Origin: Hyphomicrobium sp. D-2
Lineage (GTDB): Bacteria; Pseudomonadota; Alphaproteobacteria; Rhizobiales; Hyphomicrobiaceae
Direction: 5' to 3'
Length of the DNA: 64,000 bases
Assembly (NCBI RefSeq): GCF_029872155.1
Contig: NZ_JARXLA010000001.1
Location: forward strand, 1-64,000
The first letter of the stretch is position 1. Every line of letters begins with the position of its first letter. This document shows positions 1-64,000 of this stretch, one piece after another. The notes beneath the pieces were generated by a model, which had not been told where the DNA came from, ran no database searches, and was given only the letters and a program-made list of their open reading frames with translations. Both the position numbers and the translations under genes were made by a program.

Positions 1-1499
1 ACGTTCCAGACGGCTTTGCCTTTCTGGAGGTGCACGCAACGCGCGTGTCGCGCCGGGCGATGAAGTTTACAATACGTCCGCGGAGACGGACCTCGCTGCT
101 GGCGAAGGGCACGTGTAAGTGGGGCGACGGCCAGTCGCTGGAGCTGGTTGCTGCTTGATTCGACAGCCTTGCCGGCGAAGTTGTTGATGAACCGCAGCTG
201 GGCCTCAACTACGGGCAGCGCAATCTCAGCCGCACAAAGGTCGATACCTACACCGCACGCTACCGTTACGCGCCGTCGGACAACCGGCTGCTGAACGTGA
301 AAGCCAACCTGTGGTATGCGGACCTTGAGCACACGCGGGATATCGGCTGGACCTACGTGGGCCGCAACCACAGCATGGAAACAACCGGCGCAGACATTTC
401 CAACCGCTCCGTTATCACAACCGCTGTCGGCGAGTTGACTGTGGATGCCGGCGGCGAATACCGGCAAGAGGTGGCGTTCGCAACCGAAACCAATGAACGC
501 TGGCGCGAAAGCCGTGGTCCGAACGGCGTCCGCAATCTAGCAAGCGCCTATGGCAAGACAACGCTTGAGCCGACAAACTGGCTGGAGCTTTCGGCCGGGG
601 CGCGGTTTGACCATTACTCGGCCGAAGGCAAGCGCATTGCCGCTAATCACCCGGATAAAGAACAGGAGCGGTTCAGCCCGAACGCGGGTCTGATCGTGAA
701 GCCATTCGACGGCTTGCAGCTCTATGCGCAATACACCGAAGGCTTCCGTGCCCCAAGTTTGCGCGAACTCTATTGGGATTTTCGGACGGCGTTGCTGCGT
801 GTAAATCCGAACATCAGGGGCGAGGTGTCAAAGAACACGGAGTTCGGCGCCAATGTGCTGCGCGATAATGTTCTGATGGATGGCGATAAGGCGCGTTTTA
901 AGGCGAGCTATTTCCGCAACCAGTACGATGATTTCATTCTCTATGCGCTGGTGCCGGGCGGCGGTGTATTCTCCGGCCCGTATGAGTTTACCAACATTGA
1001 TCGCGCCAACTATCACGGCCTGGAGCTGTCGGGTTCGTATGACGCCGGTGTGTTTTTCGCTGAGGGTGCTTTCACGAAATATCTGAAGGCAGAGTATTGC
1101 ACCGGAGCAACCGGGTGCCGGATGCCCAACTTCGGTGAAGTCATTTCCAACGTAACACCGCCAACTTATGTGCCGCCGGAGTGGAGCGGCAGCGTCACGG
1201 CGGGTGTGCGATTGTTCGACCAGTCGCTGACGTTGGGCACACGCGTGATCTTCTCATCGACCCGCATCGGCACCGACTGGCCGACGACGAGACCCGGCTT
1301 GATCGGCTTCCAGAACACCTGGCCGGACTTTGTGGTGTTCGATCTGTTCGGAAGCTATCAGCTCAGCGAGAAGACGATGCTGAATTTCAGCGTCGAGAAC
1401 GCCACCGACCAGTATTATTACGGCCCGCTGTCGACCACCGCCATGCCATCGCCCGGCCGGACGGCGCGCATCGGGTTCACGCATACGTTCGGAGAGTAG
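1..1499 (+). pseudogene. TonB-dependent haemoglobin/haem-type receptor, 3' part, probably broken
   Basis: The reading frame from about 159 to 1499 encodes the C-terminal barrel of an outer-membrane TonB-dependent receptor. It contains the plug-distal segment typical of haem receptors (LQLYAQYTEGFRAPSLRELYW) and ends in a receptor-like tail (SPGRTARIGFTHTFGE). An uninterrupted start exists only at GTG 297. Upstream in the same frame, codons 159-296 still read as receptor, but TGA at 156-158 interrupts them. Further upstream the homologous text switches frame: frame 2 gives GDEVYNTSAETD up to about 91, then frame 3 gives LLAKGTCKWGDGQSLEL. The paralogue at 9.5-13.0 kb has the same order (AGEEVLNTELETRSWLGKAT, then LNDEHTLQLGY), which supports one inserted base near 92 plus a nonsense change. 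It lacks the extra C-terminal barrel of the other two receptors here. Sequencing error is the main alternative explanation. Confidence 0.75.
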
Positions 1500-1538
1500 G
1501 CCGGTTGCGATCGGACCGCATGTACCGAAGATAAAGTG

Positions 1539-1554
1539 AAAGCGCAGTCGCTTT
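1539..1554. terminator. Weak hairpin between convergent genes
   Basis: AAAGCG and CGCTTT form a six-base stem around a CAGT loop, followed by one further T. It lies between the 3' ends of the receptor remnant and the convergent HPP-CBS gene. The stem is short and lacks a proper T tract, so a terminator role is only possible. Confidence 0.25.
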
Positions 1555-1654
1555 TCGGAGTGGCTGCGTTTTGCTGTGTGCGGTGTGGTGATGCGAGTGG
1601 TAACGCTGAGCCGTTACATCGCCGCAACGTTGGATGGGTGGCGCGCCGTGAAAC

Positions 1655-2761
1655 CTAGGCGGCGGCGCGTCGGTCTGAGAGTTTCTGCGCGAGAAGCGCT
1701 AACAGGTCCGTTTGAGTAATAAGGCCACGCACGCGGCGATCATTACCAACGATGACGACGGCATGCGTGCGGCCGTTGGTGAGCGGTGCGAGCAGCGCGA
1801 GCGCGGGATCGTGCTCGGATGCGGTGACAGCCTCGGAAAGAACAGCGCTGACCTTGTCGTCGCCGGGTGTCAGTTCGCGCAGGCCAACGGTGCCCAGCAG
1901 CTGACCGTCGCGATCTGTGACCGGAAGCGTGCGCAGGTTATGCTTGAGCAGCAGTGCGCGCGCTATCGCCGGGGCGCAATCGGCGTCTACCGATATGACA
2001 TCGCGGGACATGATATCGCCACACCGCGTTTCGGCATTGGTGCGGACAAGCGCTTCGTGCTCCACCTGCCGCAGCAGCCGCTCAAGATCGGCAGGATCGA
2101 TGTCGAATGTTTCATCGAGCAACGCCAGCGCGGCGTCGATGTCGGCGCTCTGGATGCCGACGCGGGCGGGTGCGGGCAGATCCTTCGTGCCGTGGCTTGC
2201 CTGCGCGGCGGGCGTTGCGACGTGCGGATATTTACGGCGCGTCATCGCATGAAACCCGATGCCGATGGCAACGAGAAGAAATGAGTTGAGGCCGACGGGC
2301 AGAAAGGGAAACAGGTAGTCTGAATGCGCAATTGCGGCGGTGAGGGCAGTGGCGCCACCGGGCGGATGCAGACAGCGCGTGAATGACATCAGCAGGATTG
2401 CCGCGGAAACCGCAACCGCCGGGGCAATAATCGCGTGGTCGATGAGATTGGCGCATGCGATGCCGATTATGGCGGAGATGACGTTGCCGCCGATGATCGG
2501 CCAGGGCTGCGCAAGCGGACTGGATGGCACAGCGAACAGCAGTACGGCCGAAGCGCCAATCGGCGCAACGATGAGCGGCAAGTAAATGCTGTCGCCGTAA
2601 AGCGCCTGGCAGATAAATCCGGTGAGCAGGATGCCGACCAGTGCGCCGACACACGCGAGCAATCGTTCACGCAAGGTGGCGCCGGCAAGGATGGGCACGA
2701 ACAGTGAGCTACGGATGCGCTTTTGCAGTCGCGACACGGTGGAGCGGAATTTTCGCAGCAT
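1655..2761 (-). CDS. HPP-family membrane protein with C-terminal tandem CBS domains
   Basis: A 368-residue protein. The N-terminal half has several hydrophobic helices (about residues 30-175) and carries the family's signature region CLHPPGGATALTAAIAH. The C-terminal third holds two CBS repeats (about 245-365; DIMSRDVISVDADCAPAIA, then the VVIVGNDRRVRGLITQTDLL repeat), which usually bind adenine nucleotides and gate a linked transporter or enzyme. HPP proteins are integral inner-membrane proteins; some are linked to nitrite transport, but the substrate here cannot be read from sequence. It is transcribed as a single gene, convergent with the receptor remnant and 143 bases downstream of the hmp stop codon on the same strand. 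The membrane/CBS assignment is firm, the function open. Confidence 0.85.
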   Translation of the reverse strand: MLRKFRSTVSRLQKRIRSSLFVPILAGATLRERLLACVGALVGILLTGFICQALYGDSIYLPLIVAPIGASAVLLFAVPSSPLAQPWPIIGGNVISAIIGIACANLIDHAIIAPAVAVSAAILLMSFTRCLHPPGGATALTAAIAHSDYLFPFLPVGLNSFLLVAIGIGFHAMTRRKYPHVATPAAQASHGTKDLPAPARVGIQSADIDAALALLDETFDIDPADLERLLRQVEHEALVRTNAETRCGDIMSRDVISVDADCAPAIARALLLKHNLRTLPVTDRDGQLLGTVGLRELTPGDDKVSAVLSEAVTASEHDPALALLAPLTNGRTHAVVIVGNDRRVRGLITQTDLLALLAQKLSDRRAAA

Positions 2762-2904
2762 CGGGGTCCGAGGTATGCGGAGAGGTGGATGGGTGAAGAG
2801 AAAAACGGAAAGCAGCGCCCTTGTGTGGACGCTGCTTCTTCCGGTCAGCTAAGCTAGTTGCGAACGCTGCAAGGTGCGGCGTTCGCAAGTTCTGTCTGCT
2901 CAAG

Positions 2905-4116
2905 TCAGGCCGCTAGAACTTCATCGGCGGGGCCGAAAAACTCATAGTGAATGCGGCTGGCCGGTACGCCCGCTGCGGCAAGCGTAGAGACCGTTGCGTG
3001 CAGGAACGGGCGCGGGCCACAGATGAAGTAGTCAGCGACATCGACGGGCGTATTCGTCAGCAGCCATTCGTCAGTGACTCGGCCGACCTGCTCGTAGTGA
3101 TGTCCCTGCACTTCGTCGGTCAGCGGTTCTTCGTGGAAAGCGGTGATTGATACAGCCGTCCCGTTGCTGGCGAGTTTGCGTACGTGATCGCGCATGGCAT
3201 GCGTGGCGCGGTTCTGCGTGCCGTGGATATAGTGCACCGGCACGGCGCTGCCGCGCTCGACGAGAGTTTCCAGCATCGACACCATCGGCGTGAGGCCGAC
3301 GCCGCCGGACAGCAGAACAACCGGGCGCTCAACGTTCTCTGGCAGGAAGAATTCGCCAGCTGGTGCCGACACCTTGAGGATGGTGCCCGGCTTGGCGTTA
3401 TCGTGCAGCCATCCCGACGCGAGGCCCTGTGGTTCACGCTTCACGGAGATGCGATAGACGGCGCTGTTGGGGGCGTTGGAGATAGAATAGTTGCGCTTCA
3501 GCGGCGGATGACCGGGCACGTCGAGCCAGAATGTCAGGTATTGGCCCGGTTTGTGCCTGATGATGCTGCCGCCGTCGGCTGGGCGCAGCACGAACGAGCG
3601 GATGAGCTGGCTTTCTTCGATTATTTCTTCGACGCGGAAGTCGCGCCAGCCGTTCCAGCCGCCATCGGCGGATTTCTGCTCGGTGTAGATGTTGCGTTCG
3701 CGTTCGATCAGGATGTTGGCGAGAAACCAGTAGGCTTCACCCCATGCGGCGAGTATCTCGTCCGTTGCGGCATCGCCGAGCACGGCCTTGATGGCGCCCA
3801 ACAGTGCATCGGCGACGTGCGGATAGTGCTCCGGTAGGATCTGCAGGCCAACGTGCTTCTGGGCGATGCGCTCAACCGCAGGGCCGAGCACCGCGAGATT
3901 GTCGATGTTGCTGGCATAGGCAAGTATGGCGCCGGTCAGCGCGCGGGGCTGGGCGCCGACTCCATCGTGATGCGATTGATTGAAAAGATCGCGGATTTCC
4001 GGATTGCGAAACATGCGCGAATACATTTCGCGGACAATGTCCAGTCCGTGGGCCTCAAGTGCGGGGACGGTGGCTTTAACAAGCGCAATCGTGCTCGTGC
4101 TGACTGTCTTAGACAT
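2905..4116 (-). CDS. hmp: Flavohaemoglobin, nitric oxide dioxygenase
   Basis: Converts NO to nitrate using O2 and NAD(P)H in the cytoplasm. About 403 residues, the usual Hmp length. The globin domain (about 1-140) holds the proximal-His region QKHVGLQILPEHYPHV. The FAD domain has the RNYSISNAP motif and the NAD domain has GGVGLTPMVSML and CGPRPF. The start is set at ATG 4116: an AGGAG lies seven bases upstream, whereas the in-frame ATG at 4122 would sit only one base after it. It is the second gene behind the DUF1971 gene (33-base gap), and the pair is read away from nsrR with an NsrR box at 4477-4499, so NO-induced derepression is expected. Confidence 0.97.
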   Translation of the reverse strand: MSKTVSTSTIALVKATVPALEAHGLDIVREMYSRMFRNPEIRDLFNQSHHDGVGAQPRALTGAILAYASNIDNLAVLGPAVERIAQKHVGLQILPEHYPHVADALLGAIKAVLGDAATDEILAAWGEAYWFLANILIERERNIYTEQKSADGGWNGWRDFRVEEIIEESQLIRSFVLRPADGGSIIRHKPGQYLTFWLDVPGHPPLKRNYSISNAPNSAVYRISVKREPQGLASGWLHDNAKPGTILKVSAPAGEFFLPENVERPVVLLSGGVGLTPMVSMLETLVERGSAVPVHYIHGTQNRATHAMRDHVRKLASNGTAVSITAFHEEPLTDEVQGHHYEQVGRVTDEWLLTNTPVDVADYFICGPRPFLHATVSTLAAAGVPASRIHYEFFGPADEVLAA

Positions 4117-4149
4117 CAACATGCTCCTGACGATGTTTTTTGAAATGGA

Positions 4150-4437
4150 TTAGTGGGCGTCGCTAACAGGCACGCGGTCGTAGAAGTCGATCTGCATTTG
4201 CATCGGCCCAAGCGGGGTCACGAAATGCTTCTGTTCTGGCTGAACCAGGCCGGGATGCTCGGGATCAAGCACCGCCTCTATGCCATCGTCGGGATATGCA
4301 ATCTGCAGCCGCCCGGAATGGATTCTGATCACGCCCCAGACGCCTGCCTTGGTCGAATGCTCCTGTCGCAGAGCACGGGGCAGTGTCGTCTGGTCGAAAA
4401 TCGGCGTTGATCGGTAGGGGCGGATTGATTGGTCCAT
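4150..4437 (-). CDS. DUF1971 family protein, NO-stress operon
   Basis: A 95-residue cytoplasmic protein beginning MDQSIRPYRSTPIF. The run LPRALRQEHSTKAGVWGVI and the later YPDDGIEAVLDPEHPGLVQPEQKH region match the small DUF1971 family, which also occurs fused to TehB-like methyltransferases and is often found beside hmp, nnrS or nsrR. The start at 4437 is preferred to the upstream ATG at 4485, because starting at 4485 would place the NsrR operator (4477-4499) over the start codon. First gene of the operon with hmp. The family's biochemical role is not established. Confidence 0.8.
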   Translation of the reverse strand: MDQSIRPYRSTPIFDQTTLPRALRQEHSTKAGVWGVIRIHSGRLQIAYPDDGIEAVLDPEHPGLVQPEQKHFVTPLGPMQMQIDFYDRVPVSDAH

Positions 4438-4476
4438 GACAGATGCTCCCCAGCAGCTTTTTTTGTCTTGGCCTAT

Positions 4477-4499
4477 AACATGCATTTTTTATGCATCTT
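4477..4499. promoter_or_regulatory. NsrR operator in the DUF1971-hmp / nsrR divergent region
   Basis: AACATGCAT, five T residues, then ATGCATCTT form a 23-base near-perfect inverted repeat with one mismatch between the half-sites. This equals the enterobacterial NsrR consensus layout (AAGATGCAT-N5-ATGCATCTT). It lies 40 bases before the DUF1971 start and 151 bases before nsrR. Repression of both directions is likely. Confidence 0.85.
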
Positions 4500-4520
4500 A
4501 TACATGCGACAAATATGTAT
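4500..4520. promoter_or_regulatory. Second inverted repeat next to the NsrR box
   Basis: ATACAT, nine bases, ATGTAT form a 21-base inverted repeat that directly abuts the NsrR box on the nsrR side. It resembles a looser second half-site pair or another regulator's operator. Seen in sequence only; the binding protein is unknown. Confidence 0.35.
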
Positions 4521-4649
4521 TGTTCGCGCATGAATTAACGGCGATCCTTGATGGGCAGCCGGCGCTCGCTTGTGGATGCGTCGGTGTGGCGGCATGTTGG
4601 AAGCGCATTTGGGCTTGCACACTGGCGAACAAGCGGCGAACAAAATCAG

Positions 4650-5078
4650 ATGAGGTTGACCACTCACACCGATTACGCACTGCGCGTGCTGATGTATCTC
4701 GGCGCCCGTCCCGACGAGCGGGCGACGATTGAGGAGATCGCGCGCGTCTATGGCATTTCGCAGAACCATCTGATGAAGGTGGTCAACAATCTGGCGCGCC
4801 ATGGCTGGGTCGAGGCGCAGCGCGGACGTGGCGGCGGGTTGAAGCTGGCGCGCGATGCAAGTCAGATCACCGTGGGCGCCGTGATCCGCACCACCGAGGA
4901 AGATTTCGATCAGGTCGAATGCTTTCGCGCGACCAATTCCTGTCCGATTATGGGCCCGTGTCTGCTCAAGCGTTCGCTGGCTGATGCGATGGACGCTTAT
5001 CTCGCGGTGCTCGATGGCGTGACGCTGGCCAGTCTGGTGCGCCAGCCACGGCAATTGCTGGCCGCGCTGGCGGTTTAA
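4650..5078 (+). CDS. nsrR: NsrR, Rrf2-family NO-sensing repressor
   Basis: A 142-residue Rrf2 protein with an N-terminal winged helix (MRLTTHTDYALRVLMYL; recognition region ISQNHLMKVVNNLAR). Cys91, Cys98 and Cys104 (CFRATNSC then CPIMGPC) are spaced as in NsrR, where they ligate an Fe-S cluster destroyed by NO. The start at ATG 4650 gives the canonical MRLT N-terminus; a longer frame from 4548 would add 34 residues with no family counterpart. It is divergent from DUF1971-hmp and shares the operator region. A second matching box before the truncated globin at 57.7 kb suggests at least two targets in this window. Confidence 0.95.
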   Translation: MRLTTHTDYALRVLMYLGARPDERATIEEIARVYGISQNHLMKVVNNLARHGWVEAQRGRGGGLKLARDASQITVGAVIRTTEEDFDQVECFRATNSCPIMGPCLLKRSLADAMDAYLAVLDGVTLASLVRQPRQLLAALAV

Positions 5079-5232
5079 GCGCAATCGGAAGGCATTGATC
5101 GTCGATGGTTGCGCTTGCTGCGGGCCAGCTGAGACAGTTCATGCGCGACCACGTGCGCGGGCGCGATCGTCTGCGGCACTGAGCTATAAACGGCCGCAGG
5201 AATAACAGCCGGGTGCCGGAGAACTACGCGCA

Positions 5233-7005
<1,773 letters not shown>

Positions 7006-7047
7006 TTCATTCCTGGCGCACAAATCACGTGCGTGCGGTTCAGAAAC

Positions 7048-7088
7048 AAAAACGGAGCGCCCGCCTTGATGGCTTGAGCTCCGTTTTT
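7048..7088. terminator. Bidirectional rho-independent terminator
   Basis: AAAAACGGAGC (7048-7058) pairs perfectly with GCTCCGTTTTT (7078-7088), giving an A tract on one side and a T tract on the other. It sits between the convergent acyl-CoA dehydrogenase and citrate synthase genes and can serve both. Confidence 0.85.
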
Positions 7089-7111
7089 CATTGCGAGCCG
7101 GCGCGGATCGG

Positions 7112-8428
7112 TCAGCTGCGCTGATCCATCGGCACGAAATTGCGCTCTGCCGGGCCGAGGTAAAGCTGACGCGGACGGCCGATGCGCTGCTCGGGATCTT
7201 CGATCATCTCATTCCACTGCGCGACCCAGCCGACGGTGCGCGCTATAGCGAACAGAACCGTGAACATCGACATCGGGAAGCCGAGCGCGCGCAGCGTGAT
7301 ACCGGAATAGAAGTCGATATTTGGATAGAGCTTCTTGTCGATGAAATACTCGTCCTGCAGCGCAATGCGCTCCAGCTCCATCGCAACTTCCAGCACCGGG
7401 TCGTGCTTGATGCCAAGCGCGTTGAGCACCTCGTGGCAGGTCTTCTGCATCACCTTGGCGCGCGGGTCGTAGTTTTTATAAACGCGATGACCGAAGCCCA
7501 TCAGGCGGAAGCCGGACGATTTGTCCTTGGCCTTCTTGATGTACTCCGGGATGCGATCAACCGAGCCGATTTCCATCAGCATGTTGAGCGCTGCTTCATT
7601 GGCGCCACCGTGCGCCGGGCCCCACAGGCAGGCGATGCCGGAGGCAATGCAGGCGAACGGATTTGCGCCGGAAGAACCGGCAAGACGCACGGTTGAAGTC
7701 GAGGCGTTCTGTTCGTGGTCTGCGTGCAGAATGAAGATGCGATCCAGCGCGCGGGTAAGGATCGGGTCGATCTTGTAGGGCTCGCATGGAATGGCGAAGC
7801 ACATCTGCATGAAGTTTGCCGCGAAATCGAGATCGTTGCGCGGATAGATGAACGGATGGCCGATCGAATACTTGTAGGCCATGGCGGCGATCGTCGGCAT
7901 CTTGGCGATCATGCGATTGGACGCCATTGCGCGCTGCGCCGGATCATTGATGTCGGTCGAGTCGTGATAGAATGCTGACAGCGCGCCAACGGTGCCAACC
8001 ATCACGGCCATCGGGTGCGCATCGCGCCGGAAACCGGTGAAGAACCGCGTCACCTGCTCATGCAGCATGTTGTGGCGGTTGATTGTGCCGCGGAATTCAT
8101 CGAGCTGGCCCGTGGTCGGCAGTTCGCCGTTCAGCAGCAGGTAGCACACCTCAAGAAAGGTTGAGCGCTCGGCAAGCTGGTCGATCGGATAGCCGCGATA
8201 GAGCAGCACGCCTTCATCGCCATCAATGTAGGTGATGCGCGACGTGCAATTGGCCGTGGACGTGAAGCCGGGATCGTAGGTGAAGCAACCGGTGTCGCGA
8301 TAGAGCTTGCCAACTTCGATAACCTCAGGACCGAGCGTGCCGCTGCGAACGGGCATACGGCTGAGCTTGCGTTCCAGCGTAAGCTCGGCGGCGGGCTCGC
8401 AGTTCGGCGCTCTTTCGTGCACATTCAT
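7112..8428 (-). CDS. gltA: Citrate synthase
   Basis: Type II citrate synthase condensing oxaloacetate and acetyl-CoA, the entry step of the TCA cycle. 438 residues from ATG 8428 ([20 protein letters not shown]); AAGGA lies upstream of this ATG, and a longer frame to 8533 is not needed. Active-site regions are clear: [51 protein letters not shown] and the C-terminal [16 protein letters not shown]. Single gene, convergent with the acyl-CoA dehydrogenase. Confidence 0.98.
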
Positions 8429-8563
8429 GGGTGCATTATCCTTGTAATGGTGGTCCTGAAGTCGTCGGCCACCAGAATATTCACTGGCGACCTGCAGGCA
8501 TTTGCCGTCGGCGCGCAAGGCAAAAAGGAACACGCGAGCCTTAGACCAAATGACAGCGCTGGT

Positions 8564-8932
8564 TTATTCGCTACGGTCGGGAATGTCCGGCAGCCGCACG
8601 ATGGGCATCATCTGATCCCCCCATTGACCGGCACCGTTGTGATAACGCGATGCGCGGATCAGTTCGACCGTGGCACCTGCTTTCACCGCCGCCTCAATCT
8701 GCTCGTTCAGGCGATGCAGCGTGTCGGCGAGACGCTTTACCAGAGTGTCGGCGTTTGGCTGCTGGTCAGGCGATTGTGCCCGCTCCTTCGATTGCATTGC
8801 ATTCGCTGCGGTCATGATAGCTGCGCCCATGCTGAAAAGCCCTTGCCAGATTTGGTTGTTCGCATTATCCGCAACGTATTGCCTGCGCGAAATTCCTGAA
8901 TTTGTTGATGTTTGCAATGCTTTTGGCGGCAA
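8564..8932 (-). CDS. Small conserved-looking hypothetical protein
   Basis: Up to 122 residues. The C-terminal half (LVKRLADTLHRLNEQIEAAVKAGATVEL followed by RASRYHNGAGQWGDQMMPIV) has a normal amino-acid composition, a predicted amphipathic helix and then a short beta-rich tail. The start is uncertain: ATG at 8932, 8830 (MGAAIMTAANAM) or 8815 are all possible and none has a strong ribosome site. It lies upstream of gltA on the same strand, 135 bases away. No function is recognised; overlapping plus-strand frames look less protein-like. Confidence 0.55.
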   Translation of the reverse strand: MPPKALQTSTNSGISRRQYVADNANNQIWQGLFSMGAAIMTAANAMQSKERAQSPDQQPNADTLVKRLADTLHRLNEQIEAAVKAGATVELIRASRYHNGAGQWGDQMMPIVRLPDIPDRSE

Positions 8933-9144
8933 GCGTCGAATTTTGTGAATCGCGGCGCCCGCGAGCGCCCGTCGGATGCGCCCAATGCGTGGATTGCCGG
9001 CCTTTTAGTGCTCAAGCTTTCATGGTACATCAGCATGGCTGCGCAACAGGCTGTAATATATCAATTTAATCAGATTTGATGTCGGAACCATCCGCGGCCA
9101 TGACGGTTGTGGGGTGTCAGATACACCTCACAGGAGCAACCGCC

Positions 9145-9465
9145 ATGAAATCGGCCTTCGGGAAAATCGCTTTCAGCCTGCTAGCTTTGTCGTTTGGATC
9201 GTCAGCATTTGCTGGCGGTGGGACGTTGGGAAAAGATCCGGCGGCCGACCGGCGGGCTGGCGATGGCCGGCACTTCGGCATGCACTCGGCTGCCGATACC
9301 AACCGGGATTCAGCGATCACGATTGAGGAATGGGCGGCTTACAAGTCGTCGTCCGGCAAGCGTCTGCCGGAGTTTGCGTCGATCGATACTGATCGCAACG
9401 GTTTCATCTCACCGCAGGAAATGGTGCAGGCGAAAAACCAGTTCTCGGACGCATCGGACGATTAA
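9145..9465 (+). CDS. Exported EF-hand protein
   Basis: 106 residues beginning MKSAFGKIAFSLLALS with a signal peptide cut after about AFA (residues 21-23). Two EF-hand loops follow: DTNRDSAITIEE and DTDRNGFISPQE, each with the D-x-N/D-x-D/N spacing and a terminal Glu, so periplasmic Ca2+ binding is likely. The start is fixed by CAGGAG eight bases upstream; an in-frame ATG at 9076 would hide the signal peptide. It ends at the 9468-9510 hairpin. Partner and role are unknown. Confidence 0.8.
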   Translation: MKSAFGKIAFSLLALSFGSSAFAGGGTLGKDPAADRRAGDGRHFGMHSAADTNRDSAITIEEWAAYKSSSGKRLPEFASIDTDRNGFISPQEMVQAKNQFSDASDD

Positions 9466-9467
9466 CA

Positions 9468-9510
9468 AATACTGCACCCGGTAAAAATGTTCTTTGCCGG
9501 GTGCAGTATT
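9468..9510. terminator. Hairpin terminator between convergent genes
   Basis: AATACTGCACCCGG (9468-9481) pairs perfectly over 14 bases with CCGGGTGCAGTATT (9497-9510), with a 15-base loop. It separates the EF-hand gene from the TonB receptor gene, which converge on it. There is no long T run, so it may act by stem strength or as an mRNA 3' end. Confidence 0.65.
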
Positions 9511-9518
9511 GGTGGCCA

Positions 9519-12500
9519 TCAGAAGCGATAATTCAAACCGGCCTTGAGTGTATGCAGGTCGATCGAATTGGATGCGTTGCGTCCATTCACGATGCTGAAG
9601 CTGCCGGGATTGGTTACGCCCTGATAGGTGTAGGGAATACCCGTGCCGGACTTAGCGAGCGGGAATGCGAAGTCGTGGTTGCCAAAGTGGCTGTATGTGT
9701 ATTCGCTCTTGATCGACCAGTGGTTGTCGATTGCGTATTCAGTGCCTGCGCCGAGTATCCACCCTGAGCGCAGCTCTTTGGTTTCTTCCTGGAATGCGAA
9801 TGTAGTGGCCGTTCCGTTCGGGCTCCGGTTGTTGCCGCTGGTTGAGCGGAACTGGCTTCGGCGGGCGGTTTCGCTGGCCAGTGCATAGCCGCCGGTGCCG
9901 TAGAGCAGCAGGCCATTCTGGAACGCATAGCCGAGACGGCCGCGCAAGCTGGATGTCCAGTCAATCTCATAAAGTGTTGCCGCTTGCAGCACGTTGAGTC
10001 CATTCAGGGATGTCTCAGTTGCGCGCGCTTCATGCAGCGTCGCGAGGTTGGAAGTTGAGTAATCAACTTCGAGGCCCACAACGAAGCGATTGCGAAGCTG
10101 CCAGTTGAAGCCTGCCTGTACGCCGCCGAAGAAATTATCTCGTAGTGCGAGATTTACAGATTCTGTTATCGATACGGGATCGCTTGTGCCGTCGAGAGCT
10201 GTTGTCGTGCCCTTGGTGCGGCCCAGGGACATGCCGCCGTGGATACCCATGTAAAGACCACGCCACTCTCCTGCTTCAGCGAGCGACGGCAGATTGTTTA
10301 TTGCGGGCAGGGTGACGTCGCTGCCGCCGCCCAGCTCAGCGGTCAATCCCATGCGCACGGTACGGCCCGGCCCCGGCTGGTTCACAAGGCCAAGCGGATC
10401 CACGTAGTATTTATCGGTGATGTTCTCAACGGACACACTGGCTTTAAGCTGATCGGTGATCTTGTACTCGGCGAAGGCGTCAACGAGCGTGTAGGGCTTC
10501 CATTTAATCTGCGAGATGAAGCTGCTCATGCCGGTCTGCGTGATCTGACCATGGCCAATAGCGCGCGGACCGACGTATGAAACGCGGCCGCCGACTGTCA
10601 GGCGATCTTTCAGCAACTTCTGTGCAACCGTGAGGTCGATGGAGTACTTCGGCGGTACGTGGTTGGTAGCGTAATCTGAATATAGCGATTTGCTGTCGCA
10701 GGGTTGGCCTTTTGAGCAGTATTCTATGCCCAGATAATAGTTGGCGGCGAGGTCTGCGCTGAAACCGGCGACTTCGTAATGACCCGAAAACTCCAGACCG
10801 GAGAATTTCGCGTTATCGAGATTGAGGATGCGCATGCCGAGGCGATTGGGCTCGTATTCGCTCCACTGGCGCGAGATGTAGTTTTCGATGTTCCAGTTGA
10901 AGTAGCCAAGCTTGATCATGCCGCGGTCGCGCGCTGTAAACACGCCGTCCTTATGCAGATTGGCTCCGATTTCCCAATTATTGGCGCGCTCGGGACCGAG
11001 ATCAGGATTGATGATCAGGGTGAAGGCGGAGGAAACCTCCATCAGGCTGGGATAGCGCAGCGAGCTGGAGTAATTGGCATAGAGCTGAACGCCATCAATT
11101 GGCTGCAACGTGACACCGATTGAGGGGCTGAAGCCGCTATCTTCCCGGCGCGGATCTTTATTCAGATACTCCACCGCGTTGGCCCACGTCTTGCGGTCGA
11201 GCATGCTATATTCGGAGTATCGCAGGCCGGCATTCACCGTCATCCAATCCCACGGTGTGTATGCCGCCTTGGCGAATGCACTGGCCTCGTCGCGCTTGGC
11301 GTCACGCACATTGAGCCAGCCTTCGATGATGTCGGCGTACGCACGCGGTCGCGTGTCCTCAGTGAGCCATGACAGGCCATAGCTGAGACTGAGGGCGCCG
11401 AGTTGGTCGCTATCGAATGTGGATGTGTTGCTGACGTCGCCGCCGTACATGATCGTGTCGGCGCCGGTGCGATAGCCGACAGGCAATCCGAGTGTCGGCG
11501 GCTGTGTGCCGTAAGCGTTACGCGGCGGATTGCGCTGTTCGAGATCAGACAGCCAAACGTTGGCTTTCAGCTCGAACAGTTTGGAGTCGACTGGTTTCCA
11601 ACGGTAGCGCAGCGTTCCGGTGTCGAGGCTTGTTCCTGCGGTTTGGCTTTGCTGTGTTGACTGTGTGAGCTTTGAGGTCAACTGCGAGGCCATCCGGTCG
11701 CCAGCTTCGCCGCGATATGCAGTGTAGCCCAGTTGCAGCGTGTGCTCGTCGTTCAGGCGGATGGTTGCTTTGCCGAGCCATGATCGCGTTTCAAGCTCGG
11801 TGTTGAGCACCTCTTCGCCTGCGCGATAGCTGCTGATGCCGGGGTTGTAGAAGTACTGCGGCCAGTGCTCGCAGATGCCGTTGGTGTTGCAGATGTCGCT
11901 TGGGCCGGCGTTGATGGCTTCGGCTGCGGGTCCGTTTTTGCCCGCATGGTAGTTGCCCTGCTTGCGATGCGCATAGCCAACGACGAGATCGACGTTATCG
12001 CCTTTCGTGGCAGCAAGGATACTTGCTGCGCCGTTGGTTGGCTGCAATATGCTCGGGCGATCCATGCCATCGGGAGATTCAACGAGCGGCCGGCCCGGTC
12101 GACTGGGATAGGCATATCCCGATAGCGCCCCGGCTTCCGGCGATGATGTATTTGTGCCGAAGCTGCCTTTGACACGCATGCCCCATGTTTCACCGGGCTT
12201 TACGATGTCGTCGGCATCCACGGTGCGCATCGTCACCGTTCCGGCGATGCCGCGGGATGCGACGTCCGAGCCCTTGTTGATGTCGATGGACGAGATGAAA
12301 TCAGGATCGACAAACGTGCGATTGGAAGCGCCCTGATACCCCTGATAGATTGATACAGCATTCTCGGCGCCGTCGATGGTGGTGGCGACGCGCCCCATGC
12401 CCTGCATGCCGCGGATGTTCACATCGAGACCGCCGCTGTTGCGCGATTCACCCGACATCACGCCCGGTGTGCCACGAAAGATATCCGCTGGGCTGGTGCC

Positions 12501-13034
12501 GCGAAAACGTTCAATGGTCTGGCTGGAAATGTGCGCTGCTGCGCCGGGCGTCTCATATGGCGTATAAACTGATGTACTAGTGCCCGCGCCACCGCTGACA
12601 TCGATCGTGTCGAGTGCGATTGCGCCATCGACCGTTGCGCCTTCTGCGCCAGCGCTTTCCTGCACCAGCGTTGCGGTGTTGGCGCCGGTCATGCGCACTG
12701 AAATGCCGGTGCCCGACAGTAGCGTGCGCAATGCCTGCTCTGGCGACATCGTGCCCGATACGCCTTGCGCGGTGACGCCGCTGGCGATGCTGGAGGAATA
12801 GCCCACCTGCCAGCCGCTGGCCGTAATGAAGGCGCTGAGTGCCGATGATAGCGGCTGCGCCGGAATGGAAAAGCTGCGCGCCTGGGTCTGCCCCGCGCCC
12901 TGGGCGAAAGCGGGCTGAAATGGTGCGGCTACGGGTGTCAGCATCGTCGTGCTGAGCAGCACGAAGGTGAAAACGGATCGCGTGACGCGCGCGTCACGGC
13001 TGGTGGCGATACGCGCCAACTTACTCAACGCCAT
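9519..13034 (-). CDS. STN-type TonB-dependent haem/haemoglobin-family receptor fused to an Omp25-like beta-barrel
   Basis: 1171 residues. Signal peptide about 1-45. An STN signalling domain follows (about 53-125; FSIPAQPLSSALSAFITASG), then a TonB box (DTIDV at 142-146), plug (about 165-290) and receptor barrel to about residue 900 (VQLYANYSSSLRYPSLMEVS; end GPGRTVRMGLTAEL). A further ~250 residues (922-1171, DNA 9522-10271) form a separate opacity/Omp25-type eight-strand barrel: WRGLYMGIHGGMSLG, DWTSSLRGRLGYAF, GWILGAGTEYAIDNHW, terminal GLNYRF. The first part imports an iron/haem compound with TonB energy; the STN domain talks to the FecR encoded just upstream. The tail's role is unknown. 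No stop or start lies between the parts, so this is a true fusion in this sequence. It is longer than the usual 700-900-residue receptors. Confidence 0.92.
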   Translation of the reverse strand: MALSKLARIATSRDARVTRSVFTFVLLSTTMLTPVAAPFQPAFAQGAGQTQARSFSIPAQPLSSALSAFITASGWQVGYSSSIASGVTAQGVSGTMSPEQALRTLLSGTGISVRMTGANTATLVQESAGAEGATVDGAIALDTIDVSGGAGTSTSVYTPYETPGAAAHISSQTIERFRGTSPADIFRGTPGVMSGESRNSGGLDVNIRGMQGMGRVATTIDGAENAVSIYQGYQGASNRTFVDPDFISSIDINKGSDVASRGIAGTVTMRTVDADDIVKPGETWGMRVKGSFGTNTSSPEAGALSGYAYPSRPGRPLVESPDGMDRPSILQPTNGAASILAATKGDNVDLVVGYAHRKQGNYHAGKNGPAAEAINAGPSDICNTNGICEHWPQYFYNPGISSYRAGEEVLNTELETRSWLGKATIRLNDEHTLQLGYTAYRGEAGDRMASQLTSKLTQSTQQSQTAGTSLDTGTLRYRWKPVDSKLFELKANVWLSDLEQRNPPRNAYGTQPPTLGLPVGYRTGADTIMYGGDVSNTSTFDSDQLGALSLSYGLSWLTEDTRPRAYADIIEGWLNVRDAKRDEASAFAKAAYTPWDWMTVNAGLRYSEYSMLDRKTWANAVEYLNKDPRREDSGFSPSIGVTLQPIDGVQLYANYSSSLRYPSLMEVSSAFTLIINPDLGPERANNWEIGANLHKDGVFTARDRGMIKLGYFNWNIENYISRQWSEYEPNRLGMRILNLDNAKFSGLEFSGHYEVAGFSADLAANYYLGIEYCSKGQPCDSKSLYSDYATNHVPPKYSIDLTVAQKLLKDRLTVGGRVSYVGPRAIGHGQITQTGMSSFISQIKWKPYTLVDAFAEYKITDQLKASVSVENITDKYYVDPLGLVNQPGPGRTVRMGLTAELGGGSDVTLPAINNLPSLAEAGEWRGLYMGIHGGMSLGRTKGTTTALDGTSDPVSITESVNLALRDNFFGGVQAGFNWQLRNRFVVGLEVDYSTSNLATLHEARATETSLNGLNVLQAATLYEIDWTSSLRGRLGYAFQNGLLLYGTGGYALASETARRSQFRSTSGNNRSPNGTATTFAFQEETKELRSGWILGAGTEYAIDNHWSIKSEYTYSHFGNHDFAFPLAKSGTGIPYTYQGVTNPGSFSIVNGRNASNSIDLHTLKAGLNYRF

Positions 13035-13156
13035 TTACTCAATTCCCTCATACGCTGGGGCTGGTTTGCACCGGCCTCAACGCTAAGGACGCAGGACCAC
13101 CGACGATCTCTTAAAAAAAGTTTTCGGAATCTGCCCGAGCCGTCGCGTCAGCGAAG

Positions 13157-14179
13157 TCAGCGCAGGATGATGACGCCCGGCAGTGTCGTAACTTTCGCGC
13201 CTGCCGCCTCCGCCAGCGAGCGGATGGCGAGCGCGGGATCGTCGAGTTTGTAGCTGCCGCTGACGGCGGTGCCTTGCAGCGCGCTGTTCCACACGACGAC
13301 GCGGCCGCCGTAGTAGCGCTGAAGCTGCTTCAGCACGTGACCGAAGGGCTGCTGATCGAATGTGATGCGGCCTTCAACCCAGGCGAATGCCGATGCGGTG
13401 TCGATGGCGCGCACGGAAGCCATTGTCGCTGGGCCAACGTTTACGGCTTCTCCGGGCGCCAGATCGGTGTGATCGGACGGTTGTGCGAGCCTGCTGACCG
13501 CAACCTGGCCGCGGGCGAGGGCGACGTCATCAACGTTGTTTTCAAGGTGAACATCGAACGCGGTGCCGGTGACGCTGACGCGGCTGTAGTTGCCATCGAC
13601 AACAAATGGGCGTGCTGTGTCGCGCGCGACGTCGAAGAATACCTGGCCTTCAAGCACGTGAACGGCGCGGCTGCTGTCGGTGAAGTTGACGGCAACGGCA
13701 GAAGCGGTGTTGAGGATCATGCGCGAGCCGTCGGGCAGGCTGATCGCGCGCTGTTCCCCAGTCGCGGTCATGTAGTCGGCGCGTGCCCACAGCATGATAT
13801 CGGACGCATGGGTCGCGCCCCACAACAGCAGGATTGCAGTTGCGGCCGTCGTGACGTTGCGGCGTCGCTTGCGCGTTGCGTTGGCGGGCCGGGTAGCTTC
13901 GGCGACGTTTTCAGCCGCTTTCAGGAATTCCGGCTCGCCCCACAATGCGGCCACTTCAGCGAAGGCTGCTGCGCGGCGCGGGTCGCTTTCGCTCCAGGCG
14001 CGGAAATTGCGGCGGACCGCAGGGTCGTTGGTGGCCGCCTGCAGACGCACAAACCAGTCCAGCGCCTCGTCCCGATACTGCGTTTCATTGCCGGGGCTGG
14101 AAGCCTGCGCGTGCGCGTTGCTCTGGTCGTCCTGCGTCACCGCTGCCCCCGGATGCGCCGCGACCATCGCCGCGGCCAT
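13157..14179 (-). CDS. FecR-family anti-sigma factor / signal transducer
   Basis: 340 residues. The N-terminal cytoplasmic DUF4880 region (about 35-80; YRDEALDWFVRLQAATNDP) would hold the sigma factor. One membrane helix (about 108-125; VTTAATAILLLWGATHA) follows, then a periplasmic FecR domain (LPDGSRMILNTASAVAVNF) and a C-terminal STN-like segment (FDQQPFGHVLKQLQRYYGG). It should relay occupancy of the downstream STN receptor to the upstream sigma factor. It lies 83 bases after the sigma gene and 122 bases before the receptor gene, all on one strand. The start could be a few codons later; the family call is firm. Confidence 0.93.
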   Translation of the reverse strand: MAAAMVAAHPGAAVTQDDQSNAHAQASSPGNETQYRDEALDWFVRLQAATNDPAVRRNFRAWSESDPRRAAAFAEVAALWGEPEFLKAAENVAEATRPANATRKRRRNVTTAATAILLLWGATHASDIMLWARADYMTATGEQRAISLPDGSRMILNTASAVAVNFTDSSRAVHVLEGQVFFDVARDTARPFVVDGNYSRVSVTGTAFDVHLENNVDDVALARGQVAVSRLAQPSDHTDLAPGEAVNVGPATMASVRAIDTASAFAWVEGRITFDQQPFGHVLKQLQRYYGGRVVVWNSALQGTAVSGSYKLDDPALAIRSLAEAAGAKVTTLPGVIILR

Positions 14180-14262
14180 GCGTGTATCGCCTTCGTCACG
14201 GCAGGAGGTAGCAGCATTCGCATTGGGTGCAAACCGGGCTGGCGCGTTGACGGGCGTATCGC

Positions 14263-14781
14263 TCAGTCCCTGTCCAGCCGCGCCATGGCGTCCATGCAGT
14301 GGGCCATCGCCATCCGCAGTTCATTATAAACCGTGCTGGTGGACACGCCGAGATGATCGGCGATGGCGGCAAAGGTCCAGCCTTCCTTGCGGCTCAGCAG
14401 CAGAACGGCGCGCGCTCTTGGCGGCAGCGTCATCAGGGCGGCTTCGAACTTTGCCAGACGCTCGCGGTCGATGACTTCCTTTTCCGGGGTTGGTGCGTCG
14501 GACGCGATGTTCCAGATCGCGCGTTCGTCGGTGATCGGGCATTCAACGCGCGAACGGCTGATGGCGCGGCGGCTCTGGTCGACGGCGACGCTCTGTGCGG
14601 TCCGATAGAGGTAATGGTTGGGCTGTTCGATCGGCGTTGCCGGCGATGCCGCCAGCAGGCGCAGGAACGTTTCCTGGGTGGCGTCGGCCGCGTCAGCGGC
14701 GTTGCGCAGTCTCCGCATGAAAAACGAGCGCAGGCGGCCTTCCTCGCGTCGGTGGAGTTCATAGACTAGCGTGCCAATCAT
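14263..14781 (-). CDS. FecI-type ECF sigma factor
   Basis: About 172 residues starting MIGTLVYELHRREEGRLRSFF. Region 2 carries DAADATQETFLRLLAA; region 4 carries RKEGWTFAAIADHLGVSTSTVYNELRMA, a helix-turn-helix for the -35 element. The start at 14781 has GGGGATCGC just before it; a frame from 14835 would add 18 residues outside the family pattern. With the FecR and the STN receptor downstream it forms a complete cell-surface signalling set, expected to drive the receptor gene when its substrate is bound. Confidence 0.93.
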   Translation of the reverse strand: MIGTLVYELHRREEGRLRSFFMRRLRNAADAADATQETFLRLLAASPATPIEQPNHYLYRTAQSVAVDQSRRAISRSRVECPITDERAIWNIASDAPTPEKEVIDRERLAKFEAALMTLPPRARAVLLLSRKEGWTFAAIADHLGVSTSTVYNELRMAMAHCMDAMARLDRD

Positions 14782-15090
14782 GCGATCCCCGATTACGCGA
14801 ACCTGTGGGTTGCCCCTCACCGGGGCGCCTGCCATTGCCAGAGGAGTAAAAACGCTGGCTGGCGTTTCACTTCAATCCCAATGATTTAGATCGGGTCCAG
14901 ACAGGTCTGCGGCCGCCGTTGGATAGTTTACTTGCGTGGTATAGTTTTATGTTTCTATTCCATGGCTTAAGGGCAGGCGTCACCGACAGTGAGTAGCATT
15001 TAGCGGCGCACGATTTTGGTCAGGCGTGGCGGCGCTGCAACATTCGGGACGCCCCTCGCACATTCCTACAAAAGGTTTCACCCCCACGGC

Positions 15091-16206
15091 ATGAAGCAGG
15101 ATCAGCAGTTCGAGATATTTCTGGTTGCGACGCCGGGCCTTGAGGGACCGTTGTGCGCGGAGGCGCGCGCCTGCGGTTTCAAGGCCAAGACCGTGCCGGG
15201 TGGCGTTGAGATGAAGGGCGGCTGGCCGGATGTGTGGCGCGCCAATCTTGAGCTGCGCGGCGCGGGCAAGGTCTATGCGCGGATCGACAGCTTCCACGTG
15301 AAGAACCTGGGGCAGCTTGAGCGCCGCGCGAAAACGGTGCCGTGGCGGCAAGTGCTGCGCAAGGCGATGCCGTTCCGCGTTGAGGCCACATGCAAGAGCT
15401 CGAAGGTGTATCACTCGGGCGCCGCCGAGGAGCGCATCGCGCAGGCGATCACGGAGCAGGTCGACGCTGTTCCTGACGAGAACGCCGACGTTTGCATCAA
15501 GGTGCGCATCGAGAACAACATCTGCACGGTAGCGGTCGATACGTCGGGCGAGTTGCTGCACAAGCGCGGACACAAGCAGGCCGTTGCCAAGGCGCCGATG
15601 CGTGAAACGATGGCGTCGCTGTTTCTGCGTCAATGCGGTTTCGATGGCACGCAGACCGTGCTGGACCCAATGTGCGGATCGGGCACTTTCGTGATCGAAG
15701 CGGCGGAGACGGCGTCGGCTCTGATGCCGGGACGTGCGCGCCGGTTTGCGTTCGAAAAGCTCAAGGGCTTTGATGATGTGGCATGGCGGGCGATGCGCGA
15801 AGCACATGTTGCTTCGAAGCCGGCGGTGCGGTTCTACGGCAGCGATATCGATGCAGGCGCCGTCCGCATGAGCCGGGAGAATGCCGAGCGTGCTGGCGTG
15901 GCGGACATCACATCATTTCAGGAGATGGACATCGCCGACATCACGCCGCCGGAAGGCGCGGAGCCGGGCATCGTGATCATTAATCCGCCCTACGGTGATC
16001 GCATCGGCAACCGAGCCAATCTGAAGCTGCTTTATCGCACCATGGGCGATGCGCTGCTGAAGCGCTTCAGCGGCTGGCGCGTCGGGCTGGTGACCAATGA
16101 GGAGCAACTCGCGCAGGCAACCGGCCTGCCGTTTTCGCTGACGGCGGAACCGGTGCTGCATGGTGGCCTGCGCATCGTGCTCTATCGCACCGGCCCGCTG
16201 CCGTAG
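15091..16206 (+). CDS. rlmL: THUMP-domain rRNA guanine-N2 methyltransferase, RlmL-like
   Basis: 371 residues from ATG 15091 (MKQDQQFEIFLVATPGLEG). The N-terminal THUMP/ferredoxin-like part (about 1-160) binds RNA; the C-terminal Rossmann domain has the SAM motif DPMCGSGTFVIEAAE and the catalytic NPPYGDRIG typical of N2-guanine methyltransferases such as RlmL (23S rRNA m2G). It matches the N-terminal methyltransferase of E. coli RlmL/KL rather than the full fusion. The preceding 255 bases hold no gene and presumably the promoter. TrmN-type tRNA specificity cannot be excluded. Confidence 0.88.
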   Translation: MKQDQQFEIFLVATPGLEGPLCAEARACGFKAKTVPGGVEMKGGWPDVWRANLELRGAGKVYARIDSFHVKNLGQLERRAKTVPWRQVLRKAMPFRVEATCKSSKVYHSGAAEERIAQAITEQVDAVPDENADVCIKVRIENNICTVAVDTSGELLHKRGHKQAVAKAPMRETMASLFLRQCGFDGTQTVLDPMCGSGTFVIEAAETASALMPGRARRFAFEKLKGFDDVAWRAMREAHVASKPAVRFYGSDIDAGAVRMSRENAERAGVADITSFQEMDIADITPPEGAEPGIVIINPPYGDRIGNRANLKLLYRTMGDALLKRFSGWRVGLVTNEEQLAQATGLPFSLTAEPVLHGGLRIVLYRTGPLP

Positions 16207-16249
16207 GCGGTGCATTTGGCTGGGGCCAATCGCGAGAATGACCACCGCT

Positions 16250-17542
16250 TCATGCGCCGGCCGCATCAGATGATGCTGGCGTATCCGGCCGGTTCGTAGT
16301 GTCGGCGCGGGCCGTTGATCGTGCCGCTACATGCTCAATATGCTGAAGCATGCTCATCGCCAGCGACTTGCGATCATAGCGGGCGGCGGCGATCGGACCG
16401 TTGCGCTGGAACTGACTGATTAATTCGGGCTCGTCCTTGAGCCTGACAATGCTGGCGGCGAGCTGTTGGGCGTTTTCAGGCTCCACCGGCAGGCCGACAT
16501 TCTCGTTGCGCACGATGTCGGCGGATCTGCCCACGACGCCGTGTAAAACCGGTATGCCCATTGCCATGCATTCAAACAGCTTGGACGGAATGACCGTTGC
16601 GAAAAGCTCGGTCTTGCGCAGGTGAATTATGCTTGCGTCCAGCAGCGACCAGTATTTCACCACCTCCGATTTTGGCACTGAATCGACGAAGGTTGCGTTG
16701 CGCAGATTCATCTCAGCTGCTCGTGCAACGAGGTGCGCCTTGGTCGCGCCGTTGCCGAGGAATAGCAGGTGGATGTCATCGCGGCCCTGCTCCTGCAATA
16801 TCTCTGCCGCATCAAGCAACGTTTGCAGCGCGTGGGCCATGCCGTGGGTACCGATATATCCAGCGACAAACTTTCCGGTGAGCCCGTGCGCTTCAGTCAG
16901 TTCTGCGTCGCGCTGGCGCGGCTTGAACAGCGATAGGTCCGCGCCGTTTGTGACAACCTGGATTTTCCCGGGGTCAATACCGCGCTCGCTCAGAATGCGT
17001 TTAAACGCGTGAGTGACAGAGATGACCGCGGCAGACTTTCGATAGAGAAACAGCTCCAGCTTTTCGAGCCAGTCCAGCACGCGCGACTCTTTCATCGCAC
17101 CAACGGCGCGGATCGATTCCGGCCAGATGTCACGCAGCTCAAAAATGTACGGCACGCGGCGCAGGCGGCTGACGATGTAACCGGCGCAGGCGGTGAAGAA
17201 CTGCGGGGAAGTAGCGATGATTATGTCTGGCCGATCGACGCGCAGGCTGGCTGGAGTCGCCGAAGCCATGAAGCTCATGTAGTCGAGCGTGCGTCGCAGA
17301 AATCCTTCGTTGGCGGTGATGTAGCTCCACACGCGCACAACCTCGATGCCGTCCATCTCTTCGCGCGCGAACAGCCGATTGCGGTAGCCATCGAATACCT
17401 GCCCACGGGGAAAGTTGGGCGCGCAGGTGATGACGGTGACGCGATGACCGGCATTCACCCATTCGCGGCAATGTTCGAATGTGCGGCTTGCAGGAGCGTT
17501 GACCTCGGGCGGAAAATTGTCGGTGAGAAACAGAATATGCAT
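16250..17542 (-). CDS. Glycosyltransferase family 4, WbuB/WcaI-like
   Basis: 430 residues with a GT-B fold. The N-terminus MHILFLTDNFPPEVNAPASRTFEH is typical of the WbuB-like group that transfers amino sugars in O-antigen and capsule synthesis. The C-terminal donor domain contains YIGTHGMAHALQTLL and the region VIPSKLFECMAMGIPVLHGV near the nucleotide-sugar site. It is the last gene of the eight-gene minus-strand operon; its ATG follows the heparinase-like stop codon with no gap. The acceptor and sugar are not known; a WecB-derived N-acetylated sugar is a reasonable guess. Confidence 0.9.
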   Translation of the reverse strand: MHILFLTDNFPPEVNAPASRTFEHCREWVNAGHRVTVITCAPNFPRGQVFDGYRNRLFAREEMDGIEVVRVWSYITANEGFLRRTLDYMSFMASATPASLRVDRPDIIIATSPQFFTACAGYIVSRLRRVPYIFELRDIWPESIRAVGAMKESRVLDWLEKLELFLYRKSAAVISVTHAFKRILSERGIDPGKIQVVTNGADLSLFKPRQRDAELTEAHGLTGKFVAGYIGTHGMAHALQTLLDAAEILQEQGRDDIHLLFLGNGATKAHLVARAAEMNLRNATFVDSVPKSEVVKYWSLLDASIIHLRKTELFATVIPSKLFECMAMGIPVLHGVVGRSADIVRNENVGLPVEPENAQQLAASIVRLKDEPELISQFQRNGPIAAARYDRKSLAMSMLQHIEHVAARSTARADTTNRPDTPASSDAAGA

Positions 17543-19207
17543 CTACTCGATCCAGGAAAAATGAATTTGGCTCTGATGATTGGCGACGTCGGAAATGAGC
17601 TTTTGACAAGGGAATGTCTTGCCGAATTCAGGGTGCCACGTGCTTGGCTCTATGCGGCCTCGCGTCCCTGACAATTGAAAGTAGAGCGGTTGTCTTAGCG
17701 AGGCGTCTGTCTTGGCTTGGTCGTAACGGAGCGAACCGGCGCTATTGCAAGCCATCAGGTTGGCGGTGGTTTGCGGATGGAAATGGAATGCCGCGGCGGC
17801 GTGGCGATAGTGTCCGGAAATGAGATCCTGAACGGTGAGATGACCGGCCGAGAAACGCCATGTTCGGTGATGGATCGGACGCCCGGCAAGGCGGGTGTAG
17901 CCGTTGTGAGCGCCCGTAATCACCCAGGTCTCACCATCTTGCGTAACGGAAACATCCTGCGGGTAGGCGCGGCGGGCAACGCGAAATCCGGACCAGACCT
18001 CCGACGAGTTTTCGCCGTCGATGACGACGGTGTTGTGCGCGGTGGTGCCTCGCTGGCGCAGGCGTTCCGGGTCGCTGCCGTACTCGGACGTGCCGGAATT
18101 GACGATTGCGCGCTGGCCGTGGACGGACATTTCAAACGTCAGGGTGTCGGCATGGGCATGGCCCGGAATGTAATCCGGTCCGATCCGCGCCACATCGATA
18201 AGGACGACCGCATGCTCGTCTTCAAGCCGGATGTAGCCGCTATCCTGCAACCAGGTCAGCGAGCCGGAGGGAGACGAGAGCTGGCCAAAGCCGAGATCAG
18301 AGGCATAGCGCTCTAACTCCGCTGGCGCCGGTGCGATGCCAATGGCGGCGTCATTGAAAAACGAAATCTCGCCATCCGGGTGGCTCATGGTGCGCAGCCA
18401 GGCGCGCATGGCGTCAATTATATCGTGCCACGATGCGGGGATATCGACGCCGGAACCGCGCAGAATGTTCACCAGATCGAGCATGTCCTCCAGCGCCAGT
18501 GCATGGTACATCGGACTGAGCTCAAAGTGTCCGCCGTCGGACAGGATCTGCTCCGGTATCTCGCGAGTAAGGATGTCGAGGCCCTGTTGCAGCCAGCGGC
18601 TCGCCTCCTCACCGGCAAAGAAACATCCGGCAAATACGAGCGCTTTGGCGTTGGCGAACAGGTGATTGCCGAGCAAATGGCGTTCAAGCCGACGCTGCAC
18701 CCATCGCGTCTGGATTGCGAGGCTATCGAGTGCTGCGCTGGGCAGGGTGTTGCCTGCGCGCGCCCACTTGATCCAGTTCACGATGCGCAGTGACGTTGGA
18801 TAGGGATCCCAGCCGACACCCTGCGCGGGCGGATTTTCTGCCATCCAGCGCTGGATGAGATAACCGTGCCAGTGCGCGCGTGCAGCGGCGCCTTCCGCAT
18901 TTAGATCGTCGAAATAGTGCAGGTTATAGCGCCACAACATCGGAACTGCGGCGTCGTCCCATCCGCAACCGGCAAGCGTTCCAGGCGTGTTGAGGAATAG
19001 GAACGTGTTTGCGCCGGTCTGACTTTGTCGGCGCCGCGCGGGCAACGTCCAAGACATTCCGCGCTGCCGCCGTACAGGAGGTGCAGGCCGCGCATCGGGA
19101 CGCGGCGGAGGCTGCGTGCGCAAGCGCAGTTGCCCCAAGATCTGCGTTGGACGCAGATGGCGCACGGTATTCCAGTACAGACGCGACTTTTTGAAATGCG
19201 ATGTCAC
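17543..19207 (-). CDS. Heparinase II/III-like protein in the polysaccharide operon
   Basis: 554 residues. The N-terminal half is an alpha-helical toroid region (GNHLFANAKALVFAGCFF, GGHFELSPMYHALALEDMLDL); the C-terminal half is the heparinase II/III beta-sandwich, containing GHAHADTLTFEMSVHGQRAIV and STSEY-like text. His and Tyr residues usual for lyases are present. No signal peptide is visible, so a cytoplasmic or lipid-linked-intermediate role is possible. Homologues sit in many O-antigen clusters beside WecB and WbuB-type genes. It overlaps wecB by four bases. Whether it cleaves a chain or modifies a uronate is unknown. Confidence 0.87.
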   Translation of the reverse strand: MTSHFKKSRLYWNTVRHLRPTQILGQLRLRTQPPPRPDARPAPPVRRQRGMSWTLPARRRQSQTGANTFLFLNTPGTLAGCGWDDAAVPMLWRYNLHYFDDLNAEGAAARAHWHGYLIQRWMAENPPAQGVGWDPYPTSLRIVNWIKWARAGNTLPSAALDSLAIQTRWVQRRLERHLLGNHLFANAKALVFAGCFFAGEEASRWLQQGLDILTREIPEQILSDGGHFELSPMYHALALEDMLDLVNILRGSGVDIPASWHDIIDAMRAWLRTMSHPDGEISFFNDAAIGIAPAPAELERYASDLGFGQLSSPSGSLTWLQDSGYIRLEDEHAVVLIDVARIGPDYIPGHAHADTLTFEMSVHGQRAIVNSGTSEYGSDPERLRQRGTTAHNTVVIDGENSSEVWSGFRVARRAYPQDVSVTQDGETWVITGAHNGYTRLAGRPIHHRTWRFSAGHLTVQDLISGHYRHAAAAFHFHPQTTANLMACNSAGSLRYDQAKTDASLRQPLYFQLSGTRGRIEPSTWHPEFGKTFPCQKLISDVANHQSQIHFSWIE

Positions 19208-20301
19208 GGCGCCAGCAGCCGATCAACCGTGCTGACGATACGTTCGCCTGTTTTTCCATCCCATAGGTCGGGGATCCGCCCGCTTTTCCATTGACCGGCA
19301 AAAAGGCGATTGAGCGCCGGCTGCAGCGCCGCTGGATTGGTACCAAGGAGTTCGTTGGTGCCGAGCTCCACTGTTTCCGGCCGCTCGGTGTTGTCGCGCA
19401 TCGTCATGCACGGCACGCCCATGACCGTTGTCTCTTCGGTGATACCACCGGAGTCGGTGATAACGGCTTTGGCGTGTCGCGTCAGGTAGTTGAATTCGAA
19501 GTAGGGCTGCGGTTCAACGAAGTGGATAGACGGCGGCAGCCCCGGAATAGCTTGCAACGTTTTAGCCGTGCGCGGGTGCACCGGAAAAATGACCGGCAGA
19601 CCGCGCGTCCCTTCGCCGATGGCACGCAGAAGATTTTCGAAGGCAGCTACGCCATCGACGTTCGCGGGCCGGTGCAGCGTGACGACGAAGTATCCGCTGG
19701 GCTCCAGCTTCAGTTCGTCCCAGAACGGCGGCGGACGCAGACGCTCAAGGTTGGCGAGCAGCGTGTCGATCATGGTGTTGCCGACAAAGAAGATGCGATC
19801 GTCGCTCACGCCGGTGCGCTTCAGGTTGTCGCCTGCCCATGAGCTGGTGGTGAAGAACCAGTTGGTTATGGCGTCAGTCACCATACGGTTGATCTCTTCC
19901 GGCATGCCCCAGTCGCCAGAGCGGATACCCGCTTCGACATGGGCAACTGGAATTTTCAGCTTCTGAGCCGCGATTGCGCACGCCATCGTCGAGGTTACGT
20001 CGCCGACGACGAGGCAAAGTTTGCTCGGCGCGTCGAGCAGCAGTTTCTCGTAGCGCACCATGATGGCTGCGGTCTGCTCGGCCTGTGTACCGGAGCCGGA
20101 TTCCAAATTGATGTCGGGCTCTGGAATGCCGAGCTGGGTGAAGAAGTCGCCCGACATGCGTGCGTCATAGTGCTGGCCGGTATGCACAAGCCGGTAGCGC
20201 AGTTTGCCGCCGTTTGCCTTGTGTTGTCCCAGTGCCTTGATGATCGGCGCGATCTTCATGAAATTCGGTCGCGCACCTGCAACAATATCAATGGTGGTCA
20301 T
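19204..20301 (-). CDS. wecB: UDP-N-acetylglucosamine 2-epimerase, non-hydrolysing
   Basis: 365 residues. It interconverts UDP-GlcNAc and UDP-ManNAc, or a derivative such as a diacetamido sugar (WbpI-like). Recognisable segments: GARPNFMKIAPIIKAL, HVEAGIRSGDWGMPEEINR, HPRTAKTL and DSGGITEETTVMGVPC. Start and stop overlap both neighbours by four bases (ATGA), showing translational coupling. Next to the amidotransferase trio it could act on UDP-2-acetamido-3-modified sugars rather than plain UDP-GlcNAc. Confidence 0.93.
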   Translation of the reverse strand: MTTIDIVAGARPNFMKIAPIIKALGQHKANGGKLRYRLVHTGQHYDARMSGDFFTQLGIPEPDINLESGSGTQAEQTAAIMVRYEKLLLDAPSKLCLVVGDVTSTMACAIAAQKLKIPVAHVEAGIRSGDWGMPEEINRMVTDAITNWFFTTSSWAGDNLKRTGVSDDRIFFVGNTMIDTLLANLERLRPPPFWDELKLEPSGYFVVTLHRPANVDGVAAFENLLRAIGEGTRGLPVIFPVHPRTAKTLQAIPGLPPSIHFVEPQPYFEFNYLTRHAKAVITDSGGITEETTVMGVPCMTMRDNTERPETVELGTNELLGTNPAALQPALNRLFAGQWKSGRIPDLWDGKTGERIVSTVDRLLAP

Positions 20302-21029
20302 GAAATTTTTCTCAGTGTGCCAATTAATAGAATGCGATAGTTGGAAAGAAGCCGTGAAATATTGACCGTGCGCTCGTAAGCCAAGCCGGCCGCATAGGTA
20401 ATCGGGTGCATGCGGAGGTATTCGGGGCGGCCTTCAATCAGTTCGATGTTTTCTACCGCGAAGCCGGTCTGTGCGGCCAACCGATGAATGTCTCGGCGGC
20501 TGTTAGCCCGATACACCGTTGGGAAGGTGTCGATCTCATTCCGTCCGCGACGACGATTTATCCAGCGATGAAATGCGTGCGGTGTGGAACGGGAGATCAG
20601 CGGCATATAGTGCCACTTGTTAGGCGTCTTGAAGAGGAACAGGCCGTCAGGTTTCAAGACCCGCGCGACTTCCGAAAACACTTCTGCCGGCGTGCTAAGA
20701 TGTTCGAGTACGTTGTCGGCGAATACAAGGTCGAACGAGGTGTCAGCGTAGGGAATCGATCCGCCATCTGCGCGCCGGCCTTCGTCGAGACATGGATTTT
20801 GCTCGACCCGCGGATCGAGATCTACGCCACAGATCCGCGCCGCCAGCCGGCCCTGCGGACCATTGCGGAAATCCATCTGTTTGACGATGCCAGCACCGGC
20901 ACCAAGATCGAGAACAGTGCTTTCCGGGCGCAAGTGCGCGATGATGCGTTCGCGAAATAGTGTGTCGTCCCAGTTCTTGCCGTGCTCGGGGAAAAATCTG
21001 TTATCCATCCATTGAACGGTGCGGCTCAT
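20298..21029 (-). CDS. Class I SAM-dependent methyltransferase
   Basis: 243 residues from ATG 21029 (MSRTVQWMDNRFFPEHGKNW). This start overlaps the preceding stop codon by four bases, so the longer frame to 21170 is unlikely. Motif I is VLDLGAGAGIV, followed by VDLDP and the DNVLEHL region typical of UbiE-like enzymes. The target is unknown; it may cap or decorate the glycan, or methylate a lipid intermediate. It is fully embedded in the operon. Confidence 0.85.
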   Translation of the reverse strand: MSRTVQWMDNRFFPEHGKNWDDTLFRERIIAHLRPESTVLDLGAGAGIVKQMDFRNGPQGRLAARICGVDLDPRVEQNPCLDEGRRADGGSIPYADTSFDLVFADNVLEHLSTPAEVFSEVARVLKPDGLFLFKTPNKWHYMPLISRSTPHAFHRWINRRRGRNEIDTFPTVYRANSRRDIHRLAAQTGFAVENIELIEGRPEYLRMHPITYAAGLAYERTVNISRLLSNYRILLIGTLRKIS

Positions 21030-23158
21030 GATCGAACCTCCCCAGCCAATGCGATCGTAACGCGCGAGACTTCGACCAATTCGGCAAACGGGATCGGAGC
21101 TGTACCGCCGTGTTGAATTGCGTCGACGAATGCGGCGGCGCAGGTGGCCTGGCCTTTGTCCTGTCGCCATAGCTTCATTGTCTTGAAGCCCGGCCAGCCA
21201 TATCCGCGGAGCTTGCGGAAGTTGTCGAGCTGGAGAATGCGACCACCAGCGAATATCTCGAGGCGCTCCTTCGGGAACGCCTTGCTGCCATTCGCGAAAT
21301 AGTGGATCGCTCCGATCGAGCCATCGTCAAATGCAAGCGTCAGTGTAGCGGTGTCGCCGGTTGGCGTTGCCATGATGGTGGCGTGCTGCGCCGTAATGGA
21401 TGCGTCGGCGAGGAAGCGTAAAAGATCGATAAAGTGGCAGGCCTCGCCGATAATACGTCCGCCACCCGCTGCGCGGTCCTGCGTCCAGTGATCGGCGGGA
21501 ATTGCGCCAGCGTTGACCGTCATGACGAATGACTTTGGCCCGGTCGACTCGGAAATCAGCGTTTTGATTTTTTGTATATGCGGAGCAAAGCGCCGGTTGA
21601 AGCCCACCATGACGACTGGGTTGAAACCCGCTGCTATCGCAGCGCGCCGCTCGGCAACGATGGTATCTAATTCTGCCAGAGACAACGCCAGCGGTTTTTC
21701 GGCGAAGACATGTTTGCGGGCCTGCAATGCCCTGCACACGAGATCGGCGTGGCTGTCATGGCGCGTTGAAATGACGATCGCGTTTATCGATCCGTCGTTG
21801 AATACAGAGTTCGCATCGGTCGTTGCTTTGCGGAAGCCGAATTTGCGACCGGCATGCACACCACTGACACCGGCGCTGGAAACGACGTTCTCCAGCTGCG
21901 CTCCTGCCGCCTTGAAAGCAGGAACGAGAACCGCTGTAGCGTAGTTGCCGGAGCCTATCACTCCAGCCACGACCTTGCTGTTGGACGCAGCCATGACTGG
22001 CGCAAGTGTGACTGTGCGATCGGTCAGAATCGCGTCCGGCGTTTGAGCGCGCGTCGGATACTCGAGCAAGATGCCGAGCGATGGCTCGTCGCCGGTGACG
22101 AGTTCGTAGGCTTTCGCAGCGTCCGCCAGCGGGAAGCGGTGCGAGATCAGCGGCTTCACGTCAAGCCGGCCATCGGCCAGCATATCGAGTACCGCTTCGA
22201 AATTGCGCTGCTCGGTCCAGCGGACAAAGCCAACCGGATAATCCTGGCCCTTTTCCTCGTAGTTGGGATCGTAGCGGCCCGGTCCGTAGGAGCAGGAAAC
22301 CTGGAAGATCAGCTCCTTTTCGTAGAAGTCGGCACGGGAAAGCGAAAGGCCAGTTACGCCGACCAGAACGATGCGGCCGCGCTTGCGGCACATGAGCGCG
22401 GCTTGATGCACGGGTTCGTTGCTGGTGGTCGACGCGGTGATGATGACGGCATCGACGCCGCGTCCGCGCGAGAATGTCTGCGCCGTCGCGACGGGATCGG
22501 TGCCGGTGGAAAGATCGACCGTTTCAGCACCGAACTGCTGTGCCAGCCGCAGCTTGTCGCGATCGAAATCGAGGCCCAGCACGCGGCAACCGTGGGCGCG
22601 CAACAGCTGCACCGTCATCAGGCCGATCAAGCCGAGACCGGTTACGACGACTGTTTCGCCAAGCGTCGGTTTTACGAGACGGATGCCTTGCAGCGCGATT
22701 GCGCCCAGAACCGTGAAGGCCGCTTCATCATCGGAAACAGTTTCGGGAACAGGCGCGCATAGATTGGCAGGAACGGCGACAGCCTCAGCATGCTTGCCGT
22801 TTGATACCACGCGCGCGCCGGGATCTATGCCGGTCACGCTGGAGCCAACGTCGAGCACCGTGCCGACGTTGCAGTAGCCCAGCGGCAGCGGCTGATCGAG
22901 CTTGTTGAAAACCGTTTCAAGCGTCGGCACGAGACCATCGGTTTTGATCTTTTCCAACACCTGACGCACTTTGTCAGGCTGCTGACGTGCCTTGCCGATG
23001 AGACCGGCCTTGCCAAAATCGACCAGCATCCGTTCCGTGCCGGCCGACACGAGCGTGCGGTGCGTGCGTATCAAAACCTGCCCTCGCCCTGCGGCAGGGC
23101 ATGGCACTTCGGCAATTTCGGTGGTGCCGGATCGCAGCGACTGGAGAATCTGCTTCAC
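21026..23158 (-). CDS. Two-domain oxidoreductase: zinc-type alcohol dehydrogenase fused to Gfo/Idh/MocA
   Basis: 710 residues. Residues 1-365 form a medium-chain dehydrogenase (GYCNVGTVLDVGSSVTGIDPG; nucleotide fold VVTGLGLIGLMTVQLL). Residues 375-710 form a Gfo/Idh/MocA domain (VIGSGNYATAVLVPAFKAAG; catalytic-type EKPLAL; GGRIIGEACHFIDLLRF). This fusion recurs in O-antigen clusters together with heparinase-like and WecB genes, probably oxidising or epimerising a nucleotide sugar. No classical zinc-binding GHE motif is seen in the first half. Both ends overlap neighbouring genes by four bases. Confidence 0.9.
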   Translation of the reverse strand: MKQILQSLRSGTTEIAEVPCPAAGRGQVLIRTHRTLVSAGTERMLVDFGKAGLIGKARQQPDKVRQVLEKIKTDGLVPTLETVFNKLDQPLPLGYCNVGTVLDVGSSVTGIDPGARVVSNGKHAEAVAVPANLCAPVPETVSDDEAAFTVLGAIALQGIRLVKPTLGETVVVTGLGLIGLMTVQLLRAHGCRVLGLDFDRDKLRLAQQFGAETVDLSTGTDPVATAQTFSRGRGVDAVIITASTTSNEPVHQAALMCRKRGRIVLVGVTGLSLSRADFYEKELIFQVSCSYGPGRYDPNYEEKGQDYPVGFVRWTEQRNFEAVLDMLADGRLDVKPLISHRFPLADAAKAYELVTGDEPSLGILLEYPTRAQTPDAILTDRTVTLAPVMAASNSKVVAGVIGSGNYATAVLVPAFKAAGAQLENVVSSAGVSGVHAGRKFGFRKATTDANSVFNDGSINAIVISTRHDSHADLVCRALQARKHVFAEKPLALSLAELDTIVAERRAAIAAGFNPVVMVGFNRRFAPHIQKIKTLISESTGPKSFVMTVNAGAIPADHWTQDRAAGGGRIIGEACHFIDLLRFLADASITAQHATIMATPTGDTATLTLAFDDGSIGAIHYFANGSKAFPKERLEIFAGGRILQLDNFRKLRGYGWPGFKTMKLWRQDKGQATCAAAFVDAIQHGGTAPIPFAELVEVSRVTIALAGEVRS

Positions 23159-23937
23159 GAGTCAACTCCTGCACGCATCAACATGTCTTCTTTCTCAATT
23201 CTGTTCGGATAATTAATCAGTACGGCGCGGTATTTGCCCTTGAACACGAACAGGCTACCGGCCGCGGCGCCAATAATGCCGTGGGTTGCAAAAAGTTTTT
23301 CAATGTCGGCGAGTGTTCCTGCGCCGCCCAGTACAGTCATAGGCAGGGAAACGGACTGGCGAATAGCGGCTATAAGGTCGAGATCGTAGCCTGACATCTC
23401 GCCATCGTGATCGACGGAATTGATGACGATTTCGCCGGCGCCGAGCTCCTCGGTGCGGCGTGCGAACTCGACCGGATTTAGCCCGGTGCGCTGCGTGCCA
23501 TTGTGCGTCACCACCTCATAGCGACGCATGAGACCGGTTTTTTTTACGTCGATGACGACGGCGATGCTTTGGCTGCCGACACGTTGCGCCGCCTGGGTAA
23601 TGAGATGAGGTGTTGTGACGGCGGCATTGCTGATGGCCACCTTTTCCACGCCAAGGCCGATAATGCGTTCAAGCTGCTCGGTTGAGGTGACGCCGCCGCC
23701 GTAGCAAAGCGGCATCCGGCATTCGACGGCCAGATTGCTGATAAGCTTGTAGTCGGGTTCACGCTGCAGACGGGTGGCGTCGATATCGACGACGATGAGT
23801 TCGTCGACTTCCTTTTCATTGAAGATGCGTACAGCGTTGATGGGATCGCCCACGTATTTCGCGTCGGCAAACTTGCGTGTTTTTACAAGTCCGCCGTTAT
23901 GGACAAGCAGGCAGGGTATCAGCCGAGGTCGGAGCAC
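23155..23937 (-). CDS. hisF2: HisF-like cyclase/ammonia-channel partner of the sugar amidotransferase
   Basis: 260 residues with the HisF TIM barrel: IPCLLVHNGGLVKTRKF, VVDIDATR, CYGGGVTSTEQLERI, INSVDHDGEMSGYDL. Context argues against histidine synthesis: it sits between HisH-like and sugar-oxidoreductase genes and behind a WbpG-type amidotransferase, as in Pseudomonas O-antigen loci. In that system HisF and HisH supply ammonia for making an acetamidino group on an N-acetyl sugar. Four-base overlap with the next gene, one-base gap from hisH2. Confidence 0.9.
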   Translation of the reverse strand: MLRPRLIPCLLVHNGGLVKTRKFADAKYVGDPINAVRIFNEKEVDELIVVDIDATRLQREPDYKLISNLAVECRMPLCYGGGVTSTEQLERIIGLGVEKVAISNAAVTTPHLITQAAQRVGSQSIAVVIDVKKTGLMRRYEVVTHNGTQRTGLNPVEFARRTEELGAGEIVINSVDHDGEMSGYDLDLIAAIRQSVSLPMTVLGGAGTLADIEKLFATHGIIGAAAGSLFVFKGKYRAVLINYPNRIEKEDMLMRAGVDS

Positions 23938-23938
23938 G

Positions 23939-24550
23939 TCATATCTCCGCGAAGTTGCGGAGCAGGTTTACACCCCAGTCGTGGCTCTTTTCGGGATGGA
24001 ACTGCGTTCCGTAGATGTTACCGACGCGGATGGCGGCAGCGAAGGTTTCGGCGTAGGTGGCTATTGCCAGCACATCCGACTTGTTCTCAGGCACCACGTG
24101 ATAGGAATGCAGAAAGTAGTATCGGGGTGATGCGATGCTTCGAAACAGTGTGTCGTCGGCGGTAGGGACGATGTCGTTCCAGCCCATATGCGGCAGTTGG
24201 GTCTTGTGGTTGAAGTGGCTGGTGTCGAAGCGTACCACATCGGCATCGATCCAGCCGAGGCCGGGTCTTTTGCCTTCCTCGCTACTGCGCGCCATCATCT
24301 GCATGCCGACGCAGATGCCGAGCACATCAACCTTCTGTTCCAGCACAAGCCGGTCAAGCGTTGCGCGCAGACCGGAAGCATCGAGCCGCTCCATTGCCCA
24401 ATCGAACGCGCCGACGCCGGGCAGCACCAGCTTGCGCGCGCCCTCAAGCTCTTCGGGTGTGCGCGCCTGCACGGTAGGAAAGCCAAGGCGGCGGTAGATG
24501 TTGGCAAAGGCCTGGATGTTGCCGAGGCCATAATCGACCAGCGCAATCAT
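23939..24550 (-). CDS. hisH2: HisH-like glutamine amidotransferase
   Basis: 203 residues, class I glutamine amidotransferase. Nucleophile Cys lies in LGICVGMQMM; the His/Glu pair lies in TQFHPEKSH. It hydrolyses glutamine and passes ammonia to the HisF-like subunit. The start overlaps the WbpG-like stop codon by four bases (ATGA). As with hisF2, the neighbours point to sugar amidination rather than histidine synthesis; no other his gene is in the window. Confidence 0.92.
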   Translation of the reverse strand: MIALVDYGLGNIQAFANIYRRLGFPTVQARTPEELEGARKLVLPGVGAFDWAMERLDASGLRATLDRLVLEQKVDVLGICVGMQMMARSSEEGKRPGLGWIDADVVRFDTSHFNHKTQLPHMGWNDIVPTADDTLFRSIASPRYYFLHSYHVVPENKSDVLAIATYAETFAAAIRVGNIYGTQFHPEKSHDWGVNLLRNFAEI

Positions 24551-25686
24551 CGCTTGCCCCCGAGTTCCAGGCCCAGGTAGCGCATCATGCGTGCGCCGAC
24601 GTCATAGATCTGGCGTTGGGATTTGTAGTCGCTATAGGTGCGCTTCGGCAGATCCATGTAGCTGTTGAGCTCATCCACGGTGATGCCGAGCTTGTTGGCA
24701 ACGAACTCAAGCTCATGCCCGATGGTGGCTTCGTCGTAGGGCGGCTCCTTGAGCTTCTCGATCGCTTCGTCGCGAGTCATCTGGCCGGTCAGAATGAGGC
24801 TCGCGTATTGAACGCGGCGGACATCGTAGCCAAAACGTTTTGGCAGCCAGTAGCTTTCGTAGAAGCGCGTGAAGCGGGATTCAAAATGCTTCTGCGGATA
24901 GGGCTGCCAGCCGAAGCGCTCGGTCAGCAGCTTGATGGCATCTTCCTTGACGTACGGCATGTAGTTGAGCGGCCGTATTGCCTTGATGCCCTTCACGTAC
25001 GGCAGCACAACCTTGTGCCAGACGATTGATGTCAGCGGGAACGCCGCCAGCGAGCGCTTGCCGAAGCGGCGATGGATGTCGCGGATCTGTCGCGAGTCCG
25101 ACTGGTAATACATCCATTCAATCGGGTTACGGATGCATTCCGTCGAAAGGTTTGCGCCGGTCAGGATGTATCTCACGTTGTGACGCTCGGCGAATTTATA
25201 CATCGTGGCGAAAAACGCGTGGTCCTGGGGCGTGTCGATGTGAGAAACGCCCGAACGGAAAAAGGCCAGCTGAAGATCCTGCATCGTTGGCCAGTCGATG
25301 ACCTCAGTGAAGAGATCAAGGCCCAGTCCATCAACCAGCCGCTCGATGTTGTTGACGGCGATCTGCGAATTCCACCCGGCATCGACGTGAAAAATCAGCG
25401 GCCGGAGCCCGAGTTTTTCCTTCGCCAGATAGGTCAGATAGGAGCTGTCGATGCCGCCGCTCATGCCGATGATGCAGTCAAAGTCCTTGCCCCGACCGGC
25501 GGCTTTTATCTGTTCGACAATGTCTGCAAGCTCGCGCGCGCCTCGCTCATCGGGATGCCAGTTCGACTCGATCTTCGTGTGGAAGGTGTTGCAGTGATCG
25601 CAGACACCGGCGCTATCGAAAACGATGGCTGAATCCGAAGTATCCATGACGCAGGACGTGCAGATCTGATATGGGCGAGCGTTCAT
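24547..25686 (-). CDS. wbpG: N-acetyl sugar amidotransferase, WbpG family
   Basis: 379 residues, ATP pyrophosphatase (PP-loop) fold with IGMSGGIDSSYLTYLAKEK. N-terminal cysteines (CTSCVMDTSDSAIVF then CDHC) probably bind zinc. WbpG-type enzymes use ATP and ammonia from HisH/HisF to turn an acetamido group into an acetamidino group on UDP-linked sugars of O-antigens. It is the first gene of the coupled eight-gene operon, so its promoter should lie within 25687-25849. Genes making the 2,3-diacetamido precursor (WbpA, B, D, E types) are not in this window. Confidence 0.92.
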   Translation of the reverse strand: MNARPYQICTSCVMDTSDSAIVFDSAGVCDHCNTFHTKIESNWHPDERGARELADIVEQIKAAGRGKDFDCIIGMSGGIDSSYLTYLAKEKLGLRPLIFHVDAGWNSQIAVNNIERLVDGLGLDLFTEVIDWPTMQDLQLAFFRSGVSHIDTPQDHAFFATMYKFAERHNVRYILTGANLSTECIRNPIEWMYYQSDSRQIRDIHRRFGKRSLAAFPLTSIVWHKVVLPYVKGIKAIRPLNYMPYVKEDAIKLLTERFGWQPYPQKHFESRFTRFYESYWLPKRFGYDVRRVQYASLILTGQMTRDEAIEKLKEPPYDEATIGHELEFVANKLGITVDELNSYMDLPKRTYSDYKSQRQIYDVGARMMRYLGLELGGKR

Positions 25687-25849
25687 AAATAAGTTGTTCC
25701 GCCTTCAATGCATTATCTGATTGCGGGCATGTCGTTGCCGTAAGGATCGGCAATGGTCGGCCCGCCAATGATTTTTAACAACAACAGTTATCCACGCGCG
25801 GCCGACGAACAGCACAATGCCGTCCGTTTCCCCACGGAGGATGGCCAGT

Positions 25850-27202
25850 ATGGATACGACTAAAAATCTCGCGCTCCCCTACATCATGGCCGCCCAAGCT
25901 CAAAAACATGTGACGCATAATGCGGCGCTGCGGGCGCTTGATGCCATCGTCCACCTGTCCGTGGTCGATCGTGATCTTGCCACAGCCCCCGAAGAACCGC
26001 TCGAAGGTCAGCGCCATATCGTTAGCGGCAGCGCAACTGGCATTTGGGCAGACCGAGGTGGAGAGATCGCGGCCTTTCAGGATGGCGCGTGGGCCTATTT
26101 CAGCCCGAACAGCGGATGGATCGCCTGGGTGGCTGCGGAGAGCATGGCGCTTGTATTCGACGGCGCGCAGTGGGTTTCCCTGACGGAAGCGGCCAGTCTC
26201 AATCCGGCAGCGCTGGTCGGCGTCAACGCGACGGCTGACATGGGCAACCGGCTCGCGGTGAAATCCGATGCCGTGCTTCTGAGTCATGACGATACAACCC
26301 CCGGCTCGGGCGACATGCGCCTCAAACTGAACAAGGCTGCTGCGGGCGGTACTGCGTCGGTGCTCTACCAGTCGGATTGGTCTGGGCGGGCGGAGTTCGG
26401 CACTGTCGGCGACGACGACTTCCACATCAAGGTGAGTCCGGACGGCGCGACATGGCATGAGGCGCTGATTATTGACCGCACCAGCGGCGCGGTACGCATG
26501 CCAGCAAGTGTGCCGCTGTCGGCGCCCTACAATCTCCTGAAGGACGCCGGACGCTTTGCCGGCAGCCCGGAGCCGCAGTCGGGCAGCGTAGGAAGTTTCA
26601 CGGCGCCCAGTTATGTGTTGGCGGCCAACGGGGCGACGATCGCTGGCGGCCCGAAGTTCATCACCAACAACAACGATTATGGTGGCACGGCCGGTGCGCT
26701 TGATGTCGACGTGAGAGCGTTGATCGACAAGCTGAAAGACGCTGGCAAACGGCGTTACGGCGTCGAGTTCTACCTCCTCGACATCACCGCAGGGACGGGC
26801 ACCGGAACTGCGCGAACGATCAACGGACTCAACCACTATCTGCCGTTCGCGCTGTTGACTGCGCCGCTGCCACCGCAGTGGGCGTTCAACTGCCATATCC
26901 GCGTGAAATCGGGCAGCGTCGGGTGCACGTCGACGCTCGCCAGTGTCGGCGACATGTACATTGACGGTGTGCGCCGAACGGCATCGCAGCAGATAACCCC
27001 TGCTGACGGCTGGCGTCAGTTGACACGGCTTTACAATCGGGATCCCCGACAATTCGAGGGCTACGACAATATCATGCATAATATCTTCGCTACGCCGGAA
27101 ACTCGCTTCTATCTTGCGGCGCCTCTTCTCGTTCCGGGCGCTATACCAATCGGTCCTGAATTCTATTATGGCGTGGTGCCAAGCCTGGAAGCCTGGCGGT
27201 AA
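25850..27202 (+). CDS. DUF2793 protein, GTA/phage spike-like
   Basis: About 450 residues from ATG 25850 (MDTTKNLALPYIMAAQAQKH). GGAGG lies nine bases upstream of this ATG; the in-frame ATG at 25841 directly abuts GGAGG and is less suitable. The N-terminal ~85 residues match DUF2793 (AQKHVTHNAALRALDAIVHL; GAWAYFSPNSGWIAWV). The central and C-terminal parts are beta-rich with no recognised domain, no signal peptide and no membrane helix. DUF2793 is found in prophage tail/fibre proteins and in head-spike proteins of the Rhodobacter gene transfer agent, which bind capsule. Here it stands alone, divergent from the amidotransferase operon, inside a polysaccharide locus with no other phage gene. Function inferred only by context. 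Confidence 0.8.
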   Translation: MDTTKNLALPYIMAAQAQKHVTHNAALRALDAIVHLSVVDRDLATAPEEPLEGQRHIVSGSATGIWADRGGEIAAFQDGAWAYFSPNSGWIAWVAAESMALVFDGAQWVSLTEAASLNPAALVGVNATADMGNRLAVKSDAVLLSHDDTTPGSGDMRLKLNKAAAGGTASVLYQSDWSGRAEFGTVGDDDFHIKVSPDGATWHEALIIDRTSGAVRMPASVPLSAPYNLLKDAGRFAGSPEPQSGSVGSFTAPSYVLAANGATIAGGPKFITNNNDYGGTAGALDVDVRALIDKLKDAGKRRYGVEFYLLDITAGTGTGTARTINGLNHYLPFALLTAPLPPQWAFNCHIRVKSGSVGCTSTLASVGDMYIDGVRRTASQQITPADGWRQLTRLYNRDPRQFEGYDNIMHNIFATPETRFYLAAPLLVPGAIPIGPEFYYGVVPSLEAWR

Positions 27203-27264
27203 GTTTCGACTGCGGACTAGCCAGCTTGACTTGGATTGTTAGCTAACTGAAAATCGAAAAGAGC

Positions 27265-27285
27265 ATGCCGCACATTGAGCGGCAT
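27265..27285. terminator. Hairpin after the DUF2793 gene
   Basis: ATGCCGC, seven bases, GCGGCAT form a perfect stem 62 bases downstream of the DUF2793 stop codon. No T tract follows. The surrounding 27203-27420 interval is visibly AT-richer than its flanks and holds no gene; it probably contains the promoter of the next glycosyltransferase. Confidence 0.35.
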
Positions 27286-27420
27286 AGCATCGGATTCTAT
27301 AGACCAATTTTCTAGATGAATTTACGTCGGCAAAAATGTTGTGCTATGAATTCGCGATGGTCCATTGTTTGAAGCTCTCTATAATCAATTCATTATGATA
27401 AATTTATTTCGGGGCAGGGT

Positions 27421-28605
27421 ATGCGCATAGCACACGTTTGTTTGTCTAATTTCTATATTGACGGCTTTGGTTATCAGGAAAATATTCTACCCAAGATCCA
27501 TAAGCTCATGGGGCACGACGTCGTCATTATCGCGTCGACCGAGAGCTACGTCAATAAAACTCAGCTTTCGTACGTAGATCCGGGCAGTTACATTAACGAG
27601 CATGGCATCTGGGTGCATCGCTTGCCGTATTCTCGTTATGTGCCGCAACTGGCGCAGGCCAAAATTCGTGCATACGAAGGACTGCTTGAAAGGCTGGAAT
27701 CATTCCAACCAGAAGTCATTTTCATTCATGACGTGCAGTTCTGGGATCTGTTGAAAATTCGGAGCTTTGCGAAGCGTACACCGGTGCGCGTGCTTGCCGA
27801 CAGCCATACCGACTTTGTCAACAGTGCGCGCGGTTTCGTTTCCCGGCGCCTGCTGCATGGAATTTACTATCGGAATATCGTCAGGCGCTGCCGTGACGTT
27901 ATCGAGCGTTTTTATCCGACATTGCCGGCGCGCGGTGATTTCATGGCCAATGTATACGGTCTGGATCGCGCCAAAATGCGATTGCTGCCGTTCGGTGTTG
28001 ATGACACCGCGCTGCATGGTTTGGATCGCGCGGCAGTCCGCAACGAGATGCGCGCAGCGCTGTCAATTCCTGAAGATGCTTGCGTGTTTGTGACTGGCGG
28101 CAAGCTAGATATGCGCAAAAACATTCATGTGCTGGTCGATCGTTTTTCGCGCTTGAAGCGCGCCGGTGAACTCCCGAACTGCCATCTGCTGGTGTTTGGC
28201 AAGCCGGATGATGAGGTGCGCGCCGCGCTGCTGAATGTCGAATGCGATGCCAGCGTGCATATGATGGGGTGGGTGCCGACGGCGGAGATATTCCGCGCGT
28301 TCTGGGCTGCCGATCTTGCTCTTTTTCCCGGTACGCACTCCGTGTTGTGGGAGGAGGCGATTGGTCATGGGCTGGGGGCAGTGTTTCACCGCTGGCGTGG
28401 CATGGAGCATCTGGATCTTGGCGGCAACGCGCTCTTTCTTGATGATGCGCATCCCGACACACTGGACGGCGTGCTGCGGGATTTGGTCAGCGACGACTGT
28501 GCGAAAATCCGCGCGTTAAAAAGCGTGGCCGCGGACAAAGGCCCCGGGACATTCAGCTATAGCGCGATAGCCGCACAGGCGATTGCTCCGGCGCTTGAGG
28601 TATGA
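27421..28605 (+). CDS. Glycosyltransferase family 4
   Basis: 394 residues with a GT-B fold; GGGGCAGGGT directly precedes the ATG. The N-terminus MRIAHVCLSNFYIDGFGYQ and the donor-side segments VTGGKLDMRKNIHVLVDRF, HMMGWVPTAEIFRAFWAADLALFPG and HSVLWEEAIGHGL place it among GT4 enzymes. The usual E-x7-E motif is altered: an EEA triplet is seen but the second Glu is not obvious. Start of an isolated plus-strand gene between the DUF2793 gene and the convergent flippase gene. Sugar specificity unknown. Confidence 0.88.
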   Translation: MRIAHVCLSNFYIDGFGYQENILPKIHKLMGHDVVIIASTESYVNKTQLSYVDPGSYINEHGIWVHRLPYSRYVPQLAQAKIRAYEGLLERLESFQPEVIFIHDVQFWDLLKIRSFAKRTPVRVLADSHTDFVNSARGFVSRRLLHGIYYRNIVRRCRDVIERFYPTLPARGDFMANVYGLDRAKMRLLPFGVDDTALHGLDRAAVRNEMRAALSIPEDACVFVTGGKLDMRKNIHVLVDRFSRLKRAGELPNCHLLVFGKPDDEVRAALLNVECDASVHMMGWVPTAEIFRAFWAADLALFPGTHSVLWEEAIGHGLGAVFHRWRGMEHLDLGGNALFLDDAHPDTLDGVLRDLVSDDCAKIRALKSVAADKGPGTFSYSAIAAQAIAPALEV

Positions 28606-28619
28606 TCGAAGCGGAAGCC

Positions 28620-29921
28620 CTACCGCTCGGCCCGCGATTGACGCCGTGTGCGAAGCTGCGCGGTTGCGATCGATGTGGCGAGTTGGCAGACGTAGCCGCC
28701 CAACAAACCCCAGGCGGCGCCGAGCAATCCAAACTGCAAGCTCAGCACGACAGTTAGCACTGCGCCGGTGACGGCGCCGACGGCATTGTTGATCAAAACC
28801 GCTCGCGTGTCGCCCATCGTCAACGAAAAGCCACCGAAGATGTTGGCGATGTTGAACAGGGCGATCGCGAGCGCAAGCCACGGCAGCAGATGGGCGGTGG
28901 AAGCATACTCAGGCGACAGAATTACGTGCACGATCGGCTCGCGCAGCAAAAAGAACAGCGCGACGCCAAGCAACGCAAAGCCGCCACCGGCCGCGAGCCA
29001 GATCCGGCGCGCCTGTCGGACTTCGGCACTGTTATTCTCCGCGATCGCCTTTGCCATCATCGGCCGCATCGTCCAGTCGGTCACCGCATTGAGCAGCCCA
29101 TATGGTCTTTTGACCAGTCCGTAGCTGATGACAAACAAGCCGGCGGGAGCCAGTCCGATCGTTGCAGCGATCAGGTATCGGTTCAGCATCTCGGTGACAT
29201 TTGCCAGCAGGGCAGCCGGGAATAATGGCTTGGAAAGTGAGACGAGGCGATTTGAAATTGATGCCGCTTCGCTGGCAGTCGTCGTTGCATTGGTGTCGGA
29301 TTGGGCTTCAAGCTTCACAGTCAGCCGCACAATCAAAACCAACACGGCCGCCCCGGCCAGATTGCCGCCGATGGCTGTGTAGGCGGTTGCGGGTATCATC
29401 AGCAGCGCAAGCCATAGGAAGGCAAATCGCAACCAAGCATCGGCACATTGAATGATGCCAACAAGCTTTTGCCGCCGCGCCGCTGCCAATAACGAAATCT
29501 CGAAGCCGCGCCATGCGTCAGCTGCGAACAAGCCGGCGACGAGGACAGGTACAAATACTGGCAATTGCAGCATCAGCGCCAAGGGGACGCCGATGATCAG
29601 CACCGTCGTCACGACGATGGATGTGACGCGCGCCATGAGTTTCCAGCCCACGGCGCGGAATGTGCTGCCCTGCCCCTCGCGAGCGTATCCTGCATAGCTG
29701 ACGAGAATGGATTGTGTCAGCGGGCCGGACGCTATTCCAGAAAGGATAGACGCGAGCCCGATGACCAGGCCCATTGTGCCGACTTCGGATGGCGACAGAT
29801 AAACGGCCCATAATTTCAAGGAGGCAAGGATGGCCAGTGCGGACAGGACCTGTCCAGCAAATACCCATGCGCCTTGAGCTAACATGCCGCTGCGGAGTGC
29901 CATTTTAGTGTGGCCCCGCAT
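28620..29921 (-). CDS. wzx: Wzx-like polysaccharide flippase
   Basis: 433 residues with about 12-14 hydrophobic helices in the pattern of the MATE-like polysaccharide transporter group. It begins MRGHTKMALRSGMLAQGAWVFAGQ and ends in a charged Arg-rich tail. It would flip undecaprenyl-diphosphate-linked repeat units across the inner membrane. It overlaps the 3' end of the Wzy-like gene by 17 bases on the same strand, so the two are co-transcribed. Convergent with the GT4 gene, 14 bases away. Confidence 0.87.
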   Translation of the reverse strand: MRGHTKMALRSGMLAQGAWVFAGQVLSALAILASLKLWAVYLSPSEVGTMGLVIGLASILSGIASGPLTQSILVSYAGYAREGQGSTFRAVGWKLMARVTSIVVTTVLIIGVPLALMLQLPVFVPVLVAGLFAADAWRGFEISLLAAARRQKLVGIIQCADAWLRFAFLWLALLMIPATAYTAIGGNLAGAAVLVLIVRLTVKLEAQSDTNATTTASEAASISNRLVSLSKPLFPAALLANVTEMLNRYLIAATIGLAPAGLFVISYGLVKRPYGLLNAVTDWTMRPMMAKAIAENNSAEVRQARRIWLAAGGGFALLGVALFFLLREPIVHVILSPEYASTAHLLPWLALAIALFNIANIFGGFSLTMGDTRAVLINNAVGAVTGAVLTVVLSLQFGLLGAAWGLLGGYVCQLATSIATAQLRTRRQSRAER

Positions 29922-31281
29922 GAGTTTCGAACCTGCCTAGGCGGGTAGCAGAAGCATGTCCAAATGCCCCAGAATAACCGCCAAATCGCCTGACCCGTTT
30001 TTTGGCGGTGAAAAGCATAATCCAAACGGACGTCCATATTGGCGCATTTGCGTTAAACGATCCAAAAACGACGCTAGGTTCGAGCAACCCCAAAACTAAA
30101 CCGCAAATTATGACAAGCGATGCTCTGGGAATGTTGGCATCGACTTTGTTTAAGGAAAGGCGGACGAGTTCCAGCGTAACCAAGCTTAAAGGAACAAAAA
30201 GAAGAAGGCCTGATTCAGCTAAGAATCTTAACCAGACATTGTGAACTGCTACAATGCCATAATTGTCAAGCCAAACACGGGCATTTTCTACACCAACCCC
30301 CTCGATAGGCGCTTCCTGCCAGCGATCGAATGCTGCAACAAAAGATGCAAGGCGCCCGGTAGACAAAGCATTCAATTTGTCAAATAGGCTGCCCCCCGCG
30401 TCGGTGTTTCGGAAAAAAAGATCTGGGATAAATGCCATGGCGCCAGAGAATAAGAACACGCCAGTTATTGCGGCTAGCAAGACGATATTGGAAGCGCGCA
30501 ATCCTCCGGTTGTGGCCAACCCGTATGCAACAGCTGCGACCAAAGCTAATGGTCCGCCCCGGCCACCGGTTACGATCATGCTGGCGAGCGCACCGATAAG
30601 TAACACGCCAGTTGTAGCGATGAGTAGCTTGCTGGGTTTTGGAGATTTCAAAAAGAGCACCGCAGCGAGTAAGGCAGCGGGCGCGAGTACGGCTCCCCAA
30701 CCCGTACGAGATGCCGAGAAACCAGAGTTTGACACCATAGAGCTTTCAATAAGCCAGTATGGGCCGCCTTCGAAAAATTGAGGTGGGACGGGAAAGTCAG
30801 GAAGAAGGCCCGCATAAGCAAAAACAGGATACATTGCTAGGCACAAGAAAATTGCCATGGCCCATGTTAGTGCCCGTAATAAAAATGGAAAAGCCCGGTG
30901 GGGTAGGGCGAATAAGGCGATTAGCCATAACAATGGTTCAATGAAATCTCTGGCTCGACCGATAGCTACTTCGGCGTTTTCATTTATGATGTTTGTTGTT
31001 AGGGCGGCGGCTGCGCAAAGTCCCATCAAGAAATACAAGTTACTTTGCTGTCGGTGTGATATTCGGAAACGTGCCAGCCCAATTATGACAAGCGTGCCAA
31101 ACAAAGCGATTTTAGCTTGCGCGATGAGATTAGCATTTATTCCCGGCAGCCAGTAAATTCCTGCGATGGCTACGTAGGTTGAGATCAGGCATGCGTGCAG
31201 CTTGTCGCCAAAGGTCGGTAGCAATTGCCGACATCGTGGTGTGCTGGGATTGACAGTTAAAGTAGGTCGCATGATCGACAC
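29905..31281 (-). CDS. Wzy-like polysaccharide polymerase / O-antigen ligase-type membrane protein
   Basis: 458 residues with at least ten predicted membrane helices and one long periplasmic loop (about residues 270-345; IPDLFFRNTDAGGSLFDKLN, WQEAPIEGVGVENARVWLDN, AVHNVWLRFLAESG). The GVGxxN and HNxWLRFLAE pattern is that of Wzy/WaaL proteins. Its base composition is AT-richer than flanking genes, usual for Wzy and often a sign of horizontal exchange. Starts at ATG 31281 or four codons later. Pairs with wzx downstream. Substrate not predictable. Confidence 0.82.
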   Translation of the reverse strand: MSIMRPTLTVNPSTPRCRQLLPTFGDKLHACLISTYVAIAGIYWLPGINANLIAQAKIALFGTLVIIGLARFRISHRQQSNLYFLMGLCAAAALTTNIINENAEVAIGRARDFIEPLLWLIALFALPHRAFPFLLRALTWAMAIFLCLAMYPVFAYAGLLPDFPVPPQFFEGGPYWLIESSMVSNSGFSASRTGWGAVLAPAALLAAVLFLKSPKPSKLLIATTGVLLIGALASMIVTGGRGGPLALVAAVAYGLATTGGLRASNIVLLAAITGVFLFSGAMAFIPDLFFRNTDAGGSLFDKLNALSTGRLASFVAAFDRWQEAPIEGVGVENARVWLDNYGIVAVHNVWLRFLAESGLLLFVPLSLVTLELVRLSLNKVDANIPRASLVIICGLVLGLLEPSVVFGSFNANAPIWTSVWIMLFTAKKRVRRFGGYSGAFGHASATRLGRFETHAGPH

Positions 31282-31414
31282 GTGATGCGGTCGTTTTGGC
31301 CGTCACGCTATAACATGTCAGGGGTGGTTTGGGCCCGTAGGGCGGGCGCAGAGAGCAGTGCGCTGTCGGAAAAATGCATACCCATAAACACGTCCTGTAC
31401 CCCTAGAAAGACTA

Positions 31415-31501
31415 AATTATATAAGCGTCGACGCACAAAGTGAGCCCTAACGGGCAGTTGCGGTTCTACATGGCAGGTTGGCCGCGACGCCAGCCTTTTT
31501 T
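31415..31501 (+). ncRNA. Candidate small RNA or leader ending in an orphan terminator
   Basis: Ends at the hairpin 31475-31501. A small internal hairpin GCCC-TAAC-GGGC (31444-31455) lies upstream, and an AT-rich TAAATTATATAAG box near 31411-31423 could serve as a -10 region. No plus-strand gene lies upstream to need this terminator. The 5' end is a guess; the product is not a known family. Confidence 0.35.
31475..31501 (+). terminator. Orphan rho-independent terminator
   Basis: AGGTTGGC (31475-31482) pairs with GCCAGCCT (31489-31496) with one G-U wobble, then six T residues. It is well formed but sits in a gap with no preceding plus-strand gene. Confidence 0.65.
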
Positions 31502-32063
31502 GTTGTCACGGTTGCTTTCCGCGCGCGCCAGGCAAGGAGTGTTGTGAAAGACGGCCTAGTGCCCAAGGCGTACGGCCCGTGGTTCGGTCAGCAGGCTCTT
31601 GTCGGTGTGTCATGGGCAAGGTTCGCCGTGGTGCAGTCCGCAGCACAGCGGCCGATACCCACGCCGGCAATAGTTGTCCCTCAAGCTTGCCTGGCTGCTG
31701 CGCCTTGGCTGACAGACGTTGACGGACTCGACCTATTCTTGTCGGCTGGCACGCGGGCTGGCGGAGTGCGCACGGGGTGCGATGCCTAACCTTAGAACTG
31801 AGTTCTGTAGCAACCGGTGCGGCTGACACGCTACAGTGTCGGAGTTCGGATTTATGGATGCGCGGCCATGCTCCTGTGCTATCTCTACGAGCGATGTTGA
31901 GATAGGCCGCTGTGGGGCACAATTTGTGGCGGTCGGCGGTGGCGTCACGGATGTCCGCCGGTGACTTTTCGGGGCTTCGTTCGCTTACAGAATGTAGCGC
32001 TTAGCCGGAATGTGTGGCGTTCTCTCTGCGTTGAGACGCGCGCTCCGGTCAGGGCTTGGGTTG

Positions 32064-32164
32064 GCGGATATTGAGTGAGAGAGTACGTCGTTGCCACGTG
32101 GGCATATTAAAGTCACGTGGGCTTATTTAAGCCATCCCGGTTCGGGATAGGTTGCGGATATTGA
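32064..32164. promoter_or_regulatory. Repeat cluster upstream of wzc
   Basis: Two direct copies of CACGTGGGC(A/T)TATT start 19 bases apart at 32095 and 32114, each containing the palindrome CACGTG. An inverted repeat ATCCCG-GTT-CGGGAT follows at 32134-32148. GCGGATATTGA occurs at 32064-32074 and again at 32154-32164. The cluster ends about 45 bases before the wzc start, a position fitting an operator. Confidence 0.5.
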
Positions 32165-32209
32165 TGACCGGCCAGCATATTTACCAATGATACAATCTCA
32201 GCCGTTGAC

Positions 32210-34495
32210 ATGACCAGTAACGAGAATATTCCCTCCGGCGACGAGCGTCGTTCTTCCAGTATTGCCCCGATCCCGCAGGCGCAGCGTCATGTGCTGGCTG
32301 GGTATGACGGAGGGTATCCGGGTTATGCCGACGCGGCGATGCTGCGCGAAGAACCGGCAACCAACCTGCGCGAATACTGGCGGATCGCGAACAAGCGCAA
32401 GTGGATGATCCTGGGCGTCGTCGGCACGTTTCTTGTGCTGGGCGTTATCGTGTCGCTGATGACGACACCGCTCTATACCGCCAGCGTCAGGCTGCAGATC
32501 GATCGCAACGTTGCCAAGGTGGTGGATGGCGGCAACGTCACGCCGCTGGAAGGCACAGACATCGAGTTTCTAAAGACGCAGTACGAGCTGTTGCAAAGCC
32601 GCGGCCTTGCGGAGCGTGTCGTCGTCGCTTTGAAACTGGGCGACAATGAAGGCTTTCAGGAAGCGCACGGACCTTCGCTGCTGGGCAGTCTCATCGGTCT
32701 GCTGACGTCATCGGGCGAGACGGCGACCAAGGGCAATCAGCGCGCGGAGCGTGAACGCAAGGCAACCGAGATTGTGCTCGACAACCGCTCGGTGCGTCCC
32801 ATCGCTGGCTCGCGCCTGGTTGATATCAGCTTCACGGATCCTAATCCGGTCATGGCGCAACGGATCGCGACAGCGCTGGCCAGCGCTTACAGCGATTCCA
32901 ATCTGGATAAGCGCTTTCAGGCCAACGTCTACGCCAAGACTTTCCTTGAGGATCAGGTCAAGCAACTGAAGCTGCGGCTTGAGGAATCGGAAAAGCAGCT
33001 GCTGGAATTCGCGCAGAGGGAACAGATCGTTGCCGTTTCCGAAAAGGCATCGATCGCGGAGAATAATCTCGCCAGCGCCAACGCCGCGCTGGGCGTGCTG
33101 GTTTCGGAGCGGATCAAAACCGAACAGCTCTGGCGTCAGGTTGAGAACGCCAACGCAATCAACATGCCCCAGCTTCTCAGCAACAAGGTGATCGAGGGGC
33201 TGCGCGACCAGCGTAATCTTCTGGCGACCGAGTATCAGGAGAAGCTGGAGACGTTCAAACCTGGCTATCCGGCGATGGTGCAGATCCAGAATAAGATCGA
33301 TGAGATCGACCGTCAGCTGGCCGTTGAAGTGCGCACGATCAAGGATTCTCTGAAGGCCGGGTTTGCGAACGCAGCCGCGCAGGAAGAGGAGATGAAAAAG
33401 CAGATCGAGCAGTTGCGTGTCGAGGCGCTCGATCTGCAAAAGCGCAGCATCCGCTACAACATTCTAAAGCGTGAAGTTGACACCAACCGTGGCCTGTATG
33501 AGGGGCTGCTGCAGCGCCACAAGGAAGTTGACGTTGCGGGGGGCGTCGGAGCGAACAATATCTTCGTCGTCGATCGGGCCGAAGTGCCGATTGCGCCTTC
33601 ATCGCCCAAGCTTGTGCGGTCGATCCTGCTGTCGCTGCTGCTCGGTCTTGGTGTCGGGGTCGGCGTGGCGGTCCTGCAGGAGATGATGGACGATTCCGTT
33701 CGCAATATCGATGATCTGGAACGGGTGACCGGGCTTGCATCGCTGGGCGTCATTCCCAAGGTCAGCAGTGATCCGCCGGAGGCTGAGTTCGCCGATGCAC
33801 GCTCGCCGTTGATGGAATCCTACCGGTCGCTTTGCACCTCGTTGCAGTTGACCACGGCGACGGGTTTGCCAAAGTCACTGGCTGTGACAAGTGCCGGACC
33901 GGGTGAAGGCAAGAGCATCACCGCATTGGCCATCGCCCGCCATTTCGCCAACATGGGCCTCAAGGTGTTGCTTGTGGATGGCGATATGCGCAATCCTTCG
34001 CTGCACAAGAAGATGGCTATTCCCAATGGCGCGGGCCTTAGCAGTTATCTGGCAGGTGCGTGTGCGCCACCGGAGACGTTCCAGGCCACCGACATTGCGA
34101 CGCTTGCATTCATGTCATCGGGTCCGTTGCCGCCGAGCGCAGCGGATCTGCTTGCGGGGCCGCGTTTGCATTCGCTGTTGCGCGTAGGTCTGGAGGTCTT
34201 CGATCTCATCATTATCGACGCGCCGCCCGTCATGGGCATGGCGGATGCGAGCATTCTCGCCAACACCGTTGAAGCAACGGTGTTCGTTGTTGGCGCTGGC
34301 CAATCGACATCGGGCCAGATCGGCGCTGTGCTGAAGCGCTTGCGGCTGGGTCATCCGAATTTGATCGGCGCCGTGTTGACCAAATTTGACGCCGTGGCGG
34401 AAGGCTACGGTTATGGCTACGGCTATGACTACAGTTACGGTGTGGATCCGAAGCTGAGCTCAAGCGACCGTTCCGTTCCGCGCCTGGGCGGTTGA
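32210..34495 (+). CDS. wzc: Wzc-type tyrosine autokinase / chain-length regulator
   Basis: 761 residues. The Wzz domain has membrane helices at about 66-86 and 468-488, with a long coiled-coil periplasmic region between. The C-terminal cytoplasmic BY-kinase has Walker A SAGPGEGKSITALA (about 560), Walker A' LLVDGDMRNPSLH (about 585) and Walker B DLIIIDAPPV. Its tail has a Tyr-rich cluster (GYGYGYGYDYSYG) for autophosphorylation. It controls polymerisation and export of the polysaccharide with Wza. First gene of the plus-strand export operon behind the repeat cluster. No Wzb phosphatase is visible in the window. Confidence 0.95.
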   Translation: MTSNENIPSGDERRSSSIAPIPQAQRHVLAGYDGGYPGYADAAMLREEPATNLREYWRIANKRKWMILGVVGTFLVLGVIVSLMTTPLYTASVRLQIDRNVAKVVDGGNVTPLEGTDIEFLKTQYELLQSRGLAERVVVALKLGDNEGFQEAHGPSLLGSLIGLLTSSGETATKGNQRAERERKATEIVLDNRSVRPIAGSRLVDISFTDPNPVMAQRIATALASAYSDSNLDKRFQANVYAKTFLEDQVKQLKLRLEESEKQLLEFAQREQIVAVSEKASIAENNLASANAALGVLVSERIKTEQLWRQVENANAINMPQLLSNKVIEGLRDQRNLLATEYQEKLETFKPGYPAMVQIQNKIDEIDRQLAVEVRTIKDSLKAGFANAAAQEEEMKKQIEQLRVEALDLQKRSIRYNILKREVDTNRGLYEGLLQRHKEVDVAGGVGANNIFVVDRAEVPIAPSSPKLVRSILLSLLLGLGVGVGVAVLQEMMDDSVRNIDDLERVTGLASLGVIPKVSSDPPEAEFADARSPLMESYRSLCTSLQLTTATGLPKSLAVTSAGPGEGKSITALAIARHFANMGLKVLLVDGDMRNPSLHKKMAIPNGAGLSSYLAGACAPPETFQATDIATLAFMSSGPLPPSAADLLAGPRLHSLLRVGLEVFDLIIIDAPPVMGMADASILANTVEATVFVVGAGQSTSGQIGAVLKRLRLGHPNLIGAVLTKFDAVAEGYGYGYGYDYSYGVDPKLSSSDRSVPRLGG

Positions 34496-34498
34496 CGC

Positions 34499-35893
34499 AT
34501 GGCCCGCGTTTCTGAGACCGTTCCCAAGCCAGTGAAATTTCTGACCGGTCGCAGCGTTGGCGCCGTTCTGATCGCGGGGCTTGCGCTCTACGTGTGGTTT
34601 GCGCACCAACTGCCCGCGTATCTCGCGACGGTAGCGCCCGAGACGGCATTGATGCTCAACGCTTCCGATGCGACGGCGCTGGTCGAACTGGCAGACGAAA
34701 AGCTGCGTCGCACCGATAGCGCCACGCCGGGGCAGGTCGAGAAACCAGAGCTTTTGAAATGGTCTGATATCGGGCGTCTGGCGCTGAAACCGAAATCGGA
34801 GCTTCCACTGGCTGCGGGTGAACGCCAGCAGATAACGGCTGACCTGACGCGTGTGCTGCAGTCGAGGCCGTTAAGCGCGCGCGGTTTCGAAATTCTCGGG
34901 CGTTTGGCTGAGCTTGATGGCGACCGGGTGCGTGCCGACATTTACATGCGCGCCGCTGTCAATCGTTCAGCCGGATCGACAGACGCGCTTGTCTGGCTGA
35001 TACGTGACGCCACGATCCGCGAAGATGCCGACACGGCGTTGCGGTATACGGACATTCTGTTGCGCAAGCGGCCGCAAACCGGCGACCAGTTGTTTCCGGT
35101 GCTGGCCTATGTCGCTGAGCGCTCGTCGGGTGGACCGTTTCCGGCGACTGAAGCGCAGAAAAAGCTCATCGAACTGCTGGCGGGCGAGCCTCGCTGGCGC
35201 GCAAATTTCTTCGGTGGGGTTGTCCGGCATATCCACGATGCGCGCACGCCGCTCGTGCTGATGACCGCGCTTCGGGAAACTGAAGCGCCGGCAACGGCGC
35301 AGGAGATTAACGGCTATCTGAACTTCCTCATACAAAAGCGGCTCTACAGCTTCGCCTACTACGTATGGCTGCAGTTCATCGACAAGGAACATCTCGCCGA
35401 GGTCGGATTTTTGACCAACGGCAGTTTTGATGTCCAGCCGAGCGGAGCACCGTTTGACTGGGCGATTGCGGGCGGGAGCGGGGTCAGCATCGACACGGTT
35501 GAGCGCATCGATGCGGATGGTGATCGGGCGCTCTATCTGGAGTTTGGCGCCGGGCGCGCAAAGTTCCGCGGTGTAAGTCAGATCACCGTTCTGTCGGCCG
35601 GGCGATATAAGCTTTCAGGCCGCCTGCAAGGTGAGCTTTCAGGGCGCAGGGGAATGGTCTGGCGGATGCGGTGCCTGCCGACGAACAAGGTTATCGCGGA
35701 AAGCCCGATGTTCCTGGCGCGCGAGCCTAACTGGACCCCGTTTGAAGCCGATATCGAAGTGCCGGCGGAAGACTGTTCCGCGCAGGAGGTCCGGCTAGTG
35801 CTGGATGCCCGTTCGGCGTCGGAGGAGCTGATCTCCGGGTACGTTTGGTATGACGCATTGAAGATCCGTCGCCAGGACGATGAGGAGCAATAG
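34499..35893 (+). CDS. Membrane-anchored TPR-like protein with C-terminal jelly-roll domain
   Basis: 464 residues, starting three bases after the wzc stop codon. One N-terminal helix (about 17-35; VGAVLIAGLALYVWFAHQL) anchors it. Residues about 55-290 look like helical TPR-type repeats. The last ~155 residues (from NGSFDVQPSGAPFDWAIAGG) resemble a carbohydrate-binding galactose-binding-like sandwich ending in SGYVWYDALKI. Proteins of this type occur beside wzc in several alphaproteobacterial EPS loci; a role as scaffold or glycan-binding factor in assembly is inferred, not shown. Confidence 0.8.
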   Translation: MARVSETVPKPVKFLTGRSVGAVLIAGLALYVWFAHQLPAYLATVAPETALMLNASDATALVELADEKLRRTDSATPGQVEKPELLKWSDIGRLALKPKSELPLAAGERQQITADLTRVLQSRPLSARGFEILGRLAELDGDRVRADIYMRAAVNRSAGSTDALVWLIRDATIREDADTALRYTDILLRKRPQTGDQLFPVLAYVAERSSGGPFPATEAQKKLIELLAGEPRWRANFFGGVVRHIHDARTPLVLMTALRETEAPATAQEINGYLNFLIQKRLYSFAYYVWLQFIDKEHLAEVGFLTNGSFDVQPSGAPFDWAIAGGSGVSIDTVERIDADGDRALYLEFGAGRAKFRGVSQITVLSAGRYKLSGRLQGELSGRRGMVWRMRCLPTNKVIAESPMFLAREPNWTPFEADIEVPAEDCSAQEVRLVLDARSASEELISGYVWYDALKIRRQDDEEQ

Positions 35894-36146
35894 CTCAGGC
35901 TGCGGCGGGCCATAACGGCGTTGACCGGAGCGCGCGGTCTGACGGCTGGCTTTTTAACGTTTCACCCTGCGCTCGTTGTGGCGGGAATTGCCCGTCCCTG
36001 TGGCCGCCGGGCAATCGCTTGTCGGCAATACCGCTTAAGCGAGCACCACGGTACTTTTCGCCGTTGACGGGTAGTCGGCTAGTGTTGTTTCCTGCCAGAT
36101 AATTATTGCTGGAACTCATTTTGTTCCGGCTCAGGAGTATTAGATT

Positions 36147-36965
36147 ATGCCATTTTCTTGGCTCCGCGTATTGCCTAACCATTTGTTCTTGATGACGGTT
36201 TTTCTGCTGGCCGGGGTGCTCGCCGCAGGATGTGGCGCATCCATGGGCGATGGGGCAACGGCAAGCCTTGGCGGCGATGTTTCCCCGCAATCGGTATCGG
36301 CCTCATTCGCAGACCCCTCCGGTGGCTCAACGATGGGCTCACCCACACTGAGCGGCGCGCCTGTGCGTGTCGACGGGGTCGATCGGTTGATGGCCTCTGC
36401 AACACCCGGCAGCCACGGCTACAAGGTTGGTCCGCAGGACGTGCTCGAAATTTCAGTGTTCAAGGTTCCCGAGCTGTCGCGCAGCGTACAGGTGGCCGAT
36501 GCTGGCAGCATCAATCTGCCGTTGGTCGGCGAGGTGGATGCCGCTGGCAAGACGGCGCGCGATCTTGAGCAGGAATTGACCCAAAAACTGGGCGACAAAT
36601 ATCTGCAGTCGCCGCAGGTGACGGTGTTCGTGAAGGAATACAACAGCCGTCGCGTCACAATCGAAGGCGCGGTCAAGAAGCCGGGCGTCTATCCGATCCG
36701 CGATCGCACATCGTTGCTGCAGTTCATCTCGATTGCAGAAGGTGTCACGGAGTTGGCGGACAGCGAGATCGTTGTGTTCCGGCAGAGCGGCGGTCAGAAG
36801 TCGGTAGCGCGCTTCGATATCGACGACATCCGCGGCGGCAAGACGGCCGATCCGGATATTCGTGACGGCGACCTGATCGTGGTGAACACGTCGAGCACGA
36901 AAACCGTGTACCAGAATTTGCTGCGTATCCTGCCGAGCACGGCGAGTTTCCTGCTTCTGTTGTAA
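36147..36965 (+). CDS. wza: Wza-like polysaccharide export lipoprotein
   Basis: 272 residues. A signal peptide with lipobox LAAGC places the lipidated Cys at residue 29. The Poly_export domain (about 90-175; YKVGPQDVLEISVFKVPELSR) and a SLBB-type domain (VTIEGAVKKPGVYPIRDRTSLL) follow. It is shorter than E. coli Wza and ends in a hydrophobic tail (TASFLLLL). It would form the outer-membrane export channel working with Wzc. AGGAG nine bases upstream supports the start. A 253-base gap separates it from the previous gene; its own promoter may lie there. Confidence 0.92.
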   Translation: MPFSWLRVLPNHLFLMTVFLLAGVLAAGCGASMGDGATASLGGDVSPQSVSASFADPSGGSTMGSPTLSGAPVRVDGVDRLMASATPGSHGYKVGPQDVLEISVFKVPELSRSVQVADAGSINLPLVGEVDAAGKTARDLEQELTQKLGDKYLQSPQVTVFVKEYNSRRVTIEGAVKKPGVYPIRDRTSLLQFISIAEGVTELADSEIVVFRQSGGQKSVARFDIDDIRGGKTADPDIRDGDLIVVNTSSTKTVYQNLLRILPSTASFLLLL

Positions 36966-37190
36966 GAAGGGCCTTTGTCAGAGGGCTGCTTTGTTGACGG
37001 TTAGCTGACTGCCTGCGGACGTCCGGTTCACTGCGGCCGCATCGGAATTGGTGGCGCCCCGATGCAGTGCTTCCGGCGAAATAGGTCGTCGTCGGTGACG
37101 GCTTCGCTACCTGTCGCGCAATCATTTCAGCCGTGCTGCGCCATTTATCCAGAACGCTATTGCGCGCGCCAGGTGACCACTAGCTAATAG
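36966..37190. other. Gap after wza without a gene
   Basis: 225 bases with no supportable gene or strong terminator, ending at the CGTCAGC array. Together with the array it separates the convergent wza and O-antigen ligase-like genes. Confidence 0.5.
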
Positions 37191-37295
37191 CGTCAGCCGT
37201 CAGCCGTCAGCCGTCAGCCGTCAGCCGTCAGCCGTCAGCCGTCAGCCGTCAGCCGTCAGCCGTCAGCCGTCAGCCGTCAGCCGTCAGCCGTCAGC
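37191..37295. repeat. Perfect 15-copy CGTCAGC heptanucleotide array
   Basis: Fifteen uninterrupted copies of CGTCAGC (105 bases). On the minus strand each unit is GCTGACG and carries TGA; the copy nearest the gene supplies the stop codon (37293-37291) of the O-antigen ligase-like gene. The rest form its 3' untranslated region. A unit that is not a multiple of three, perfect identity and this length are the marks of a slippage-prone simple sequence repeat. Confidence 0.97.
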
Positions 37296-39024
37296 TTTCG
37301 CGATCGCCCTTTTTCCATTCCTCCGGCCAGCCTTCCGGAGATGTCCACGTGCGCGTACCAGCGCCGTTGGATCTGGCATCCTTCGACGTCGCAGCGCGGG
37401 GAGGCAGCGTCTCAGCGGACACCTTGGCGTGATGCTCAGGCGCTAACCGGAACGGCCGTTTTCCAGCCGTCCCTCCGGACCTCTGTGGCTTCGGTGCGGA
37501 GCGTGGCTCGGCTGCGCTGGGCGCATCTGCGCGGTCATTTGCCGATCTTGGAGGCGGCATCAGCAGCCCGCATGCCAACGCGAAAACGGCCGCCATTGCC
37601 CCGGTGCGAAGCGGGTAATCGACCAGCGAATGCAGCAACAGCAGGCCAACAATGAGAACCGCCGCGCGCATCAGCGATGTATCGAGAGAGTATTCATCCG
37701 AACGCCGCCACACCGCCACCGCGCGTATGCCAAGCCAGATGATGAATGCCGCGAGGATGAGCGCAGCAAACAGCCCCAGTTCCAGCCAGAACTCGAGCAA
37801 ATCGTTATGGGCCCGGTTAGCGAACGTATTGGGCAGCAGATTTTCAATCTTCTCGTAAACGCCGTAGAGCGATTCAAACGATCCCAATCCCGCGCCGAAC
37901 GGCATCAGCTTGTAAGCTGTTTCGGCTGTGGTCTGAGCAAAGTGCACCCGCGCGTCCTGCAGCGGATCGGCATCGAAACGCTGCATGATGCGGTACAGAG
38001 CGAACTGCGCTCCCAGCACGCTGGCGATCGCGAAAACGGTGGCCAGAATTTTGGTGGTTGAAATGCGGCCCTGCGTCTGACGCGGCGTCATGAACGCCAA
38101 CGCCAGCGCGCCGACCATGGCGACAATGGCCAGCAGCAGGCCCGCGCGTGAACGGGCCATCGATTGGGCGGCAAGCAAAGCGATCATGAGAAGCAGTGCG
38201 GCCGCCAGCAAGGCGACATAAAACGGGCGTCGGCGGCCGAAGGCGATGAAGCGCTGGTGCGCTTCTCCTGCCCACACGGCACTCAGCAGAAAGGCGCAGA
38301 AAAGCAGCGCGGCGTAGTGGTTGCGGTTGGCGAAAAATCCTGTCGCCTCGCTCTGGTTGCTGAAGTCGTAAAAGCGGATTGCGCCCGCGCTGCCAAATGC
38401 GACCTGTGTCAGCCCCAGCACGACCGATGCTGCCGCCACGGCAAGCACGATGAGGGTCAACGTCCTGCGCTGCAGCGCGTCGAGTTGGCAAACGGCTAGA
38501 AATATCGACGCCGGAACCACAAGCGAGAGCAGGCTGGCATAGGTTTCGGATGGCGCAACGCTGAGCGGTCGCCAGGGAAGTTCGACACCTAAAGTCCGAT
38601 ACGTCTCGACGATCGTTTCTCTGCCTGGCAATGCCTGCCAGATTTCCGGCGGCAGTGGGATCAGCTGTGCAGCCGTAACAGCGGCCAGCAGCGCCAGCAG
38701 CAGCACCGGAACGAGGTTGATCCAGCGCTGCGCATTGGCTGCGGGCGCAGGCGACCATTGCCACAGCGCCAACGCGAGCAGCGGAATGGACATGAGCTGC
38801 AGTATCAGGTCGGAGGCCAGCCGCGGCCGTGACGCGCCGCCGATGAGAAGCGCGGCCAGCAAGACGAAACTGCATCCCCAGAACAGGAGATTTCGGGGCG
38901 GAGATGAAGACCGCACTATTTGGCTGCCGTTCTGTCGCCGCGGTAAATCGCGGTCGGTATGGATGAGCTGGCGCAGCCGCTGGCGAACGCCTCTGCAAGC
39001 CGCCGAGGACTGCGCGATGCGCAA
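37291..39024 (-). CDS. O-antigen ligase/polymerase (Wzy_C) family protein
   Basis: 577 residues. About ten membrane helices, with the Wzy_C periplasmic region containing SNQSEATGFFANRNHYAALLFC and PNTFANRAHNDLLEFWLELG, the conserved pattern of O-antigen ligases and exopolysaccharide polymerases. The ~100-residue C-terminal tail is cytoplasmic, basic and Pro/Ala-rich (SAAEPRSAPKPQRSGGTAGK). It is the second such protein in the locus. Its stop codon lies in the CGTCAGC array. The N-terminal start is uncertain; a later start before NLLFWGCSFVLLAALL is possible. Confidence 0.88.
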   Translation of the reverse strand: MRIAQSSAACRGVRQRLRQLIHTDRDLPRRQNGSQIVRSSSPPRNLLFWGCSFVLLAALLIGGASRPRLASDLILQLMSIPLLALALWQWSPAPAANAQRWINLVPVLLLALLAAVTAAQLIPLPPEIWQALPGRETIVETYRTLGVELPWRPLSVAPSETYASLLSLVVPASIFLAVCQLDALQRRTLTLIVLAVAAASVVLGLTQVAFGSAGAIRFYDFSNQSEATGFFANRNHYAALLFCAFLLSAVWAGEAHQRFIAFGRRRPFYVALLAAALLLMIALLAAQSMARSRAGLLLAIVAMVGALALAFMTPRQTQGRISTTKILATVFAIASVLGAQFALYRIMQRFDADPLQDARVHFAQTTAETAYKLMPFGAGLGSFESLYGVYEKIENLLPNTFANRAHNDLLEFWLELGLFAALILAAFIIWLGIRAVAVWRRSDEYSLDTSLMRAAVLIVGLLLLHSLVDYPLRTGAMAAVFALACGLLMPPPRSANDRADAPSAAEPRSAPKPQRSGGTAGKRPFRLAPEHHAKVSAETLPPRAATSKDARSNGAGTRTWTSPEGWPEEWKKGDRES

Positions 39025-39460
39025 CAGTCGATGCAGGCCTGCTGCGGTGATCCTGTCAGCAATACGGGTGTGTCGACGGCTGGGTTAAAGCCGGGTGGAC
39101 CAATAAAATAGAGCATGTATCTCGGGCGCTAAAAATAATTCAGGAAAAATGGCATCGATAATCGGTCAGAGAAAGCGATTTGACCTTCGATGGTGTGGAA
39201 ATGCAACCGAAACTAGGCGTTGTTTGGGCGCGCGCCTGACTGACCGGCGATCTGGCACAAGGGTGAAGCAAACGCCTACCGCGCCCATGCCCTCGACATC
39301 GGGGGGCACGCTGTTTCTCTTCAAAGGCGAGGCAGCAATGCAAGGGCTGCCCCAAGCCGCAGCGCCTGTAAATGAAAACGCCGGACCGATATCAATCGGT
39401 CCGGCGTTGTTGCGTTAGGTCGTCGTGCTGCTGGCAGCATCGGGCAGCGGTGCCATCGGC
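39025..39460. other. Gap without a convincing gene
   Basis: 436 bases between the ligase-like gene start and the hydrolase stop codon. An 89-codon plus-strand frame (39149-39418) crosses the terminator hairpin and has poor composition, so I reject it. Only the terminator at 39377-39408 is recognised. Confidence 0.5.
39377..39408 (-). terminator. Terminator of the secreted hydrolase gene
   Basis: AACGCCGGACCGAT (39377-39390) and ATCGGTCCGGCGTT (39395-39408) form a perfect 14-base stem with a four-base loop. Read on the minus strand it is followed by a T run (GTTTTCATTT). It lies about 50 bases past the hydrolase stop codon. Confidence 0.85.
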
Positions 39461-41608
39461 TTATGGCGCCGTGCCGGTTGCGGTTGGTGCCGCCGCTGGC
39501 TGTTGCGCCGTTGGCGTTTCCGACGCTGGGTCCGCGGCCGGGCTATCCGTTGCGGGTGCTTCTCGCCGCCAGCGCGGCGGCGGCAGCTTGCGGTCGAAAC
39601 CTTCCTTCACCTTTTCCTTCGCGTCGGCCAGCAGGCCTTCCGGGTTGGCCTCCCAGTACTTCTTGTTCGAAACACCGACGTAGGGCTTGGCAGTAAACAG
39701 CTTGCCTTCCGGATCGCGCTTGCTCGGATCGCCCGACGGCTTGCCGGTGATGACGGCCTGGATGTCGTTCAGGATCACTTTGTCGTCCACGTAGTCGGAG
39801 TGGGTGTAGGTGAAGAACTTCCAGAAGTCATACTTCGGCGGTGTCTTGTCGATGACATAGACGTTGCTGGCGTTCACATACAGCGGTTCGCCCCACGGCA
39901 CGTGGCCGCCGGCGCGATCGTTCAGGCCGCGCAGCAGCGAGGAAAGCCACAGCACCCAGTCGCCACCGGAAGTGTAGATCGTCACCCGCTCGGCAAGCTT
40001 GGCCCAGGTGTTGATCTTGGTGTTGAACACCGCCGCTGAAACGTCCGGCGCCGCAAATACAACCTGCCCGAGGCGCAGCGTGCCTTCATCCTGACGGCGG
40101 CCGTCGAGGATGGAGCGGATCGAGCCCATCACGCGCATCAGCTTCTGCGAACCCATTGAGTGGGCAACAATATCAAGCGTGCGGATGTTGTTGTCGCGCA
40201 GGATGGCGGCAATGAACGCCTGCAGTGAGCCCTCGGCTTCCTCGGCGTTGTCGGCATCCTGCAGATAGCGCAGCGAGCTGCGCACGCTGGGCCAGGAAAA
40301 CATATAGACGCGGCCCTTGTAGTCGGCGCCGCCCGCAATCTGTGCTGTGGCCTGCAATGCCTCGTAGAACGAGTTATTGTAACCATGGATAACCAGCAGC
40401 GCGTGCGTCGCATCTTCCGCCGCTGCGGTATCGACGATGCGCACATAATTTTCGGTGCTGCGGTCAATCGGATCGGTCAGCAATTTGATGCGTGCGTTGG
40501 CCGCCCGCGCACCGCCCTGCCATGCGCCACGGTAGGTGTTGTTGCCGCTTGAGAGCGACATGCGCGGGTTCACCTGTATGCAGCCGATGGTGAGCTTGTC
40601 GCTGGGGGCGTTGGCGAACATCGTCGTCATGTCGCCCTTGGGGTCGGCGATGGCGCGCGTTGTTGCAAACACCACGCGCACACCACCACGTCGGGCGCGA
40701 CGCTGCGGGCCAAATACGCACTCTCGCGTCGTCAGCTCCTGCCAGCCGTTCTGGTCGTAGAAGTCAGATGCAACGATGTTGAACACGGCCCGCGCGATCA
40801 GCGACCATGCAACTTCGGTTTCCGTCGGTGGGCGCGCGCCTGCCAGTCCGGCGGTGAACAGTTTGGCGATCTGTTTCTGGACCTTCTCAAGCTTCGCTGC
40901 GGCCAAGATTTCCGGCGGCGGCACAAAATCCGCCGGTGGGCGCATATCAAAGCGGATGTAGATGCCGCGCTGGCCGCCCTGATATTCGAAGTTCATGTTG
41001 TGGAAGTAGTAGCGGTTGCCCCAGCGGTTGCCGGCGCCCTCCGCAATCACCTCAGAGCCGGAGTTATGCAGATAGGTAAGCGTCAGTGCGTTGTAGGCCT
41101 GGAAGCCGCGCGTGAACGAGCTGGTGGAGGATTCGCGGCTTGAGACGCGGAACACATCGATGGCGACGCGGCTTTTGCCGGGGTGATCGTATTCTTGCCA
41201 GGTCGTGTTGGAGGGCTTGGGTTCCGGCGGCAGCAGCCCGGCCGGGAATGTCATCTTCAGGTTGTTGACCGGATTGATGACCTGCTTGAAGCCGATGAAC
41301 TTATAGACCGCATTGTTGTTGTGCTTCAGGATGGCGCACTCGGCCTCGGTCAGCACCGCGTCCTCGCCGCCGGGCAGCGCGTTGGCGGTGCGGAAATCAG
41401 TGATGGCCTCGCGCAGCATCTTTTCGTTGGCGCGGCCGATCTCGGCGGCCAGGAAGCCGGACAGAATAAGATGGCGCTGAAGCTCCTTGTCGCGGAGCTG
41501 GAGGTCCAGGTCGTCGCCCGCGGGGCAGGCAGCCATGGCCATGGACGGAAGTGCGGCAACCGCAATGGCGGCCACAACGCTGGCACAGAGCGACGCAAAG
41601 TACTTCAT
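39461..41608 (-). CDS. Secreted alpha/beta hydrolase, DUF900-type
   Basis: 715 residues from ATG 41608 (MKYFASLCASVVAAIAVAALP), chosen because it gives a signal peptide ending SMAMA and has GGGGGA upstream; a longer frame to 41866 would mask the signal. The C-terminal half is a DUF900-like serine hydrolase: VRVVFATTRAIADPKGD, ALLVIHGYNNSFYEAL, nucleophile in DIVAHSMGSQKLM. The N-terminal ~300 residues are not recognised. The tail is Ala/Pro/Thr-rich. It probably acts in the periplasm or outside the cell as an esterase or lipase; substrate unknown. Single gene. Confidence 0.85.
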   Translation of the reverse strand: MKYFASLCASVVAAIAVAALPSMAMAACPAGDDLDLQLRDKELQRHLILSGFLAAEIGRANEKMLREAITDFRTANALPGGEDAVLTEAECAILKHNNNAVYKFIGFKQVINPVNNLKMTFPAGLLPPEPKPSNTTWQEYDHPGKSRVAIDVFRVSSRESSTSSFTRGFQAYNALTLTYLHNSGSEVIAEGAGNRWGNRYYFHNMNFEYQGGQRGIYIRFDMRPPADFVPPPEILAAAKLEKVQKQIAKLFTAGLAGARPPTETEVAWSLIARAVFNIVASDFYDQNGWQELTTRECVFGPQRRARRGGVRVVFATTRAIADPKGDMTTMFANAPSDKLTIGCIQVNPRMSLSSGNNTYRGAWQGGARAANARIKLLTDPIDRSTENYVRIVDTAAAEDATHALLVIHGYNNSFYEALQATAQIAGGADYKGRVYMFSWPSVRSSLRYLQDADNAEEAEGSLQAFIAAILRDNNIRTLDIVAHSMGSQKLMRVMGSIRSILDGRRQDEGTLRLGQVVFAAPDVSAAVFNTKINTWAKLAERVTIYTSGGDWVLWLSSLLRGLNDRAGGHVPWGEPLYVNASNVYVIDKTPPKYDFWKFFTYTHSDYVDDKVILNDIQAVITGKPSGDPSKRDPEGKLFTAKPYVGVSNKKYWEANPEGLLADAKEKVKEGFDRKLPPPRWRREAPATDSPAADPASETPTAQQPAAAPTATGTAP

Positions 41609-41844
41609 ATGCAATTGGTCCCCCAACATAATCGCGTCCGCGAGCCTAATTCGCCTGCGGGCGGAGTCAATTCCGGTTGCCAGGTCAGCCCGGTGGCCGT
41701 TGGCGATCACCACCGGTCTTTCTGCCGCAAGCCTAAGCCCGAAAAATGACGGCCCATGGCGGCCCATGGGGTGCGGCGTGGAAGAAGTTGGGGAGAGGGG
41801 CCTGAAGGCTTGTAAGCGGAGGCGGCAGCAGCCATAATCAGCGC

Positions 41845-41940
41845 GGGAGGTTGGCGGCGGGCGCATCCCTCGCCAACCGGGTCAGGTCCGGAAGGAAGCA
41901 GCCCTAACGATTAGGACGCGGGTCGTTCGTCAGCCTCCTC
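41845..41940 (+). ncRNA. ffs: Small bacterial SRP RNA (4.5S)
   Basis: The conserved tetraloop/symmetric-loop core CAGGTCCGGAAGGAAGCAGC is at 41884-41903. The 5' GGGAGGTTGGCG arm (41845-41856) pairs with the 3' CGTCAGCCTCCTC end. About 96 nt, no Alu domain. It forms the signal recognition particle with Ffh. Position immediately before dnaX is typical of proteobacteria. Ends are approximate. Confidence 0.95.
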
Positions 41941-42100
41941 TATTATTTCTGCTCACGGGCCGATCGCTTGCCGCTGTGCGACGAGCTGCCCTCCGCGAGG
42001 GCGCGACCTGTCATCCGAGCTAGCTCGGCTGCGCCGGGACGGTCGCCTTGCTCCCATGGCTCATTCGCTGCAATGGCCCATGCGGACCAAAGGTAGAGAC

Positions 42101-44017
42101 ATGGCCGGCAATAATTCTCAAGGTTCGGATCAGGCGCAGGCGGCGGCGAAGCCCTATGTGGTGCTCGCCCGCAAATATCGTCCGCAAAGCTTCGAGGATC
42201 TGATCGGCCAGGAGGCGATGGTGCGCACGTTGCGCAACGCCTTCGCATCGGGTCGCATCGCCCAGGCCTACATGCTCACCGGCGTGCGCGGCGTCGGCAA
42301 GACAACCACCGCGCGCATCGTCGCCCGCGCCCTCAACTATGAAACCGACACCGTCACCGCGCCCACCTTTGACATGCCGGTGCTGGGCAAGCACTGCGCC
42401 GAGATCATCGAGAGCCGCCATCCGGACGTGATCGAGATGGACGCCGCCTCGAACACGGGCGTCGACAACATCCGCGAGCTCATCGAAAGCGCGCGCTACA
42501 AGCCGATCATCGCCCGCACCAAGGTTTTCATCATCGACGAGGTTCACATGCTGTCGAAGGGCGCTTTCAACGCCCTTCTGAAGACGCTGGAAGAACCGCC
42601 CGAGCATGTGAAGTTCATCTTCGCCACGACCGAGATCCGCAAGGTTCCGGTCACGGTGCTGTCGCGCACGCAGCGCTTCGATCTGCGCCGCGTCGACGTG
42701 CCGGAGCTGGCCGCGCACTTCACCGGCATCGTCACCAAGGAAGGCGCCACCGCCGAACCCGACGCGCTGGGGCTGATTTCCCGCGCGGCTGAAGGTTCGG
42801 TGCGCGATGGCCTGTCGCTGCTCGATCAGGCGATTGCGATGGGGCAGGGCAACGTCGGCGTTGAAGCCGTACGCGCCATGCTGGGCCTTGCAGATCGCGG
42901 CCGCATCTTCGACCTGCTGGAACATGTGTTCCGAGGCGACGCCAAAGCCGCGCTGCTGGCGCTGGATGACATGCACCGCGACGGCGCCGATCCGGTGCAG
43001 CTTGTCGCCGATCTGGCCGAGGCGGTGCACACCGCAACGCGCATCAAGGCGGTTGGCTCGGATGCCGGCAGCGACGGCCTGAGCGCCGAGGAGCGCCGCC
43101 GCGCCGCTGCGCTGGCCGAGCGCCTGTCCACGCCGCTGCTGTCGCGCGCCTGGCAGATGTTGCTGCAGGGCGGCGATGAGGTTGGTCGCGCCGCCAATCC
43201 GCGCGCTGCCGCTGAAATGCTGCTGATCCGCCTCGCCTACACCGCTGATCTGCCCTCGCCGGATGAACTCATCCGCATGCTGGGCGGCGAGGGCGCGCTG
43301 GCGCGTTCATCGCAATCCCCAGCCCCTGCGGGTGGCGCGCCATCGCGCGATGCGCCGCTCAACAGCGCTGCAATGCCGCCCCGGGCAGAACCGTTCACGC
43401 CAACGGCGCGCGAAATACTGGAGCCGTCTTCGGGTTCCGGAGCGCACGTCGATCACGCGACGCCGCCAGCCCGCGCGCCGCTCTCGCCCGCCGACCGGCT
43501 GATTCCATTCGAGGATGATGGCGGCTTCGGCGACGATGACGGTTTTGACGCCGAGTATGACGCATCACTCAACGCGCTGATCGAAGATCAGAACGCGGTT
43601 TCCGCAGCCGTGCCTGCCGCCGATCCGCGCTCGTTCGAGGAAGTCATCGCTCTCATCGGCGAACGCCGCGACATGATGCTGAAGATGAACCTTGAAGACC
43701 GCGTCAGTCTGGTAAAATTCGATGCCAATTCCGGCGCGATCGATTTGTTCTTGCTGCCCGGCGCGCCGCCTCAGATCGCCAACGAACTGCGCGAAAAGCT
43801 GAACGCCTGGACGGGCCGCAAATGGGTTGTCGTACTGTCGCGCGAAAAGGGTGCGCGTCCCGTTGGCGAGGTCAATCGCGAGCGTGAGGCAGTCGAGATC
43901 GAGGCACTCAAGGCCCACCCGGCCGTGAAGGCAGTGTTTGGGCATTTTCCGGACGCGAAGATATCAAGCATCCGTCCGTTGCCGCGCAGCGAACAAAACA
44001 AGTCGCGCACCGGATAA
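42101..44017 (+). CDS. dnaX: DNA polymerase III gamma/tau subunit
   Basis: 638 residues from ATG 42101 (MAGNNSQGSDQAQAAAKPYVV) with AAGG upstream; a start at 42056 is unnecessary. The clamp-loader ATPase has LTGVRGVGKTTTARIVARAL, IIDEVHMLSKGAFNALLKTLEEP and FATTEIRKVPVTVLSRTQRF. The four-Cys zinc module of enteric DnaX is absent; only one Cys (GKHCAEIIESRHPD) remains, as in related Hyphomicrobiales proteins. Acidic middle and C-terminal tau-like domain (about 520-638) follow. Precedes ybaB by 26 bases. Confidence 0.96.
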   Translation: MAGNNSQGSDQAQAAAKPYVVLARKYRPQSFEDLIGQEAMVRTLRNAFASGRIAQAYMLTGVRGVGKTTTARIVARALNYETDTVTAPTFDMPVLGKHCAEIIESRHPDVIEMDAASNTGVDNIRELIESARYKPIIARTKVFIIDEVHMLSKGAFNALLKTLEEPPEHVKFIFATTEIRKVPVTVLSRTQRFDLRRVDVPELAAHFTGIVTKEGATAEPDALGLISRAAEGSVRDGLSLLDQAIAMGQGNVGVEAVRAMLGLADRGRIFDLLEHVFRGDAKAALLALDDMHRDGADPVQLVADLAEAVHTATRIKAVGSDAGSDGLSAEERRRAAALAERLSTPLLSRAWQMLLQGGDEVGRAANPRAAAEMLLIRLAYTADLPSPDELIRMLGGEGALARSSQSPAPAGGAPSRDAPLNSAAMPPRAEPFTPTAREILEPSSGSGAHVDHATPPARAPLSPADRLIPFEDDGGFGDDDGFDAEYDASLNALIEDQNAVSAAVPAADPRSFEEVIALIGERRDMMLKMNLEDRVSLVKFDANSGAIDLFLLPGAPPQIANELREKLNAWTGRKWVVVLSREKGARPVGEVNREREAVEIEALKAHPAVKAVFGHFPDAKISSIRPLPRSEQNKSRTG

Positions 44018-44043
44018 CAACTTTTCTCAGCGGAGCTAGCGAG

Positions 44044-44364
44044 ATGAAAGACCTGATGGGCATGATGAAGCAGGTGGGCCAGATGCAGGCACGCGTGCAG
44101 AAAATGCAGGAAGAGCTGGCGTTGATGGAAATCGAAGGCCAGTCCGGTGGTGGCCTCGTCAAAATCACGCTGACAGGCAAGGGTGATGTGCGTCGCGTGC
44201 AGATCGATCCAAGTCTGGCCAAGCCCGACGAGGTCGAAATCCTTGAAGATCTCATCGTCGCTGCGTCGGCTGATGCCAAGAGCAAGCTCGACGCCGCGAT
44301 GCAGGAGAAGATGCAGGAAGTAACGGGTGGCATTGCGCTGCCCCCCGGTTTGAACCTGTTTTAA
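44044..44364 (+). CDS. ybaB: YbaB/EbfC nucleoid-associated protein
   Basis: 106 residues: MKDLMGMMKQVGQMQARVQKMQEEL then the beta region VKITLTGKGDVRRVQIDPSLA and helical end, all typical. DNA-binding dimer. Co-transcribed with dnaX. In many proteobacteria recR follows; here PEBP and dipeptidase genes follow instead. Confidence 0.95.
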   Translation: MKDLMGMMKQVGQMQARVQKMQEELALMEIEGQSGGGLVKITLTGKGDVRRVQIDPSLAKPDEVEILEDLIVAASADAKSKLDAAMQEKMQEVTGGIALPPGLNLF

Positions 44365-44418
44365 ACCGTGCCGCTCCGCAGCGATTGAGGTCACGCGCAC
44401 AGCTAAAGGGAGACGGCC

Positions 44419-44889
44419 ATGGCACTCGGCATCTCAGCTCCGGCGTTTCAGGATGGCGGCGAAATTCCAGCCGCCTTCACCTGCGAGGGCCGTGATCTGT
44501 CACCTGCGCTGACATTCTCCGGCGTACCCGCCGAGGCGAAGAGCCTGGCGTTGATCGTCGATGATCCCGATGCGCCCGATCCCGCTGCGCCGAAAATGAC
44601 ATACGTGCATTGGGTGCTGTTCGATCTGCCGCCCGATACGCCGGGGTTGCCTGAAGGCGTCACGTCGTTGCCGGCTGGCGCGAAAGATGGCCTCAACGAC
44701 TGGAAGCGCACCGGTTATGGCGGCCCGTGCCCGCCGATCGGCCGCCACCGTTACTTCTTCAAGCTCTACGCACTGGATACAACGCTTTCGCATCTCGATC
44801 GGCCGACCAAGGCTGAACTTCTGGCGGCGATGCAGGGGCATGTGCTGGCGGAAGCGCAGATCGTCGGCACCTATCAGAAAGCCGGCTGA
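44419..44889 (+). CDS. YbhB/YbcL-type PEBP (Raf kinase inhibitor-like) protein
   Basis: 156 residues. The PEBP fold is shown by PAAFTCEGRDLSPALTFSG, DDPDAPDPAAPKMTYVHWVL and GYGGPCPPIGRHRYFFKLYAL (ligand-binding D-P-D and G-x-PCPP-x-G-x-HRY motifs). No signal peptide, so cytoplasmic. The bacterial role of this family is poorly defined. GGGAGAC seven bases before the ATG. The next gene starts two bases after its stop codon. Confidence 0.93.
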   Translation: MALGISAPAFQDGGEIPAAFTCEGRDLSPALTFSGVPAEAKSLALIVDDPDAPDPAAPKMTYVHWVLFDLPPDTPGLPEGVTSLPAGAKDGLNDWKRTGYGGPCPPIGRHRYFFKLYALDTTLSHLDRPTKAELLAAMQGHVLAEAQIVGTYQKAG

Positions 44890-44891
44890 CG

Positions 44892-45683
44892 ATGGTGCGT
44901 CGGCAGAATGTGCTGGATGACGCGCGATGCGCATTGCTGTTAGCAATGTGTTTTGCTGGTCTGGCGTTCGGCACCAATTCCGCCGCTGCTGAATATAAAT
45001 CTCCGCACAAATCATTCGTCGACGCTCGATCGCTCATTCCCGATCTCGTCGTCGAAATGCGTTATGTGACGGCGCAGAATTTCGTCGGCAAACCGATTCC
45101 CGGTTACAACGGCGCGCGCTGTCTGCTGACGCATCGCGCCGCCAAGGCGTTGCAGTGCGCGGCGGATGCGCTGCGCCCGCGCGGCTATGCCATCAAGGTC
45201 TATGATTGTTATCGTCCGCAGCGGGCGGTGAATGCCTTTGTCAACTGGGGGCGCAATCTGCGCGACCAGAAGATGAAGCAGGCGTATTATCCAGAAGTCG
45301 ATAAGCGCAACCTGTTCCGTGACAGTTTCATTTCATCGCGCTCCGGCCACAGCCGCGGCAGCACGATCGATCTCTCCATCGTGCCGGCGGCAAAGCCCGC
45401 TGTGCCGTTTGAGGCTGGTGACAACGTTGTGCGCGCCTGCGATTCCAGCAGTGGCAGACGCACCGATGACGGCAGCGTCGATATGGGAACGGGTTTCGAT
45501 TGTTTTTCAACGCTGTCGCATACGCGATCGCAGAAGGTCAGCGACGTACAACGCCAGAACCGCACCATTCTGCGCGACGCCATGTCGGCGTGTGGCTTCC
45601 GCAACCTTTATAGCGAGTGGTGGCATTACACCCTGCGCAACGAGCCCTATCCGAACACTTATTTCGACTTCCCGGTGGAATAG
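44892..45683 (+). CDS. M15-family D-Ala-D-Ala dipeptidase, DdpX/VanX-like
   Basis: 263 residues with an N-terminal signal peptide (about 1-33; LLLAMCFAGLAFGTNSAAA), so likely periplasmic. Zinc/catalytic motifs: RSGHSRGSTIDLSIV (H...D) and SEWWHYTLRN (E-x-x-H). Substrate contact region YDCYRPQRAVNAFVNW. Would cleave D-Ala-D-Ala released in peptidoglycan turnover. Exported location differs from cytoplasmic VanX and fits a recycling role. Two bases after the PEBP gene, so in the same operon as dnaX-ybaB or a sub-operon. Confidence 0.9.
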   Translation: MVRRQNVLDDARCALLLAMCFAGLAFGTNSAAAEYKSPHKSFVDARSLIPDLVVEMRYVTAQNFVGKPIPGYNGARCLLTHRAAKALQCAADALRPRGYAIKVYDCYRPQRAVNAFVNWGRNLRDQKMKQAYYPEVDKRNLFRDSFISSRSGHSRGSTIDLSIVPAAKPAVPFEAGDNVVRACDSSSGRRTDDGSVDMGTGFDCFSTLSHTRSQKVSDVQRQNRTILRDAMSACGFRNLYSEWWHYTLRNEPYPNTYFDFPVE

Positions 45684-45747
45684 TCAGTAACCGTTGCCAT
45701 CTATGTTCATGGATACCTGTTGAGGCTTGAACGGCGAGGAACCGTAA

Positions 45748-45954
45748 ATGGCATTTGAAGCGTTGAAGGCGGAAGTCGGTTTGTTGTTCACGCAAATGCA
45801 GAACGAGCCGACCGATCGGCACGAGCTTTATCTGCAGCTGACGGAAAAGCTGAACGAGCTGAAGGCTTTCGGTATGCCGTTGCCGCAGGATCTGGTCGAG
45901 ATGGAAAAAAATCTTGAGGCAGAGTTCGCGGCCGAGAAACGCGAAGCCCAATAG
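45748..45954 (+). CDS. Small conserved cytoplasmic protein
   Basis: 68 residues: MAFEALKAEVGLLFTQMQNEP then a helical, acidic C-terminus (LVEMEKNLEAEFAAEKREAQ). GAGGA lies upstream. Composition and length resemble a small conserved protein of Hyphomicrobiales; no domain or function recognised. It precedes the 53-base tandem repeat. Confidence 0.75.
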   Translation: MAFEALKAEVGLLFTQMQNEPTDRHELYLQLTEKLNELKAFGMPLPQDLVEMEKNLEAEFAAEKREAQ

Positions 45955-45973
45955 CGCACCGTTGGCTGCCCCC

Positions 45974-46080
45974 CAATCATGCACCGGCGGCCGGCTCCCC
46001 GAAGGCAGTCGCCGGTGCCAAGAAGACAATCATGCGCCAGCGGCCGGCTCCGCGAAGCGGTGTCGCTGGCGCGAAAGAAA
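45974..46080. repeat. 53-base tandem duplication, each unit a hairpin with compensating changes
   Basis: Units at about 45974-46026 and 46027-46080 both begin CAATCATGC. In unit 1 GCACCGGCG (45981-45989) pairs with CGCCGGTGC (46010-46018). In unit 2 GCGCCAGCG (46034-46042) pairs with CGCTGGCGC (46064-46072). The stem bases differ between units but pairing is kept. It lies between convergent genes, so it may end both transcripts or belong to a dispersed palindromic repeat family. Confidence 0.85.
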
Positions 46081-46083
46081 TAC

Positions 46084-47172
46084 TCAATGCGTCGCGCGTG
46101 GTTGCCGGACGGGAACACGCGATGCGATTGGCAACCGCAGATCACGCCGGGCGCATACCCGCGCTTCGCCCGTCAGGCATGCGTCGGTGATGTTGGCCAG
46201 AAACAGCCGCGCCGCGCTGGCCCAACTGTAATGCGCCACGCTGGCACGCACGATATCGCGGTCCAGCCGCTGCGCCGACAAAGCCGCAGCACGCAGGTCT
46301 TCCGACAGAATACCGCTCACGCCATCGATGACGATGTCGCGCGGTCCGCAAACCGGCAGCGCCGCCACCGGCAGACCCGAAGCCATCGCTTCCAGCAGCA
46401 CGATGCCGAACGTGTCGGTGCGGCTGGGGAACACAAACACATCGGCTGACGCATAGCACTGCGCCAGCTCTTCGCCCGTTCGTTTGCCGGTGAATGTCAC
46501 GTCGGGATAACGCGCGCGCAATTCATCGAGCTGCGGGCCACCGCCTACAACCACCTTGCGGCCGGGCAGGTCGAGATTGAGAAACGCGCCGATGTTCTTC
46601 TCCGTCGAGACGCGTCCGACATAGAGAAACACCGGTCCATCGCCGAACAGCCGAATGTCGCGCGGATGAAACAGATCGGTATCGACACCGCGCGTCCATG
46701 GCATCACGCGCTCAAAGCCGCTGGCCTCAAGCTCGCGCGCTAAAGACGGCGTCGCCACCATCAATCCCGCTCCGGCATTGTGAAACCGGCGTAGCAGCGA
46801 CAGCGTCCAGTTTTCCGGAACGGCAAAGCGCTGACTGAGGTACTGCGGAAAACGCGTGTGGAAGCTGGTCGTGAAGCGTATGCCGCGCTTCAGGCAGTAG
46901 CGCCGCGCCATCCAGCCGATCGGGCCTTCCGTGGCGATGTGCACCGCGTCGGGCTTCAACGCTTCGAAGCGCTGGGCAAACCGTTTCATACCCGGCATTG
47001 CCAAGCGTATTTCGGGATAGGTAGGGCACGGCAGCGTGCGGAATTCCTCCGGCCCCACCACGCTCATCTCAACGCCGAGCGCGGCAAGCTCGATCGACAA
47101 ACGCTCGTAGGTGCGCACTACGCCGTTCACCTGGGGGTGCCAAGCGTCCGACGCAGTGAGAATGCGCATCAC
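46084..47172 (-). CDS. Glycosyltransferase family 4, MgtA/SqdX-like
   Basis: 362 residues. ILTASDAWHPQVNGVVRTYERL is the classic N-terminus of glycolipid-forming GT4 enzymes; the acceptor site has SFHTRFPQYLSQRFAVP, and the donor site has FLYVGRVSTEKNIGAFLNL and PSRTDTFGIVLLEAMASGLPV (E-x7-E: the second Glu is replaced by Pro/Val text). It overlaps the LpxH-like gene by four bases, so both act together, probably in making or remodelling a membrane glycolipid. Confidence 0.9.
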   Translation of the reverse strand: MMRILTASDAWHPQVNGVVRTYERLSIELAALGVEMSVVGPEEFRTLPCPTYPEIRLAMPGMKRFAQRFEALKPDAVHIATEGPIGWMARRYCLKRGIRFTTSFHTRFPQYLSQRFAVPENWTLSLLRRFHNAGAGLMVATPSLARELEASGFERVMPWTRGVDTDLFHPRDIRLFGDGPVFLYVGRVSTEKNIGAFLNLDLPGRKVVVGGGPQLDELRARYPDVTFTGKRTGEELAQCYASADVFVFPSRTDTFGIVLLEAMASGLPVAALPVCGPRDIVIDGVSGILSEDLRAAALSAQRLDRDIVRASVAHYSWASAARLFLANITDACLTGEARVCARRDLRLPIASRVPVRQPRATH

Positions 47173-47960
47173 GCCACCTGCAGGGCTTTGGTCAACTGCT
47201 TGGTGATGGATTGATCGCGGGCTTTCACAACGTCGTGCCAGCGGATCAGCTCCATGCGGCCGTCTTCGGTTTCGCCGATCGCCGTGCAGCTCTCAACCCA
47301 ATCGCCCGTGTTGAGATAGTGCACGCCGTCCATCTGACGCGAGGCAGCGTGGTGGATGTGACCGCAGATCACGCCGTCAACACCGTGCCGCCGCGCTTCA
47401 TCCGAAAGCGATTTCTCAAACTCGCCGATGAAGTTCACCGCCGTCTTAACGCGCAGCTTCAAATGCGCCGAGAGCGACCAATATCCCAGCCCGAACCGGC
47501 GACGGATGAAGTTCAGCGGATGGTTGAGCCACAGCGCGAACTCGTAACCGCGGTCGCCCAGAAACGCCAGCCAGCGCGCGTAACGCACCACGACGTCGAA
47601 CTCATCGCCGTGCAGCACCAGATAGCGCTTGCCATCGGCCGTCACGTGCACCGTCTGATGCTCGATCTCGATGCCGCCGAAGTGTTGGCCGCAATAGGGG
47701 CGCAAACCTTCGTCGTGGTTGCCGGGAATGAAGATGACCCGCGTGCCTTTGCGCACCTTGCGCAGCAGCTTCTGCAGCACGTCGTTGTGCGCCTGCGGCC
47801 AGATCGGACCGCGCCGGATACGCCAGAAATCGACGATATCGCCGACCAGATAAATCGTGTCGGCTTCCGTCTCGCGTAAAAAGTCTAGGAGCAAATCCGC
47901 CTGTGACGCGCGCGTCCCGAGGTGGACGTCGGAAATGAACAGTGTGCGGTATTGGACCAT
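47169..47960 (-). CDS. LpxH-like metallophosphoesterase
   Basis: 263 residues, calcineurin-like fold with all metal motifs: ISDVHLGTR, VGDIVDFWRI, PGNHDE, LHGDEFDVVV and GHIHHAASR. Resembles UDP-2,3-diacylglucosamine diphosphatases of the LpxH family, although its tight coupling (four-base overlap) to a GT4 suggests a dedicated lipid substrate rather than core lipid A synthesis. First gene of the pair. Confidence 0.9.
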   Translation of the reverse strand: MVQYRTLFISDVHLGTRASQADLLLDFLRETEADTIYLVGDIVDFWRIRRGPIWPQAHNDVLQKLLRKVRKGTRVIFIPGNHDEGLRPYCGQHFGGIEIEHQTVHVTADGKRYLVLHGDEFDVVVRYARWLAFLGDRGYEFALWLNHPLNFIRRRFGLGYWSLSAHLKLRVKTAVNFIGEFEKSLSDEARRHGVDGVICGHIHHAASRQMDGVHYLNTGDWVESCTAIGETEDGRMELIRWHDVVKARDQSITKQLTKALQVA

Positions 47961-48183
47961 TGTCCATCCTTTTCAGCAGCAAGGTTGCTTGCGCTTGGAT
48001 GGCTCCAATGACCGGATTCAGTTTGCAGTATTGTGACAGTCGCGCCGATGCCGCAGCCAACGCGGTTAATCAGGGTTGAAATTAACCGCTGAGGCTCCCC
48101 GTTGCTTCGTTGAGGGCCGATCGCGGCGCCCGCAGGCTTCCATCCGCACTACGCCGACGCATCCTTGCGACGCTCTCCTGCCC

Positions 48184-49056
48184 CTAGAAAATCTTCACCG
48201 GGAAATAGCGTTCGGTGATCTCTTCCAGGCGTCCGTCCGACCGCAGTCTGGCCAGCGCACCGTTCAGCATCGCCTTGATCTGGGAGTCGGTCTTGGGAAC
48301 CGCAATCGCCATGCCATCGCCGAAGAACTTCGGCTCCAGGTATGGCCCGCCTTTCAGCTCGCAACAGCGCTTGGATGCGGTGCCGTGCAGCCAGAACACC
48401 AGGCTCACAGAGTCATCGAAGATGTAGTCGACCTGACCTTGCAGCAGCGCATCGCGCGCCAGATCGGGATTTTCAAACGGCCGCACGGCGCTGGAACGGA
48501 AGAACGCGCGCACAAACGCTTCATGCGGAGAATTGCGCGCCACGCCGATGCGCTTGCTCTCCAGCGTTTCCGGGCTGATCTCCGTTTGCTCCTGCGACTT
48601 CGGTCCGGCAAAGCGCCCTGGCATCTGGAAATAGCGGTCGGTGAAATCCACCTCGGTCAGCGCCTGTGGCGTCACCGCATGCGAGGCGATCACCGCGTCG
48701 GCATCGCCGCGCCGCAGCGCCAGCAGCAGCTCGCCCCACGGGCGCACCTTGATATCGCAGGCCGTGTTCAGTTCCGAGCAGATCGCGCGCGCCAGATCGA
48801 CATTGAAGCCGGCCAGCGAGCCATCCTCATCGTAGAAATTGAATGGCGGGAAATCGCCTTCGGTAAGGAAGCGCACAACAACACGGCGCGATGTGCCATC
48901 GGTCTCGCCCGCCACCGGCACTTCCTCAGGTGCAGCCGGCTCCTGCTGCGCCTGTGCGCTGGCAGGCAGCCATAGCGCCACCGCCATCAAGGCGATGAGA
49001 CCAGCCGCCACCGCACGCAGCATCGCTGCCAGATGAAGTGCCGGGGGGTTAACCAT
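48184..49056 (-). CDS. Periplasmic amino-acid-type solute-binding protein
   Basis: About 290 residues. Signal peptide (MLRAVAAGLIALMAVALWLPASAQAQ), then the SBP_bac_3 fold: FLTEGDFPPFNFYDEDGSLAGFN, ELLLALRRGDADAVIAS, VDYIFDDSVSLVFWL. The start could be ATG 49056 or 49023; neither has a strong ribosome site. Two adjacent cysteines (KRCCEL) are unusual. No permease or ATPase gene adjoins, so it is an orphan binding protein, perhaps a sensor domain or partner of a distant transporter. Confidence 0.87.
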   Translation of the reverse strand: MVNPPALHLAAMLRAVAAGLIALMAVALWLPASAQAQQEPAAPEEVPVAGETDGTSRRVVVRFLTEGDFPPFNFYDEDGSLAGFNVDLARAICSELNTACDIKVRPWGELLLALRRGDADAVIASHAVTPQALTEVDFTDRYFQMPGRFAGPKSQEQTEISPETLESKRIGVARNSPHEAFVRAFFRSSAVRPFENPDLARDALLQGQVDYIFDDSVSLVFWLHGTASKRCCELKGGPYLEPKFFGDGMAIAVPKTDSQIKAMLNGALARLRSDGRLEEITERYFPVKIF

Positions 49057-49153
49057 GAGCATAGGCCGGGGGCTCCACTTTGAGTCGCGCTCACTATGGT
49101 GAAACGCCATACTATGGCAAGATGGCGTCTGGCTCACCGGGGGGAGGGCCGTT

Positions 49154-50830
49154 GTGCTGAGTAATTCGACCAGAAAAAGCGGTGGATCAACCACCGGCGA
49201 TAGCGTGCATGTGGGGGCCCGGGCTGAGGCGGATGCTGAAGCCTTGCAGGCGACCCGTCATCGGCATCTGCGCACGGCCGTCGATGCACTGAAGCAGAAA
49301 AATCCCGCATACTCGGCCTGTTATGGCCTCTGGCCGTGGCAAAGCTTTGCGCTGCTGGTCATGCTGGTGGCCGCCTCGACAGGCGCGATTTTCGCGCCGG
49401 AAGCGACGCTTTATGCGCTGCTGGCAATCATGCTGGTGCCGTTTGTGTGCGTGGTCGCCGTCCGTGTCGCCGCGCTGGCGCACGTTTGCCTGCATCGGCC
49501 CGTCCAGGCGCAGCCGCTGCCTCCGGCGGATGGTGAGCTGCCGGTCTATACCATCCTGGTGCCGCTGTTCCGCGAGACTGCGGTCATTCCCGGCCTCGTC
49601 GCCGCCCTGCGCGCGCTCGACTATCCAGCCGATCGCCTCGAAATCATGCTGATCGCCGAAGAGGTCGACATAGACACGCAGGTGGCGTTGCGGCGTGCTC
49701 AGCTTGATCCGCATATGCAGATCGTTGTCGTGCCGGGCGGTGAACCGCGCACCAAGCCGCGCGCAACGCAATATGCGCTGCAGTTTGCCAAGGGCGCTTA
49801 TGTCGTCGTCTACGATGCCGAGGACGAGCCCGAGCCTGATCAGCTGCGCCGCGCGTTGTCAGCGCTCCAGAACGGTGGCGAGCGTCTCGGATGTGTGCAG
49901 GCGCGTCTCAACATTCACAATTCAAACCTGAGCTGGTTCTCGCGCCAGTTCACCATCGAATACACCGCGCTGTTCGACGCCATCCTGCCGACGCTGGACC
50001 GCCTGCGTCTGCCGGTTCCATTGGGCGGCACGTCCAACCATTTTCCGCGCCACGTGCTTGATGATGTCGGCGGCTGGGACCCATACAACGTAACCGAAGA
50101 TGCCGATCTCGGAATGCGTCTTGCCCGCCGTGGCTGGGATGTCGGCGTAATACCTTCGACCACCTGGGAGGAAGCACCGACCACGTTCCGCGTCTGGAAA
50201 GGTCAGCGCACGCGCTGGCTCAAAGGCTGGATGCAGACCTACGGCGTGCACATGCGTGAACCGGGCGCGCTGTGGCGCGAGCTGGGCGCCCGTCGCTTCG
50301 CGGGCTTTCAGGTGCTGATGGGCGGCATGATCCTGTCGGCGCTGGTGCACCCGTGGTTCTATCTGCTGCTCGCGTTCGAGCTCTGGTCTGGCCGCATGCT
50401 CACCTTGCCGCAAGGCGCAGTTGGGCAGGCACTGCTCGGCGTCGGTTTGCTGAATCTGTCCGTCGGCTATGTCAGCGCCATTGCGCTTGGCACCGTGGCG
50501 GCGGCCCGGCGCTCCCGTCTCGATCTTGCAGCCCATGCGTTGATGATGCCGGCCTATTGGCTGCTGATCTCGTTCGCGGCGCATCGCGCGTTGCTGGAGT
50601 TGCTATGGGCACCGCACTACTGGGAAAAAACCGAGCACGTCGGCCGTGTTGCTGCGGAACAAAGCCAGCGCGTGCAGTCAGGCGTGGTGGCGGCAAAAAC
50701 TGCGGCGAGTGTTACCGGCAGTGGACGGCCTGAGTTGGGCGATGACGACGCGGCTGAAGCCGAAATTGCCGTGCCGATTGCAAGCAATCAGGCGTCGGCA
50801 TCAGGCAAAGAAACTCAGCGCCTGCTCTGA
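49154..50830 (+). CDS. Membrane glycosyltransferase family 2, cellulose-synthase-like
   Basis: 558 residues starting at GTG 49154 with GGGGAGGG six bases before it. Two N-terminal helices, GT2 domain with YDAEDEPEPDQLRRAL (D-x-D), VTEDADLGMRLAR and QRTRWLKGWMQTY (Q-x-x-RW), then four to five C-terminal helices. The motifs are those of processive beta-glycan synthases, so it may make an exo- or periplasmic polysaccharide. It stands apart from the main EPS locus. Its 3' end overlaps convergent ligD by 30 bases. Confidence 0.92.
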   Translation: MLSNSTRKSGGSTTGDSVHVGARAEADAEALQATRHRHLRTAVDALKQKNPAYSACYGLWPWQSFALLVMLVAASTGAIFAPEATLYALLAIMLVPFVCVVAVRVAALAHVCLHRPVQAQPLPPADGELPVYTILVPLFRETAVIPGLVAALRALDYPADRLEIMLIAEEVDIDTQVALRRAQLDPHMQIVVVPGGEPRTKPRATQYALQFAKGAYVVVYDAEDEPEPDQLRRALSALQNGGERLGCVQARLNIHNSNLSWFSRQFTIEYTALFDAILPTLDRLRLPVPLGGTSNHFPRHVLDDVGGWDPYNVTEDADLGMRLARRGWDVGVIPSTTWEEAPTTFRVWKGQRTRWLKGWMQTYGVHMREPGALWRELGARRFAGFQVLMGGMILSALVHPWFYLLLAFELWSGRMLTLPQGAVGQALLGVGLLNLSVGYVSAIALGTVAAARRSRLDLAAHALMMPAYWLLISFAAHRALLELLWAPHYWEKTEHVGRVAAEQSQRVQSGVVAAKTAASVTGSGRPELGDDDAAEAEIAVPIASNQASASGKETQRLL

Positions 50831-52894
50831 AATGTGCTGCCGCGTGGTGGTGTATTTCGCCCACGGGTCACTGTTTTTGCGCAACCGCTGCAACATTGTC
50901 GGGATGGTGAATGCGTTCGCCGTCTCAATCTTGATCAGTTCGCTCCACGTCACCGGCGCCGCCACGCTGGCGGTGGCACGCGCCCGCGGCGAGTAAGGCG
51001 CGATGGCGGTGGCACCGCGCTCGTTGCGCAGCCAATCGATGAAAATGCGCCCGCGCCGTTTCGCCTTGGACATCGTCGCTGTGAAGCGCTGCGGTTCGCT
51101 GTCGGCCAGTTTGGTCGCAAACCCGCGCGCAAAGCCTTTCACCGTTTCCCAGTCTTGGCTTTGGTCCAGCGGCGCGATGACGTGAACGCCTTTGCCGCCG
51201 GTCAGCAACGGAAAGCTTGTCAGCCCTGCGGTCTGCAACAGCTTGCGAATGTCGCTGGCGGCTTCAGCCACATCGCTGAATGCAACACTTGGGTCCGGAT
51301 CGAGATCGAATATCAGCCGCTCGGGGTGTTCAAGGTTGTCGGCCGTAGCACCCCATGGATGGATTTCGATCCCGCCGATCTGCGCCACAGCGACCAATCC
51401 CGCTGCATCGTCGAGCATCAGATACTGCGCAATAGCGCCGTCGCTCTCAGTGACCGGAACAGATTTGAGCGCGCCGGGCAGCCCCTTCTTGGTGTGCTTC
51501 TGGAAGAAGCACTGATCAGCGATGCCTTCAGGGCAGCGCACGATGCTGAGCGGGCGCTCCTGCACATAGGGCAGCATGCGCCCGCTAGCCGCAAAAAAAT
51601 ACGCGGCGAGATCAAGCTTGGTGATGCCTTCATCGGGAAACAGCACGCGCTGGGGATGCGTAAGCTTCACACCGGCTATGCTGCCCTCGGCGGATTCTGG
51701 CGCGTCTTTCACGCTGGATTTGCGCGGCGCTTTTACCGGCGTGGTGTTCCGGCCCGGCGCCTTCTGCGGTGGACGCTTCGTTGCCGGAGCTTTTTTCGCG
51801 GGCTTCTTTGGGGCTGGTGCCTTTTTAACCGCAGCCTGTGTCGAAGATCGGGCCATTGGCGTTTGCACCTCTCTGGCGGGCTTGTCGCCGCGCAGTCCAA
51901 GAAAGGCCGGATGGCGAAGAATGCCGTCGGCGGTTCTTTCAGTAAACGCGATCTGCGCCACAAGTTCCGGCTTCACCCAGCGGGCATCGCGCAGCACTTC
52001 CCGCGGAGCGTCTACGAACGGGCTGGTCTTGCGTTCGAGCCTGTGCAACTTCGCGCCGAGCTGATCCAGCATCGCGGTGTCGAAGCCGGTGCCGACACGG
52101 CCGCGATAATGCAACTCGCCATCGACAAACTCGCCCAGCAGCAGCGAAGCGAATGGGCGGCCCTTCTTGTCCGAGACGCGATAGCCGCCGATCACGAATT
52201 CATCGTTGCCGAGGCATTTCGATTTCAGCCATCCCATTGAGCGCGCCGAGACATAAGGTTTGTCGGCACGCTTTGAGATGATGCCCTCAAGACCAAGGCG
52301 GCAGCATTCGCTCAGTACGTCGCGGCCGTGTCCGGCAATGTCGGCGCTGTAACGGATCGCGTCCGGCGCACCCTTGAGCAGTTTGCGCAGAATTTCCTTG
52401 CGCTCGCGCAACGGTTCGGCGCGCAGATCCTTGCCGTCGAGTTCGAGCAGATCGAAAACATAGTACGTCAGAGGAGCGTTGCTCTGGCGCAGGCCGTTCT
52501 GCAGCAGTTGGAAGCGCGAGCGGCCCTCGGCATCCAGCGCAACGATTTCACCATCCAGCAGCGCGCTGCTTACACGCAGGCTCAGCAGCGCCGTAGCGAT
52601 CGGCTGGAACTTGTGGGTCCAGTCCTGGCCCGAGCGCGTGTAAATGTGGCACGTTCCGTCGCCGATGGCAGCGATTGCGCGATAGCCGTCGTATTTGATT
52701 TCGTGCACCCACTCCTCGCCCTCGGGCGGCGCGGTCACCAGCGTCGCCAGTTGCGGGGATATGGATTGCGGCGGTGCAGCGTGATTTTTGGGGGCGGCGG
52801 TGCTCCGGCTGGGTCGCTCACTGGCCTTCGCAGCTGCATAAGCCGTTGCTGCCCCCTTGGGGCTGTTGCCGGGCTGTAAACGTACAGTTGCCAT
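50801..52894 (-). CDS. ligD: Multidomain ATP-dependent DNA ligase LigD (ligase-polymerase form)
   Basis: 697 residues. Order: ligase (about 45-350; nucleotidyl Lys in HEIKYDGYRAIAAI, GLEGIISKRADKPYV), a Lys/Pro/Ala-rich linker (about 355-400; repeated KKAP units), then the primase-polymerase domain (about 405-690; HPQRVLFPDEGITKLDLA, DLDPDP, LTGGKGVHVIAPL). The N-terminal phosphoesterase domain of many LigD proteins is missing. It joins double-strand ends with Ku; no ku gene is in the window. 3' end overlaps the GT2 gene. Confidence 0.94.
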   Translation of the reverse strand: MATVRLQPGNSPKGAATAYAAAKASERPSRSTAAPKNHAAPPQSISPQLATLVTAPPEGEEWVHEIKYDGYRAIAAIGDGTCHIYTRSGQDWTHKFQPIATALLSLRVSSALLDGEIVALDAEGRSRFQLLQNGLRQSNAPLTYYVFDLLELDGKDLRAEPLRERKEILRKLLKGAPDAIRYSADIAGHGRDVLSECCRLGLEGIISKRADKPYVSARSMGWLKSKCLGNDEFVIGGYRVSDKKGRPFASLLLGEFVDGELHYRGRVGTGFDTAMLDQLGAKLHRLERKTSPFVDAPREVLRDARWVKPELVAQIAFTERTADGILRHPAFLGLRGDKPAREVQTPMARSSTQAAVKKAPAPKKPAKKAPATKRPPQKAPGRNTTPVKAPRKSSVKDAPESAEGSIAGVKLTHPQRVLFPDEGITKLDLAAYFFAASGRMLPYVQERPLSIVRCPEGIADQCFFQKHTKKGLPGALKSVPVTESDGAIAQYLMLDDAAGLVAVAQIGGIEIHPWGATADNLEHPERLIFDLDPDPSVAFSDVAEAASDIRKLLQTAGLTSFPLLTGGKGVHVIAPLDQSQDWETVKGFARGFATKLADSEPQRFTATMSKAKRRGRIFIDWLRNERGATAIAPYSPRARATASVAAPVTWSELIKIETANAFTIPTMLQRLRKNSDPWAKYTTTRQHISEQALSFFA

Positions 52895-53079
52895 ACGCCG
52901 TTTACCCTATACCGCCCCGTCCTGATGGTGGGCCGCCGGACCTGAGGGATTGCCGGTTCAGGCTGACATATGGCCGTAAAACATGTGTTGCGCTCAGGGC
53001 AAATTGCCCGCTGAAGCGGTCCGCAGCTTCTAATCCACCGGCATTCTGTGGCAGCATCGCCCCCAACTGGGGAAGAAAC

Positions 53080-54426
53080 ATGCGCCTTTTAACGCTTCTG
53101 TTGATACGTCTCGCGGCCATCGTGCTGCTGTGCCTCGCCGTCACGGTGGGGTGGCTCATCCGCGATACGTACCGCGAAATTGAAGCTGACGTCGCCGCCA
53201 CTTCGGAGCGTATGGGGCAGCATCTGCAGATGCTGCACTGGCAGCACATCATGTCCCGGATGGAGTGGGAGACGCTCTCAACTCAAAGCCTGATTTCGCC
53301 CGGCGTTTGCGTAACCTATGGTCCGCCGCAGCGCGATGTGCGCACGGTGTGCAGTCAGCTTGAAGCGCTGGGACCGCTTCCACCGGATTGGTTCAGCAGT
53401 GCTTACATGACGTTGTTCGGCGCGCATCAGCCTGTGCAGCAATATTTGTCGATACGTGAAAAGGACGCCGGGCTCGTGATCACCTATGCGGATCAGAGCG
53501 CATCGCTGCGGCGCGCATGGCATGAGATTTCGACCGTAGTGCGTGTGTCAGTGCTGATGGCGGCTGGCATTGCACTGCTCGCGGCGTTTATGATCGGGCA
53601 TGCTTTGTTGCCTGCTAATACCATCGTCGAAGCGCTGCACAAACTGGAAGATGGATGGTTACGCCGACCGATCGGACGTTTCAAAAGCGCCGAGTTCAAC
53701 CACATCGCCGATGCTGTCAATCGGCTCGCGGACCGTTTGCAGCAGACGAATGCCGAGCGTCTAGCACTGACGGCGCAGCTGTTTCAGGTGCAGGAAGACG
53801 AGCGCCGGGCGCTGGCCCGCGACCTGCACGATGAATTCGGGCAAGCCTTCGCAGCAACTTCGGCGCTGGCAGCGTTGATCGAGACCAACGCTCCGGAAAA
53901 CCGACCCGACATAGCCGAAGACGCGCGCTCAATCCTGCGTACCCAGCAGCAGATCATGGATACACTGCGCACCACACTGGTGCGGTTGCGTTCGCAAAGC
54001 ATCGAGGAAGTGGGCCTGGAAGCAAGTCTTCGGCAGCTCGTGAGCGACTTTAACCGGCAGACGAAAGCCGGCACGGTATATCGTCTTCAGATTGTCAGCG
54101 ACCTTGCAGAGCTGCCTAAACGGGCTGCTATCGATGTCTATCGTATCGTGCAGGAATGTCTGACCAATGCGTCGAAGCATGGCAAGCCATCAGAGGTCAC
54201 GGTGCGCCTTGAGATCGCCGGCAGTATTGCTTCGGAACTGGCGCTGACGATTGAGGACGATGGCGGTGGTGATGCAAGCCGAATTCAAACCTCTTTCGGC
54301 CATGGCATCATTGGCATCCGTGAACGCCTTGCTGCATTGGGTGGCGCAATGTCGATAGTCAGCGGCCGGCAAGGCATCCGCATCACTGCGACCGTGCCGC
54401 TGGGTGCGTCGGGGCTTTGCGCATGA
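53080..54426 (+). CDS. NarX-like sensor histidine kinase
   Basis: 448 residues from ATG 53080 with GGGGAAG upstream. Membrane helices at about 5-26 and 155-175 flank a periplasmic sensor domain holding Cys77 and Cys91 (C-x13-C). A HAMP region follows, then HisKA_3 with phospho-acceptor His250 in ARDLHDEFGQAF and an HATPase (VQECLTNASKHGKP, DDGGG, GIIGIRERLAALGG). It phosphorylates the LuxR-type regulator whose ATG overlaps its stop codon. Paralogue of the kinase at 59.7 kb. Confidence 0.92.
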   Translation: MRLLTLLLIRLAAIVLLCLAVTVGWLIRDTYREIEADVAATSERMGQHLQMLHWQHIMSRMEWETLSTQSLISPGVCVTYGPPQRDVRTVCSQLEALGPLPPDWFSSAYMTLFGAHQPVQQYLSIREKDAGLVITYADQSASLRRAWHEISTVVRVSVLMAAGIALLAAFMIGHALLPANTIVEALHKLEDGWLRRPIGRFKSAEFNHIADAVNRLADRLQQTNAERLALTAQLFQVQEDERRALARDLHDEFGQAFAATSALAALIETNAPENRPDIAEDARSILRTQQQIMDTLRTTLVRLRSQSIEEVGLEASLRQLVSDFNRQTKAGTVYRLQIVSDLAELPKRAAIDVYRIVQECLTNASKHGKPSEVTVRLEIAGSIASELALTIEDDGGGDASRIQTSFGHGIIGIRERLAALGGAMSIVSGRQGIRITATVPLGASGLCA

Positions 54427-55085
54427 GCGGCATTTCAATTCTTCTTGTCGACGATCATCCGGTGGTGCGGGAAGGCTATCGTCGGTTGCTTGAGCAGCGT
54501 GGGCGTTTCAGCGTCTCGGCTGAAGCGGAGGATGTTGCGCAGGCGTATCTGGCTTACAAGAAGCACACGCCTGATGTCGTCATCATGGACTTGACCTTGC
54601 TGGGTGGGGCAAGTGGCCTGGAAGCGCTGCGCCGCATCCGGGAATGGGACAAGAATGCGCGCGTGCTGGTGTTCAGCATGCATCAGGGTGCTGCGTATGC
54701 ACTGAAGGCGTTTGATGCCGGTGCCAGCGGCTACATAACCAAAAGCAGCCCGCCGGACGAGCTCATCCGTGCGGTTGAGATTGTGGCACGCGGTGGTCGC
54801 GCGATGAGTGAAGATATTGCGCAGGCGCTCGCTGCTGATCGGCTCGGCGGCGGCAGTTCCGGTATCGGCGATCTGTCCGCGCGCGAGACCGAAATTCTGC
54901 GGATGCTGGCAACCGGCCTCAGCAGCGAGACAATCGCCGAACTTCTCAATCTCAGTCACAAAACCGTTCGCAATCACCATTATGCCATCAAGGCAAAGAT
55001 CGGTGCGGCGAACGACGCGCATCTCGTCTGGCTGGCAATCAGCGCAGGGATCGTCCCCCCAAGCCAGATCGAGCAGGGCCCATAG
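54423..55085 (+). CDS. LuxR-type (NarL/FixJ) response regulator
   Basis: 220 residues. Receiver domain with ILLVDDHPVVREGYRRLL and phospho-acceptor Asp56 in VVIMDLTLL; signature TKSSPPDELIRA; C-terminal LuxR helix-turn-helix (LSARETEILRMLATGLSSETIAELL, then LSHKTVRNHHYAI). Start ATG 54423 overlaps the kinase stop codon (ATGA); TTG 54417 is also in frame but less likely. Ends at the terminator 55113-55156. Confidence 0.93.
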   Translation: MSGISILLVDDHPVVREGYRRLLEQRGRFSVSAEAEDVAQAYLAYKKHTPDVVIMDLTLLGGASGLEALRRIREWDKNARVLVFSMHQGAAYALKAFDAGASGYITKSSPPDELIRAVEIVARGGRAMSEDIAQALAADRLGGGSSGIGDLSARETEILRMLATGLSSETIAELLNLSHKTVRNHHYAIKAKIGAANDAHLVWLAISAGIVPPSQIEQGP

Positions 55086-55112
55086 TCGAGCCCAATGTAC
55101 AGGACGCACTAA

Positions 55113-55156
55113 TAAAAAAGGCCGCTCCGCTCGACTGCGGGGCGGCCTTATTTTTT
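55113..55156. terminator. Bidirectional rho-independent terminator
   Basis: AAGGCCGC and GCGGCCTT form a GC-rich stem, extended inward by further pairs, with an A tract on the left and TTATTTTTT on the right. It ends the regulator gene and the convergent rnk gene. Confidence 0.88.
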
Positions 55157-55171
55157 GTGCATCGGTGGATG

Positions 55172-55591
55172 CTAGCCGGCCAGCAGGGTGCTCGGCTGCT
55201 CGACACTCACGACCGTGAGTTCATGGCGCTGGCCGTCGCGGGTCGTCCACGCGATCGACTGGCCGGTAGACAGGCCGATAAGCGCCGATCCGATCGGCGT
55301 CATGATGGAAATGCGGCCCTGGGCGATGTCAGCCTCAGCCGGATATACGAGGGTCACGCGGCGTTCTTCACCCGCATCAGAGCGATAGTTCACCGTCGAC
55401 TGCATCTGCACAACATTGGCGGGAATTGTCGTGGAAGCCACAACTTCGGCGCGGTCCATTTCGGCCAGCAGCACTTCAGCCACTGCAGGCATGCGTTCGA
55501 GGGCGGCCACGGCGAGGTCGCTCAATCGCTTATAGTCAACGTCGCTGACCATGATGGCAGGCTTGTTCTGCGGATTCGAAACGTCAGCCAT
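55172..55591 (-). CDS. rnk: Rnk-like GreA-C domain protein (nucleoside diphosphate kinase regulator)
   Basis: 139 residues. The N-terminal helical part (PAIMVSDVDYKRLSDLAVAAL) precedes the GreA/GreB C-terminal FKBP-like domain (VTLVYPAEADIAQGRISIMTPIGSALIGLSTGQSI). Rnk proteins bind RNA polymerase in place of Gre factors without RNA-cleavage activity. Ribosome site (CAGGTG-type) is modest. Single gene, convergent with the response regulator. Confidence 0.9.
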   Translation of the reverse strand: MADVSNPQNKPAIMVSDVDYKRLSDLAVAALERMPAVAEVLLAEMDRAEVVASTTIPANVVQMQSTVNYRSDAGEERRVTLVYPAEADIAQGRISIMTPIGSALIGLSTGQSIAWTTRDGQRHELTVVSVEQPSTLLAG

Positions 55592-56283
55592 AGTCCGTCT
55601 GCTCCAGGTGAATGCGCAAATATTCTGGCGGTACGATACGCCAGTCGGCCGATGATTTTTTGAAGGCGCCTGTGGGCTAGTTGGCGAAAACGCAAAGCCC
55701 GAAAAGCCCCTGGAACTCGGGGCGCACGCGACCGAGCCCCAGGGCTAAAATTCCGCGATCAAAACGACCCGGGTTGTGCTCGTTTGCAGTCTTGCCATGC
55801 TGAGAGTCTGTCCGGTTCTGCCGTTTTGTCAATGCCATGTTTCAATGACCGGTGGCGCAGGCAGGAGCTCCGGATGTGGATCGGGCGGGACCTGATCGAC
55901 GGCCGTGCCAGGATCGCCACATCCCGATGCCGGATTGATGGCCCTCGGCGTTTTTCAATTCAAAGCATTCTAAATTGTGCTAACTAAGGGGTGCGGGAAG
56001 ACGACCTGGGGAAATTATCCCGCTTGTGGCGCCCTCACGCCAAAGAGCGCCCCTTTGCGGGCCCGGCGAGCCATCCACGCCGGACCCGCCATAGGGGCTC
56101 AGCGGCGCGCCAGGAAAGCGGCTGGACCGCATTCTGCAAACGCAGACATCATCGCTTCCCATTTTCCGCACGATACTTCGTTGCTGTCGGCGCCCATTTG
56201 ATATGGGAGCCGTGCTTGTTTGCGCGCCGAACAGGGCGCTTACGGCTGGCTTTGCAGCGATTTTTCCACCGACTTCTGAAGCC
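55592..56283. other. 692-base gap without a convincing gene
   Basis: No reading frame here has protein-like composition and a ribosome site. It holds a GC-rich hairpin, GGGCCCGGCG (56059-56068) with CGCCGGACCC (56078-56087), one mismatch and no T tract, and a smaller one GCCCC/GGGGC (55706-55723). The part near 55592-55650 is upstream of rnk and likely its promoter. Confidence 0.5.
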
Positions 56284-56706
56284 TCAGTCGAACTGATCGA
56301 GCAGTTGGTCGAGAGCGGGCCGAATGCCCTTGAGTTCGCGCAGGTGCGCTGCGGCAAGCTTGTCCATCACCCGCTCGGTCTTCGCGGTCAAACGCACCTG
56401 AACGCGCCGCAGATCCGACTTATCTTTGATGCGGGTGACGAAGCCGTTACGCACCAGGCGATCCACCAGCTCAACGGCAGTGTGATGGCGAATGAGCAGC
56501 CGGTCGGCGATTTCCTGGATGCCGATGTCGTTGCCCTTCGCTGAGCCCTTGATCGCCAGCAGTGCCTGATATTGCTGGGGGCTTAATCCTGCGGAATTGG
56601 CTTCCTGCTCACTGAACGCGAAGAACTGTCGGAGTGCATGCCGGAAATCGGCGAGGGCTTCGTAGCTTTTCTTTGGAAACGTTTTGCGCGCAGGTGCTTT
56701 CGCCAT
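56284..56706 (-). CDS. MarR-family transcription regulator
   Basis: 140 residues from ATG 56706 (MAKAPARKTFPKKSYEALADF), with AAGAGA upstream; the longer frame to 56787 is not supported. The winged-helix region reads IGIQEIADRLLIRHHTAVELVDRLVRNGFVTR with the wing DKSDLRRVQVRLT. It probably represses itself or a neighbour; the inverted repeat at 56724-56738 lies just upstream. Effector unknown. Confidence 0.9.
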   Translation of the reverse strand: MAKAPARKTFPKKSYEALADFRHALRQFFAFSEQEANSAGLSPQQYQALLAIKGSAKGNDIGIQEIADRLLIRHHTAVELVDRLVRNGFVTRIKDKSDLRRVQVRLTAKTERVMDKLAAAHLRELKGIRPALDQLLDQFD

Positions 56707-56723
56707 ATTGGATCTCTTGTGCG

Positions 56724-56738
56724 TATCGTTACGCGATA
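56724..56738. promoter_or_regulatory. Possible MarR operator
   Basis: TATCG-N5-CGATA lies 18 bases before the marR start in an AT-rich stretch. Position and symmetry fit an autoregulatory site; no other evidence. Confidence 0.35.
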
Positions 56739-56935
56739 TAATATGAGAGTGCGGCAGCCGAATGTCATCAGAGGCTGCCTGCTGCATCGTATAGCCCAGT
56801 GGGATATTAGCGCGACTGATTTTTTATAGAAATTTCGTGATCGTGACTATCGTAAGACGATGGCGCCTGAACAAAGTTGGGCAGGCCGCATTATTTTTAA
56901 GCAGCGATGAGCTTTTTCTAAGCGGAGCCGGAGCA

Positions 56936-57061
56936 ATGCTTAACAGTAATAGAGAGGATCGCGATCATAAATACGCCGATCCGGGCAGACGGGCAGTTTT
57001 CCTTGCAATTCTGATTCTTGGCATCACGCTGATCCACTTCGGCGTCGTGCGTCTTTGGTAG
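56936..57061 (+). CDS. 41-residue single-helix membrane protein
   Basis: Starts MLNSNREDRDHKYADPGRRAV, then one membrane helix (about 21-38; FLAILILGITLIHFGVVRL). The ATG has GGAG upstream (CGGAGCCGGAGCA), which favours it over the in-frame GTG at 56837. Charged cytoplasmic end then helix is a believable small-protein layout. It is convergent with DUF488, 10 bases away. No family recognised. Confidence 0.6.
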   Translation: MLNSNREDRDHKYADPGRRAVFLAILILGITLIHFGVVRLW

Positions 57062-57071
57062 TTCAGCGCGG

Positions 57072-57476
57072 TTAAGCCTGAGCTGCGCGTGAATGGGGCG
57101 CAGGGCTGTGCTGCAGGAAATCGAGCAGCACGACGGCATTGTTGTGTTCGGTGTCGTGCGCAGCGAACAGCAGTGTCAGCGGTTTTGTTTTCGACAGTTC
57201 TCTTAGATGCTCGATCGCGTCGACGTTGGCTGCGAGCTCCTGTCGGTAGCGGTGTTTGAACTCGGTCCAGCGCTCCGGCTCATGATTGAACCATTTGCGG
57301 AGTTCCGCGCTCAGGGCGACTTCCTTTATCCAGACATCAACCTTCGCCGCGTCTTTGCTGAGGCCTCTCGGCCAGAGCCTGTCAACAAGAACGCGCAAGC
57401 CGTCATTCGCGGAGGGACTATCGTAGACACGTTTGAGAGCGATTGATTGCTGCCGGCGGACTGATTTGGTTGCCAT
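57072..57476 (-). CDS. DUF488 family protein
   Basis: 134 residues from ATG 57476 (MATKSVRRQQSIALKRVYDSP). Family signature: LRVLVDRLWPRGLSKDAAKVDVWIKEVALSAELRKWF, then FKHRYRQEL and the strand LLFAAHDTEHNNAVVLLDFL. DUF488 proteins are small cytoplasmic proteins of uncertain role. It is divergent from the truncated globin, and the NsrR box at 57627-57649 lies between them, so NO-responsive control of both is possible. Confidence 0.9.
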   Translation of the reverse strand: MATKSVRRQQSIALKRVYDSPSANDGLRVLVDRLWPRGLSKDAAKVDVWIKEVALSAELRKWFNHEPERWTEFKHRYRQELAANVDAIEHLRELSKTKPLTLLFAAHDTEHNNAVVLLDFLQHSPAPHSRAAQA

Positions 57477-57626
57477 GGGGTTTTGCCCGAAATGAAGCGT
57501 CAGAGGGGCCAAATATTGCAGGCCTTCGCTGATAACGCGCAGCGGCAATGGATTGATCCAATCGGTGGCACGGCTCACATGGAGTTGATACCTGGGACAC
57601 TCATGCAAATGGACGGCTAGCGCTAT

Positions 57627-57649
57627 ATGATGCATTAGATATGCATGAT
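57627..57649. promoter_or_regulatory. Second NsrR box, between DUF488 and truncated globin genes
   Basis: ATGATGCAT, TAGAT, ATGCATGAT: 9-5-9 layout identical to the box before hmp, with one mismatch between half-sites. It lies 86 bases before the globin ATG and 151 bases before DUF488. Confidence 0.75.
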
Positions 57650-57734
57650 ATGCTGCGGACCGCACAAGCAGCTCCAGAAGTTAGGTCATCGGTGCTCCGG
57701 ACAGCGTCGGTGACTCCAAATTAAGGACTTGGTG

Positions 57735-58199
57735 ATGGAACGTGCACCATCCGCTGAAATACATTGGACAGCAGATCCTAGATCGCCGGGTTTTGCCGTT
57801 GGTATCACGGACGCGACTATCCATACCCTAGTGCACAGCTTTTACGGCCGTGTGCAGCAGGACCCAACGCTAGGGCCGATCTTTGCTGCCCGTATCGATG
57901 ACTGGCCTGAGCATCTGGAGAAAATGTGCGCCTTCTGGTCGTCAGTGGTGTTGATGTCGGGTCGTTATAAAGGACGCCCGATGCCGGTCCACGCCCGCAT
58001 AACGGAGCTGAACGGCGCGCACTTCGAACATTGGCTGGCGCTGTTCCGCGCAACGGCGGCGGAAGTTTGCGAACCACCGGCTGCAGCTGTTTTCATCGAC
58101 AGGGCGGAGCGGATTGCGCAGTCGCTACAGATGGGAATTGCGCTGCATCGGGAAGCTGTTGAGAGTATGCGGCTGGCGGAAGCAGAGGGCAGCCAGTGA
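57735..58199 (+). CDS. Group III truncated haemoglobin
   Basis: 154 residues from ATG 57735 with AAGGA seven bases upstream. Features of the P-class: HSFYGRVQQDPTLGPIF, WPEHLEKMCAFWSSVVLM, GRYKGRPMPVHARI and the proximal His96 in ELNGAHFEHWLALF. These haem proteins bind O2 or NO and are linked to NO or microaerobic stress. The NsrR box upstream supports NO-inducible expression. Followed after 42 bases by fdxA on the same strand, so a ferredoxin partner or shared transcript is plausible. Confidence 0.92.
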   Translation: MERAPSAEIHWTADPRSPGFAVGITDATIHTLVHSFYGRVQQDPTLGPIFAARIDDWPEHLEKMCAFWSSVVLMSGRYKGRPMPVHARITELNGAHFEHWLALFRATAAEVCEPPAAAVFIDRAERIAQSLQMGIALHREAVESMRLAEAEGSQ

Positions 58200-58241
58200 G
58201 TGTGACGCCGTAAAACGGCCCGAAGTAATTGGGAAGCGACA

Positions 58242-58586
58242 ATGACCTATGTCGTCACCGAAAATTGCATCAAATGCAAATATACGGACTGCGTGGAAGT
58301 GTGCCCGGTCGACTGCTTTTATGAAGGCGAGAACATGCTCGTCATTCATCCGGACGAGTGCATCGACTGCGGGGTGTGCGTGCCGGAGTGTCCGGCCGAG
58401 GCGATTTTCTCGGATAGCGAACCGCAGGCCACGGAGCAGTGGCTGGAGATCAATCGCAAATACTCTGAACTATGGCCGAACATAACCGGCAAGATACCGC
58501 CGATGCCGGGAGCTGACGAAGAAAACGGGCGACCGGGAAAACTTGCGGAGCTGTCGCCCGAGCCAGCGTCAGAAAAGGTTGGCTGA
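58242..58586 (+). CDS. fdxA: Seven-iron ferredoxin
   Basis: 114 residues. N-terminal clusters: [21 protein letters not shown] and [17 protein letters not shown], the arrangement of [3Fe-4S][4Fe-4S] FdxA ferredoxins, followed by the usual ~50-residue C-terminal extension ([18 protein letters not shown]). Cytoplasmic electron carrier. Directly downstream of the truncated globin. Confidence 0.95.
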
Positions 58587-58650
58587 CCGCGCGTCGCTGC
58601 ATGGCGCGCGGCCAGCCACAGGTTGCTTTCGAACAGGCGCGCCGCCCACC

Positions 58651-58704
58651 GGAGGTGTGCGCACCTCCCGCCGGGATCGGGGAAGCGCCCCCTGACCCGG
58701 CGGG
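58651..58704. terminator. Nested GC-rich palindromes between fdxA and the cupin gene
   Basis: GGAGGTG-TGCG-CACCTCC (58651-58668) is followed by CCCGCCGGG (58667-58675) and CCCGGCGGG (58696-58704), which enclose a further GGGG/CCCC stem. It lies between convergent genes and probably ends one or both transcripts; no T tract. Confidence 0.5.
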
Positions 58705-58715
58705 ATGCTACCTGG

Positions 58716-59192
58716 CTATTTCTTGGCTGCCTTCTTGCGCGGATCGTCCTCAGGATTGATGTAAATCAGGTCAAACGGCCCGATGGCCGCGACCTGAATG
58801 ATGGTCTCCCGATCCGTGGTCCAAACGTAGTGCGCGTGGTTAGCCGGCAGCGCAAGAATGCCCCCGGCTTCAAGCATTTTGCCCTTGGTCAAATCGGTCT
58901 TTTCGCCCATTCCACTCCCCATCGCACCGGAAAGCACGGTGACGGTTTCGAAGCCCGGATGCGTGTGCGGCGGCACGATGTAGTTGGGCGGAAACTTGAT
59001 GCGCAGGATGAACAGTCCTGGTTTGTCCGGATCGCCATGGATGAGGGCAGTCTGGCCGCCATTCGGGAATGCAGGATCATCGCGGAAGACGATATCGCTA
59101 GGGTTCAATTCCTTGGCGCCGTCGGCTGTGCCGTGGGCGAACACGGGGCAAGTGATCGCCATGAAGGCGAGCGCGGCGAGCATGGGTTTCAT
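58716..59192 (-). CDS. Exported cupin-domain protein
   Basis: 158 residues from ATG 59192 (MKPMLAALAFMAITCPVFAHG) with a strong AGGAGG upstream; a frame to 59318 would hide the signal peptide. The cupin fold has metal-type PPHTHPGFETVTVLSGAM (His-x-His, Glu) and PANHAHYVWT. Likely a periplasmic metal-binding cupin of unknown substrate. The C-terminus is Lys-rich (PRKKAAKK). Confidence 0.88.
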   Translation of the reverse strand: MKPMLAALAFMAITCPVFAHGTADGAKELNPSDIVFRDDPAFPNGGQTALIHGDPDKPGLFILRIKFPPNYIVPPHTHPGFETVTVLSGAMGSGMGEKTDLTKGKMLEAGGILALPANHAHYVWTTDRETIIQVAAIGPFDLIYINPEDDPRKKAAKK

Positions 59193-59217
59193 CAGATCCT
59201 CCTGAGTGCGTTTTTTG

Positions 59218-59514
59218 CTAATGGTTGGCGAGCTGATCTCTGGTCGGGTGATGCGGCGACTGTGTCGAAACCGGTTGCTGGGTTTTTTCGATGCAGAGAG
59301 CTGTTTCGAGGCTGGCAAGAAGCGCTTTGAGATTGTTGTCAGAAGAACTCGCCTGCTTCAGTCCAAAACCCAGCAACGCCAGCAACACGGCGGTCAGGAG
59401 CAGCAACGCCAGCGGAAAGGCACTGCTGACTTGAGGCTTGCGTTGCCGCAAGCTGTCATCCTCGGCACGGTATGCTTCAGCCTGTTCCACGCTGCACCTT
59501 GCCCCAATGCGCAT
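59218..59514 (-). CDS. Possible small membrane protein upstream of the cupin gene
   Basis: 98 residues with one helix (about 33-52; FPLALLLLTAVLLALLGFGL) between polar ends; stop codon 25 bases before the cupin start. No family recognised and the ribosome site is weak, so this may be a chance frame. Confidence 0.4.
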   Translation of the reverse strand: MRIGARCSVEQAEAYRAEDDSLRQRKPQVSSAFPLALLLLTAVLLALLGFGLKQASSSDNNLKALLASLETALCIEKTQQPVSTQSPHHPTRDQLANH

Positions 59515-59709
59515 TCTGCTTTGCCGACGGGCTGAACCGCAAAGTGCTCAAGATCCGCTGCGGGCAGGGTGTTATCCCGCCGGGGCGATGGCAACGGCGA
59601 TGCCCATGCGGACCGTTGGGCAAATTTCCCGACGATAGCGCGGAACGCTTCACATGCAGGGAAGCAGAGCATAGCCTCGCCTGAATGCTGATGCCTGGGA
59701 TCGCTTTGC

Positions 59710-61128
59710 ATGGACTTGAAGTGGCTGCTGATCAGAAGGATCGCGTTAGTCGCCATGGCATGTCTGATCGTCGGCGCGCTACTGCTGATCTATCAAAGTG
59801 CACTGGCCACCAAGCGTCAAAACCTTGAGCTTGTGGACGGTGTCGGGCGGCAGATGGATCATCGCTTTTCGATGTACGGCCGCGTCGAGGATATACCAGA
59901 GCGTTTTCCGGATTGGGATCTGGTGACGACACCGCTGCTGCAGTCCGGCCAGTGTGCTGAATTGCGCACCAATACAGGCGAGGTCCGGCATCTGAACTGC
60001 GCGGGGCTGGATCGGGCTGCGGTGTCAGCACCGGCATGGTTTGTCTGGCTTTACCGCAACGTGGCAGGCGAAGGGTCGTCGGCATCGGCCATGCGCGAGC
60101 TTTTCCATAGGGGCACAGTGCACGGCAGCGTCGTCGCCCGTTATGAGCCGATCGCAAGCGCCAGCCTGGCGTGGAACAGGATCGCGCCTCTGCTGGGATT
60201 CGCGGCCGCGCTGGTGGCAGTGCTGTGTCTCATGACATTCCTGGTAATAGATCGCGCGCTGCGGCCAACGAAGCAGATCGTGGATGGACTCAATCGGATG
60301 GCCCGCGGTGATATGGCTTTTCGCTTGCCCGCGTTCCGCCTGCTTCAGTTCGATCGCATCAGCGCGGTGTTCAATTATGTCGCCGCGGAGTTGACAAAGG
60401 CCAACGTGGAGCGCGCCGGCTTGGCACGCAGACTGGTTGATGCTCAGGAACGCGAGCGCCGCCACATTGCGCGCGAACTGCACGATGAAATCGCGCAGAC
60501 ACTAAGTGCGCTAAACGCGCAAGCTGCGATATTGCGCACGAAGGCGGAACGTGAGGAGGGCAGCCTCGCTGCGGAAGCGGCAGCGTTGCAAAGTGTGATC
60601 TCAAACCTGATGCAAACCGTGCGGCGGACGCTGACCAATCTGCGGCCACAGGAGCTTGATGATCTCGGTCTTGTCGCGAGCCTTGAGGCGCTGGTGGCGC
60701 ACTATAATAAAACGGCAGCCGGTACGACACTTTTTACGCTGCAACTGGAAGGCGCGCTTGACGGATTGAATGCTGAAACGAATGCACACGTCTATCGCAT
60801 CGTGCAGGAGGCGCTCACAAACGCTGCCAAACACGCTAATGCGCGCAATGTGCAGATTGTGTTGCGCCAGTCGCAGAAGAATGGCGCGAACGGACATGAG
60901 CTGATCCAGCTGCGGATTGCTGACGACGGGATCGGCACGGGTGAGGGCGGCAGCCCCAAGCTGCACGCGGTCGGGTGTCGCGAGGTTTCTTCTGCCGGTA
61001 CTGGTGCCGGGCTGGTCGGCATGCGGGAGCGGGTGGCCGCGTTGAGCGGCACCTTTTCCGCAGCGCCAGTGTCCGGCGGCGGCTTCGCGCTTGAAATTGA
61101 ATTCCCATGCACGCAACAGGGGGCATGA
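59710..61128 (+). CDS. NarX-like sensor histidine kinase, second copy
   Basis: 472 residues. Helices about 10-30 and 160-180 bound a periplasmic domain with Cys82 and Cys97 (C-x14-C), like the paralogue at 53.1 kb. HAMP follows (ALRPTKQIVDGLNRMARGDM), then HisKA_3 with His258 in ARELHDEIAQTL and an HATPase (VQEALTNAAKHANA, ADDGIG, GLVGMRERVAALSG). Pairs with the LuxR-type regulator at 61.1 kb, whose ATG overlaps its stop. Signal unknown. Confidence 0.92.
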   Translation: MDLKWLLIRRIALVAMACLIVGALLLIYQSALATKRQNLELVDGVGRQMDHRFSMYGRVEDIPERFPDWDLVTTPLLQSGQCAELRTNTGEVRHLNCAGLDRAAVSAPAWFVWLYRNVAGEGSSASAMRELFHRGTVHGSVVARYEPIASASLAWNRIAPLLGFAAALVAVLCLMTFLVIDRALRPTKQIVDGLNRMARGDMAFRLPAFRLLQFDRISAVFNYVAAELTKANVERAGLARRLVDAQERERRHIARELHDEIAQTLSALNAQAAILRTKAEREEGSLAAEAAALQSVISNLMQTVRRTLTNLRPQELDDLGLVASLEALVAHYNKTAAGTTLFTLQLEGALDGLNAETNAHVYRIVQEALTNAAKHANARNVQIVLRQSQKNGANGHELIQLRIADDGIGTGEGGSPKLHAVGCREVSSAGTGAGLVGMRERVAALSGTFSAAPVSGGGFALEIEFPCTQQGA

Positions 61129-61784
61129 TGACATCGAACATTCGCGTGCTCCTTGTCGATGACCACGCCGTGGTGCGCCAAGGCTATCGGCGTCTGATCG
61201 AAATGCACCGCGATATTGAAGTCGTTGCCGAAGCGGAAGATGCTGCGAGCGGATACAAGGCGTTCAAGGATGCCAGGCCAGATGTTGTCGTGGTGGATAT
61301 TTCCATGCCGGGGCGAGGTGGGATCGATCTCGTGCGTCAGATCCGGCAACTGAATTCAGAAGCGCGCGTTCTGATTTTCACGATGCATGCCAGTGCAACC
61401 TATGCGCAGCAGGCGTTCAATGCCGGAGCGCGTGGGTATGTCACTAAGAGCAGTCCGCCCGAAGTTCTGGTTGGTGCAATTCGCAGTGTGTACGCTGGTC
61501 GGCCAGCTCTGTGCGCGGAAATAAATGAGGTGTTCGCAACCAGCAGATTGTGCGGCGAAGGTACGGCGCTGGATGAGCTGTCCCCGCGCGAGTTCGAAGT
61601 GCTGCGTATGATTTTAGACGCCAAGCCGACGGATGAAATTGCGTCGGCGTTCAATCTCAGTCCGAAAACGATTGCGAATTATCACTACGAGATCAAATCG
61701 AAGCTGGGCGTGCGCTCCGATATCGAACTCGTTTATTTCTGCATGCGGCAGGGTCTGGTGAAGCCGGTCGAAACCGGCTCCTGA
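61125..61784 (+). CDS. LuxR-type response regulator, second copy
   Basis: 219 residues starting MMTSNIRVLLVDDHAVVRQGY; ATG 61125 or 61128 is possible, with GGGGG just upstream. Phospho-acceptor Asp58 in VVVVDISMPGRGG; TKSSPPEVL; helix-turn-helix LSPREFEVLRMILDAKPTDEIASAF with LSPKTIANYHYEI. Strong paralogue of the regulator at 54.4 kb, including the shared TKSSPP. Convergent with the TonB receptor gene downstream. Confidence 0.92.
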   Translation: MMTSNIRVLLVDDHAVVRQGYRRLIEMHRDIEVVAEAEDAASGYKAFKDARPDVVVVDISMPGRGGIDLVRQIRQLNSEARVLIFTMHASATYAQQAFNAGARGYVTKSSPPEVLVGAIRSVYAGRPALCAEINEVFATSRLCGEGTALDELSPREFEVLRMILDAKPTDEIASAFNLSPKTIANYHYEIKSKLGVRSDIELVYFCMRQGLVKPVETGS

Positions 61785-61842
61785 TCCTGATCGGTGTGCC
61801 GCCGCCGACGCGCAGCGACGGCACACCGATAGAAACCAACGA

Positions 61843-64000
61843 TCAGAAGCGATAGGCGATGCCGACGTTGAAGTCATGTAGCTTCAGGTCCATGTGATAC
61901 TGCCCTTGCACGTTGTAAGGACCAGCGGGTGTTAAAGGAGCCTGATACCAAGTAAAGCTTTTGGAGCCGAGATCAGAAAAGCTGTATTCCGCACGCACTG
62001 TCCAGTTATCGCTCAACGCATGTTCAAGACCAGCACCGATTGTCCATCCGGTATAGGTCTCACCTTTGTAGTTCACTGCCGGAGCTGGCGTGATGGCTAG
62101 TCCGCTGCCGGTCCAGAAATTAAATTCGTGACTGTATTTTGCCGCGGAAAAACCGCCGGTGATGAACGGCAGGTATCTTCCGATTGCGTAACCAAGTCGC
62201 CCCTTCACCGCACCACTCCAATCGAGCTCGGAATTGATACCGGCGAAATGACGTCGATCTATGCCGCTACTGGTAACTGTACCACTCCAGACAACGCTCT
62301 CCTTGATCTCAGCGTTGCTCAGCGATAGCCCTGCGTCGATGCCGACAACCAAGCCGGAAGCGAACTGCCGGTCGGCGCCGGCGCGCAGACGACCCGAATA
62401 GCCACGGGTGTCCTTGGCGACAAGGAAGCCGGTTGTAGGCAAACGTGCTACCGGAGCCATGATTTTGTCAGTCGCAGCTTCAAGGAACTGATAGCCGCCA
62501 TCAAGTCCGATGCGCACACCGCTCCAGTCGTACGCTGTGCTATCCGTTGAACCTTGACCACCAAACGGCAGCAAGCCGGCCAGCACGCTGTTAGAGCCGT
62601 TTCCGAACAAGTCGCCTTCGCCGAATTTCACCGACGCGCCGCCGAATATCCGCCGACCCGGGCCCATGTCCTGCGACATTGCCGGCATGTACGCGACGTC
62701 GGTTAGGTTGGTCACGTTAGCAAACAGGTTCAAGCGCTCCGATGGCTGGAAGTTGGCGAACAGATCGTACGTCCGATAGGCATCCGTTTGCCAAGTGCCG
62801 CCCTCAACAAGTGTGCCTTGCGACACATCGTTCATGCGTGCCCCGAGCGTCAGCTTGCGGTCGAACAGCCGAATGCCACCTGTCAGTGTTGTGTAGTCGT
62901 CAGGCAACCGGCTTGGTTCACCCATGCCGCCGATGCCATCGCCAAAAGTGAGATTTGACTCATTCTTCGCGTAGGTGATGGCTGCAAACCCCCACCCGAT
63001 ATCGTAGCTGGCCTCCAGCTCATAACCTGTCAGCAAGCTGGTGCCAGGCGCGTTTTGAAACCAGCATACGGATGCACTCGCAAAACATTTTGCGATAATG
63101 AAATCCTCTACATCCTTGCGATACCACGCTGCCTTGAGGCGGAACGCGTCGTCATCCGTAAGGATGCCATTGCGCAGGATGTTGGCGCCGAACTCCCAGC
63201 CTGCGGCCGTTTCAGGCTGCAGGGCCGGGTTGGGCAGAAAGCTGGCGGTTGCTCCGGCGCCGTGTGAGCCGCCGAAAAACATTTCATTTACGGATGGTGG
63301 CCTGAAGCTCCCCTCGTAGGTTCCATAGAGCTGCAGCCAATCGACTGGCTTGACGGCCAACGTCGCCTTCGGGCTCACCGCATACGTGGTGTCGTCGACT
63401 GAGAAGTCACCTCGCCATGGTGCATTGAACGGAGACTCTGTAATTGTGTAGCGCGCTGGATTGTTCCAGTAGGAGTTCGATGGACGCGTCAGAGTATCCC
63501 TAGTGGAATTCGCGACGCTGTCATAAATCGTCCAGTAGACATCCGACACATTTCCTGTCGATCCCGCGCTCTTCATCGTGAACCGGTCGACACGCACACC
63601 GGGGATGAACTCGAAAATTCCAGACGTCAACGTTGCCTGCACGAACGCACCGCCGACGCTGGAAACGCCATCCGGGTTGGCATCCGCCGTCGTGTTGCCG
63701 GAGAAATCGTCGCGATAATATTCCAGGCCGTAGTGTAGCTTCAGTGCCGCTTGATCGAACTGGAATTTCGATGTGTTGCTGATATCAAATGACAGCCCCT
63801 CGTTGGTGATGATGCGGCCGCCATAGCTCAGGCTACCCGTCCACTGCGAGCTTGTCTCGTTGAAGGCGCCGTTGATGCGCAGGTCGACGAGATCGTTGCC
63901 AGGTGTGTAGGCATACTTCGCTGTCAGCGTCCTGTTGGTGACGGTTTGATCGTAGAAGTTGGCCCTGAAATCCGTCGAATAATAAATGCCACCGACATCA
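61843..64000 (-). CDS. TonB-dependent haem/haemoglobin-family receptor fused to an Omp25-like beta-barrel (5' end outside window)
   Basis: Open through the window edge, so the N-terminal plug and any STN domain are not visible; 718 codons are seen. The receptor barrel runs from the edge to about 62.6 kb (VDWLQLYGTYEGSFRPPSVNE, GPGRRIFGGASVKF). The last ~227 residues (about 61846-62526) form an opacity/Omp25-type barrel: WSGVRIGLDGGYQF, DWSGAVKGRLGYAI, GWTIGAGLEHALSDNW, VRAEYSFSDLG, terminal VGIAYRF. This is the same layout as the receptor at 9.5 kb but with diverged sequence, so the fusion is old or was made twice. Transport substrate is inferred as haem/haemoglobin only from family likeness. 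Confidence 0.9.
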   Translation of the reverse strand, partial: DVGGIYYSTDFRANFYDQTVTNRTLTAKYAYTPGNDLVDLRINGAFNETSSQWTGSLSYGGRIITNEGLSFDISNTSKFQFDQAALKLHYGLEYYRDDFSGNTTADANPDGVSSVGGAFVQATLTSGIFEFIPGVRVDRFTMKSAGSTGNVSDVYWTIYDSVANSTRDTLTRPSNSYWNNPARYTITESPFNAPWRGDFSVDDTTYAVSPKATLAVKPVDWLQLYGTYEGSFRPPSVNEMFFGGSHGAGATASFLPNPALQPETAAGWEFGANILRNGILTDDDAFRLKAAWYRKDVEDFIIAKCFASASVCWFQNAPGTSLLTGYELEASYDIGWGFAAITYAKNESNLTFGDGIGGMGEPSRLPDDYTTLTGGIRLFDRKLTLGARMNDVSQGTLVEGGTWQTDAYRTYDLFANFQPSERLNLFANVTNLTDVAYMPAMSQDMGPGRRIFGGASVKFGEGDLFGNGSNSVLAGLLPFGGQGSTDSTAYDWSGVRIGLDGGYQFLEAATDKIMAPVARLPTTGFLVAKDTRGYSGRLRAGADRQFASGLVVGIDAGLSLSNAEIKESVVWSGTVTSSGIDRRHFAGINSELDWSGAVKGRLGYAIGRYLPFITGGFSAAKYSHEFNFWTGSGLAITPAPAVNYKGETYTGWTIGAGLEHALSDNWTVRAEYSFSDLGSKSFTWYQAPLTPAGPYNVQGQYHMDLKLHDFNVGIAYRF

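Follow-up and report, generated by a model that had tools for sequence, protein, structure and literature searches.

Predicted architecture and mosaic structure of a two-barrel TonB-dependent transducer gene in Hyphomicrobium

Background

The TonB-dependent transducers FecA, FpvA, PupA/PupB, and HasR combine an STN signalling domain, a TonB box, a plug, and a 22-strand barrel with adjacent fecI and fecR genes. This arrangement is shared by the gene described here (F1), which, unlike these transducers, has a second, predicted complete barrel after the receptor barrel. In the SusC shufflons of Bacteroides, recombination of receptor genes takes place close to the TonB box and is driven by a site-specific recombinase that inverts DNA inside a single genome. 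The shufflon resembles F1 in that a TonB-dependent receptor exchanges its transport part relative to a regulatory N-terminus, but it is an analogue only; the evidence for F1 is replacement between species with short hinge homology.

Brucella Omp25/Omp31 and Bartonella Hbp/Pap31, which we take to belong to PF13505, are small outer-membrane barrels of the same type as the F1 tail and from the same order, but they are free-standing, whereas the F1 barrel is covalently joined to a transporter. Haemin binding is reported for Omp31 and Bartonella Hbp (excerpts of PMC9728373 and PMC8877253); the F1 tail is likened to Omp31 and Hbp by PF13505 type rather than by direct sequence comparison, and haem binding by the tail is putative. 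STN and transport parts were exchanged by hand in PupA/PupB chimeras (excerpt of PMC9249621); those chimeras are man-made, whereas the STN/cassette exchange in F1-type genes appears to be natural. Titles and abstract openings of the best-matching open-access papers contained no report of a TonB receptor-Omp25-type barrel fusion or of a TonB box at which STN and cassette are exchanged naturally.

Gene organisation and domain architecture of F1

The window, which is the whole 64,000-nt stretch of Hyphomicrobium sp. D-2 DNA that was analysed, contains F1 as one intact frame of 1171 codons on the reverse strand (9519..13034), encoding a TonB-dependent transducer with a C-terminal Omp25-type barrel. 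The original prediction, in which a receptor continues without a stop into an Omp25-type tail, was confirmed: the 1171-aa frame is single and Pfam OMP_b-brl (PF13505) lies at residues 917-1171 (E 1e-14; 55.5 bits vs a cut-off of 28.7), with the tail at about 9522-10286, in line with the position first given.

The domain search that had been proposed for the chain returned STN, Plug, and TonB barrel followed by PF13505, and the module order is STN, TonB box, plug, haem-type receptor barrel, short linker, and Omp25/opacity-type barrel. All coordinates that follow are on the reverse strand. A signal peptide region was assigned by eye to residues 1-45 (12900..13034). The STN domain was placed at about residues 53-125 (12660..12878) using Pfam and AlphaFold, with the Pfam match at 75-124, and this region matches the signalling domains of HasR, PupB, and FecA. 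The hinge with the TonB box, which contains VDGAIALDTIDVSGG and is the candidate site of cassette exchange, occupies residues 133-149 (12588..12638) and is followed by the plug at residues 160-262 (12249..12557; Pfam Plug). The receptor barrel, with 22 strands predicted by AlphaFold, spans residues 284-902 (10329..12185) and includes the Pfam TonB barrel match at 425-872. The linker (residues 903-925; 10260..10328), with pLDDT below 50 over 903-921, is expected on the periplasmic side from the topology. The second barrel, of Omp25/opacity type and with 8 predicted strands, occupies residues 926-1171 (9522..10259) and ends in GLNYRF, and a terminator-like inverted repeat (14+14), read by eye, lies directly 3' of the stop (9468..9510).

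The presence of STN, plug, and TonB barrel in a single chain identifies F1 as a TonB-dependent transducer by domain content. Its neighbours are those of a cell-surface signalling system, namely a fecR-type regulator (13157..14179) and a fecI-type ECF sigma factor (14263..14835), both assigned using Pfam and NCBIfam. The NCBIfam profile TIGR01785 (haem/haemoglobin receptor) scored above its curated cut-off in F1 (358.7 vs 316.85 bits).

Predicted structure

Structure prediction of the whole chain, also part of the original prediction, was performed using AlphaFold (mean pLDDT 69.6, from 12 rows) and gave 22 strands at 284-902, a low-confidence linker at 903-925, and 8 strands at 926-1170. The tail modelled by itself (mean pLDDT 71.4, from 5 rows) again gave 8 strands, and these together with the PF13505 match place it with the Omp25/31-Hbp type of barrel. 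The receptor part covers ShuA/ChuA with a TMt of 0.85-0.86, and HasR ranks first among solved structures in both the sequence comparison and the Foldseek E-values. For the tail, fold matches reach a TMt of 0.69 at most and are weak, among them a weak Foldseek likeness to the OmpA barrel. Two complete barrels in one chain are supported by prediction, and each would be closed. The suggestion of two barrels therefore stands, and that of a tail tethering the receptor to peptidoglycan is unsupported, as Pfam found no peptidoglycan-binding domain in F1, the OmpA C-terminal domain included. As was also suggested, the tail may bind the haem carrier, or haem itself, or may help in assembly. Overall, the F1 architecture, in part by prediction, and the mosaic nature of the gene are well supported.

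Distribution of the fusion

The taxon survey that had been called for found eight receptor-PF13505 fusions in the Hyphomicrobium genome, i.e. F1 and seven elsewhere, and more in other named genomes and plasmids. One of the eight, F7 (61843..64000, reverse strand; 1082 aa), lies in the window and extends to contig position 65091. Fusions were also found in Kaistia, Ancylobacter, Pseudochrobactrum, Ketogulonicigenium, Novosphingobium, and Shinella, and the fused receptors span three alphaproteobacterial orders. The fusion was present in 3/8 genomes of the genus and 4/103 of the family (E<=1e-38). In the order, for which 297 genomes were sampled and the best 7 candidates per genome scored, it was found, among the matches listed, in three (G000, G210, and G058). 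In the class (385 sampled; E<=1e-46), it was found in its own genome only, among the best 5 candidates scored. A full-length F1 query (E<=1e-60) had matches in 4 out of 40 relatives, a count that takes in its own genome. At least 80% of the query was covered in 8 of 1085 matching plasmid records; because this search turned up further fusions, the genome samples miss some.

Tailed and tail-less receptors are intermingled on the receptor tree, on which tail status changes often, and unfused relatives of fused receptors are common. A single origin of the fusion fitted a 19-row barrel tree (81/89), for which a motif filter had removed 15/20 free-standing barrel loci, but was rejected on a 45-row tree (6/37 such loci removed), which has 3 changes, at least 2 of them forced, and at least two fused barrel lineages. 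A decayed second barrel 3' of the unfused paralogue U1 was also considered, and a three-frame reading showed none.

Replacement of the transport cassette

The F1 locus was compared with that of the sister species H. sulfonivorans, in which the two flanks are 90.7% and 92.6% identical and the FecR-type regulator is 93% identical to the copy at 13157-14179. Between these flanks lie 3121 bp here vs 2343 bp in H. sulfonivorans, without a blastn match. The replaced segment (9466..12586, reverse strand) begins at the TonB box, ends 53 bp beyond the stop, and comprises plug, receptor barrel, second barrel, and terminator-like hairpin; H. sulfonivorans has a different, unfused receptor cassette, whose protein is 38% identical, and, by eye, another hairpin in place of the inverted repeat. 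F5 shows the same 5' switch, with 96% identity over nucleotides 1-428 of the gene followed by a different cassette; its 3' limit is not clean, synteny returning only 2.9 kb beyond the gene save for one 69-bp match. In all, cassettes were replaced at 2/5 syntenic receptor loci, with flanks of about 91-93% and protein identity of 38-40% between the replaced cassettes at the F1 and F5 loci. At the level of sequence, these comparisons demonstrate that a plug-barrel cassette, together with the second barrel, has been replaced at the TonB box between sister species. They give good support to the view that F1 is a mosaic of natural origin, in which the transport part was exchanged at a constant seam beside the signalling domain.

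The TonB-box hinge as probable site of exchange

A FecR gene lies within 300 bp upstream in 29/30 receptor genes compared; in the thirtieth (KLAP182), FecR is present and overlaps an over-long start call. FecR identity is at least 60% in 11 of 406 gene pairs, in all 11 of which STN identity is at least 67%, and the cassettes are 35-45% identical in 7 of these. In 10 other pairs, the cassettes are 64-96% identical and the STN domains 33-51%. In close pairs, STN follows FecR and the cassette does not; over all 406 pairs, FecR and STN identity show no correlation (rho 0.02). The U8 FecR in this comparison is partial (253 aa).

Break points were fitted in 13/17 discordant pairs, among which related genes recur, and lie within -12 to +31 residues of the TonB box in 12 of them; the thirteenth pair, F2/P37, has its break at -47 (interval -51 to +8), and one other has a wide interval (+5 to +158). 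Breaks in control orthologue pairs (n=4) lie at -84 to +319, with lnL gains of 1.9-11.4 vs 7.9-71.0 in the discordant pairs. Twelve of the 13 exact runs of at least 28 nt among 16 paralogues fall in the hinge.

In the same 16 paralogues, averaged codon identity was rejected as a mark of the hinge (0.51 at the hinge, 0.58 in the best window elsewhere); unlike it, long exact runs do mark the hinge.

Selection and C-terminal ends

In the sole close pair measured (G003/G006, from two species), dN/dS is 0.084 for the tail and 0.065 for the receptor, values that indicate purifying selection on the tail. The receptor barrel has an aromatic final residue in 8/19 of the fused genes examined vs 19/19 unfused ones, and the receptor's own end signal therefore looks relaxed where there is a new C-terminus; in a Pseudochrobactrum tandem pair, SLTANF-stop stands alongside SLTAEIGGEQQ. 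Of 19 fused proteins, 18 have F as the last residue of the second barrel, the exception (L097) having a short extra tail.

Candidate ligand

F1 is termed haem-type by family profile, and its ligand is putative. Downstream of the fused gene of Hyphomicrobium sp. NDB2Meth4, on the same strand, lie a haem oxygenase gene, a DUF454 gene, exbB, exbD, and tonB. The fusion in the MAG KLAP182 is followed by DUF6607, DUF454, exbB, and exbD, with no haem oxygenase identified beside it. Haem oxygenase-exbBD-tonB genes of Kaistia terrae were rejected as support for the fused gene there: they lie on the opposite strand, convergent with it and behind a second, unfused receptor, and therefore speak for that neighbour only. 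Beside F1, no haem gene was recognised among the neighbours using Pfam and NCBIfam; these are Rrf2, acyl-CoA dehydrogenase, citrate synthase, an SMc00767-like gene, an EF-hand gene, an RlmL-like methyltransferase, a glycosyltransferase, and a heparinase-like gene. In HasR, haem is bound by two histidines, one in the plug and one in the barrel. This pair is absent from F1: the plug histidine is a tyrosine (GYQG for GHG) and there is no histidine between the FRAP- and NPNL-like motifs, so that haem as the F1 ligand is not secure. In NDB2Meth4 and L037, the receptors encoded next to haem oxygenase have this plug tyrosine too.

Proposed function and alternative explanations

With confidence somewhat short of even, we read F1 as a three-module TonB-dependent transducer of the FecA/HasR type whose ligand would be haem or a compound like it. 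The signal peptide and STN domain, specific to the locus, would signal to the neighbouring FecR; a plug-and-barrel transport cassette would be exchangeable via the conserved TonB-box hinge; and a complete Omp25/31-type eight-strand barrel, which a short linker connects to the last receptor strand, would lie next to the receptor within the outer membrane and, by analogy with free-standing Omp31 and Bartonella Hbp, act as a tethered surface-binding companion that collects haem or haemoprotein. Its terminal strand may be the one that the BAM machine recognises. A cassette swap would change the imported ligand and keep the FecI-FecR wiring of the locus. Many close receptors lack the second barrel, which is therefore not needed for uptake in general. 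A broader reading for Hyphomicrobium and its relatives, possible but doubtful, is natural domain shuffling in which STN would be an address fixed to its own FecI-FecR locus, cassettes would move at the TonB-box hinge, and a separately mobile, ligand-capturing Omp25/31-type barrel would act in cis with the transporter, giving a covalently linked double-barrel importer.

A second barrel that mainly helps assembly or stability, serving as C-terminal BAM signal or receptor shield and binding no ligand, is unlikely. The counts of aromatic receptor ends and of terminal F agree with such a role, but the fused and unfused rows are related rather than independent, relaxation of the end signal is expected whatever the tail does, unfused paralogues of the same genome manage without such a tail, and assembly alone does not explain a whole barrel kept at low dN/dS. 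Escape from receptor-using phages or bacteriocins, with the second barrel masking or diversifying the surface, would suit the cassettes replaced within conserved flanks, their low identity, and the frequent changes of tail status; nutrient change fits the same pattern, and we consider this driver quite improbable. Neutral read-through into a downstream omp25-type gene, carried without a role, accords with the mixing of tailed and tail-less receptors and the many unfused relatives, but is made very unlikely by the dN/dS of the tail (one pair only), the two or more fused barrel lineages, and the spread over three orders. The first 1.5 kb of the contig has broken frames, as a mis-assembled junction might suggest; the seven further fusions in the same genome and those in other genomes and plasmids make chance or assembly error very unlikely, and the F1 flanks match the sister species on both sides, so that an artefact was rejected. 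A single larger barrel with the tail as an integral part, the other way in which the original prediction could have failed, conflicts with a first barrel that matches complete haem receptors and a tail that gives 8 strands by itself, and the chance that either holds is negligible.

Returning to the three-module reading, F1 and its fellow fusions offer a recurrent natural example of a chain with two outer-membrane barrels, which bears on how BAM recognises and releases barrels and on whether an internal, relaxed end-strand is sufficient. The mosaic indicates that in nature TonB-dependent receptors recombine at the TonB box, so that a signalling half is paired with a new transport half; ligand range can therefore change with gene control kept.

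Annotation of related genes

Annotation by overall best match hides both the cassette exchange and the second barrel. Among the matches listed, those annotated plasmid copies that reach the tail (H1-H6, n=6) are labelled simply as 'TonB-dependent receptor'.

Domain architecture and predicted structure

The receptor gene F1 (9519-13034, minus strand) is an unbroken frame of 1171 codons, and its product is a rare two-barrel TonB-dependent transducer from a receptor family that undergoes natural shuffling. Domain searches against Pfam placed STN at residues 75-124, Plug at residues 160-262, the TonB barrel at residues 425-872, and OMP_b-brl (PF13505) at residues 917-1171, which confirmed the original prediction that a receptor and an Omp25-like barrel are joined in one chain. 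The protein also scored above the cut-off of NCBIfam model TIGR01785 (haem/haemoglobin receptor). Profile matches identified fecR (13157-14179) and fecI (14263-14835) upstream on the same minus strand, and a convergent gene (9076-9465) encoding a small, secreted-looking EF-hand protein lies downstream. The contig itself begins within a receptor gene with a broken reading frame (1-1502), and a similar receptor, likewise broken, is found at the end of contig C4 (L073, 8757-10861); the two are perhaps the same gene in poor sequence at two contig ends.

The full F1 chain was modelled with AlphaFold2 (12 rows; mean pLDDT 69.6, pTM 0.62). Twenty-two strands were predicted within residues 284-902, as counted from the strand list with short pieces merged by hand, and eight within residues 926-1170; the linker after residue 902 was poorly predicted (pLDDT less than 50 at 903-921), and the tail (the second barrel) modelled alone again gave eight long strands. 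The chain is predicted to contain two closed barrels, as had been proposed. In Foldseek searches the receptor part gave its best E value with HasR and matched ChuA/ShuA at TMt 0.85-0.86, and because of these matches the first barrel seems complete without any strand contributed by the tail. The fold of the tail weakly resembled OmpA, Ail, OprG, and OmpX. Both ends of such barrels are expected on the periplasmic side, so a short periplasmic linker could connect them. The two-barrel architecture of F1 is well supported.

Distribution of the fusion

A taxon survey, which the original prediction had called for, recovered eight fusions (F1-F8, 1063-1210 aa) among the 16 complete STN-type receptors collected from the Hyphomicrobium sp. 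D-2 genome (3.79 Mb, 9 contigs). The fusion was present in three of eight genomes of the genus (D-2 with eight, G003 and G006, the latter being Hyphomicrobium sp. NDB2Meth4, with one each), in 4 of 103 genomes of the family, and, among the matches listed for a sample of 297 genomes of the order, in at least two (D-2 and G210). Named genomes with the fusion were Kaistia terrae, Hyphomicrobium sp. NDB2Meth4, and MAG KLAP182, and plasmid cases were Ancylobacter polymorphus, Pseudochrobactrum (four records), Ketogulonicigenium robustum, Novosphingobium sp. RL4, and Shinella zoogloeoides. Genes for a sigma factor and FecR (or DUF4880) were directly upstream of the fusion in all three annotated plasmid regions showing that side. 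One Pseudochrobactrum plasmid (L120, 1398-9630) carries unfused and fused receptors in tandem, each accompanied by separate sigma and FecR genes; the two receptors are 58% identical past the TonB-box region, and the second barrel is present in one and absent from the other.

Among the order matches listed, G058, from another family, has an STN-less variant (L097, 1023-4238), a 1071-aa TonB receptor with a C-terminal PF13505 barrel and no Pfam STN match, seemingly a separate fusion. Two proteins of 567-585 aa (L019, 913-2616; L020, 2470-4227) have an N-terminal Omp25-type barrel followed by about 300 residues with no Pfam match, and are possibly further double-barrel chains.

Cassette replacement at the TonB-box hinge

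The F1 locus is syntenic in H. sulfonivorans, with 90.7% identity over 2772-9465 and 92.6% over 12587-16204. The intervening 3121 bp (9466-12586) lie opposite 2343 bp in H. sulfonivorans with no blastn match between them, and the proteins are 38% identical across this segment, the counterpart receptor being unfused (909 aa). The conserved 5' part of the F1 gene stops at nt 448, inside the TonB-box hinge (VDGAIALDTIDVSGG), and on the 3' side the segment extends to the EF-hand stop codon, 53 bp beyond the receptor stop, where each species has a different hairpin as judged by eye. The mosaic nature of the F1 gene is well supported. F5 is 96% identical to its H. sulfonivorans counterpart over the first 428 nt, and the remainder is a different cassette (plug and receptor barrel after the TonB box; 40% protein identity), the counterpart again being unfused. 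Its 3' limit is not sharp: save for one 69-bp match, synteny returns only 2.9 kb beyond F5. The loci of the unfused receptors U4, U7, and U8 are conserved throughout, which makes two replacements among the five receptor loci found syntenic. A 15-kb block with receptors U2, F4, and U3, each with fecR (L015, 2665-17996; contig C8, approximately 718.7-734.0 kb), is missing from H. sulfonivorans, where its flanks are nearly adjacent, and the F7 locus retains there only one STN-like remnant (L053, approximately 5916-6143, equivalent to L045, 4501-4835).

FecR, STN, and cassette identities, with tails included in fused cassettes, were compared over 406 pairs of 29 genes (FecR was not called for one of 30). 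All 11 pairs with FecR identity of at least 60% had STN identity of at least 67%, and their cassettes were at least 92% identical in four pairs and 35-45% in seven. Ten other pairs had cassettes 64-96% identical but STN of only 33-51% and FecR of 31-39%; G3U and G6U, for example, share 96% of the cassette and 51% of STN. Across all 406 pairs FecR and STN identities were not correlated (rho 0.02). Single break points were fitted to 13 of the 17 discordant pairs, and 12 fell within -12 to +31 residues of the TonB box, after it in left-alike pairs and before it in right-alike pairs; the thirteenth was at -47, with an interval spanning the box. Twelve of the 13 aligned exact runs of at least 28 nt among the 16 D-2 paralogues were also in the hinge. 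Because of this clustering and these runs, we infer that cassettes would move by homologous exchange through the short hinge. With up to 3 mismatches allowed, a 35-base form of the hinge that includes the uncommon codons ATA GCT CTT occurs nine times in D-2 and four times in H. sulfonivorans; 58 other genomes had no copy at that threshold. Mean codon identity across the 16 D-2 genes was not exceptional in the hinge.

Mobility of and selection on the second barrel

Mapping fusion onto a tree of 30 receptor cassettes required nine changes, at least seven of them by well-supported branches. The nearest cassettes of F6 and F4 were the unfused Hs1 and U6 (both well supported), and F1 was closest to H36, also unfused (87/88). 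For the 13 barrels fused to an STN receptor, a 45-barrel tree required three changes, at least two of them forced. Tails of F5, F6, and KLAP182 were 53-69% identical against 40-42% for the receptor, and pairs such as F2 and NDB2Meth4 gave the reverse (tail 64, receptor 77). The scattered tail could possibly be due to loss, to regain, or to exchange at a second joint.

Between G003 and G006, the tail had a dN/dS of 0.084, compared with 0.065 in the receptor and 0.087 in the N-terminus; for the more distant pair of F2 and G006 it was 0.20 for the tail and 0.12 for the receptor, with dS above 1.2. The receptor barrel ended in an aromatic residue in 19 of 19 unfused genes versus 8 of 19 fused ones (leucine in F1), which fits a relaxed end-strand signal in fused receptors, because the tail now forms the end of the chain.

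Putative function of the second barrel

F1 belongs to a haem-type receptor family. Genes for haem oxygenase and DUF454 and then exbB, exbD, and tonB come after the fused gene in NDB2Meth4, and in KLAP182 it is followed by genes for DUF6607 and DUF454 and by exbB and exbD. Excerpts of published work report haemin binding by free-standing barrels of the tail's type, namely Omp31 (PMC9728373) and the Bartonella Hbp proteins (PMC8877253). On these grounds the second barrel may act in ligand capture, tethered next to the transporter, a tentative reading to which we give slightly less than even weight. Against it, the scanned neighbours of F1 included no recognised haem gene, F1 has no histidine between the FRAP- and NPNL-like motifs, and the HasR plug histidine, one of the haem-binding residues of that protein, is a tyrosine in F1. 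The same tyrosine occurs in receptors beside haem oxygenase (NDB2Meth4 and L037), and F7, F8, and U8 retain the histidine. In Kaistia terrae (L035, 8339-12504, minus strand) haem oxygenase, exbB, exbD, and tonB lie behind an unfused receptor, on the strand opposite to the convergent fused gene; this set was rejected as support, which lowers confidence in the proposed role of the second barrel.

After a swap, a cassette joined to the original STN should keep signalling to the FecR of its locus: transport went with the barrel in man-made PupA/PupB chimeras, according to a review (PMC9249621), and the cognate anti-sigma factor is reported to be the binding partner of a signalling domain (PMC11637429). 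The KLAP182 DUF6607 gene (L038, 7687-8724), immediately after the fused receptor, possibly encodes an unnamed component of these uptake loci.
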